DNA of 40,832 nucleotides. Origin: Clostridiales bacterium (GTDB lineage: Bacteria; Bacillota; Clostridia; Caldicoprobacterales; UBA3941). Location of the stretch: NCBI GenBank assembly GCA_012735575.1, contig JAAYGY010000032.1, positions 1 to 40,832 of the forward strand, in the 5' to 3' direction. A program made the translations under genes and the position numbers. Numbering within the stretch: the first letter of the stretch is position 1; every line of letters begins with the position of its first letter. Below are positions 1 through 40,832 of the stretch, one piece after another. The notes beneath the pieces are model-generated. The model saw nothing but the letters and a program-made list of their open reading frames with translations. It did no database searches and was not told the origin of the DNA.

Positions 1-521
1 CTAAAGGTAAAAAACTTTATTAGAGCAGCGATATAATAGGAAGCTCTACCTGGTATAAATTTTCTAAATTTAACTATATCTCTTATGATTTCAGCATCAA
101 AGCCCACGCTGGCTACATTTACGAAAAAGATGTTTTCAAGTTTACCAACATCGATAGGCCGGCTCTTTTTCTTTATTAAAAAGGATAGAGCCTCCTTTAT
201 AGACGAAGGAATGCCAATAGCTCTAGCAAAATCATTTCCCGTACCAGCTGGCAGCACACCAAGGACAGCCCTGGAACCCATCAGGCCATTGGCCACTTCT
301 AAAAGAGTACCATCTCCACCTACGGAGATAATAGCATCGTATTTAATATCTGAGCTTGCCGCCTGCCTAGCCAATTGAGTTGCATGGCCCTTGTGGCAGG
401 TTTTTACTATTTCATACTGGATGTTTTTCTTACTGCAAAACTCTTCAATAAGGGAAATGGAGTTTAGGGCAGAAGAGGGGCCTCGTCCTGCCATGGGATT
501 TACAATAAATAATAAATTCAT
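1..521 (-). CDS. Diacylglycerol kinase-like lipid kinase (YegS/BmrU type), 3' end outside window
   Basis: The minus strand is open from an ATG at 521 to the window edge, about 173 codons, so the C-terminal part is missing. The protein opens with MNLLFIVNPMAG, the nucleotide-site strand of the DAGK catalytic domain. The hallmark GGDGT loop lies near residue 70 and GTGNDFAR near residue 97. The family phosphorylates diacylglycerol or related lipids with ATP at the membrane; the exact substrate cannot be read here. A GGAGG lies 10 bases upstream of the ATG. The gene starts 29 bases after the stop of the 456-codon envelope protein gene on the same strand, so the two are probably co-transcribed. 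Family assignment is secure, substrate is not. Confidence 0.9.
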   Translation of the reverse strand, partial: MNLLFIVNPMAGRGPSSALNSISLIEEFCSKKNIQYEIVKTCHKGHATQLARQAASSDIKYDAIISVGGDGTLLEVANGLMGSRAVLGVLPAGTGNDFARAIGIPSSIKEALSFLIKKKSRPIDVGKLENIFFVNVASVGFDAEIIRDIVKFRKFIPGRASYYIAALIKFFTF

Positions 522-550
522 AAGTAGGTGCCTCCGCTATTTATGGATAT

Positions 551-1906
551 TTAGTAGTACCTAAAAATAGAGCTGCGTCTTCTTCTTCGCCTTCTTCTAA
601 TTATTGAAATAATAATTATAAGGAGGATAATGATAGCTAAACCTGCAATAATAATTTCCTCGATATAGAATTCACGCTCTCCTATGGTGATCTTACCTAT
701 TACTTGGGTTTCATCTTCAGTTTCTTTTTCCTGTGTGTCTTCCTCTTCAAGTTCAGTATCTTCTTCAACTGGTTCCTCGATTACAACTGGAGGAGTTAAT
801 AGGAAAATCTCATTTTCCAACCACATATTGAAAATACTGTCATCGGAAATAGCATCTTTTATAGAGTTTAAATATTCTAAAGCCCTTTCATCACCATCAG
901 TCTGATTCTTTAATATTGCAGTTTTATCATAGATAATTTTATTTTTAATAGCAGAGGATAGACTTTCTCCAAATCCGGGATTAGGCTCCAGTTGATTAAA
1001 GAGATTTAAAGCCTTTTCCATGTCATATAGATATTGATAACAAAGGGCTTCTAAATATTTAAGTTCAGGTATAACAGCATTGCCTTCAGTTTTTGAAAGA
1101 TATTCATGAATTAAGGACACGGTTTGATGATAGCTGCCATTTCTATAGTTTTGCACTATATTTTTAATTTCATTGTCTGACTCAAAAATAGATTCAATAT
1201 ACCTGGTTATAACCACATCCATGGGCTTGAAGGATAATTCAAAATCCGATAACTTAGAACTGATATTGTCCAGACTAAAAACCAGCCTGCCGCCATCATG
1301 ATAATCAACAGGTGCTATGCTGGGCGCAGGATCAAAGGCATAGGGTCCATAAAAGTCTGTATCAGCGATTATCTGGATATTTTTAATGTTATTGGGCCAA
1401 TGCTCTAATAGAGTAAGTGGGAATGTAATGGTTTCTGTTCCATCCAATTCCAGTTTATTATCGAAAGAAAAGGAGGACTCAACCACTTTGGATTCACCTG
1501 GCTCTAAAGCTACATCCCAAACATACCAATTACCTATATGGATTTCTTTATCTACTGGCGGATTTTTTGCTGTAGACCTTTGATAAACTTTAACAGTTTT
1601 ACCATCTGCAACCACAGTTAAATCCCGAATTTTACTTATATTATCTAATTGTACAGGCATTCCCATGGTGAAGGTAACAGGCTCATCCTGATTAAGATTT
1701 TTTAAGACTGTATAGGTATTAACAGAAGAAAAACCTGTTCTTACCCTAAAGAAAATATTAAAGGTAACCAGTTCTACCTGACTTTCATCAGCAACATATA
1801 CACTTTTTTTACCCTGTGCTTCCAGGGGAACTGGTGCTGCAAAGGAAACAGCCGGAATAAGGGATAGGATGATTATTAAAAAAATAGAGAACCACTTTCT
1901 CATCAT
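551..1906 (-). CDS. Secreted, membrane-anchored protein with acidic stalk and octa-arginine tail, unknown function
   Basis: I do not recognise a named family with confidence. The chain has a signal peptide (MRKWFSIFLIIILSLIPAVSFA, cleavage likely after SFA), then about 200 residues of beta-rich sequence resembling surface proteins of the DUF4424 kind. An alpha-helical, TPR-like part (HEYLSKTEGNAVIPELKYLE) and a Glu/Asp/Thr/Pro-rich stalk follow. It ends with one transmembrane segment (about 19 Ile/Leu-rich residues) and eight consecutive arginines before SSIFRYY. Topology should be extracellular N-terminus with a very short cytoplasmic tail. Reading upstream gives a TTG at 1921, but the promoter predicts transcription starting near 1920. 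GAGAGGA at 1913-1919 is correctly spaced for ATG 1906 (or 1903), so I place the start there. The lipid kinase gene follows directly. Confidence 0.75.
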   Translation of the reverse strand: MMRKWFSIFLIIILSLIPAVSFAAPVPLEAQGKKSVYVADESQVELVTFNIFFRVRTGFSSVNTYTVLKNLNQDEPVTFTMGMPVQLDNISKIRDLTVVADGKTVKVYQRSTAKNPPVDKEIHIGNWYVWDVALEPGESKVVESSFSFDNKLELDGTETITFPLTLLEHWPNNIKNIQIIADTDFYGPYAFDPAPSIAPVDYHDGGRLVFSLDNISSKLSDFELSFKPMDVVITRYIESIFESDNEIKNIVQNYRNGSYHQTVSLIHEYLSKTEGNAVIPELKYLEALCYQYLYDMEKALNLFNQLEPNPGFGESLSSAIKNKIIYDKTAILKNQTDGDERALEYLNSIKDAISDDSIFNMWLENEIFLLTPPVVIEEPVEEDTELEEEDTQEKETEDETQVIGKITIGEREFYIEEIIIAGLAIIILLIIIISIIRRRRRRRRSSIFRYY

Positions 1907-1926
1907 GTACATTCCTCTCAAAAAGT

Positions 1927-1955
1927 ATTGTAAAAGGCAAAATAGAACTTATCAA
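1927..1955 (-). promoter_or_regulatory. SigA-type promoter for the envelope protein/lipid kinase pair
   Basis: On the minus strand TTGATA (1955-1950) and TACAAT (1932-1927) are separated by exactly 17 bases. The predicted transcript would start near 1920, putting the ribosome site almost at its 5' end. The leader would be only about 14 bases long. Confidence 0.65.
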
Positions 1956-2104
1956 TTTATAACAAGTATCTATCAGATATATTGTAAGTAATAAATACAT
2001 TTAAATAGACAAATATACATCTATTAGTATATAAATTTACGTATCTAAGTTTAACATATATAGCATAAAAGGACAAGATAGTGGACATGTGTAACTTTTG
2101 GTTT

Positions 2105-3253
2105 TTAGTCAATTAGTATAAAGGCTAACAGTGATCCTAAAGCTCCCATCAGACCTACTATCCAAAATCCCCATGAAAGACCTACCAAATCGCTAATAAC
2201 ACCTACCAGTATGGGGCCTATAAACATGCCTAATCCATATATAGCCTGGAAAAAACCCATGGCGGTAGCACGTTTATGAGGTTCAACAGACTGTATGCTA
2301 AGGCTCATTAATAAAGAGAATATAGCTCCTCTGGCAAAGCCTCCTACCATCTGAGAAAGGTATAGGATCTTGATACTGTTTATACTGGGTATAACAGCAC
2401 AGGATAAAGCGAGGGCTAAGAAACCAAAGGTCAGTGTTTTTCTCTCTCCAAACTTTTTTGTAAAGACTGAACCACTTAGAGCCGATGCAAAAATTCCTGG
2501 CAGTGTAGACAAGGTAGTTAAAAGACCAGTTTGCATTTCGTTGGCTCCTATATTTTGTGCGGCTATAGGAGTAAAACCGTAAACCGATGCAAAGGTAATG
2601 AGCTGCACCAAAACAGCTAAGCCTGAGGGAATTAGAAGTTGTTTTTCCCTTCCTACCAAAAGCAGCTCCCTGATTTTCATGGGCTCTCTTTTTTCCTGTT
2701 TTTCGATAATTCCAGTACCTAAAACCAGGGCTAGTACACCAACGCCAGCAGCCAAATAAAAAGGGGCTTGGGAAGATAGTTTTTCTGCCAATATTCCTCC
2801 CAAAAGCATGGCTATCATTTGTCCCAGTACATTGAAAGAGTTAATATAGCCCATTGCCCTGGAAGAATCTTCAGAAGAAAAATAGCTGGAAAAAAGCACA
2901 GTAAAGGGAACCCATGCTGCGGCAGCTACACCGCTTAAACCTCTAAAAATTAGCAGTGCCCAGGGGTTTTGAAATAAGCCCATACCCAGAGCACTTATTA
3001 AGGAAGATAAAATTCCTAGGAGAATAAAAATCTTACGCCTGTTAATGGAATCTGAATAAATACCCAAGGGTATTCTAAGAACCATTTGAGTAAAGCCATA
3101 GGAACTTAGAATAAGACCTATCAGCTTGTGTGAAGCTCCTAAATTTTCAGCATAGATGGATAAGTTAGGCACGTAGGAATAAAGTGAAAACCAAAATAGG
3201 CTGGTGACTAAATAATATAAGGGAATTCGGTATTGTACACTTTCCTTATTCAT
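2105..3253 (-). CDS. Major facilitator superfamily transporter
   Basis: A 382-residue hydrophobic protein with the usual 12 membrane spans. It carries the MFS loop 2-3 signature in the form GIYSDSINRRK, after the second predicted helix, and a repeat of that pattern in the second half (FTKKFGERK). Length is typical for drug-efflux or sugar-efflux type MFS proteins. The substrate cannot be inferred. An upstream in-frame ATG at 3283 exists, but GAGGT five bases before ATG 3253 and the more usual start MNKESVQYR favour 3253. The gene is divergent from the moxR operon and lies about 200 bases upstream of the envelope protein gene on the same strand. I see no clear terminator between them. Confidence 0.88.
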   Translation of the reverse strand: MNKESVQYRIPLYYLVTSLFWFSLYSYVPNLSIYAENLGASHKLIGLILSSYGFTQMVLRIPLGIYSDSINRRKIFILLGILSSLISALGMGLFQNPWALLIFRGLSGVAAAAWVPFTVLFSSYFSSEDSSRAMGYINSFNVLGQMIAMLLGGILAEKLSSQAPFYLAAGVGVLALVLGTGIIEKQEKREPMKIRELLLVGREKQLLIPSGLAVLVQLITFASVYGFTPIAAQNIGANEMQTGLLTTLSTLPGIFASALSGSVFTKKFGERKTLTFGFLALALSCAVIPSINSIKILYLSQMVGGFARGAIFSLLMSLSIQSVEPHKRATAMGFFQAIYGLGMFIGPILVGVISDLVGLSWGFWIVGLMGALGSLLAFILID

Positions 3254-3500
3254 ATTAGACCTCACAAATAAAATTTTGTTCATTTAGTAACTAGTATAAC
3301 TATAACATACGGGCTAGTAAAGAAGGCATTTAAGAATTACAAATATGAGTATTACAAATATTAGTATAATACATTTTTTAGAAAGAGGGTAGGGAAAACT
3401 GATGAAAAAACCAGAATCATAAAAGGGATTTAAATAGTTATAAAGAATATATTCTATATAGCCAATTGATAATATAATTTTTATGAAATGAGGTAGTCGA

Positions 3501-4475
3501 ATGGAGTTAGGAAGAATTAGAGATGTAGCCAACAGAATAAAAGAAAATATAAAACAGGTTATTGTAGGTAAGGATTTAGTCATTGAACATCTTCTTATCT
3601 CCCTGATTTCTTCTGGGCATGTATTACTAGAGGATGTACCCGGAACAGGAAAGACCATGCTGGCCAAGTCTTTAGCCAAATCCCTGGACTGTTCCTTTAA
3701 AAGAGTACAGTTCACACCCGACCTATTACCAAGCGATCTAAGTGGTATAAATTATTATAACCAGAAGGCAGGAGAGTTTGAATTTCGACCAGGCCCAATT
3801 TTTACTAATATATTGCTGGCTGATGAAATAAACAGAGCTACTCCCAGAACCCAGTCCAGTCTATTAGAATGTATGGAAGAAAGACAGGTAACCGTCGATG
3901 GACAGACCAGGCTGTTAGATCAGCCCTTTATGGTTATAGCTACGCAAAATCCTGTAGAGACCCAGGGTACGTTTCCCCTGCCAGAGGCTCAGCTGGACAG
4001 ATTTTTGATAAAGGTAGATATGGGATATCCAGATACAGATGAAGGTATAGAGATTCTCAGAAGGTTTAAGGAAAGAAACCCCCTGGCAGAGATAGGGCCT
4101 GTTGCTACCAAAGAGGAGATAATTGAAGCTCAGCAAAGCTATTCCAAGGTTTATGTAAGCGATGATATGTTACGCTATATTGTCAGAATAGTAGAAATGA
4201 CCAGGCAGCACGGCGAGGTAATCTTAGGGGTCAGTCCACGAGGAAGCCAGGCTTTACTCAAAGCTGCTCAGGTTTGTGCTATATTGCGGGGCAGAGATTT
4301 TGTTTCTCCTGACGATATCAAGGAGATGGCAAGGCCGGTGTTAGGCCATAGAATTATACTGCGTAATGTTATGGGTAAAAGAGAAGGACAGTTGGATGCA
4401 GTAATAGAACAGATTCTAAAGGCTGTACCAGTGCCTTCAGAAGACATTCCATCACAGCAAGAGGCTCAACTATGA
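3501..4475 (+). CDS. MoxR family AAA+ ATPase
   Basis: A 324-residue AAA+ ATPase of the MoxR/RavA lineage. Walker A GTGKT is at residues 48-52, Walker B ADEINRA near 107-113 and sensor 1 ATQNP at 147-151. EAQLDRF and a C-terminal lid domain with the arginine-bearing VSPRGSQALLKAA follow. MoxR ATPases act as chaperones for assembling metal-containing or membrane-anchored complexes, and genes for DUF58 proteins normally follow them, as here. A GAGG lies eight bases before the ATG. The stop overlaps the start of the next gene by four bases, indicating translational coupling. The client complex is not identifiable. Confidence 0.93.
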   Translation: MELGRIRDVANRIKENIKQVIVGKDLVIEHLLISLISSGHVLLEDVPGTGKTMLAKSLAKSLDCSFKRVQFTPDLLPSDLSGINYYNQKAGEFEFRPGPIFTNILLADEINRATPRTQSSLLECMEERQVTVDGQTRLLDQPFMVIATQNPVETQGTFPLPEAQLDRFLIKVDMGYPDTDEGIEILRRFKERNPLAEIGPVATKEEIIEAQQSYSKVYVSDDMLRYIVRIVEMTRQHGEVILGVSPRGSQALLKAAQVCAILRGRDFVSPDDIKEMARPVLGHRIILRNVMGKREGQLDAVIEQILKAVPVPSEDIPSQQEAQL

Positions 4476-5584
4476 AAATACACTGGATGATCTTTGTTGC
4501 CCTGATTACAATAATAGTTCAAGCCTGGGTAGCCAGGAAGTGGATGTTAAAAGGCATAACCTATAACAGGTTTTTCAGTGTTTCCAGGGCTTTTGAGGGA
4601 GAGGAGATAGAGATGGTTGAAAGAATCAGCAACCGAAAATTACTCCCTGTGCCCTGGCTGAGGATTGAGTCCAAGATTAGTCAGAACCTTGAATTCAAAA
4701 AACAGTTTAATTTAGATATAAAACATGAGCAGTTTCACAAAAGTCTCTTTAGCCTTATGCCCTATACAGCAATTAATCGAAGGCATCAGGTAAAATGTAA
4801 AAAAAGGGGCTGTTACAGATTAAACTCTGCTGCTTTGACCTGTGGTGACTTGTTTGGTTTTCAAGATGCAACAAAGGTATATGAGTTGGATGCCCAGATT
4901 CTGGTTTATCCAAAGTTGGTTAACCTTGATGAAATACCCTTTCTTTCCCGAAGTTGGATGGGGGACGTTGTAGTCAAGAGATGGATAATAGATGATCCCT
5001 TTATGTATGCAGGAGTACGGGAATATACTGCTGGGGATCCTTTAAATAGCATAAACTGGAAGGCTACAGCCCGTACTGGGAATCTTCAGGTCCATAAAAG
5101 AGATTATACAGCCGACCCTAGAATAATGATATATCTTAATATGGATGTAAGGGAGGATATGTGGGGTCCCATCACTGATCCTGAGCTAATAGAAAAAGGG
5201 ATTTCCTATGCTGCATCCATAGTTAATCATGCAATTGCCCAGGGAATAGATACGGGATTTGGTACTAATGGATATGTGATAGATCAACCCGAGGAGTCGG
5301 TACGGATTCTTCCCCGGGGAGGAGAGGAACAATTGATCCTGCTGCTGGATACCATGGCTAAACTGGTTATAGATCGAAGTGTTACCTTCTATACTTTCAT
5401 AGAGGAGGATATAAAATATAGTGCTTCGGCGGCCGTATCGGGAGCTGTGGATTATCTGTTTATAACCACCCATGTTTCAGAACGCATGCAAAACCAGATA
5501 AAGCAGTTGGAGGATATGGGAAACTCCGTTGAGATATTGTGGTTAGAGGATACTCACAAGGCAGGTGTCAGCCATGAAGGATAA
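4472..5584 (+). CDS. DUF58 domain protein
   Basis: A 370-residue partner protein of the MoxR ATPase. The N-terminus holds one membrane span (about residues 5-20), followed by a beta-rich region. The DUF58 core comes at about residues 181-201, with the family motif REYTAGDPLNSINWKATAR. DUF58 has a von Willebrand A-like fold, here with LNMDVREDMWG downstream of the motif. The ATG overlaps the moxR stop (ATGA), and the C-terminus overlaps the next gene by 11 bases. The role is assigned by family and context only: MoxR and DUF58 genes almost always travel together with membrane proteins linked to envelope or protease assembly. Confidence 0.92.
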   Translation: MKIHWMIFVALITIIVQAWVARKWMLKGITYNRFFSVSRAFEGEEIEMVERISNRKLLPVPWLRIESKISQNLEFKKQFNLDIKHEQFHKSLFSLMPYTAINRRHQVKCKKRGCYRLNSAALTCGDLFGFQDATKVYELDAQILVYPKLVNLDEIPFLSRSWMGDVVVKRWIIDDPFMYAGVREYTAGDPLNSINWKATARTGNLQVHKRDYTADPRIMIYLNMDVREDMWGPITDPELIEKGISYAASIVNHAIAQGIDTGFGTNGYVIDQPEESVRILPRGGEEQLILLLDTMAKLVIDRSVTFYTFIEEDIKYSASAAVSGAVDYLFITTHVSERMQNQIKQLEDMGNSVEILWLEDTHKAGVSHEG

Positions 5585-6899
5585 AAGATTAGGTATTGGT
5601 AGGGTTTTGATAAAGTGGATTCAAGGGATAATGGAACTAGTAGCTTTTTTTCCTGTTATTTTCACCATAGGTATCCTGATCATTCCCCAGGATATATGGG
5701 TTTGGATATCAAGTCTTGTCATCCTCTATCTAATAGGACTCATACTGGGCATATTCCTGCTAAAAAAGCCAAGATATACACATTTTGTTAGCGAGTTGTT
5801 GATAACTTTACTATTAGCCTGGTTTATAGGGCATAATATATTCCTTAAGGTTCTTATAATTGTTTTTGGTTTTATAATATTGGACAGGGGCATCCGTTTT
5901 TCTGGTATGTCCTGGGTTCAGATGTTTCCTGGCACTGCTATGTGGATAGGCTTAATTGTCTATCTGGTGGGAGGGGCCATCTACAGTTTTGTTCCTGTCT
6001 TCAAGCCATACTTTATCTATATTACATGGTCAGGCCTGGCTTATATGATTATGGCCCTGTTTACAATAAATTCTGAGCAGTTAAAGACTGCCTCCCTTCC
6101 AGACAGGGAAAAGACACCGGTTATTTCTTCTATTATCCTAAAAAACAACAGGGTTTTAGTCATCTTAAACCTGGCTCTGGTTACACTTGTTAGTTATTTT
6201 GATAGGCTAAGGGAGGGGACAGCCAGACTTGTTAAGGGATTAATAAACCTGATTGTGCGCTTTCTGAACTATTTGGCTGAACTAATGTATCAGGATATGG
6301 CTAATCAAGGTCAGTCTATTGATCGGGAGCCCATGGAGATGCTACGCCAAAAAGCGGAAGAGGCCCACTGGATATTCAAGATCCTGGAAAAGGTGGCCAT
6401 GATCCTTGCCGCCATTATTCTAATTGCTCTGCTGGTGCTGTGGTTTGTAGCTCTTTATAAGCTGGGCAGAAAGCTTTATAATTACTTAAAGAACCTATTA
6501 AAGGACAGATTATCTTTTCAGGAGGAAACAGGCTATATCGATGAAAAGGAAAGCCTTATGGGCTTTACTGAAATAGGCAGAGATTATATGGATAGGTTTC
6601 AAAAATGGATTAAGGGCCTGATGGAAAGGGAGCCTAGATGGGAGGACCTTAATAGTAACTATGAAAGGATAAGGTTCTTATATCGTAACTTGATTTTAAG
6701 ATCTATGAAGGCAGGGTACACCTACAGGGCTTATCTGACCCCCAGAGAGACCGGTGAAGACATTCAAAACTGGATTAGGGAGAAGGATGAAAAAATAGAT
6801 GATTTAACCAGTATATATGATAAAATGAGATATGGACAAGAGGATGTAGGCAGTGAGCAGGTACAAAAACTGGCTGAGAGATTTCTAAGAGAAAGTTAA
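5574..6899 (+). CDS. Membrane protein with DUF4129-like C-terminal domain (TgpA-like, no transglutaminase core)
   Basis: This 441-residue protein fills the third position of the MoxR-DUF58 module. Residues 1-200 contain about six membrane helices. Another helix lies near residues 275-300 (AAIILIALLVLWFVALYKLG), and a cytoplasmic tail near 365-395 (YRNLILRSMKAGY, LTPRETGEDI) resembles DUF4129. Homologues in this slot usually carry an extracytoplasmic transglutaminase domain between the helices. Here the space is a short stretch, and I see no Cys-His-Asp core. The in-frame GTG at 5565 is less likely than ATG 5574, which has AGGTG at 5563-5567 six bases upstream. It overlaps the DUF58 gene by 11 bases. 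Confidence 0.75.
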   Translation: MKDKRLGIGRVLIKWIQGIMELVAFFPVIFTIGILIIPQDIWVWISSLVILYLIGLILGIFLLKKPRYTHFVSELLITLLLAWFIGHNIFLKVLIIVFGFIILDRGIRFSGMSWVQMFPGTAMWIGLIVYLVGGAIYSFVPVFKPYFIYITWSGLAYMIMALFTINSEQLKTASLPDREKTPVISSIILKNNRVLVILNLALVTLVSYFDRLREGTARLVKGLINLIVRFLNYLAELMYQDMANQGQSIDREPMEMLRQKAEEAHWIFKILEKVAMILAAIILIALLVLWFVALYKLGRKLYNYLKNLLKDRLSFQEETGYIDEKESLMGFTEIGRDYMDRFQKWIKGLMEREPRWEDLNSNYERIRFLYRNLILRSMKAGYTYRAYLTPRETGEDIQNWIREKDEKIDDLTSIYDKMRYGQEDVGSEQVQKLAERFLRES

Positions 6900-6933
6900 G
6901 GATATAATGTGCTAGAAGGGATAAGAGATAAAA

Positions 6934-7626
6934 ATGAAAGAAAAGATACTGGTGGTGGATGACGAAAAAGAAATAGCAGAACTAGTTAGAGATTATCTTG
7001 AAGCCGCAGGTTATCAGGTTATACTGGCCTTTGATGGGCAAGAGGCAATAGAATGCTGGCAAAAGCATAAGCCAGATATGGCTATTTTGGATATTATGCT
7101 GCCAAAGATTAATGGTATGGAGGTATGCAGATGCATAAGGCGGGAGTGCAACATACCCATTCTAATGTTAAGTGCCAAGAAAAGCGATGAAGACAAGGTC
7201 CAGGGTCTGGGTCTAGGTGCAGATGATTATATCACCAAGCCCTTTAGCCCTAAGGAAATGGTAGCAAGAGTCAAAGCCCATTTCAGGCGCTATTATGAGA
7301 TGACCAACACAGGGGATAAAAAGGACAGACTAACCTTTAAAAATCTTACCATAGATATAGACAGTCATAGCGTTATTATTAGAGGCAAGGAGATTCTTTT
7401 GTCAGCCAAAGAGTTTGAAGTGCTTAAATTTTTAGCCATGAATCCAAACAAGGTTCTAACCAGAGATGAGATTTTTGATCATGTGTGGGGCTACCAAAGC
7501 TATGGGGATATAAATACCGTTGCAGTTCATATAAGAAAACTCAGGGAAAAACTTGAAGAAGATCCATCTAATCCTCAGTATATCCAGACCATCTGGGGAG
7601 TAGGCTATAAATTTGTAGGTGAATAA
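6934..7626 (+). CDS. OmpR/PhoB family response regulator
   Basis: A 230-residue two-component regulator. The receiver domain has acidic residues D9 and D10, phosphoacceptor D53 in ILDIML, a conserved Thr/Ser switch in MLSAKK and Lys in TKPF. The C-terminal winged helix begins near residue 130 and contains LLSAKEFEVLKFL and the recognition-helix region VHIRKLREKLE. It is two bases upstream of the sensor kinase, so the two form a pair. It sits 34 bases after the preceding gene. A TATAAT at 6903-6908 in that gap has no good -35 box, so an internal promoter is possible but unsupported. Target genes cannot be read from the sequence. Confidence 0.95.
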   Translation: MKEKILVVDDEKEIAELVRDYLEAAGYQVILAFDGQEAIECWQKHKPDMAILDIMLPKINGMEVCRCIRRECNIPILMLSAKKSDEDKVQGLGLGADDYITKPFSPKEMVARVKAHFRRYYEMTNTGDKKDRLTFKNLTIDIDSHSVIIRGKEILLSAKEFEVLKFLAMNPNKVLTRDEIFDHVWGYQSYGDINTVAVHIRKLREKLEEDPSNPQYIQTIWGVGYKFVGE

Positions 7627-7628
7627 TC

Positions 7629-9050
7629 ATGCAACTGGGAATACGTACAAAACTGGTTGTTGCCTTTGCACTGGTAGTCTTAGGACCTATCGTAAATACC
7701 TTTATTATGATGAATGTGATGATCAGTAAGCTCAATCGCGATCCGGATATAGTCAAGTTTAACAGTTTAAACAAAAGCTTTCAAAGAGTTATCGAGGAAG
7801 TGGAGGACAATTTTGACAAAATAGAAGACTATGAAACTTTTGATAGTATAATAAAGCCAATCGCAGACGAGTTTGATGGCCGGGTAAGGGTCATGGATTC
7901 CATGGCCAACATTCTATATGACTCATCGGATCTGTGGCATAATTCTATGGATGAATCCCTGGCACCGGATACAAGTATTTTTAGCCTGACCCAATATTCC
8001 TATTCTACCGACATAAAAAAGGGTCAGGAGGTAGTTGGAAGGGTAGTAATAGATTATGATATTAACCTAATGCCTGCAGATGTAGCACGAAAGGTGGTAT
8101 ATCATTTTAGCGGCAGCTATATTTTTGGGCTGGCAACCCTAATCTTATTTATTTCTATACTGTCCCGAACTATATCCAGAAGTATCCTGGTCCCACTCAA
8201 AGAGTTAAACAAGGCAACTGAAAGTATAGCTGAGGGTAATCTGGATTTTACTATAAAATATAAAAAGAATGATGAGTTGGGCCGCTTTTGTCAGGCCTTT
8301 GACACCATGAGGGATAAACTGAAAATATCCTTGGAAAAGCAAATGGAGGCTGAAAGACAGCGCAAGGAGATGATAGGGATAATCTCCCATGACTTGCGCA
8401 CCCCCATATCCTCCATAAAGGGATATGTAGAAGCTTTGCAGGATGGAATAGCCACAGATGAGGCCCAATTTAAGCGCTATCTGCAGGTTATTCAGGATAA
8501 GACCAATAGGTTAGACGCCCTGATAGATGACCTTTTTCAGTTTTCACAAATGGATCTGGGAAGGCTGAAGATGGACTTTGAAATAGTAGACAGCAAGGCA
8601 ATGCTGGAGGAAATGCTTCATTACATATCATTGGACTGGAAGGACAGCCATGTTGGGATTACCAAGGATGATCCTTTTGCATCAGTACCCGTAAAGGCAG
8701 ATGTAAAAAGAATTGCCCAGGTAATGGATAATATAATGCAGAACGCCTCCCGGTATGTGGGCAGTGATGGCCAGATAAGGGTGTCTGCAGTATCAAACAA
8801 GGATGAGTTAATAGTATCCATAAAGGATAATGGTATGGGTATCGATGAAAGGGATCTGCCCTATATCTTTGATCTCTTCTACAGAGGAGAGAAGTCCAGG
8901 TCCAGAAATTATGGGGGATCTGGTTTAGGTTTAGCTATATGTAAAAGTATAATTGAGGATCACGGAGGCAGAATATGGGCTGAAAGCAGTCCAGGATATG
9001 GTACAACCATATCCTTTAGTCTGCCCGTAGTCAAAGAAGCATTAGAATGA
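7629..9050 (+). CDS. Sensor histidine kinase
   Basis: A 473-residue membrane kinase paired with the upstream regulator. It has a membrane helix near residues 8-28 and an extracytoplasmic sensor region of about 125 residues. A second helix lies near 157-178, followed by a HAMP linker (PLKELNKATESIAEGNL). The dimerisation domain has the phosphorylated histidine H254 in ISHDLRTP. The ATP-binding domain has an N box (NIMQNASRY), G1 (DNGMGI) and G2 (GGSGLGLA) motifs. GGTG before the ATG lies inside the end of the regulator gene, so translation is coupled. The signal is unknown. The operon setting with MoxR, NagA and a glycosidase suggests an envelope or amino-sugar cue, which is inference. Confidence 0.95.
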   Translation: MQLGIRTKLVVAFALVVLGPIVNTFIMMNVMISKLNRDPDIVKFNSLNKSFQRVIEEVEDNFDKIEDYETFDSIIKPIADEFDGRVRVMDSMANILYDSSDLWHNSMDESLAPDTSIFSLTQYSYSTDIKKGQEVVGRVVIDYDINLMPADVARKVVYHFSGSYIFGLATLILFISILSRTISRSILVPLKELNKATESIAEGNLDFTIKYKKNDELGRFCQAFDTMRDKLKISLEKQMEAERQRKEMIGIISHDLRTPISSIKGYVEALQDGIATDEAQFKRYLQVIQDKTNRLDALIDDLFQFSQMDLGRLKMDFEIVDSKAMLEEMLHYISLDWKDSHVGITKDDPFASVPVKADVKRIAQVMDNIMQNASRYVGSDGQIRVSAVSNKDELIVSIKDNGMGIDERDLPYIFDLFYRGEKSRSRNYGGSGLGLAICKSIIEDHGGRIWAESSPGYGTTISFSLPVVKEALE

Positions 9051-9060
9051 GGAGGTAAAA

Positions 9061-10227
9061 ATGATTATATTAAGAAATGGATTATATCTATCACCTGAAG
9101 GGAAGTTTGTAGAGGGAGATATATGTATTGAAGGTGATACTATAAAGTGCATAGTAAACAAAGGGGAATCCCCCTGCTGTCATAAAAAAGATGGGGAGAA
9201 AGCCCAAATTGTAGACCTAGAGGGCAAAAGGGTAATTCCTGGACTTGTGGATATACATACCCATGGCGCCATAGGCTATGATGTTAGCGTATCAACTCCA
9301 GATCAAATACGGGAACTTACCAAATTTTATTCCAAAAACGGGGTAACCTCCTTCCTGCCCACTACTATTACCACAGGAAGAGAGCAGGTAAAGGAAATTT
9401 TAAGGAATATTCGTCAGGCAAAGGATATGGAGGAGTGGGATGGTGCTTCCATAGAAGGAGTTCATATAGAAGGACCTTTTATAAACTCCAAAAGAAAAGG
9501 AGCTCATGACCCAGACTGGATCACTACGCCCCAAAGATCTGATTTTGATGATTACAGTGAAATATTAGGAGATCTAAAAATACACTTAACTGTAGCTCCG
9601 GAAATAGAGGGAGGACTGGAGTTTATTCAATATGTAACTAAAAACGGGGGTACTGTGGGAATAGGCCATACTGATGGCGACTATGAGACAACTTTAAAGG
9701 CTATAGACGCCGGTGCATCTATTTTTACTCATCTGTTTAATGCTATGAGGGGTATTCACCATAGAGAGCCGGGAACAGTGGGAGGCGCCCTTGTCAGTGA
9801 TGCTCTGGTAGAAGTTATTTCTGATGGAATTCATATCCATCCAGCTGTAGTAAAGATGGTAATTAAAGCCAAGGGTTATGACAAGGTAATACTGGTTACA
9901 GATTCTATGCATGCTGCAGGTCTGGAAAGCGGGGAGTACGATTTTGGCGGCTTTAAGATATATATAAGGGACGGTGTAGCCAAGCAGGAAGACGGAACCA
10001 TTGCAGGAAGTATCATAAACCTTATGGATGGGGTTAGAAACGTAGTAAAACTTGCAGGAGTTAGCCTGGAGGATGCAGTAGCTATGGCCTCCATCAATCC
10101 CGCCAGACTCTTGGGGCTGGATGATAAAATAGGTTCCATAGAGGTTGGCAAGAGGGCGGATCTGGTAGTTATAGATGATGATATAAAGGGCCAAATGGTC
10201 TTTTGTAGGGGTAAGCAAATAAAATAA
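9061..10227 (+). CDS. nagA: N-acetylglucosamine-6-phosphate deacetylase
   Basis: This cytoplasmic amidohydrolase removes acetate from N-acetylglucosamine-6-phosphate to give glucosamine-6-phosphate, the substrate of NagB. The 388-residue length is normal. Visible motifs are the metal-binding HTH pair (H66 and H68 in DIHTHGAIGYDV), the metal-ligand Glu in IEGPFI, GHTDGDY, THLFNAMRGIHHREPG, and the catalytic Asp region VTDSMHAAG. GAGGAGG lies six bases before the ATG, only ten bases after the histidine kinase stop. The partner nagB lies 25 kb away on the other strand rather than adjacent. In this setting NagA could serve cell-wall amino-sugar recycling as well as chitin-derived sugar use. Confidence 0.95.
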   Translation: MIILRNGLYLSPEGKFVEGDICIEGDTIKCIVNKGESPCCHKKDGEKAQIVDLEGKRVIPGLVDIHTHGAIGYDVSVSTPDQIRELTKFYSKNGVTSFLPTTITTGREQVKEILRNIRQAKDMEEWDGASIEGVHIEGPFINSKRKGAHDPDWITTPQRSDFDDYSEILGDLKIHLTVAPEIEGGLEFIQYVTKNGGTVGIGHTDGDYETTLKAIDAGASIFTHLFNAMRGIHHREPGTVGGALVSDALVEVISDGIHIHPAVVKMVIKAKGYDKVILVTDSMHAAGLESGEYDFGGFKIYIRDGVAKQEDGTIAGSIINLMDGVRNVVKLAGVSLEDAVAMASINPARLLGLDDKIGSIEVGKRADLVVIDDDIKGQMVFCRGKQIK

Positions 10228-10246
10228 TTATACAAGGAGTGGTAAA

Positions 10247-11980
10247 ATGAGCAATATACCTAGACCAGAATACCCAAGGCCACAGTTTATGAGAGAGGAC
10301 AGCTGGTTAAATCTAAATGGGCAGTGGGACTTTTCCTTTGACACAGATACTTTTGACATGAAGATTATGGTTCCCTATGCATACCAGACAAAACTGTCAG
10401 GAATCGATATCCAGGATTTCCATGATGTAGTTTGGTATCGCAGGTATTTCGACCTGCCTGATCATATGAAGGGTAAGAGGATAATACTCCATTTTGGTGC
10501 AGTGGACTATGAATGCGATGTATGGGTTAATGGGGAACATGTGACCAGTCATATAGGGGGACATGTAGGATTCCAGGTGGAAATTACCCAGGTAGTAAAG
10601 GATAAAGAAAATGAAATCATAGTAAGGGCAAAAGACGATGCCCTGGATCTGGAAATGCCTCGGGGCAAGCAGTATTGGAAAGAAAAGTCTTATGGAATCT
10701 TTTATACCAGAACCACAGGAATCTGGCAGACGGTTTGGATTGAAGCTGTAGCCCATACCTATCTACATAAGGTCTGGATGACTCCGGATCTAGACCATAA
10801 GGCCTTAGATATAGAATATGAGATAGACGGGGATATGGAGGGCAAGAACCTAAAGGCCGTAATAAGCCTGGAGGGAGTAGACCTGGCTGAATACACCGTT
10901 TCAGAGGTTAGAAACAGAGGTGCCTTTAGAGCTGTTATAGATCAGCAGGCTCTGGTTAAAAAGGGCTTTCAGGAGTCAATACAGTGGACCCCCGAAAATC
11001 CCAGGCTATTTGATATAAAATTCTATATTTGCCAACAAGACAAGGTCATAGACGAAGTACACTCATATTTTGGTATGCGAAAGGTTTCTATTGTGGATGG
11101 CAAGTTTATGCTAAACAACAGGCCTTATTATCAGAAACTGGTTTTAGACCAGGGATACTGGGAGGATTCCCTTTTAACTGCACCTAATGATGAGGCTTTT
11201 ATAACCGATATTTGTTTGGCAAAAGAGATGGGCTTTAACGGAGCCCGGAAACATCAGAAAATAGAGGATCCCAGGTATTTATATTGGGCAGACAAATTAG
11301 GATTTTTAGTATGGGGTGAAATAGCAGCCAACTATGTATATTCCCGCCGGGGGGTTAGGCGTTTAACCAATGAATGGTTGGAAGAGGTCTTTAGGGACTA
11401 CAATCATCCCTGCATAGTAGCCTGGACACCTTTTAATGAGTCCTGGGGTGTGCCTAACATCTTAATCAAAAAGGATGAGCAGAGCTTCAATGCTGCTTTG
11501 GTTTATTTAACCAAGGCCCTGGATCAGAGCAGGCCGGTTATTTCAAATGACGGCTGGGAGCATACCTGTACTGATCTTCTTACAATACATGACTACTGTC
11601 CTGATAAAGAAGTTCTTAAAAAGAGATTTGAAAGTCTTGAAAGCATACTCGATTGCATGCCTGCTGGCAAACGAATGTTTGCCCAGGGCTGGAAGTATGA
11701 GGGTCAGCCAATTCTGGTTACAGAGTTTGGTGGAATATCCTACAAGAAAGGTGACTGGGAGGGCTGGGGCTATTCCAGTGCTGATTCCGATGAGGACTAT
11801 GCTAAAAGATACTATGAGGTGGTATCCGCCATACTGGAATCTGAACTTATTCAGGGGTTCTGCTATACCCAGTTGACAGATGTGGAACAGGAGATCAATG
11901 GGTTGCTAACCTATGATCGCAAACCCAAGATTGACCCCAAGATTATAAGGGAGATCAATGAAGGTAAATTGAAACTGTAA
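10247..11980 (+). CDS. Glycoside hydrolase family 2 protein (beta-galactosidase/beta-glucuronidase-like)
   Basis: A 577-residue retaining glycosidase in the size range of GH2 beta-glucuronidase-like enzymes, smaller than LacZ. The jelly-roll sugar-binding domain occupies about residues 1-165 (WLNLNGQWDFSFD, VWVNGEHV), followed by an immunoglobulin-like domain and a TIM barrel. The acid/base Glu is E398 in TPFNESWG and the nucleophile is E493 in VTEFGGISYK. No signal peptide is seen, so it is cytoplasmic and probably acts on an imported oligosaccharide. The linked sugar cannot be decided by eye. It is the last gene before the terminator at 12021 and starts 19 bases after nagA. Confidence 0.9.
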   Translation: MSNIPRPEYPRPQFMREDSWLNLNGQWDFSFDTDTFDMKIMVPYAYQTKLSGIDIQDFHDVVWYRRYFDLPDHMKGKRIILHFGAVDYECDVWVNGEHVTSHIGGHVGFQVEITQVVKDKENEIIVRAKDDALDLEMPRGKQYWKEKSYGIFYTRTTGIWQTVWIEAVAHTYLHKVWMTPDLDHKALDIEYEIDGDMEGKNLKAVISLEGVDLAEYTVSEVRNRGAFRAVIDQQALVKKGFQESIQWTPENPRLFDIKFYICQQDKVIDEVHSYFGMRKVSIVDGKFMLNNRPYYQKLVLDQGYWEDSLLTAPNDEAFITDICLAKEMGFNGARKHQKIEDPRYLYWADKLGFLVWGEIAANYVYSRRGVRRLTNEWLEEVFRDYNHPCIVAWTPFNESWGVPNILIKKDEQSFNAALVYLTKALDQSRPVISNDGWEHTCTDLLTIHDYCPDKEVLKKRFESLESILDCMPAGKRMFAQGWKYEGQPILVTEFGGISYKKGDWEGWGYSSADSDEDYAKRYYEVVSAILESELIQGFCYTQLTDVEQEINGLLTYDRKPKIDPKIIREINEGKLKL

Positions 11981-12020
11981 TAGACAAGCTGACATAATAG
12001 TATATAATTATTAATATAAT

Positions 12021-12047
12021 AAGGCGATAGGATATTCCTATCGCTTT
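12021..12047 (+). terminator. Hairpin terminator after the glycosidase gene
   Basis: GCGATAGGA (12024-12032) pairs perfectly with TCCTATCGC (12036-12044) around a three-base loop. The stem is flanked by AAG and TTT. The T tract is short, so termination may be partial. Confidence 0.6.
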
Positions 12048-12139
12048 ACTTATTGTACTGGTTTAAAGATATGGCTATTATAACTATATAGACAACTATC
12101 ACAAGCAATTAAAATATATAAGCCAAAGAGGTAAATCTA

Positions 12140-12148
12140 TGATATAAT
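12140..12148 (+). promoter_or_regulatory. Extended -10 promoter candidate for glnA
   Basis: TGATATAAT gives a TG-N extended -10 (TATAAT at 12143-12148) about 70 bases before the glnA start. No convincing -35 box is seen at 16-18 bases. I did not find an obvious GlnR/TnrA palindrome. Confidence 0.4.
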
Positions 12149-12215
12149 GTCTAAAAATATTAAATCTTTTAGTAAAATGAAAAGAGGAAGTAGCGTCATA
12201 GAGGAGGATTAATGG

Positions 12216-13547
12216 ATGTCCAAATACACTAGGGAAGATATAAAAAGGATATGCAAAGAGGAAAAGGTAAAATTTATACGACTTCAATTTACGGATATAT
12301 TTGGTACTATGAAGAATGTGGCCATTACAGTTCAGCAGCTGGACAAGGCCTTAGATAACCAAATGATGTTTGATGGGTCTTCTATTGAGGGTTTTGTCAG
12401 GATTGAGGAATCGGATATGTATCTGCACCCGGACCCAAACTCCTTTGTAATATTTCCCTGGAGCAATGAAGAGAGTAAAGTGGCTCGCCTTATTTGTGAT
12501 GTATATAATGCTGATGGTACCCCTTTTGAGGGTTGTCCCAGAAACACTTTAAAACGGGTATTGAAGGAAGCGGAGGATATGGGCTATAAAATGTATGTGG
12601 GGCCAGAAGCGGAATTCTTTTTATTCCATATAGATAAAGATGGTAAACCTACAACCAATACCCACGATAATGCAGGCTACTTTGATTTAGCCCCTGTGGA
12701 CCGGGGTGAAAGTGCCCGCCAGGAGATGTGCCTGACCTTAGAGCAGATGGGTTTTGAAATCGAGGCTTCCCACCACGAGCTGGCACCCGGGCAGCATGAG
12801 ATTGACTTTAAATATGATGATGCATTGACCACTGCCGACAATGTTATGACCTTTAAAATGGTGGTAAGATTTATAGCACAAAGGCATGGGCTGCATGCCA
12901 CCTTTATGCCCAAACCGGTGTATGGAATAGCAGGCTCGGGTATGCACCTTAATCAGTCCCTGTTCTGTAACGGGCAAAATGTATTCTACGATCCAGAGGG
13001 TGAAATGGGGCTTAGCGACATAGCCCTCTATTACATTGGCGGGTTAATGAAACATGCTTCTGCTATTACTGCAATAACCAATCCTTTGGTTAATTCCTAT
13101 AAAAGGCTGGTTTCTGGTTATGAGGCGCCGGTCTACATTGCCTGGTCAGGTCAAAACAGAAGCCCTTTAATTAGAATTCCCTCAAATAGGGGTGTGGGCA
13201 CCAGGGTAGAACTAAGGAGTCCAGATCCTTCCTGTAATCCATACCTGGCACTGGCAGTAGCCTTAAAGGCCGGCCTGGAAGGAATCAAAAACAAAATATT
13301 CCCACCAGATCCTGTTAACTGTAATATCTATGATCTAACGGAGCAGGAAATACAGGATGGGCATATTCCCCGACTACCCAGTAATTTGGCCAATGCAATC
13401 CGTGCTTTGAAGGAGGATAAGGTAATCCAAGAAGCCCTTGGTGAGCATATCTATAAACGCTATGTTGAAGCCAAAAGGATTGAGTGGGATGAATACAAGG
13501 TACAGGTTACACCCTGGGAGCTTGAGAAATATATAAGTAAGTTTTAG
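12216..13547 (+). CDS. glnA: Type I glutamine synthetase
   Basis: This enzyme makes glutamine from glutamate, ammonia and ATP in the cytoplasm. The 443-residue length fits the GSI-alpha class of Gram-positive bacteria, which lacks the adenylylation insert of enteric enzymes. Visible blocks are the beta-grasp FDGSSIEGF, metal-binding PEAEFFLF and [13 protein letters not shown], the [11 protein letters not shown] loop with its active-site His, NRSPLIRIP and [23 protein letters not shown] lies nine bases before the ATG. The region upstream is set off by the terminator at 12021, so it has its own transcription start. Feedback by free glutamine through a GlnR-like system is usual for this class, but no operator was seen. 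Confidence 0.97.
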
Positions 13548-13693
13548 AATATTAATCATAGTAGAACTAATTGCTACTAAAGGTTGGCTTCAAGTTTTTT
13601 TAGCTAAATAAGTGAAGGCATTATTTTATCAATCGCTAATATAATGGTTTTTATAATTGTTGAGTAGTATAGAAGATTAGATAGAGGAAGAAG

Positions 13694-14434
13694 ATGGTGT
13701 TTATGACAAGACCCCTTATAGGGATAACCTGTGATTATGATATGGAAAAGCAAACTACCAAGCTTCATAGGGGATATTATGATGCCATTGTTGAGGCTGG
13801 AGGACTGCCTGTTTTAATGCCTAATATTCATGAAGAGAATGCCTGTAAGATTCTGGCTTTTCTTGACGGCCTTTTGCTGTCCGGCGGGAATGATGTAGAA
13901 CCTGCATATTTTGGTGAGGCACCCCATATAAAGCTTGGATTTATAAACCCATGCAGGGACAGCCTGGAGATTAATCTGTGCAGGCAGGCTATGGAAAGGG
14001 ATATACCTATTTTGGGGATCTGCCGTGGAGTACAGCTGATGAATATTGCCATGGGGGGGACCATATATCAGGACCTGGAAAGCCAATGGATAGCTGGCCA
14101 GCTTCAAAAACACAGCCAGCTGGCACCTGACTGGTATGGTAGCCATGAGGTGGAGTTAGACCTAAACTCAAGGCTTTTCAGAATGCTAGGAGTTAAAAAA
14201 CTTCGCACCAACAGCTTCCATCATCAGGCCATAAGGGATTTGGCATCTTGTTTTAGGGCAACAGCTTGGTGTGGTGATGGTGTAGTGGAAGGCATAGAAG
14301 CCCTGTCTCATACTTTTGCAGTGGGAGTTCAGTGGCATCCGGAGAAAATGTGGCAAAAGGATGAAAAAATGCTGGGACTGTTTGAGGGATTAGTCAGTGC
14401 TGCAAAAAGGAGAAGGGAAAAGGAGGGTGTGTAG
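13694..14434 (+). CDS. Class I glutamine amidotransferase-like hydrolase, peptidase C26 (gamma-glutamyl-GABA hydrolase family)
   Basis: A 246-residue stand-alone amidase with the GATase fold. The nucleophile is C110 in GICRGVQ, and the triad is completed by H215 and E217 in GVQWHPEK. The oxyanion loop is LSGGNDVEP. Family members cleave gamma-glutamyl amides such as gamma-glutamyl-GABA in putrescine breakdown, and related ones have other gamma-glutamyl substrates. No other putrescine genes are nearby, so the substrate is open. The glutamine synthetase gene directly upstream is suggestive only. GAGG lies six bases before ATG 13694; the next ATG (13703) is too far from it. It forms a tight group with the MscS and DUF951 genes. 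Confidence 0.88.
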   Translation: MVFMTRPLIGITCDYDMEKQTTKLHRGYYDAIVEAGGLPVLMPNIHEENACKILAFLDGLLLSGGNDVEPAYFGEAPHIKLGFINPCRDSLEINLCRQAMERDIPILGICRGVQLMNIAMGGTIYQDLESQWIAGQLQKHSQLAPDWYGSHEVELDLNSRLFRMLGVKKLRTNSFHHQAIRDLASCFRATAWCGDGVVEGIEALSHTFAVGVQWHPEKMWQKDEKMLGLFEGLVSAAKRRREKEGV

Positions 14435-14437
14435 TAT

Positions 14438-15289
14438 ATGTTTGAAGAACTGGTTAACTGGTTTAATCAGTGGACTATAGATAATTATATGGTTATAGGT
14501 ATAAAGATAATCAAAATAATTCTCATATGTCTTGTGGCAAATATAGTAATTCGTGTGGGAAGTTTTTTAATTAAGAGCTTTTTTGACAGTCAGGCCCGTG
14601 CCAGGGTAATTGCTAATAAGACTAAGAATCAAACCTTAAAGGCTTTGACAAAAAGTGTATTAAGGTATACAGTTTATTTTGTGGCTGGCCTGATGATATT
14701 GGGAGAACTTGGGGTTAATACCTCATCCATTTTAGCCACGGCAGGTATTGGAGGTCTGGCTATAGGCTTTGGTGCACAAAGCCTGGTAAAGGACGTTATT
14801 ACAGGTTTTTTTATAATTTTCGAGGATCAATATGGAGTAGGAGATGTTATAAAAATCCAGGATATTACAGGGACAGTAGAGGAGATTGGACTGCGTATTA
14901 CCAAGATAAGGGGATTTAAAGGGGATGTAAATATTATACCCAATGGTCAGATAACTGTAGTAACCAATTATTCCAGAGAGAATTCTGCTGCTATTGTAGA
15001 TGTAAACTTAGCCTACGAAAATGATATAGATAAGGCAATAAAAGTAATGGAAAAGGTTAGCAGGGAATATGCAGCTCAAAACCCCGATATTGTTGAGGAA
15101 CCACAGGTATTTGGAATTACTTCAATGGATAATGTGGGCTTGACTTTGCGACTGGTGGCAAGAACTCTTCCCATGAAGCACTGGGGAATAGAACGGGAGC
15201 TGCGTAAGGTTATTAAAGAGGCTTTTGAACAGAACAATATACAGATTTCCTATCCAAAAGTAGTTATATTGGATAAAGAAGAAACTTAA
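14438..15289 (+). CDS. MscS family small-conductance mechanosensitive channel
   Basis: A 283-residue membrane channel that opens under tension to release osmolytes. Two hydrophobic helices lie near residues 18-40 and 68-92. The pore-lining third helix carries the glycine/alanine pattern of the family (ATAGIGGLAIGFGAQSLVKD), followed by the beta domain (VGDVIKIQDITGTVEEIGLR) and the C-terminal alpha/beta domain. AGGAGGG upstream sits at the end of the preceding gene, three bases away. The MscS plus DUF951 arrangement is a recurrent pair in Firmicutes chromosomes. Confidence 0.94.
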   Translation: MFEELVNWFNQWTIDNYMVIGIKIIKIILICLVANIVIRVGSFLIKSFFDSQARARVIANKTKNQTLKALTKSVLRYTVYFVAGLMILGELGVNTSSILATAGIGGLAIGFGAQSLVKDVITGFFIIFEDQYGVGDVIKIQDITGTVEEIGLRITKIRGFKGDVNIIPNGQITVVTNYSRENSAAIVDVNLAYENDIDKAIKVMEKVSREYAAQNPDIVEEPQVFGITSMDNVGLTLRLVARTLPMKHWGIERELRKVIKEAFEQNNIQISYPKVVILDKEET

Positions 15290-15302
15290 GGGGGTGTCTG
15301 TC

Positions 15303-15497
15303 ATGGCAAGGCAATTCTTTGTAGGAGATATTATAGAAACAAGAAAAAAGCATCCTTGCGGCAACAGCCAATGGGAGGTTACCAGGGTAGGCGCTGATAT
15401 GAAGATGAAATGTCTAAAGTGTGGACGTATTGTAATGCTGGACAGAGAAACCTTTGAAAAAAGAGTAAAAAAGATCATTAAACAGAGGGAAGAGTAA
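15303..15497 (+). CDS. DUF951 family small zinc-ribbon-like protein
   Basis: A 64-residue basic protein that matches DUF951 (YyzM-like) from memory. It has an early block FFVGDIIETRKKHPCG, then VTRVGADMKMKC, CGR and a lysine-rich helix at the C-terminus. Three cysteines (HPCG and CLKCGR) could bind metal. The function is unknown for the family. GGGGTG at 15291-15296 is six bases before ATG 15303; the in-frame GTG at 15294 lies inside that ribosome site and is rejected. It follows the MscS gene by 13 bases. Confidence 0.9.
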   Translation: MARQFFVGDIIETRKKHPCGNSQWEVTRVGADMKMKCLKCGRIVMLDRETFEKRVKKIIKQREE

Positions 15498-15536
15498 CTC
15501 TGTAAAAAATAATAATAAAAATTATAAAAAAAGTTG

Positions 15537-15565
15537 TTGACAAAATTATTTAGGGATGCTATTAT
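15537..15565 (+). promoter_or_regulatory. Strong SigA-type promoter for the ilv-leu leader
   Basis: A consensus TTGACA (15537-15542) and TATTAT (15560-15565) are separated by exactly 17 bases. Transcription would begin near 15572, giving a leader of about 560 bases that contains first the unassigned RNA and then the Leu T-box. No better promoter was found between that RNA and the T-box. Confidence 0.75.
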
Positions 15566-15593
15566 ATTTAGCAAATCCAAAAATCGGATGAAT

Positions 15594-15689
15594 CAGAAGA
15601 AGGAATACATAGGCGAAAGCTTAACGAAACATCAAGGGTGATAAAGACCCGGCGGCAGGTTTCTTCTGAAGAAGGGGTCTGTTGTCGGG
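15594..15689 (+). promoter_or_regulatory. Unassigned structured leader RNA with two mutually exclusive folds (riboswitch-like)
   Basis: Fold A is a three-way junction. P1 is eight Watson-Crick pairs (CAGAAGAA 15594-15601 with TTCTTCTG 15661-15668). P2 is AGGC-GAAA-GCTT (15611-15622) with a GNRA loop. P3 is GGGT/ACCC (15636-15650). Fold B is a hairpin of 19 uninterrupted pairs, 15648-15666 with 15671-15689, closed by a TGAA loop; seven of its pairs are G-U, which only make sense in RNA. Fold B uses the 3' strand of P1 and of P3, so the two folds exclude each other. Fold B is followed by ATTATTATAA, not a clean T tract. I could not match it to any riboswitch class I know. Confidence 0.55.
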
Positions 15690-15813
15690 CATTATTATAA
15701 CCTATATGTATAAAAAAACTAATAAAATTAGTAAATATACATCTTATATAGAAATTTAACTTGTAATATAGCTACTAGTTATAAAGAAATTGATAGAATG
15801 GAAAATGGCTTTA

Positions 15814-16085
15814 GCATAAATTCGATGACGGAGAAAGAAGATCCATCACGGCTATCTTCAGTGAGCCGGTGGGTAGTGCGAACCGGCGGGCGGTTGGATT
15901 GTATGCTCACTCCCGAGATGCAAGCTTGAAAGAGACTATATCTCAATTAGAGCTTGACGTGAGGTCACGTTACAGACCAGGGTTTGATAGAACCTGTGGA
16001 GGCCTGTGCCGTGAGGTACAGATAAAGCTGGGTGGTACCGCGAAAGTAACCTTTCGCCCCTGCAAAAGGGGTGGAAGGTTTTTTT
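15814..16085 (+). promoter_or_regulatory. T-box leader, Leu (CTC) specifier, upstream of ilvB
   Basis: Stem I is closed by GCAT (15814-15817) with ATGC (15918-15921), then CGGAG with CTCCCG. The specifier loop reads TATG-CTC-A, giving a Leu codon at 15906-15908 followed by the usual A. The distal loop elements (CAGTGAGCCGG, GGGTAGTGCGAACCGGC) and a stem III hairpin (ACGTGA/TCACGT) follow. The T-box bulge GGGTGGTACCGCG is at 16030-16042. The terminator (AACCTTTCGCCCC pairing with GGGGTGGAAGGTT, 16048-16080, then T7) overlaps the antiterminator. Uncharged tRNA-Leu should permit read-through into the ilv-leu operon. The same codon is used by the B. subtilis ilv-leu leader. Confidence 0.9.
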
Positions 16086-17771
16086 ATATATTTTTTTGTT
16101 TATTGTAGCACGGTAGGAGGTGTAGGAAAGCAATGAAGATGACAGGAGCAGAGGCAGTAGTTAGGGCTTTAGAGTTGGAAGGAGCAGACCTGATATTCGG
16201 ATATCCCGGTGGAGCTGTTACACATATATACGATGCACTTCATAGATCAGATATTCATCACGTACTAGTCCGCAATGAACAGGCTGCTGCCCATGCAGCC
16301 AATGGATATGCCCGTGTTACCGGCAAGGTAGGAGTATGTATAGCAACGTCCGGTCCCGGCGCCACCAACATGATAACGGGAATTGCAACGGCTTATATGG
16401 ATTCCATCCCCATGGTGGCCATTACCGGCCAGGTCCCCTTATCCATGGTGGGCAGGGATGTCTTTCAGGAGGCTGACATCACTGGTGCAACAGAGCCTTT
16501 TACAAAATACAGTTATCTGGTAAAGGATGTTAATGATATACCCCGTATTTTTAAAGAAGCTTTTTATCTGGCATCCACAGGCCGTCCCGGCCCTGTCCTT
16601 ATCGATATACCCAAGGATATATCTATGGCTACATTAGATTTTAAATATCCTGATCAGGTAAAGTTAAGGGGTTATAAGCCCACATATGAAGGGCATCCGG
16701 GTCAGATTAAGAGGATGGCAAAAGCTATCTTAGAGAGCAGCCGGCCGGTAATATGCATAGGCGGCGGTGCTATTTCCAGCAACGCAACCCCTGAGATAAT
16801 TGAGCTGGCCGAAACCATAAAGGCGCCTGTGGCATCTACCCTGATGGGGATAGGAGCCTTTCCAGGAGATCATGAACTATCTCTGGGATTTTTAGGGCAG
16901 CACGGGGTTTATGCAGCCAATAGAGCAGTATCTGAAGCCGATCTTCTAATCCTCTTAGGTGCCAGGATGGGAGATAGGGCTACTGGCAAGACTCAGGAGT
17001 TTGCACAAAGAGCCAAGGTAATTCATATGGACATCGATCCGGCTGAAATAGGTAAAAACGTAGAGATAGACATTCCCATTGTAGGGGACATAAAAACAAC
17101 TCTGAAAGAACTGCTAAAGAAAAATATTAGCAGGCAGGATTGGGGCTGGCTGTCTACAGTCAAGAAGTGGAAGGCAAAAACTGAAGGTGTAGGCCACTGT
17201 ACTCAAGGGCTTAACCCCATGGAAATTATAAAGATGTTGTCGGATATGGTACCAGAAGATACCGTACTGGTTACAGATGTAGGTCAGCATCAGATGTGGG
17301 CAGCAAGATATTACAAGACCAGAAAGCCCAGAACCTTTTTAACATCAGGTGGTTTAGGTACCATGGGCTATGGATTGCCGGCCGCATTGGGGGCAAAGCT
17401 TGGATGTAGGGATAAGGAAGTAATCCTTATAGTTGGAGACGGAGGGTTTCAGATGAGCCTTGGGGAGCTTGCCACCATAGTCCAGGAAAGGGCTGAGGTA
17501 AAGATAATGATATTCAACAACGGCTATTTGGGCATGGTTAGGGAGATTCAGCAGCAACTTCATGAGGAAAGATACTATCAAACTGCTATGCAAGGCAACC
17601 CGGATTTTGTAAAGCTGGCTCATGCCTACGGTATCAAATCCTTTAGGGTGGAAAAGGAGGAAAACATTTTAGAGGGCATTAGGCAGCTTCTGGAATACAA
17701 AGGCCCCATTATAGGAGAGTTTGTTATAGATCCTACCGCAAATGTAATTCCTGTTTCGAGGAGGGATAATG

Positions 17772-19284
<1,513 letters not shown>

Positions 19285-19294
19285 GAGATAGGGG

Positions 19295-19325
19295 GTTAGA
19301 GGCTGGGTTTGGTCCATCCTCTAAC
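19295..19325 (+). other. Intercistronic hairpin between ilvC and leuA
   Basis: GTTAGAGG (19295-19302) pairs with CCTCTAAC (19318-19325), and TGG/CCA extends the stem inside, around GTTTGGT. No T tract follows, so this is more likely an mRNA processing or stability element than a terminator. Confidence 0.55.
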
Positions 19326-19404
19326 TTCCAAAAATAAGAACTACACCCTTTAAATCCAGAAGATTTGGAATATTGTGGAATATTTATCAAAGAGGGAGAT
19401 TTTT

Positions 19405-20925
19405 ATGTCAAAGAGAATATATATTTTCGACACAACCTTAAGAGATGGCGAACAAACACCTGGCATTAGTCTTAATGTCCAGGAAAAAGTTGAGATTGCT
19501 GCTCAACTGGAGAGATTGGGGGTAGATGCCATAGAGGCCGGCTTCCCCATAGCTTCCAGGGGTGATTTTGAAGCGGTTAAAGCCATAGCTCAAAACATCA
19601 GAAAGCCTGTTATAGTAGGTCTGGCCAGGGCTGTTAAAAAGGATATTGACAGGGCCTGGGAAGCCCTAAAATATGCAGCCCGACCCCGTATCCATACTTT
19701 TTTAGCTACCTCGGATATTCACATGGAGTATAAGCTTAAGATGACTCCTGAAGAGGTATTAAAGCGGGTTGGGGATATGGTATCCTATGCCAAGTCCTTA
19801 TGCCATGATATTGAGTTTTCTGCAGAGGACGGGTCCAGAACCAGGCCGGAGTTTTTATTCCAGGTTATTGAAACAGCTATAAAAGCAGGGGCAACAGTAA
19901 TAAATATTCCCGATACTGTAGGGTACAGTGCTCCCGGAGAGTTTGGCAACCTTATTAAATCCATAGTAGAAAACGTTAAGGGAATAGAAGATGTTGTTTT
20001 AAGCGTTCATTGCCATAATGACCTGGGCATGGCAGTATCCAACTCTCTGGCTGCCGTCCAAAATGGTGCAACTCAAGTAGAATGTACCATCAATGGCCTG
20101 GGAGAGAGGGCAGGTAATGCTGCTTTAGAGGAAATTGTTATGGCATTAAAAACCCGAAAGGACTTTTATGGATGTCATACAGATATTGTAACTGAGGAAA
20201 TCTATAGAACCAGCAGGCTGGTGAGTCATCTGACTGGTGTTCACATTCAGCCCAACAAGGCCATCACAGGCGCCAATGCCTTTGCTCATGAATCAGGAAT
20301 CCATCAGCACGGGGTACTAAGTAATAGAGAGACCTACGAGATTATGACCCCGGAATCCATAGGACTTAGACAAAGCCAGATAGTACTGGGCAAGCATTCA
20401 GGACGCCATGCCTTTGAGGAAAAGCTAAAGGAGTTGGGATACACTCATTTGGATGCTGACAAGGTCAACCAGGCCTTTGAAAAGTTTAAGGATCTGGCTG
20501 ACAAGAAAAAGCATGTTACAGACAGCGATATAGAAGCCCTCCTTACAGAAAAGGTTATCCAAGTGCCTACTATTTATGACCTGGAGTATTTCCATATCTC
20601 CAGCGGAAACTCTACCATAGCTACTTCAACGGTAAAACTCAAAAAGGATGATGGGGTTATTCAGGAAGCGGCATGTGGTGACGGACCTATTGATGCAACT
20701 TTTAAGGCTATAGATAGGGCAGCAGGAGTAGAGGTAAACCTAAAAGACTATTATCTAAGAGCAGTAACCAGTGGAAAAGATGCTTTAGGAGAGGTAACGG
20801 TAAAAATAGGCAGGAACGGAGATGTCTTTATAGGTCGAGGCATAAGCACAGACGTAATAGAGGCCAGTGCAAGAGCCTATGTTAATGCCATAAATAAAAT
20901 GATTTATGAAAGTGAAATGGAGTGA
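19405..20925 (+). CDS. leuA: 2-isopropylmalate synthase
   Basis: This is the first committed step of leucine synthesis: acetyl-CoA plus 2-oxoisovalerate. The 506-residue protein has the DRE-TIM barrel signature DTTLRDGEQTPG at residues 9-20 and the metal-binding HCHNDLGMAVSN. GLGERAGNAALEE follows, and a C-terminal LeuA dimer domain (about residues 360-506) is the seat of leucine feedback. The upstream in-frame GTG at 19375 is rejected because AGAGGGAG at 19391-19398 lies just before ATG 19405 and the family starts directly before the DTTLRDG strand. The stop overlaps the earliest possible start of cimA. Confidence 0.96.
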   Translation: MSKRIYIFDTTLRDGEQTPGISLNVQEKVEIAAQLERLGVDAIEAGFPIASRGDFEAVKAIAQNIRKPVIVGLARAVKKDIDRAWEALKYAARPRIHTFLATSDIHMEYKLKMTPEEVLKRVGDMVSYAKSLCHDIEFSAEDGSRTRPEFLFQVIETAIKAGATVINIPDTVGYSAPGEFGNLIKSIVENVKGIEDVVLSVHCHNDLGMAVSNSLAAVQNGATQVECTINGLGERAGNAALEEIVMALKTRKDFYGCHTDIVTEEIYRTSRLVSHLTGVHIQPNKAITGANAFAHESGIHQHGVLSNRETYEIMTPESIGLRQSQIVLGKHSGRHAFEEKLKELGYTHLDADKVNQAFEKFKDLADKKKHVTDSDIEALLTEKVIQVPTIYDLEYFHISSGNSTIATSTVKLKKDDGVIQEAACGDGPIDATFKAIDRAAGVEVNLKDYYLRAVTSGKDALGEVTVKIGRNGDVFIGRGISTDVIEASARAYVNAINKMIYESEME

Positions 20926-20948
20926 GTAAAATTGGGAATTCAGCAAAT

Positions 20949-22556
20949 ATGAGCAAGGTATTTATATACGATACAACCCTAAGAGATGGAGCCCAGGCAG
21001 AGGGCATATCCTTTACTGTAAATGACAAGCTTAGAATTGCAAGGAGATTGGATGCTTTGGGTGTGGATTATATAGAGGCAGGAAACCCTGGCTCCAACCC
21101 AAAGGATTTGGAGTTCTTTAACAGTATAAAGGAAAAACCTCTGAAACATGCAAAACTGGCGGCATTTGGCAGCACCAGAAGGCCTGGAATAAAGGCTGAG
21201 GATGATGCCAATGTTAAGGCACTGCTAACAGCCGATACACCAGTTGTAGCAATCTTCGGTAAGAGCTGGGATTTCCATGTAACTGATATAATCAGAACAT
21301 CCTTGGAAGAAAACCTAAAAATGATATACGATACTATTTCCTTCTTAAAGAGCAAGGGCAAGGAAGTAGTATTTGATGCAGAACATTTTTATGACGGTTA
21401 TAAAGGTAATAGGGAGTATGCTATGAAGACCCTGGGAACAGCAGCAGAGGCAGGGGCCGACTGGCTGGTACTCTGCGATACCAACGGGGGCTGTTTCCCC
21501 TTTGAAATAACCGAGATAACAGAGCATGTTCTAAGGGAGTTTACAGTGCCTATAGGCATTCATTGCCACAACGATGGAGGTATGGCCGATGCCAACTCCA
21601 TAGTGGCAGTAGAGCAGGGAGTGCGCCAGGTCCAGGGTACCTTCAATGGATTTGGTGAGCGGTGCGGTAATGCCAACTTATCGGTAATAATCCCCAACCT
21701 TCAGATAAAGAGGAGTAAGAAATGTATAAAGGATGAAGGCTTAAGAGAACTAACTGCGGCATGCCGTTATATAAGCGAGATAGCCAATCTGCCTCATAAT
21801 GAAAGGCAGCCCTATGTTGGCAACAGTGCCTTTGCTCACAAGGGCGGTATGCATATAGACGGAGTGCAGAAAAATCAGCATTCCTTCGAGCATATACCGC
21901 CGGAACTGGTAGGCAACGAGCGCAGGATACTAATGTCCGAGGTATCGGGCAGAAGTACCATCCTTAAGAGAATACAAAAAATAGCCCCCTGGGTGGATAA
22001 GGGGTCCGAAGAAACCAAGCTTATAATAGATAAGCTAAAACAACTGGAGTATGAAGGATACCAGTTCGAGGGAGCCGAGAGTTCCTTTGAACTTATGATA
22101 AGACGGGCACTGGGCAAAGCCAAAACTTTCTTTGAGGTAAAGGATTTTAGGGTTTTATGTGAGGAACATTGGCAAAATGATTACAGTGCCTCAGCCATAG
22201 TAAAGGTAGCGGTAGATGGTATAGAAGAGGTGGTAGCAGCTGAAGGAGATGGCCCGGTAAATGCCTTGGACAAAGCCCTGCGAAAAGCTTTGGAAATATT
22301 TTATCCCCAATTAAAGAGAATGCGGCTTACGGATTATAAGGTTCGTGTGCTGGATACCACTCAGGCAACTGCTGCAAAGGTAAGGGTTCATATAGAGTCT
22401 ACAGACGGTATAAGGGTATGGGGTACAGTTGGCCTGTCCACCAGCATTATCGAGGCCAGCTGGGACGCCTTGGTAGACTCCATCGAATACTTCCTGTATT
22501 TAAATGGCAATGCCAGCAGCGAGGAAGAGAATGAAGAGATAGATAATGTTGTCTAA
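20949..22556 (+). CDS. cimA: Citramalate synthase (LeuA-like, second DRE-TIM enzyme)
   Basis: A 535-residue paralogue of LeuA. Its sequence is of the citramalate synthase type: DTTLRDGAQAEGISFTVNDK, AGNPGSNPKDLEFF, LCDTNGGCFPFEI, HCHNDGGMADANS, FNGFGERCGNANL and NSAFAHKGGMHIDGV. It condenses pyruvate with acetyl-CoA to citramalate, which leads to 2-ketobutyrate and isoleucine without threonine deaminase. A C-terminal LeuA dimer-type domain carries feedback control. ATG 20949 is chosen because the family begins just before the first strand. An in-frame GTG at 20922 overlapping the leuA stop remains possible. The function is assigned from motif similarity, and the neighbouring leu genes support it. 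Confidence 0.9.
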   Translation: MSKVFIYDTTLRDGAQAEGISFTVNDKLRIARRLDALGVDYIEAGNPGSNPKDLEFFNSIKEKPLKHAKLAAFGSTRRPGIKAEDDANVKALLTADTPVVAIFGKSWDFHVTDIIRTSLEENLKMIYDTISFLKSKGKEVVFDAEHFYDGYKGNREYAMKTLGTAAEAGADWLVLCDTNGGCFPFEITEITEHVLREFTVPIGIHCHNDGGMADANSIVAVEQGVRQVQGTFNGFGERCGNANLSVIIPNLQIKRSKKCIKDEGLRELTAACRYISEIANLPHNERQPYVGNSAFAHKGGMHIDGVQKNQHSFEHIPPELVGNERRILMSEVSGRSTILKRIQKIAPWVDKGSEETKLIIDKLKQLEYEGYQFEGAESSFELMIRRALGKAKTFFEVKDFRVLCEEHWQNDYSASAIVKVAVDGIEEVVAAEGDGPVNALDKALRKALEIFYPQLKRMRLTDYKVRVLDTTQATAAKVRVHIESTDGIRVWGTVGLSTSIIEASWDALVDSIEYFLYLNGNASSEEENEEIDNVV

Positions 22557-22573
22557 TGGCTAATAAGGCCACT

Positions 22574-22641
22574 GAACGTTCACTTCATGGCTGATTTGGA
22601 GAAAACTAACCCCAAGTTTTCCCAAATCAGCGAGGACGTTC
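22574..22641 (+). repeat. Long inverted repeat between cimA and leuC
   Basis: An outer GAACGT/ACGTTC pair (22574-22579 and 22636-22641) encloses a stem of GCTGATTTGG with CCAAATCAGC and GAAAACT with AGTTTTC (22590-22631). One A is bulged and the loop is seven bases. There is no T tract, so it is not a standard terminator. It sits in the 196-base gap before leuC. Confidence 0.75.
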
Positions 22642-22752
22642 ATTTAAAGGAAAATAGTTTGTTCTAACTGCAATTATAAGTGAATATTGTTAATGATTAT
22701 CATGATACAGGTATAGTGGATTAATTTATAAACATAGAAGGAGTGAGAAACC

Positions 22753-24018
22753 GTGGGAATGACCATGACACAAAAAATATTGGCTGCACATGCAGGACTG
22801 GATAAGGTGAAAGCCGGACAGCTTATTATGGCCGATCTGGATCTGGTGCTAGGTAACGATATAACAAGTCCTGTTGCCATAAAGGAGTTTCAAAAAGTTG
22901 GGGTGAAGGAGGTATTTGATAGAAGCAAGGTAGCTATAGTGCCTGATCACTTTACCCCAAATAAAGATATAAAGTCAGCTGAGCAGTGCAAATTCATCCG
23001 GGAGTTTGCCAGAGAAAAGGAAATAGAGAATTATTTTGAGGTAGGGGAAATGGGAATAGAGCATGCCCTTATCCCTGAAAAAGGTCTGGTGGTTAGCGGA
23101 GATGTGGTAATAGGTGCTGACTCTCATACCTGTACCTATGGGGCTTTGGGAGCCTTTTCAACAGGAGTGGGCAGTACAGACATGGCTGCCGGTATGGCTA
23201 TTGGTAAAGCCTGGTTTAAGGTACCTGAGGCTATAAAGTTTGTCCTTAAAGGAAGTCTACCCAAATGGGTCAGCGGAAAGGATGTCATTTTGCATATTAT
23301 CGGTATGATCGGAGTAGACGGAGCATTGTATCAATCCATGGAATATACAGGACCTGGAGTGGCATCCCTATCTATGGATGATAGGTTTACCATAGCCAAC
23401 ATGGCTATTGAGGCTGGAGCAAAAAATGGTATCTTTGAGGTAGATGAAAAAACCATAGAGTATATGAAAGAGCATTCCACCAAAGAATATACCATTTATA
23501 AGGCTGATGAGGATGCGGAATATACACGGGAAATAGAGATCGATCTATCCACTCTAAGACCGACTGTGGCTTTTCCACATCTGCCGGAAAATACACGGGT
23601 TATTGATGAAGTGGGAGATATACCTGTTGATCAGGTTGTTATAGGTTCCTGCACCAATGGAAGGATAGAAGATTTAAGAGTTGCCGCAAAAATCTTAAAG
23701 GGCAACAAGGTCAAAAAAGGAGTAAGAACTATAATATTCCCAGCTACTCAAAAGATCTATCTACAAGCCATGAAAGAAGGGCTTTTAGAAATCTTTATTG
23801 AAGCGGGTGCAGCTGTAAGTACACCTACCTGTGGCCCATGCCTGGGCGGACATATGGGAATACTGGCAGCTGGAGAGCGGGCAGTGGCTACAACCAATAG
23901 GAACTTTGTGGGTAGAATGGGTCATCCTGAAAGTGAAGTTTATCTTGCCAGCCCTGCAGTAGCGGCAGCATCGGCAATAACTGGTAAAATTTCTTCTCCC
24001 GAGGAGGTAGTAAAATAA
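22753..24018 (+). CDS. leuC: 3-isopropylmalate dehydratase large subunit
   Basis: This is the iron-sulfur subunit of isopropylmalate isomerase. The 421-residue length and the opening [15 protein letters not shown] identify the shorter archaeal/clostridial (HacA-like) branch rather than the 460-470-residue enteric form. The 4Fe-4S ligands are in [12 protein letters not shown] and [11 protein letters not shown], and [15 protein letters not shown] is the substrate-binding block. GAAGGAG at 22737-22743 is nine bases from GTG 22753, so the GTG is preferred over ATG 22759. The stop codon overlaps the leuD ATG by one base. It probably also isomerises citramalate for isoleucine synthesis, as LeuCD does in citramalate-pathway organisms. 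Confidence 0.95.
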
Positions 24019-24503
24019 TGAAAGGAACTGTTATAAAATACGGAGACAATATAGATACAGATGTTATTATTCCTGCCAGATATCTAAATACAAGTAATAT
24101 AGAGGAGCTGGCTGCTCACTGTATGGAGGATCTGGATAAGGATTTTGTAAACAAGGTAAAGCCAGGGGATATTATGGTGGCTGGAAAGAACTTCGGATGC
24201 GGTTCATCCAGGGAACACGCCCCGGCTGTTATAAAGGCTGCAGGTATTTCCTGTGTAATTGCTGAAACCTTTGCCAGGATCTTTTATCGTAATGCTATAA
24301 ATATTGGGCTTCCAATAATGGAGTGTCCCGAAGCGGCTAAAGATATTGAGAACGGAGACCAGGTATCTGTAGATATTTACACTGGTGTAATAACCAATAT
24401 AACCAAGGGTAAAACCTATCAGGGAACTCCCTTTCCTGAGTTTATGCAGGAAATAATGAAGGCAGGGGGACTTGTTAACTACGTAAAGGAAAAGGGTGAA
24501 TAA
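24018..24503 (+). CDS. leuD: 3-isopropylmalate dehydratase small subunit
   Basis: The 161-residue swivel-domain subunit that pairs with LeuC. It shows [15 protein letters not shown] near the start and the substrate-recognition loop [11 protein letters not shown]. The short length agrees with the HacB-like branch matching the LeuC type here. GAGGAGG inside the end of leuC drives the ATG at 24018 (TAATG overlap). LeuB follows two bases after the stop. Confidence 0.96.
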
Positions 24504-24505
24504 GT

Positions 24506-25573
24506 ATGAAAATAGCGCTTATTCCCGGTGACGGGATAGGTCCGGAAATAGTAAATCAGGCCTTAAAGGTATTGGATGCTGTTTCCAAAAAATATAATGT
24601 TGAATTCACTTTCGAAGAAGTTTTGATGGGTGGTATAGCTATAGATGAGACCGGGGTTCCTCTTCCTGAGGAAACCCTTAAGGTATGCAAGGAAAGCGAT
24701 GCAGTGTTATTAGGAGCTGTAGGAGGCGAAAAGTGGGATAACCTGCCTGGACATCTACGTCCGGAAGCAGGGCTACTAGGTATTCGCAAGGCACTAGGAG
24801 TATTTGCAAACCTTCGTCCGGCCATTCTTTTCCCCCAACTTAAGGATGCATCTACCTTAAAGGAAGAGGTGCTGGGAGATGGCCTTAATATCATGGTGGT
24901 TCGAGAGCTTACCGGAGGCCTGTATTTTGGGGAGAAGAAAAGGGTTGGCGAAGGAGATGCCCAAAAGGCGTGGGATACAATGATATACAGTGTGGAAGAG
25001 ATAGAAAGAATTGTAAGGGTGGCTTTTGAACTGGCTATGAACCGGAATAAAAAGTTAACTTCTGTTGACAAGGCCAATGTTTTGGAAAGCTCTAGGCTGT
25101 GGCGAGAGGTAGTAACCAGGGTTGCCAAGGATTATCCAGAGGTTACCTTGAATCATATGTATGTAGACAATGCTGCAATGCAGCTTATTCGAAATCCAAA
25201 ACAGTTTGATGTTATAGTCACGGAGAATATGTTTGGTGATATCTTAAGCGATGAGGCATCTATGCTTACCGGATCTTTGGGTATGCTGCCTTCTGCCAGC
25301 TTAGGCAAAGAAAATCCTGGCCTATATGAGCCTGTACACGGATCAGCTCCTGATATAGCAGGACAGGATAAGGCCAACCCCATAGCTACAATTATGAGTG
25401 TGGCAATGATGCTAAGACACAGTGGAGGCATGGAGGATGCTGCAAAGGATATAGAAAATGCCGTATCCAAGGTGCTGGATATGGGCTATAGGACCGGGGA
25501 TATTATGCAGCCAGGTATGAAGGAGATTGGAACCCAACAAATGGGGGATCTTATCGCCGGTCAAATAAAATAA
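24506..25573 (+). CDS. leuB: 3-isopropylmalate dehydrogenase
   Basis: This is the NAD-dependent oxidative decarboxylase of the leucine pathway. The 355 residues include the N-terminal [11 protein letters not shown], the substrate-arginine segment [15 protein letters not shown] and the [10 protein letters not shown] loop. The catalytic Lys is in [10 protein letters not shown], the metal Asp residues are in [14 protein letters not shown], and the adenine-binding block is [13 protein letters not shown]. Homologues also decarboxylate 3-methylmalate to 2-ketobutyrate, needed if citramalate feeds isoleucine synthesis here. Translation is tightly coupled to leuD. No terminator follows, so transcription should continue into the peptidase gene. 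Confidence 0.97.
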
Positions 25574-25618
25574 ATGATAAATATGGAAAAGGATTGTAAT
25601 ACCATCAAAAAAGTAATA

Positions 25619-25665
25619 GACTATCACTAGATAGGTTGATTCAAGTTTATTAGAAGGTGATAGTC
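25619..25665 (+). repeat. Inverted repeat overlapping the peptidase ribosome site
   Basis: GACTATCA (25619-25626) and TGATAGTC (25658-25665) are perfect inverse copies 31 bases apart. The right arm overlaps the end of the AGAAGGTGA ribosome site and abuts GTG 25666, so pairing could reduce translation initiation. Confidence 0.5.
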
Positions 25666-26565
25666 GTGCAAAGTGTCAGGTACAGAAGGGTGACTAAACA
25701 ACGAAGGCGGTATAGAATTAACAGAAAAAGGTTTTATCCCTTCCTTTCCCTTCTTATTATATTCGTGGTTTTAGTCATCCTAAATAAAATCCAGCAAGAT
25801 GGCTTTTATAATAGGTACAGCCTGGCTGAAATAGACCCCCAGCATTTGGAGATGTACTTTGATGTGGAGGCAGCCCATGGGGTGCCTTGGTACTACCTGA
25901 TGGCTATAGATAAAGCCGAAGGGATACCCAGGGAAGAGATTAGTCCGGGTAGAGCTGAACAGTTGGCCCTTCACCTAAGGGGGATAAGCTCTTTAAAGGA
26001 GCTGGGAGAGAAGCTTAAGGATTATAACAATGATTCTGCTTTTATAAAAAAAGTTGAGCATGAAGTAAAAAGCCTTCGGTATATCAACAAGGTCTATGAG
26101 GGCAAGATCTTTCCAGTAGCCGGAGATCATTATGACTACTCCAATGATTTTGGGGATGGAAGAAGCTACGGCGGAGATCGGCGACATGAAGGTATAGATA
26201 TCATGTGTGATATGGAAACTCCTTTGCTTGCAGTGTGCGATGGTGTGGTAGAGAAAAAAGGTTGGTTGGAGCTGGGTGGATGGCGTATTGGAATAAGGGG
26301 AGATGATGGCATCTACTATTATTATGCCCATCTTTCCAAGTATGAAGATGGTTTGGAGGAAGGGAACAGGGTCCGAAAAGGCCAGGTTATAGGCTATGCC
26401 GGAGATAGTGGATATGGTGAGGAAGGAACTACCGGGCAGTTTGATCCTCATCTGCATTTTGGAATGTATGAAAAAGACAGCTGGTCCGGCACAGGAGAAA
26501 AGGCCATAAACCCATATCCTTTTTTAAAAGCCTGGGAGAGAAATTCCAGTGTGGATACTAATTAG
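25666..26565 (+). CDS. M23 family peptidase (LytM-type), membrane anchored
   Basis: A 299-residue predicted cell-wall endopeptidase. An Arg/Lys-rich N-terminus (RYRRVTKQRRRYRINRKRF) precedes one membrane helix, giving an N-in topology with the catalytic domain outside. A helical linker follows. The LytM domain runs from about residue 150 to the end, with the zinc ligands in RRHEGIDIM (HxxxD) and DPHLHFG (HxH). The active-site YAHLSKY and the GNRVRKGQVIGYAGDSG strand are also visible. M23 enzymes cut peptidoglycan cross-links, and spore-formation members exist. GTG 25666 is chosen over GTG 25657 because AAGGTG ends eight bases before it. Its position inside an amino acid operon is odd. Confidence 0.88.
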   Translation: MQSVRYRRVTKQRRRYRINRKRFYPFLSLLIIFVVLVILNKIQQDGFYNRYSLAEIDPQHLEMYFDVEAAHGVPWYYLMAIDKAEGIPREEISPGRAEQLALHLRGISSLKELGEKLKDYNNDSAFIKKVEHEVKSLRYINKVYEGKIFPVAGDHYDYSNDFGDGRSYGGDRRHEGIDIMCDMETPLLAVCDGVVEKKGWLELGGWRIGIRGDDGIYYYYAHLSKYEDGLEEGNRVRKGQVIGYAGDSGYGEEGTTGQFDPHLHFGMYEKDSWSGTGEKAINPYPFLKAWERNSSVDTN

Positions 26566-26586
26566 ATATAAATGGAGGTAATAATC

Positions 26587-27177
26587 ATGGATATCATGGA
26601 TATTATCAAGGGAAGAAGGACCATCCGTAAATACAAGCAGGACAGGATAGACAGAGCTATCCTGACAGATTTGATCGATGGAGCAAGACTTGCTCCTTCG
26701 GCTGCCAATCTACAGCCTTTAGAATATATAGTGGTAGACCAGCCAGATTTATTGGATCAGGTCTTTGACACCCTTTCCTGGGCAGGATATATAGCTCCCC
26801 ATGGTAATCCCAAGGAAGGAGAAAAACCTGTTGCCTACATAATTGTATTGGTAACGGGCAAGTCGGGGGCCTTTACAGGTCATGATGTTGGAGCAGCGGT
26901 TCAAAATATTCTTTTAGGGGCCTGGAGCTATGGGATCGGCAGCTGTTGGTTCGGGTCTGTAAAGCGGGATAAGTTGGCGCAGGCATTGGATATTAGTGAT
27001 GATGTAAAGATAGATTCAGTTATAGCCCTTGGGTACCCTGCAGAAAAATCTGTATGGGAAGAAGAACAGGGCAGTATAAAATACTACAAGGATAAAGACA
27101 ATGTCCTCCACGTTCCAAAGCGGAAGTTGAGTGATATATGTCATTGGAATGGAGGGAAAACTGTTGATAAGCGATAG
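26587..27177 (+). CDS. Nitroreductase family protein
   Basis: A 196-residue FMN-dependent oxidoreductase of the nitroreductase superfamily. The FMN-binding start [26 protein letters not shown] and the dimer/FMN helix [24 protein letters not shown] are visible, and the chain ends with ALGYPAEK. Members use NAD(P)H to reduce nitro compounds, quinones or flavins; the natural substrate is unknown. GGAGG at 26574-26578 sits eight bases before ATG 26587; the upstream in-frame ATG at 26572 overlaps that site and is rejected. It lies between an M23 peptidase gene and ilvD and overlaps ilvD by 14 bases. Confidence 0.9.
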
Positions 27178-28825
27178 AGTAAAAAAAGGTTATGAAAAGG
27201 CGCCCCATAGGTCCTTATTTAAAGCCATGGGATATACCAATGAAGAGCTGGCCCTGCCCCTTATAGGGGTAGTCAACTCACAAAACGAAATAGTTCCTGG
27301 CCATATACATCTGGACACTATTGCCGAGGCGGTTAAAAGTGGTATCAGGATGGCGGGAGGAACTCCTATAGAGTTTCCATCCATAGGGGTATGTGACGGT
27401 ATTGCCATGAACCATGTGGGTATGAACTATTCCCTGGCCTCCCGTGAGCTGATAGCAGATAGCATTGAGGCTATGGCAATGGCCCACGGTTTTGATGGTC
27501 TGGTGCTTATACCTAATTGCGATAAGATTGTTCCGGCCATGCTCATGGCTGCAGCCAGGCTAAACATTCCTGCTATAGTGATAAGTGGAGGGCCTATGCT
27601 GGCGGGAAGAATGGGAAAGAAGGATCTGGATCTTAATTCAGTGTTTGAAGGTGTAGGTGCCGTTAGCGCTGGAAAGATGACTGAAGAGGAGCTTTATCAA
27701 ATAGAAGAGGACGCTTGCCGTAGTTGTGGCTCATGTGCAGGTATGTTTACCGCCAATTCCATGAACTGCTTAACTGAAGTGTTGGGCATGGGTCTTCCTG
27801 GTAATGGCACTATTCCTGCTGTATTTGCCGAAAGGGTAAGGCTGGCCAAAAAAGCAGGTATGAAGATTCTGGATTTGGTTAAAAGGGATATACGTCCTCG
27901 AGATATTATGACGGAAAAAGCCTTTGAGAATGCTCTCACTGTGGATATGGCTCTCGGATGTTCTACCAATTCAGTACTGCATCTGACAGCAATCGCTCAC
28001 GAAGCGGGCATCAAAATTGATCTTGATATCATCAATGAGGTGAGCATGAGAACTCCAAACCTTTGCAGACTAAGTCCGGCAGGCCATCATCATATAGAGG
28101 ATCTGTATGCAGCTGGAGGCGTACAGGCGGTTATGAAAGAGCTTTCCAAGAAAGGACTTATAAATCTGGACTTGATGACAGTAACTGGTAAGGCAATAAG
28201 GGAAAACATTGAAATGGTAAGAGTCTTGGATTACGATGTAATTCGCCCTATAGATAATCCTTATAGTGAGACCGGAGGTATAGCGGTGCTTCGGGGAAAT
28301 TTAGCGCCTGATGGGGCGGTGGTCAAAAGAGCAGCAGTAGCTCCAGAAATGATGGTGCATGAAGGCCCTGCCAGAGTTTTCAATTCAGAGGAAGAGGCTT
28401 TTGATGCCATATTAGGAGGAAAAATTCAAAAAGGCGATGTTGTAGTTATACGCTATGAAGGACCCAAGGGAGGGCCGGGCATGAAGGAGATGCTGTCCCC
28501 TACATCGGCTATTGCCGGTATGGGTCTGGATAAGGATGTAGCGCTGCTTACAGACGGCAGATTTTCCGGCGCTACCAGAGGTGCTTCTATCGGGCATATC
28601 TCACCTGAAGCCATGGAGGGTGGACCTATAGCCTTGGTTGAGGAGGGGGATATTATATCCATCAATATACCTGATGGCAGGCTGGATGTTAAGATTAGTG
28701 ATGAGGAGTTTAATAAGAGAAGGGCAAGCTGGACAGCCCCAGAGCCCAAGATAAAAACTGGATATCTGGCCAGATATTCCCGACTGGTCAGCTCTGCGGA
28801 CAAAGGTGCAATTTTTACAATCTAA
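27164..28825 (+). CDS. ilvD: Dihydroxy-acid dehydratase
   Basis: This iron-sulfur enzyme dehydrates the dihydroxy acids to the 2-keto acids of valine, leucine and isoleucine. The 553 residues fit the family. Cluster-binding cysteines are seen in [10 protein letters not shown] and [22 protein letters not shown]; other blocks are [25 protein letters not shown] and [26 protein letters not shown] 27164 is chosen: it has GGAGGG at 27151-27156 just upstream and gives the family-typical opening [17 protein letters not shown]. The in-frame GTG 27131 and ATG 27149 lie upstream of, or inside, that site. It overlaps the nitroreductase gene and is the last gene of the operon. Confidence 0.96.
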
Positions 28826-28830
28826 CTTAT

Positions 28831-28876
28831 AAAAAATGTGCTATTGAAAATTGATTAGCAATAGCACATTTTTTTA
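28831..28876 (+). terminator. Terminator of the ilv-leu operon
   Basis: AATGTGCTATTG pairs with CAATAGCACATT around a 12-base loop. It is preceded by an A run and followed by seven T, so it can work in both directions. It starts five bases after the ilvD stop codon. Confidence 0.9.
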
Positions 28877-29243
28877 TTTCATTTTTAAATGTATATAAAA
28901 TATATATGAAATTATAATTATCATCATTTTAGTTTTCATCAAAAGAAAACATTAAATTATAATACATAGCAAATATACACAATTAATGTAAATCAAACCA
29001 AAATGCAAGAATCAATATTGAAACTTGCAAGAAAAAAGCAGAAAGAAAAAAGGAGGACAAAAAAGAGCCTAGCATAAATATACAAAATTATAGTATGTTT
29101 ATAAATAAGCCTTTGAACAGGCTTAATATTCAATAAATGAAAGAAAACACACAAGAAATTGAACTGAAGGGATTGTGTCATATTGCTTAACACATGAATG
29201 AAATAATTTATTCAATTCCTTGCAAATATACTAAAATTTGTCC
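28877..29243 (+). other. AT-rich intergenic stretch before oppA, no gene seen
   Basis: The stretch is dominated by A/T and has no convincing coding region. It contains a perfect seven-pair hairpin, TAAGCCT/AGGCTTA (29106-29125), without a T tract, and a GGAGG at 29052-29056 with no start codon near it. Nothing else stands out. Confidence 0.6.
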
Positions 29244-29272
29244 TTGTGAATTTGTATAAAAGGTGGTATAAT
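29244..29272 (+). promoter_or_regulatory. Promoter for the opp operon
   Basis: TTGTGA (29244-29249) and TATAAT (29267-29272) are spaced 17 bases apart, with a TG-G extension just before the -10. It lies 44 bases upstream of the oppA start codon. No CodY-like palindrome was recognised. Confidence 0.75.
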
Positions 29273-29316
29273 GACCATTAGCAATTTTTAAAAATTTTAT
29301 ATAAGGAGGCAATAAA

Positions 29317-30990
29317 GTGCAAAAGAAATTTATTTCATTATTGCTGGTTGCATTTTTGTTAGTTGGCCTACTTGCAGCTTGCGGATCCGGGGATAAGGGA
29401 GGAACCCTGGTAGTAGGTGTAACCGAAATGTCAGGTAACTTTAATCCAGCATACTACTCATCCGCATATGACGGACATGTAGTTGACCTGGTATTCCAAA
29501 GTCTAATTAAAAAAGACAAGGATGATAATTGGGTTCCTGATGCTGCAAAGGACTGGGAGTTGCAGGAAAATGGAAAAACCATTGTGTTCGAGCTTAAAGA
29601 AGATCTTGTATTCTCTGATGGAGAGCCCTTAACAGCCGAAGACGTTAAATTTACTTATATGCTCCTTTCTGATCCTTCCTATACCGGACGTTATGGGTCT
29701 GTTGCACAGGATCTAGTGGGCTATGATGAATATGTTAATGGTGAAACTGATGAGTTTAAAGGTGTTGAAACTGACGGTGATTACAAGGTAATATTCCACT
29801 TTAAAGAAGCACTAAGGGTTAACCTGAAAAACTGTGCTTTCGCAATTATGCCTAAACACTATTATGGTGCTGATTTTGAGCCAGGTAATACCGAACCAGT
29901 AGCAGCCATTACTACTACACCTGTAGGATCTGGCCCCTATGTTCTGGATAAATATGAAGAGCAGCAATTTGCTTCTCTCAAGAAGAACCCTAAATACAAG
30001 GGAGAGGGATATAAGGTTGAAAACATTGTATGTAAATTTGTTACTCAGACAACTGACATTACTGAATTAACTTCAAAGGGTATAGATTTATTGCCAGGAG
30101 TTATTGAGCCTGAAAAGATCAACCAGGCAAGAGATACAGGCTTTATAAAAGAAAACAGCTATGCCCGTAGCGGATATGGATACATTAACTTTAACACTGA
30201 GTATGGGCCTACTGCTGATGTAAAAGTACGTCAGGCACTGTACTACAGCTTTAACCTAAATGAGTTTGTAGAGTCCTACTATAAGGATGAAAAATCTGGT
30301 GATATTTTAGCCAACGTTCAGTATCATCCCTACTCCCAACTTTCATGGGCAGTAGATGATGATTTCCTTGGCAAATTAAATAAATATGAATTTGATCTGG
30401 AAAAAGCTGCATCCATTCTGGATGAGGCTGGTTGGACTGTAGGATCTAGCGGATATCGTGAAAAAGATGGCCAGGTTCTAGAACTTAACATCGCAGCTAT
30501 GCCTGATCATGATATCTTGGCTACACTGATTCCAATGTGGCAAAGAGACTGGGAAGAAAACTTGAAGATCAAGCTAAACGTTGCTTATCTAGAATTTAAT
30601 ACCATGCTTGACTATGTAATTTACGACTCTGATAACAACGTGGATAAGTGGAGCGTATTCTTCCTGGCAACCAGTATTCCTACAACAGATCCTCATGAAT
30701 TGTATCCCGAATTCCATTCTAAAGAGATTGGAAGCGGTAAAGATAACACAGCAAGATACAGAAATGACAGGGTTGATCAACTCTTTGATGAAGGTAAGGC
30801 AATCTTTGATATTGAAAAAGCTAAACCATTGTATCAAGAAATTGCTTTAATCCTAAATGAAGAAGTTCCAAAGATTCCTGTATATGCTAACACATATTTT
30901 GATCTATATAATGAAAAACTTAAGAACTTTGAAACTAACTCATTGTTTGATTGGGTAGCAGCTTTAGAAGAAGCATATATTGAAGAATAA
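29317..30990 (+). CDS. oppA: Oligopeptide ABC transporter substrate-binding lipoprotein (SBP family 5)
   Basis: A 557-residue extracytoplasmic binding protein. The signal peptide ends in a lipobox LLAAC with the lipid-attached C22, followed by a Gly/Ser/Asp linker. Typical SBP-5 features follow: SGNFNPAYYSS, DLVFQSLIKKD, WELQENGKTIVFELKEDLVFSDGEPLTAEDVKFTY and VKVRQALYYSFN. It should capture peptides for OppBCDF. GTG 29317 follows AAGGAGG by seven bases. The peptide preference cannot be read. Its more abundant expression relative to the permeases could come from the hairpin after the gene. Confidence 0.93.
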   Translation: MQKKFISLLLVAFLLVGLLAACGSGDKGGTLVVGVTEMSGNFNPAYYSSAYDGHVVDLVFQSLIKKDKDDNWVPDAAKDWELQENGKTIVFELKEDLVFSDGEPLTAEDVKFTYMLLSDPSYTGRYGSVAQDLVGYDEYVNGETDEFKGVETDGDYKVIFHFKEALRVNLKNCAFAIMPKHYYGADFEPGNTEPVAAITTTPVGSGPYVLDKYEEQQFASLKKNPKYKGEGYKVENIVCKFVTQTTDITELTSKGIDLLPGVIEPEKINQARDTGFIKENSYARSGYGYINFNTEYGPTADVKVRQALYYSFNLNEFVESYYKDEKSGDILANVQYHPYSQLSWAVDDDFLGKLNKYEFDLEKAASILDEAGWTVGSSGYREKDGQVLELNIAAMPDHDILATLIPMWQRDWEENLKIKLNVAYLEFNTMLDYVIYDSDNNVDKWSVFFLATSIPTTDPHELYPEFHSKEIGSGKDNTARYRNDRVDQLFDEGKAIFDIEKAKPLYQEIALILNEEVPKIPVYANTYFDLYNEKLKNFETNSLFDWVAALEEAYIEE

Positions 30991-31022
30991 TAAATAATAA
31001 TCATTTGATGTATAAAGCATAT

Positions 31023-31050
31023 GGACGCCCTGCAATTAGGTAGGGCGTTC
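31023..31050 (+). other. Intercistronic hairpin between oppA and oppB
   Basis: GGACGCCCT (31023-31031) pairs with AGGGCGTTC (31042-31050) around a 10-base loop. No T tract follows. Such hairpins after binding-protein genes often protect the upstream message. Confidence 0.6.
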
Positions 31051-31091
31051 ATGTGTTACCTACATGGAAATAATTGTAAAGAGGTGATGAG

Positions 31092-32069
31092 ATGCTAAGG
31101 TTTCTAGCTAGGAGATTTTTGAGCTTAATTCCTGTAATCCTAGTTATTACAATAATCCTGTTTATTCTGCTTCAGCTAATGCCTGGGGATCCTGTTAACG
31201 CCTATCTGGGCCAGGGAAGTAAAGTGACTCCAGAACAGCAGGAGAGGATTAGAGCAGAATTAGGATTAGACAAAGGACCTGTTACCCAGTATATAAACTG
31301 GCTGGGAAGAACATTAAAGGGAGATTTCGGGAGTTCTATACAGTTTAGAAAGCCCGTTAATGAATTAATAGGCGATTATATCTGGAATACATTCCTATTA
31401 AATATTGTTTCCTTTATTTTGGCTTTTGCCATTGCAATACCCGTTGGTATAAAGTCTGCTGTTAAAAAGTACGGAAAGTTTGATAATTTCTGGACTGTCT
31501 TTTCCTTAGTGGGCGTGGGAATGCCTTCCTTTTTCTTTGCACTACTGGTAATATTCTTTATAGCTATTCCTTTTGGACTACCTATAAACAGTATGCGGGA
31601 TCCTTTAAAGGCGGCTTTGGGTTATAGTAATATATTTGAGGAGATTTTCGATGTTGCCCAACATATGCTATTGCCAACGCTGGTACTGACTATATTGAGC
31701 CTTGCTGGTCTGATCAGATATGTTAGGAACAGTGTTATTGATGTAATAAATCAGGATTATATTCGCACAGCCAGATCCAAGGGACTATCAGAGAAGGTGG
31801 TTATATACCGTCATGCCTTTAGAAATGCATTGATCCCAATTGTGACCTTGCTGGGTATGTATATACCATCACTGTTTGGCGGCTCTATTTTATTGGAAAC
31901 CGTATTTGTTTGGCCCGGGATTGGAAACATTTTATACAGCTCAGTTATGAACAGAGATATCTGGGTGGTAATGGGAGCAAATACTTTTTACGCAGTTCTA
32001 ATGATTTTAGGTAATTTATTTGCAGATATATCCTATGCCATAGTAGATCCGAGAGTAAAATTGCAGTAA
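31092..32069 (+). CDS. oppB: Oligopeptide ABC transporter permease B
   Basis: A 325-residue inner-membrane permease with six predicted helices. The N-terminal part shows the OppB/DppB pattern LLQLMPGDPVNAYLG and LGLDKGPVTQYINWLG. The EAA loop that contacts the ATPase is visible as YIRTARSKGLSEKVVIYRHAF. It forms the pore with OppC. GAGGTG precedes the ATG by a few bases. OppC starts 18 bases downstream. Confidence 0.95.
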   Translation: MLRFLARRFLSLIPVILVITIILFILLQLMPGDPVNAYLGQGSKVTPEQQERIRAELGLDKGPVTQYINWLGRTLKGDFGSSIQFRKPVNELIGDYIWNTFLLNIVSFILAFAIAIPVGIKSAVKKYGKFDNFWTVFSLVGVGMPSFFFALLVIFFIAIPFGLPINSMRDPLKAALGYSNIFEEIFDVAQHMLLPTLVLTILSLAGLIRYVRNSVIDVINQDYIRTARSKGLSEKVVIYRHAFRNALIPIVTLLGMYIPSLFGGSILLETVFVWPGIGNILYSSVMNRDIWVVMGANTFYAVLMILGNLFADISYAIVDPRVKLQ

Positions 32070-32087
32070 GGAGGGAGAAGTAGACAA

Positions 32088-32993
32088 ATGCCAAGAAAAA
32101 GTTTAAGCAGAAGTAAAGATTCTCAGGCCATGGGTCCATGGAGAGTAGCCTGGGAAAGGTTTAGAAAAAATAAAGTAGCTATTACAGGCGCTATTATATT
32201 TCTTACTATTGTTTTATTGGTAATTATTGTTCCAATTTTATCACCTTATAAAATAAGTGAGTTTGAGCTGTCCAATAAGAATTTACCTCCTTCTTCCAAG
32301 CATTGGCTAGGTACTGATGAACAAGGCAGGGATGTGCTCCTTAGGGTGTTTTATGGTGGAAGGATATCTATACTGATTGGACTTATAACAGCATTAATAA
32401 CCGTAGTTATTGGAGCTACGGTAGGGGCTATTTCGGGCTTTTACGGTGGAAGAGTGGATAATTTTCTCATGAGATTTACAGAAATTATCTATTCACTGCC
32501 CTTTATGCCTATTATGATTACCTTATCCTTCGCCCTCATGTGGAGGGTACCCAGTGAACAAAAGCTGTTCATGGTAATGGTTATTTTGGCTATTATATCA
32601 TGGCCGGGACTGGCCCGTCTTGTAAGAGGACAAATACTATCCCTTAGGGAACAGGACTTTATAGTAGCTACTACTGCCCTGGGATTATCCAATAGATCAA
32701 AAATCTTTAAGCATTTATTGCCCAATACCCTATCCTATATTATAGTTACTGCCACGCTGGAGATGGCTTCAGCCATTTTGACTGAGGCATCATTATCCTT
32801 CTTAGGATTAGGAGTTATTCCGCCAACACCCACATGGGGTAACATGATTGAGAGGGCAAGGGATATAAAAGTGTTTAGTAGTCTGCCCTGGCTTTGGATT
32901 CCACCAGGAATACTGATAATTTTAACTGTTGTTAGCATAAATCTTTTAGGAGAAGGGTTAAGAGATGCCTTTGATCCTAAGGAGATAAGGTAG
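32088..32993 (+). CDS. oppC: Oligopeptide ABC transporter permease C
   Basis: The second 301-residue permease. It begins with a cytoplasmic segment carrying the OppC-type WERFRKNKVAITGAIIFL, followed by LSPYKISEF and HWLGTDEQGRDVLLRVFYGGRIS, and then the helical core. The EAA loop reads FIVATTALGLSNRSKIFKHLLPN, and the C-terminal block (SLSFLGLGVIPPTPTWG) is family typical. AAGGAGGG lies before the ATG. OppD follows 14 bases after the stop. Confidence 0.95.
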   Translation: MPRKSLSRSKDSQAMGPWRVAWERFRKNKVAITGAIIFLTIVLLVIIVPILSPYKISEFELSNKNLPPSSKHWLGTDEQGRDVLLRVFYGGRISILIGLITALITVVIGATVGAISGFYGGRVDNFLMRFTEIIYSLPFMPIMITLSFALMWRVPSEQKLFMVMVILAIISWPGLARLVRGQILSLREQDFIVATTALGLSNRSKIFKHLLPNTLSYIIVTATLEMASAILTEASLSFLGLGVIPPTPTWGNMIERARDIKVFSSLPWLWIPPGILIILTVVSINLLGEGLRDAFDPKEIR

Positions 32994-33007
32994 GTGAGAG
33001 AGAAGAA

Positions 33008-34018
33008 ATGAGCAAATTATTAGAAGTAAAAGATCTGAAAACATACTTCTATACTGATAAAGGAGTAGTTAAGGCTGTTGACGGAGTTTCCTTCACTATT
33101 GAGAAGGGTCAAACCGTGGGACTGGTTGGAGAATCAGGCTGTGGTAAAAGTATTACTTCTATGTCCATTCTAAAGCTATTAGATGAAAATGGAAAGATTG
33201 TGGACGGGTCTATATTGTTAGAGGGCAAAAATATTGTAAATATGAATGACGATGAGATAAGGCATATTAGAGGAAATGAAATCTCTATGATATTCCAGGA
33301 GCCCATGACTTCGCTAAATCCAGTGCAAAAGATTGCAGATCAGATTTTGGAGCCAATAATTCTGCATCAGGGGCTTGATAAAAATGAAGCCAGAAAAGTG
33401 GCAATAGAGATGCTGGAGCTAGTAGGTATTCCCAGAGCAGCTGAGGTTGCCAATGATTATCCCCACCAGCTAAGCGGTGGAATGCGTCAGAGGGTAATGA
33501 TTGCTATGGCTCTGGCATGTAGACCAAAACTGCTTATTGCTGATGAACCAACTACTGCACTTGATGTAACCATACAGGCTCAAATACTTCATCTGATGAA
33601 TGATTTAAAAGAAAAGACCAATACTGCCATATTGCTGATAACCCACGATCTGGGGGTTGTGGCACAGATGGCCGATTATGTTATAGTTATGTATTCCGGT
33701 AAGGTAGTAGAGACAGCACCAGTAAAGGAACTCTTTGCCAATCCCAAACATCCTTACACCAAGGGACTACTGGCTTCTATTCCCAGTTTGGATGAGGAAA
33801 AGGACAGGCTCTATACCATACCAGGGGTAGTTCCTAACCCTATGGAATTGCCTGATGGATGCTATTTTGCACCACGTTGCGAGTATGCAAGACCGGAATG
33901 CAGAAAATATATGCCGGGTATAACCGGAGTAAATGAAAATCATGAAGTGAGATGTTTCCTATATAGCGATGTGACAGAAGAGAATCAAAAAGAGAAGGAG
34001 GATCGGGGAAGTGAGTAA
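33008..34018 (+). CDS. oppD: Oligopeptide ABC transporter ATPase D
   Basis: A 336-residue ATP-binding subunit. Walker A GESGCGKS lies near residue 40, the Q loop in FQEPMTSLNP, the signature LSGGMRQR near 157, Walker B LLIADEPTTALDVT and the switch His in THDLGVV. The C-terminal oligopeptide-binding extension with cysteines (GCYFAPRCEYARPEC) may hold an iron-sulfur cluster, as known for DppD/OppD relatives. It overlaps oppF by eight bases. Confidence 0.96.
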   Translation: MSKLLEVKDLKTYFYTDKGVVKAVDGVSFTIEKGQTVGLVGESGCGKSITSMSILKLLDENGKIVDGSILLEGKNIVNMNDDEIRHIRGNEISMIFQEPMTSLNPVQKIADQILEPIILHQGLDKNEARKVAIEMLELVGIPRAAEVANDYPHQLSGGMRQRVMIAMALACRPKLLIADEPTTALDVTIQAQILHLMNDLKEKTNTAILLITHDLGVVAQMADYVIVMYSGKVVETAPVKELFANPKHPYTKGLLASIPSLDEEKDRLYTIPGVVPNPMELPDGCYFAPRCEYARPECRKYMPGITGVNENHEVRCFLYSDVTEENQKEKEDRGSE

Positions 34019-34991
34019 TAAAGCTATAATACAAGTAAAGAATCTGACCAAGCATTTTCCAGTGAAGAAGACCAAACTATTTGAACCCAGATCCTTTGTG
34101 CATGCTGTTAATGATGTTTCCTTTGATATTTATGAAGGAGAAACCTTGGGGCTGGTAGGGGAGTCAGGTAGTGGAAAGTCTACATTAGGTAGAACAATGA
34201 TCAACCTATATCCTGCTACAGCTGGAGAGGTTATATATAAAGAGCAAAATATTCTAGAGCTTTCTGATAAAAAGATGAAGCCCTTGAGAAAGGAACTTCA
34301 GATTATTTTCCAGGATCCTTACAGTTCTTTGAACCCAAGGCTGAATGTATTTTCCATTATTGGAGAAGCTATGGTAGAACACAAAATTGCTAAAAAGGGC
34401 AAGGATCTTGAAGACAAGGTACAGGAAATAATGGAGATATGCGGATTGTCCGCCTATCATATGTATAGATATCCTCATCAGTTTTCTGGAGGACAAAGGC
34501 AGAGGATAGGAATTGCCAGAGCCTTGGCCCTTAATCCTAAATTTGTAGTATGTGACGAGCCGGTATCTGCTCTTGACGTGTCCATACAATCCCAGATTCT
34601 AAATCTTATGATGGATCTACAGGACAGATTTGGGCTATCCTATCTCTTTATATCCCACGACTTAAGTGTTGTAAAGCACATTAGTCAAAGGATAGGTGTA
34701 ATGTATCTAGGATCAATTGTGGAAATGGCGTCAAAGGAGGATTTATACAAGAACCCTCTGCATCCCTATACTCAGGCATTGTTGGCTGCTATACCAAAAC
34801 CTGATCCTAACAAGAAATCAGATATAGGTAATATTAAGGGCGAAATACCAAGCAACGTCAATCTGCCCAAGGGATGTCCTTTCCACACCAGATGTCCTTA
34901 CGCAAAGGATATATGCAGGGAGAAAGTGCCTGAAACCAGGGAAATGGAAAAAGGTCATACTGTTGCCTGCCATTTCGCTGGAGAAATATAA
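34011..34991 (+). CDS. oppF: Oligopeptide ABC transporter ATPase F
   Basis: The second ATP-binding subunit, 326 residues. It has Walker A GESGSGKST, signature FSGGQRQR, Walker B VVCDEPVSALDVS, the switch His in SHDLSVV, and the C-terminal extension PKGCPFHTRCPYAKDIC. OppD and OppF normally form a heterodimer. The GTG start lies inside the end of oppD, preceded by GGAGG with a long nine-base spacing. Confidence 0.95.
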   Translation: MSNKAIIQVKNLTKHFPVKKTKLFEPRSFVHAVNDVSFDIYEGETLGLVGESGSGKSTLGRTMINLYPATAGEVIYKEQNILELSDKKMKPLRKELQIIFQDPYSSLNPRLNVFSIIGEAMVEHKIAKKGKDLEDKVQEIMEICGLSAYHMYRYPHQFSGGQRQRIGIARALALNPKFVVCDEPVSALDVSIQSQILNLMMDLQDRFGLSYLFISHDLSVVKHISQRIGVMYLGSIVEMASKEDLYKNPLHPYTQALLAAIPKPDPNKKSDIGNIKGEIPSNVNLPKGCPFHTRCPYAKDICREKVPETREMEKGHTVACHFAGEI

Positions 34992-35008
34992 TAAAAAGGG
35001 GAAATTTT

Positions 35009-35194
35009 GTGTTTAAAAGGCTGGCAGAAATGCTAAAGAAAAAGGAAATAGATCCTCAAATCAAAAAAGAGCTAAAGTTTGAGGCAACTGATTTCTTAGC
35101 CTTAATGATTGCGGCCATTACTGTTATAGGTCCCGTTATTCTTGCTATTTTTGCTGTGATAGCTGTAATCATTTTATTGTTATTCTATAGGTAG
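35009..35194 (+). CDS. Small single-span membrane protein of unknown function
   Basis: A 61-residue protein with a Lys/Glu-rich first half (FKRLAEMLKKKEIDPQIKKELKFEATD) and one hydrophobic helix of about 25 residues at the C-terminus, ending in FYR. I know no named family for it. It starts at GTG 35009, preceded by AAAGGGG, 17 bases after oppF and before the terminator at 35244. It is therefore probably co-transcribed with opp. The low complexity of the helix makes chance coding possible, but position and ribosome site favour a real gene. Confidence 0.6.
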   Translation: MFKRLAEMLKKKEIDPQIKKELKFEATDFLALMIAAITVIGPVILAIFAVIAVIILLLFYR

Positions 35195-35243
35195 CACTGT
35201 AATATTTCTATATTCTTATAGTTAAACTCTTTTATAAAGTTTT

Positions 35244-35277
35244 AAAGGTAGAGATGGGAAAAATCTCTACCTTTTTT
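35244..35277 (+). terminator. Terminator between the opp operon and nagB (convergent genes)
   Basis: AAAGGTAGAGAT (35244-35255) pairs with ATCTCTACCTTT (35263-35274) around a seven-base loop, followed by a T run on the plus strand. nagB runs towards it from the other side, so it may serve both strands, though the minus-strand tail is less T-rich. Confidence 0.85.
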
Positions 35278-35358
35278 GTGTATGTGTAATATTATTCTTG
35301 TAATCAATTCTATAGCCCATTAAATATTATTCATGAATATGGCCGATTATAGAATCAA

Positions 35359-36084
35359 TTATAGAAGGGAAGCTGCTTCCTCATCCAGCACTACGGTTAC
35401 AAAGGGATGAAGCTGAAGTACTGAAGCGGGAACATCTGTTGTAATAGGGCCGTTAATGGCCTTTTGTGCAATTTCAGCCTTATCTTTACCTGATATCATA
35501 AGAATGATCTTCCGTGCCTGCATAATGGTCTTAATACCCATGGATAGAGCTTGACGGGGAACCTGATCAATGGAATCAAAAAATCTTGAATTAGCTTCTA
35601 TGGTTCTTTTATCAAGATCTATCAAACTGGTGATGGAATCAAAGGGAGTGCCTGGCTCATTAAATCCAATATGACCGTTATGGCCGATCCCTAATACCTG
35701 TAAATCAATGCCTCCTGCCTCTTTTATTTTCTTTTCATATTCTTCGCACTCTTTTTCAGCATCCTCTACCTCGCCATTGGGGATGTTGATATTTTCAGGC
35801 TGGATATTTACCTTGCCAAAAAGGTTTTTAAACATAAAATAGTAGTAGCTTTGAGGGTGAGTTTTGGCTAGTCCCTTATATTCATCCAGATTAAAGGTTT
35901 TAACCTTGGAGAAATCGATTTCACCCTTTTTATTCCTTTCAACTAACTGTGCATAAAGTCCAAGGGGAGTGCTGCCTGTTGCCAGTCCCAATACGCTATC
36001 AGGCTTGTCCTTTATTTGCTGGCTAACAATATCAGCAGCTATCCTATCAAAATCTTCCTTATTTTTTGCTATAATAATCTCCAT
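35359..36084 (-). CDS. nagB: Glucosamine-6-phosphate deaminase
   Basis: This enzyme converts glucosamine-6-phosphate to fructose-6-phosphate and ammonia. The 241-residue form fits the shorter Gram-positive NagB. Motifs are the phosphate-binding GLATGSTPLGLY near residue 33, the catalytic Asp region KTFNLDEYKG, and the active-site His in GIGHNGHIGFNEPGTPF. AGGAGG lies seven bases before the ATG. The gene lies about 25 kb from nagA and is divergent from the YitT gene. A TATAAT on the minus strand (about 36136-36141) is a possible -10 box, but its -35 box is weak. Confidence 0.96.
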   Translation of the reverse strand: MEIIIAKNKEDFDRIAADIVSQQIKDKPDSVLGLATGSTPLGLYAQLVERNKKGEIDFSKVKTFNLDEYKGLAKTHPQSYYYFMFKNLFGKVNIQPENINIPNGEVEDAEKECEEYEKKIKEAGGIDLQVLGIGHNGHIGFNEPGTPFDSITSLIDLDKRTIEANSRFFDSIDQVPRQALSMGIKTIMQARKIILMISGKDKAEIAQKAINGPITTDVPASVLQLHPFVTVVLDEEAASLL

Positions 36085-36298
36085 TTAGGGGCCTCCTTTA
36101 GTTAAGTTATGTATTATTTAATAATTCATATTATATTATAAACCTTTGCATCTGTTTTTAAAAGGGTAAAGCTGTGATATAATAAATACATTGTGCCTTT
36201 ATTGGTTTATATACTGGCCTTATAATTATTTGCTCTATGATGGTACAAAATATTAACAGCTTAATTTGTATGTTTTAGACTGAGGAGGCGACAAAAGA

Positions 36299-37153
36299 AT
36301 GCCAAAAAATACTGATTCGAGTTTGGTGAAAAGAGTGATATATATATTCATAGGCAGCTTTATTCATGCCTATGGTATTAACGCTCTACTGATTCCCCAC
36401 AACCTACTTACTGGTGGTCTTACGGGAATTGCTATGATAATAGAATATTTCCTAAAAATCCCTATCTCCATAATGGTAATTTTGTTAAACATACCTTTGT
36501 TTATAGCTGGATATAAGATAATAAGCAAACGTTTTGTTTATCTTAGTATAGTAGGTATAGTTAGCTTATCATTTTTTGTAGCCTTAACAAAGAACTGGAC
36601 TTTACCCATTAAAAATCCTATGGTAGCAGCCATATACGGAGGACTTTTTTTGGGCGTTGGATCGGGTATAATTATTAAAAATCGGGGCTCTTTAGGTGGT
36701 ACTGACATCGTAGCTGTTATCTTAAACAAACATTTTTCAGTAAGCATAGGGCTGGTAACTACTCTTTTTAATTTTATAATATTAGCTATGGCTATATGTA
36801 TGTTTGATATAGAGCTGGCCATGTATACCATGATTGCCATATTTGTAAGCAGCAAGGCTATGGATACCCTTCAGGAAGGCTTTAATCACAAGAAAACCGT
36901 TATTGTAATATCCGATCATTCTAAGGAAATAGCCAGAGAGCTTATGGAGAAGGTGGGCAGAGGCGTAACCTTTTTGGAAGGGGAAGGAGCCTATACCAAT
37001 ACTCCAAAGAGACTGATATACATAGTAGTACGAATTATAGAACTATCAAAAGTAAAAGATATTATTCGGGCCATTGATGAAAATGCTTTTTTAACCATCA
37101 TAGACACAAAAGAAGTAGAAGGCAAAGGGTTTGATTTAGGAGATTTATACTAG
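36299..37153 (+). CDS. YitT family membrane protein with DUF2179 domain
   Basis: A 284-residue protein with five or six membrane helices in the first 200 residues. Family motifs GINALLIPHNLLTGGLTGIAM and GIIIKNRGSLGGTDIVAVIL are visible. They are followed by a soluble DUF2179 domain (VIVISDHSKEIARELMEKVGRGVTFLEGEGAYT) that resembles nucleotide- or ligand-binding regulators. The function of YitT proteins is not established. GAGGAGG at 36283-36289 precedes the ATG by nine bases. It lies 16 bases upstream of the dipeptidase gene, suggesting an operon. Confidence 0.93.
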   Translation: MPKNTDSSLVKRVIYIFIGSFIHAYGINALLIPHNLLTGGLTGIAMIIEYFLKIPISIMVILLNIPLFIAGYKIISKRFVYLSIVGIVSLSFFVALTKNWTLPIKNPMVAAIYGGLFLGVGSGIIIKNRGSLGGTDIVAVILNKHFSVSIGLVTTLFNFIILAMAICMFDIELAMYTMIAIFVSSKAMDTLQEGFNHKKTVIVISDHSKEIARELMEKVGRGVTFLEGEGAYTNTPKRLIYIVVRIIELSKVKDIIRAIDENAFLTIIDTKEVEGKGFDLGDLY

Positions 37154-37169
37154 AAGAGGAGGAAGAAAA

Positions 37170-38480
37170 GTGATGTTAAACAAGATCATAGATATTTATA
37201 AGGACAAGCTAATAAAATCCACCCAGGAGCTAATAGCTATTCCTAGCAAGAAGGCAGAACCTAAGGAAGGCATGCCTTTTGGCGAAGAAATCAACAGGGC
37301 GTTGGTGTATGCCCTCAAGAGAGGTGAAGAACTGGGATTTTTAGTAGGTAATGTTGATGGATACGCAGGCTTTATTGAATTTGGCCAGGGAAGCGAGACC
37401 CTTGGCATATTAGCCCATCTGGATGTAGTTCCAGAGGGTGAAGGCTGGACCTACCCTCCTTTTGGTGGAGAGATCCATGATAATAAGATATATGGAAGGG
37501 GAGCCATTGATGACAAGGGCCCGGCCATGGCAGCTCTCTTTGCCATGAAGGCTGTAATGGAGTCTGATGTTCCGGTCAATAAAAAAGTTCGCCTTATTCT
37601 AGGTACAGATGAGGAAAGTGGCTGGGAGGATATGGATTATTACTTTAAGAACCAGCCTATGCCTGATTTTGGCATAACACCTGATGCCAATTATCCTGTA
37701 ATCCATGCTGAAAAGGGAATTGTTCATATAGAATTATATAAGAAATTTGATAGTCTAAGTAGTGACAAGTCCTCCATTGTGAGCATAAAGGGAGGATCCA
37801 GGGCAAATATGGTACCTGACAGCTGCACCTGTTATCTAAAAGATCAAGAGGAGCCTTTAACTACAGAAGGGGTATCCGCTCATGCCAGCACGCCGGACAA
37901 GGGTCAAAACGCTATATCAAAAATGCTGGATTTACTCACAAGTAAAGAGCTGGGAGATAGTGATATTGATAAATTTGTAGCAGATCTTAACAGGCTTATG
38001 GGCTATGATACTACAGGTGAGGGACTGGGTATAAACTACTCTGATGATGTTTCTGGCAGTCTAACTCTTAATCTGGGCGTAATTGATGTGGATAGGGAGA
38101 GGGGTAGTGCAATAATTGATATACGTTTCCCCGTGAAATATACCACAGAGGAAATTTTATCTGCTATAGAGGAAAGACTTAACAATACAGGTATAGCAGT
38201 AAGGGTTATTCACTGTCAGCATCCCTTATATGTACCAAAGGATCATTTCCTGGTAAAAACCCTAAGCAGGGTATACAGGGAACAGACTGGGCAGGATGTA
38301 GAACCTTTGGCTATTGGAGGGGGTACCTATGCCAGAGCTTTAAAGACAGGGGTGGCCTTTGGTGCAGTATTTCCCGGAAAAGCTGAACTGGCACACCAGA
38401 AGGATGAGTATATAGAAATAGATGATTTGATTCTAAATGCAAAAATTTATGCTCATGCAATTGCAGAACTGGTAAAGTAG
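37170..38480 (+). CDS. pepV: Dipeptidase of the M20 family (PepV type)
   Basis: A 436-residue zinc aminopeptidase that hydrolyses dipeptides in the cytoplasm. Two metal-binding sites are seen: HLDVVPEG plus GRGAIDDKGPAMAALFAMK, and the catalytic Glu pair in GTDEESGWEDMDYYF. The lid/dimer domain contains EGVSAHASTPDKGQNA, and the C-terminus has IGGGTYARALKTGVAFGAVFPG. GGAGG at 37158-37162 is seven bases before GTG 37170 and ten before ATG 37173; either could be used. Its role would be to complete digestion of peptides brought in by Opp, encoded upstream, though the two are not in one transcript. Confidence 0.92.
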   Translation: MMLNKIIDIYKDKLIKSTQELIAIPSKKAEPKEGMPFGEEINRALVYALKRGEELGFLVGNVDGYAGFIEFGQGSETLGILAHLDVVPEGEGWTYPPFGGEIHDNKIYGRGAIDDKGPAMAALFAMKAVMESDVPVNKKVRLILGTDEESGWEDMDYYFKNQPMPDFGITPDANYPVIHAEKGIVHIELYKKFDSLSSDKSSIVSIKGGSRANMVPDSCTCYLKDQEEPLTTEGVSAHASTPDKGQNAISKMLDLLTSKELGDSDIDKFVADLNRLMGYDTTGEGLGINYSDDVSGSLTLNLGVIDVDRERGSAIIDIRFPVKYTTEEILSAIEERLNNTGIAVRVIHCQHPLYVPKDHFLVKTLSRVYREQTGQDVEPLAIGGGTYARALKTGVAFGAVFPGKAELAHQKDEYIEIDDLILNAKIYAHAIAELVK

Positions 38481-38526
38481 ATTTAGTACCTCATAAAATG
38501 TGTTAAAAAATAGACAAAGATTATAC

Positions 38527-38555
38527 TTGCCTTTTTTCAATATTTATAATACAAT
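38527..38555 (+). promoter_or_regulatory. Promoter for the second T-box and ilvB copy
   Basis: TTGCCT (38527-38532) and TACAAT (38550-38555) are 17 bases apart. The predicted transcript starts near 38562, about 60 bases before the T-box stem I. Confidence 0.65.
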
Positions 38556-38624
38556 ATCTAATAATTATATCGTGCATAAATATACATTAAAAGCTATGAG
38601 GGGAAGAGTAGGAATTATCAGTTT

Positions 38625-38861
38625 AGGTTACAGAGAGTCGACGGTTGGTGCAAGTCGATACCTACGATTATTCTGAAGATCATCCCGGAGCTGTCAACCT
38701 GAAATCTTTTGAGTAGGGTTGATCGGAAAGGGCCCGTTACAGCTCGGAGGTATAAGCCTGATGGCCGTACCTTGCTGAGGCCATTACTGCAAAGTAATGG
38801 TGAAATTGGGTGGTACCACGAAGTATAACCTTTCGTCCCAGATACGGATGAAAGGTTTTTT
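38625..38861 (+). promoter_or_regulatory. T-box leader, Ile (ATC) specifier, upstream of ilvB copy 2
   Basis: Stem I is closed by AGGTT-CAG (38625-38633) with CTG-AACCT (38691-38700) and contains GGTTGGTGCAAGTCGATACC. The specifier loop reads TGAAG-ATC-A, giving an Ile codon at 38679-38681. The T-box motif GGGTGGTACCACG is at 38808-38820. The terminator stem AACCTTTC-GTCC pairs with GGAT-GAAAGGTT (38827-38857) and is followed by T6. The antiterminator competes with this stem. Uncharged tRNA-Ile should allow expression of ilvB copy 2 alone. Confidence 0.88.
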
Positions 38862-38904
38862 AATATTATGCAATTTAAATCAATAACCATGAGGAGGCGA
38901 GAAG

Positions 38905-40575
38905 ATGAAGTTAACAGGTGCACAAGTGCTGGTAGAATGTCTAAGAGAACAGGGCGTTGATACTATTTTTGGCTATCCAGGGGGAGCGGTGCTGCCAATC
39001 TACGATGCTCTATACGATGTTAAGGACATAAGACATATTTTAACTGCTCATGAACAAGGTGCAACCCATGCAGCAGATGGATATGCCAGAGCAACAGGGA
39101 AGGTAGGGGTAGTAATAGTTACCTCAGGGCCTGGAGCTACCAATACTGTAACGGGTATTGCCACTGCATACATGGATTCAGTACCAATTGTAGTATTTAC
39201 AGGGCAGGTAGCTAATTCATTGATAGGAAAGGATTCCTTTCAGGAGGTAGATATAACAGGAGTAACCAATCCCATAACCAAGCATAACTATATTGTAAAG
39301 GACGCAGATCAACTGCCACATATTATCAGGCAGGCCTTTAGTATAGCCAGATCAGGGCGGCCAGGGCCTGTGTTAGTAGATATTCCAAAGGATGTCCAAA
39401 CAACGGTTATAGACTACTATCCTGAGAAAGCAGATATTAATGGGGAAAAGGCTGTAAACCAGCAGGATCAATTGGACTATGACAGTATAAACAGGTCTAT
39501 AGAGGCAATAAACCAAAGTGAAAGGCCTGTTATATATGCAGGCGGTGGAGTAAATATAGCTGGTGCCAATGATAAGCTTGTTGAGTTTGCAGAGAGGATA
39601 AAGTCTCCTGTGAGCTGTTCCCTTATGGGAATGGGAGCATTTCCAGGAAACCATCCCTACTACATGGGGATGGTAGGTATGCATGGTACCAGGTATTCAA
39701 ACTATGCTTTTTCAAACTGTGATCTTATTATAGCTATGGGAGCAAGATTCAGCGACAGGGTGGTAAGCAATGTAGAAAAATTTGCGCCAAAGGCCAGGAT
39801 CATCCATGTGGATATAGATCCAGCAGAGCTAGGAAAAAATGTGGAAACTTATATAGAGGTATGTGGAGATGTAGGCCAGATACTAGACATTTTTAATGAA
39901 AAAGTAAAAGAGAAAAAGGAAAATGGCTGGAACAGACAGATTGAAGAATGGAAAAAGGCTTATCCTTTAAATTACAAGACTAATGGAAATCTAAGTCCCC
40001 AGTATATCATTGAAAAGCTGTACCAACTGACAAAAGGGCAGGCAATACTGTCCACAGAGGTAGGTCAGAACCAGATGTGGGCTGCCCAGTTTTATAAATT
40101 CTCTCAACCCAGGACCTTTATATCTTCAGGAGGACTGGGTACCATGGGATATGGGTTAGGTGCTTCTATAGGTGCTGCCCTTGGCAGACAGGATAAGAAG
40201 GTTATCAATGTAGCTGGTGACGGCAGCTTTAAGATGAATTCTACTGAATTGGCTACAGTATCTAGGTATAAGATTCCCATTATCCAGCTGGTGCTAAACA
40301 ACCATTCATTGGGTATGGTAAGACAGTGGCAGGATCTTTTCTTCAGCAAGAGATTTTCCCACAGTGAGCTGGGGCAGGATGTGGATTTTGTAAAGCTGGC
40401 TGCGGCTTATGGTATAAAAGCCTTCAGTATAAATCACAATGATCAGGTAGAAAGTGTTCTTAGTCATGCCCTTGAATCAAATGAGCCGGTACTAATTAAT
40501 TGTGAGATTCATCCTGATGACAAAGTATATCCCATTGTACCTCCAGGTGCAGGTATTGATGAGTTGATTGATTAA
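38905..40575 (+). CDS. ilvB: Acetolactate synthase large subunit, copy 2 (Ile T-box controlled)
   Basis: A second 556-residue ThDP-dependent AHAS catalytic subunit. It has IFGYPGGAVLPIYDAL, catalytic E50 (HEQGATHAADGYAR), VTSGPGATN, an FAD-domain region and the ThDP motif from AGDGSFKMNSTELA to LNNHSLGMVRQWQ. Trp475 in GMVRQWQ is retained, the residue that gives 2-ketobutyrate preference in E. coli AHAS II. GAGGAGG lies eight bases before the ATG. The terminator at 40598 closes the unit with no small subunit after it, so it may share the IlvN encoded with copy 1. It could be called ilvB2; the anabolic assignment rests on motifs and T-box context. Confidence 0.94.
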   Translation: MKLTGAQVLVECLREQGVDTIFGYPGGAVLPIYDALYDVKDIRHILTAHEQGATHAADGYARATGKVGVVIVTSGPGATNTVTGIATAYMDSVPIVVFTGQVANSLIGKDSFQEVDITGVTNPITKHNYIVKDADQLPHIIRQAFSIARSGRPGPVLVDIPKDVQTTVIDYYPEKADINGEKAVNQQDQLDYDSINRSIEAINQSERPVIYAGGGVNIAGANDKLVEFAERIKSPVSCSLMGMGAFPGNHPYYMGMVGMHGTRYSNYAFSNCDLIIAMGARFSDRVVSNVEKFAPKARIIHVDIDPAELGKNVETYIEVCGDVGQILDIFNEKVKEKKENGWNRQIEEWKKAYPLNYKTNGNLSPQYIIEKLYQLTKGQAILSTEVGQNQMWAAQFYKFSQPRTFISSGGLGTMGYGLGASIGAALGRQDKKVINVAGDGSFKMNSTELATVSRYKIPIIQLVLNNHSLGMVRQWQDLFFSKRFSHSELGQDVDFVKLAAAYGIKAFSINHNDQVESVLSHALESNEPVLINCEIHPDDKVYPIVPPGAGIDELID

Positions 40576-40597
40576 ATACTAGTAAATAAGTAAACAG

Positions 40598-40638
40598 GCA
40601 GACTGCATTTGAAATGAATTTTTGCAGTCTGCTTTTTT
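40598..40638 (+). terminator. Terminator after ilvB copy 2
   Basis: GCAGACTGCA (40598-40607) pairs perfectly with TGCAGTCTGC (40623-40632), followed by six T. The 15-base loop is A/T-rich. The remaining bases to the window end hold no gene I can support. Confidence 0.92.
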
Positions 40639-40832
40639 ATTGTAAAAAAATGTATAGATCCCTGTGTATGGATATATACACATCTGTAATTAAAAATAAC
40701 AAAGAATAATGCGAAAAATTTGTAAATATAGAAGGGAAAGGGATAAGGGGGATAGAAGAAAATATAAAAACTAGTTTATTTCAATAAAAATTAATGATAC
40801 ACATATAATGTCTAATTAGTATGTTAAAATTA

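Follow-up and report, generated by a model that had tools for sequence, protein, structure and literature searches.

The question raised by this locus is what the compact RNA is that lies between a promoter and a leucine T-box at the head of an ilv-leu operon in the window, i.e., the whole stretch of 40,832 nucleotides that was analysed. A sequence-only reading had placed these three elements in series and had proposed that the RNA is an unassigned riboswitch, with which the operon would read two signals. The arrangement has been borne out by the promoter, which departs from the consensus at a single position, and by a match of the T-box to the Rfam family RF00230 (Table 1); the proposal of a second signal read by an unassigned riboswitch was not supported, as described below. 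The same promoter is found 5' of an intact aptamer in a sister genus (g3) and directly 5' of the T-box in G004. A second T-box, with the apparent specifier AUC (Ile), is located at 38587-38843 of the window, 5' of a second ilvB (38905-40575), and no ppGpp-type RNA was noticed there.

Table 1. Features of the ilv leader in the window (positions are those of the window)
Feature	Position	Strand	Remarks
Promoter TTGACA-N17-TATTAT	15537-15565	+	11 of 12 consensus positions matched
P1 5' strand CAGAAGAA	15594-15601	+	Remnant of ykkC P1 and antiterminator strand; aligned to AGAAGGAAG of intact aptamers
Remnant of P2, P3 and J3-4	15602-15635	+	Most of P2 deleted; intact ligand core absent
P4 upper stem and loop (P3 of the sequence-only reading)	15636-15650	+	GGGU 15636-15639 with ACCC 15647-15650; lower P4 pairs broken
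Terminator hairpin 5' arm	15648-15667	+	P4 3' strand, J4/1 and P1 3' strand of the old aptamer
Terminator-like hairpin CCCGG...CCGGG	15648-15689	+	19 pairs without mismatch, including seven G-U; 4-nt loop; conserved expression platform
A/U-rich tail CAUUAUUAUAA	15690-15700	+	Weak U-tract after the stem; UAUA invariant in the alignment of relatives
T-box leader (RF00230)	15816-16064	+	102.7 bits; CUC (Leu) at the specifier position, by eye
ilvB (acetolactate synthase large subunit), named after its family	16133-17803	+	First gene of the ilv-leu operon; ORF translation

The two exclusive folds that had been claimed, a three-way junction and a long hairpin, were both recovered by structure prediction. 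In the former, P1 consists of 8 bp between CAGAAGAA and UUCUUCUG (15661-15668), and P1, a GAAA-capped hairpin (about 15610-15623) and a P4-like stem are all present in the minimum free energy structure of the transcript ending at the P1 3' strand, with a P1 probability of 0.80. The latter, whose G-U content and freedom from mismatches were as had been stated, is predicted to compete with P1 through the P1 3' strand. The folding energy of the region 15566-15700, -38.4 kcal/mol, lies far below the mean of -24.8 obtained after shuffling (z = -4.39), and none of 200 shuffles did as well. As for the two parts of an intrinsic terminator, a GC-rich stem and a U-rich tract, the stem has 19 pairs and the tail approximately five U in eight. 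These results support the view that the feature belongs to the RNA level and has the layout of a riboswitch expression platform.

When the Infernal search against Rfam that had been suggested as a check was conducted for 15500-15820, only chance matches were obtained up to E 10, and no family could be assigned to the window RNA; with RF00442, the best score in the window's own genome was 16.8 bits, below the gathering score of 63. By a DNA search of relatives, the 3' half of the RNA (15636-15700) was found in many genomes of the same order, with one copy per genome, 5' of ilv genes and a T-box. In most of these relatives, GUGUACCUAGGGUUCCG...GACCGAGCGGUAC...ACACCGUGGG, which is a ykkC-class aptamer, precedes the hairpin; the match of the locus L006 to RF00442 had 49.3 bits (E 2.6e-8), under the gathering score. 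RNAalifold of 12 intact sequences gave a four-way junction P1-P2-P3-P4, as described for ppGpp aptamers (PMC10687018). Because the ilv and T-box(Leu) context is that of the tandem ppGpp/T-box(Leu) leaders already published (PMC9481103), and because the ilv-leader aptamers have a CCG-to-GGG spacing one nucleotide shorter than that of the PRPP-type RNAs in the same genomes, at the place where ppGpp aptamers are reported to be without the conserved G (PMC6031431, PMC5912903), we infer that the aptamers of the relatives are of the ppGpp rather than the PRPP type.

The sister genus (G005 and G003) has the same promoter and leader text, then an intact aptamer, and then the same hairpin and T-box, and the window RNA aligns to this aptamer from P1 to P1. 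Among the invariant aptamer positions, the window keeps four of five in the P1 5' strand, one of five in P3 and six of ten from J3-4 to the P4 loop; in P2 only 4 of 28 are kept, 22 being deleted and two more changed, while in the terminator 5' strand all 17 are kept. With R1, a covariance model built from intact aptamers, the highest score in the whole genome went to the window RNA (24.1 bits; E 0.019 genome-wide and 5.8e-6 locally), and the ilv leader of G001 scored 24.0 bits; in the R1 alignment of the window RNA, P2 is absent and P3 and lower P4 are broken. When 15594-15649 was shuffled preserving dinucleotides, no shuffle out of 1000 equalled the score of the true alignment with G005 or with G003. 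For the 45 nucleotides that are left once the P1 strand and the terminator strand common to both folds are set aside, 18 and 30 of 1000 shuffles were as good as the real comparison with the sister aptamers. Since P1 and this common strand account for most of the R1 score, and since the interior by itself surpasses shuffles only modestly, we base descent on the R1 score and on the identical position between promoter and T-box. Both by homology and by position, the window RNA fits descent from a ppGpp riboswitch (ykkC 2a).

As judged from this alignment, most of the ligand-binding P2 arm has been deleted and the base of P4 is broken, with P1, the post-P4 sequence and the terminator hairpin remaining. 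By position, sequence and fold, the RNA is a homologue of the ppGpp-type ykkC aptamer of the sister genus; the ykkC family had been set aside in the sequence-only reading because the diagnostic P2 half is deleted here. No intact ykkC-class RNA was found in the window's own genome by R1 or RF00442, and RelA/SpoT is present in it. Two other R1 matches were discarded as ilv leaders: one in G022 (17.1 bits) lies inside a coding sequence, and one in G018 (42.9 bits; L064, C184 879-993) is another ykkC-like RNA, 5' of a NUDIX-like gene.

The only other species of the window's genus at hand, G001, has a leader that decays in a different manner, part of P2 being kept and the P4 5' strand lost. Comparison of the two congeners segment by segment gave 88% identity for the promoter, 71% for the leader 5' of P1, 45% for what remains of the aptamer, 98% for the hairpin with its tail, and 64% for the spacer; the P1 strands are complementary in both. 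Concerning the three-way junction that had been drawn, P1, P4 and the post-P4 junction are inherited from the aptamer, while the GNRA-capped hairpin taken as its P2 (GAAA-capped in the window) and the J sequences are not common even to this congener. For the window, the terminator fold is predicted to differ from the P1 fold by -10.6 kcal/mol, which lies within the range of the intact relatives (-8.5 to -11.3); these are secondary-structure energies only. Because of the 98% identity against 45% and 64% in the adjoining segments, and because the hairpin is retained amid diverging flanks in the genera g5 and g8, the hairpin appears to have stayed under constraint after aptamer loss.

Within the order, an intact aptamer is present in G003 and G005 (g3), G012, G015 and G020 (g10), G025 and G026 (g16), and G014, G019, G021 and G023, and outside it in G047 and G064. 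The aptamer is truncated in the window and G001. The hairpin without aptamer, but with promoter and T-box, is found in G009, G022 and G018 (g5) and in G013 and G010 (g8); the distance from the -35 of the closest promoter to the hairpin that follows is about 51 bases in g5 and 73-80 bases in g8. Within each of these two genera the hairpin is kept while the flanks diverge, and the apical arms in g5 have changed yet still fold. Promoter and T-box alone, with the hairpin also gone, are found in G004, G007 and G028. A T-box is present in all loci of this series that were examined; G002 ends at a contig edge, and other genomes have no ilvN match or have it at a contig edge. The series shows that the aptamer goes first and that the terminator hairpin can stay. 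All four families labelled f1 to f4 include cases of aptamer loss, which means at least four loss events if the families are natural groups and their ancestor had the aptamer. Since a ppGpp synthetase domain is present in 30 of 30 genomes, loss of the ppGpp signal is not the cause.

Of 30 genomes of the order, 19 gave a hairpin match with R2 at E<=0.1, and 18 of the 19 did so at E<=5e-7, the exception being a weak match in G004; an R2 match in G248 (L132) was rejected as an unrelated symmetric terminator-like hairpin. The hairpin occurs almost only where the riboswitch was ancestral. In aptamer-bearing species its 5' arm is nearly invariant aptamer sequence, and the 3' arm adjusts to it with G-U pairs in some species and G-C pairs in others; in the aptamer-less g8 one such G has become A, making an A-U pair. 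Because the aptamer fixed the 5' strand, the seven G-U pairs of the window hairpin are explained without a new switch, and they are inherited. They had been read as a sign of selection on RNA, and the RNA level is upheld, the cause being that the 5' strand doubled as invariant aptamer sequence. Since this strand hardly varies, the covariation test of the basal 12 bp gave no excess over shuffles; basal pairing is 95%, against at most 53% in slid versions. UAUA shortly after the stem (15695-15699 in the window) is invariant in 17 of 17 rows including aptamer-less relatives, and is odd for a U-tract. Two explanations of this tail were tried and rejected: for selected pairing with the upstream A-rich tract, flank swaps between lineages gave the own flank no general advantage, and for UAUAA as a -10 element, no -35 was seen by eye at any of the customary distances, and its last T is not conserved.

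We consider it quite likely that 15594-15700 is the remains of a ppGpp (ykkC subtype 2a-like) riboswitch, which has lost ligand sensing and has kept its terminator/antiterminator part as a fixed attenuator. In intact ppGpp riboswitches, ppGpp stabilises P1 and the terminator is thereby prevented (PMC10687018). The window RNA presumably no longer senses ppGpp, and the kept hairpin, to go one step beyond its conserved sequence, is probably an attenuator of fixed strength 5' of the T-box. With the pocket gone, P1 could still fold first and delay the predicted terminator. Read-through would then be constant, the same share of polymerases always reaching the T-box, which would be the sole regulated gate left. 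Against this reading, the tail CAUUAUUAUAA is a poor U-tract for a predicted terminator, and fixed attenuation alone would be a weak reason for the near identity of the hairpin between the congeners. That the truncated RNA still weakly senses ppGpp through the remaining J3-4 and P1 is very improbable: J3-4 ACA persists, and the C that contacts the guanine of ppGpp by base pairing in the published structures would lie in it (PMC6031431; by inferred numbering), but the deletion has removed the P2 segment with G48, a residue of the published pocket, and the base of P4 no longer pairs.

A competitor of the fixed-attenuator part only, and compatible with descent, is a function of the hairpin that is independent of the aptamer (such as protecting the 5' end of the mRNA, pausing the polymerase or binding a protein) and for which it outlived the aptamer. 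Its retention in the two aptamer-less genera, the maintained fold despite altered apical arms in g5 and the invariant UAUA favour such a function, but three genomes have lost the hairpin entirely with promoter and T-box retained, and its near restriction to lineages with an ancestral riboswitch also speaks against it; we regard it as rather unlikely, though the strongest of the alternatives. The same complete losses show that the hairpin is dispensable, as expected if aptamer and hairpin were both functionless and had too little time to decay; the contrast in identity between hairpin and adjacent segments, and the conservation in g5 and g8 despite diverging flanks, make this improbable. Similarly improbable is a truncated RNA refitted as a three-way-junction aptamer that drives the old terminator with another ligand. 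P1 and both exclusive folds persist with a predicted energy balance unchanged, both congeners keep P1 while the rest decays, and ykkC aptamers switch ligand easily (PMC6031431); against these points, the capped hairpin and J sequences are absent from G001, the low identity to G001 falls on the very aptamer part, and PRPP-type ykkC RNAs of the same genome are likewise decaying or truncated. The comparison covered two species of the genus, so that a lineage-specific new ligand site may yet be present. Taken together, that the freed hairpin gained its own function or the truncated RNA became a small aptamer for another ligand seems unlikely; if true, riboswitch remains would be raw material for new leader regulators 5' of a T-box.

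Rather than a sensor of a new kind, the window RNA is most probably a worn-down remnant of the known ppGpp riboswitch, and the relatives display each step of aptamer loss, among them cases in which the hairpin survives. Accounts of how riboswitches are lost seem to be few, none having been found in a narrow literature search. With one promoter, one operon type and one T-box, every stage from an intact two-input tandem to a lone T-box is available within one order, and these natural variants are ready-made for measuring the worth of the second input.

Among known systems, the closest is the ppGpp riboswitch (ykkC 2a)/T-box(Leu) tandem, with which the window RNA shares its place in an ilv leader, 3' of the promoter and 5' of the Leu T-box, the P1 strands, upper P4, the post-P4 sequence and a terminator competing with P1. 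Unlike that riboswitch, it is without most of P2 and without the invariant CUAGGGUU and GACC-AGCG segments; the core CUAGGGUU...GACC-AGCG was not found in its P2, nor the four-way junction P1-P2-P3-P4 in its R1 alignment, the P4 base is broken and no known ligand pocket remains. The guanidine-I family RF00442, the parent Rfam family of ykkC, gives 49 to 55 bits, somewhat below gathering, with the intact RNAs of G015, G005 and G003, whereas the window RNA has no match at E 10. The PRPP riboswitch (ykkC subtype 2b), which occurs by itself or 3' of guanine aptamers, has the same parent fold as the ppGpp type, but PRPP-type RNAs have other genes, another hairpin and one extra nucleotide between CCG and GGG. 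A likeness exists in that the window's genus, too, has truncated PRPP-like RNAs, which follow guanine aptamers. In the window's own genome (C89), the purC leader (L068 1440-1640) carries a worn guanine aptamer and a PRPP-type RNA whose core is mutated (22.8 bits), whereas the purC leader of G001 has an intact PRPP-type RNA (60.1 bits). The gene after purC is preceded in both congeners (L068; L063, minus strand) by an intact guanine aptamer and then a truncated PRPP-like RNA with P1 and terminator kept; in the own genome these are the guanine aptamer (RF00167), GCGAAACTATACCTGGAGGTTCTAACCCAGTTGTGTAGGTTTCGC and the terminator at L068 2338-2510 (C89, about 26488-26660). The tandem guanine-PRPP gate has apparently been reduced to a guanine switch in both species, and the window's genus seems to shed ykkC aptamers and to keep their platforms.
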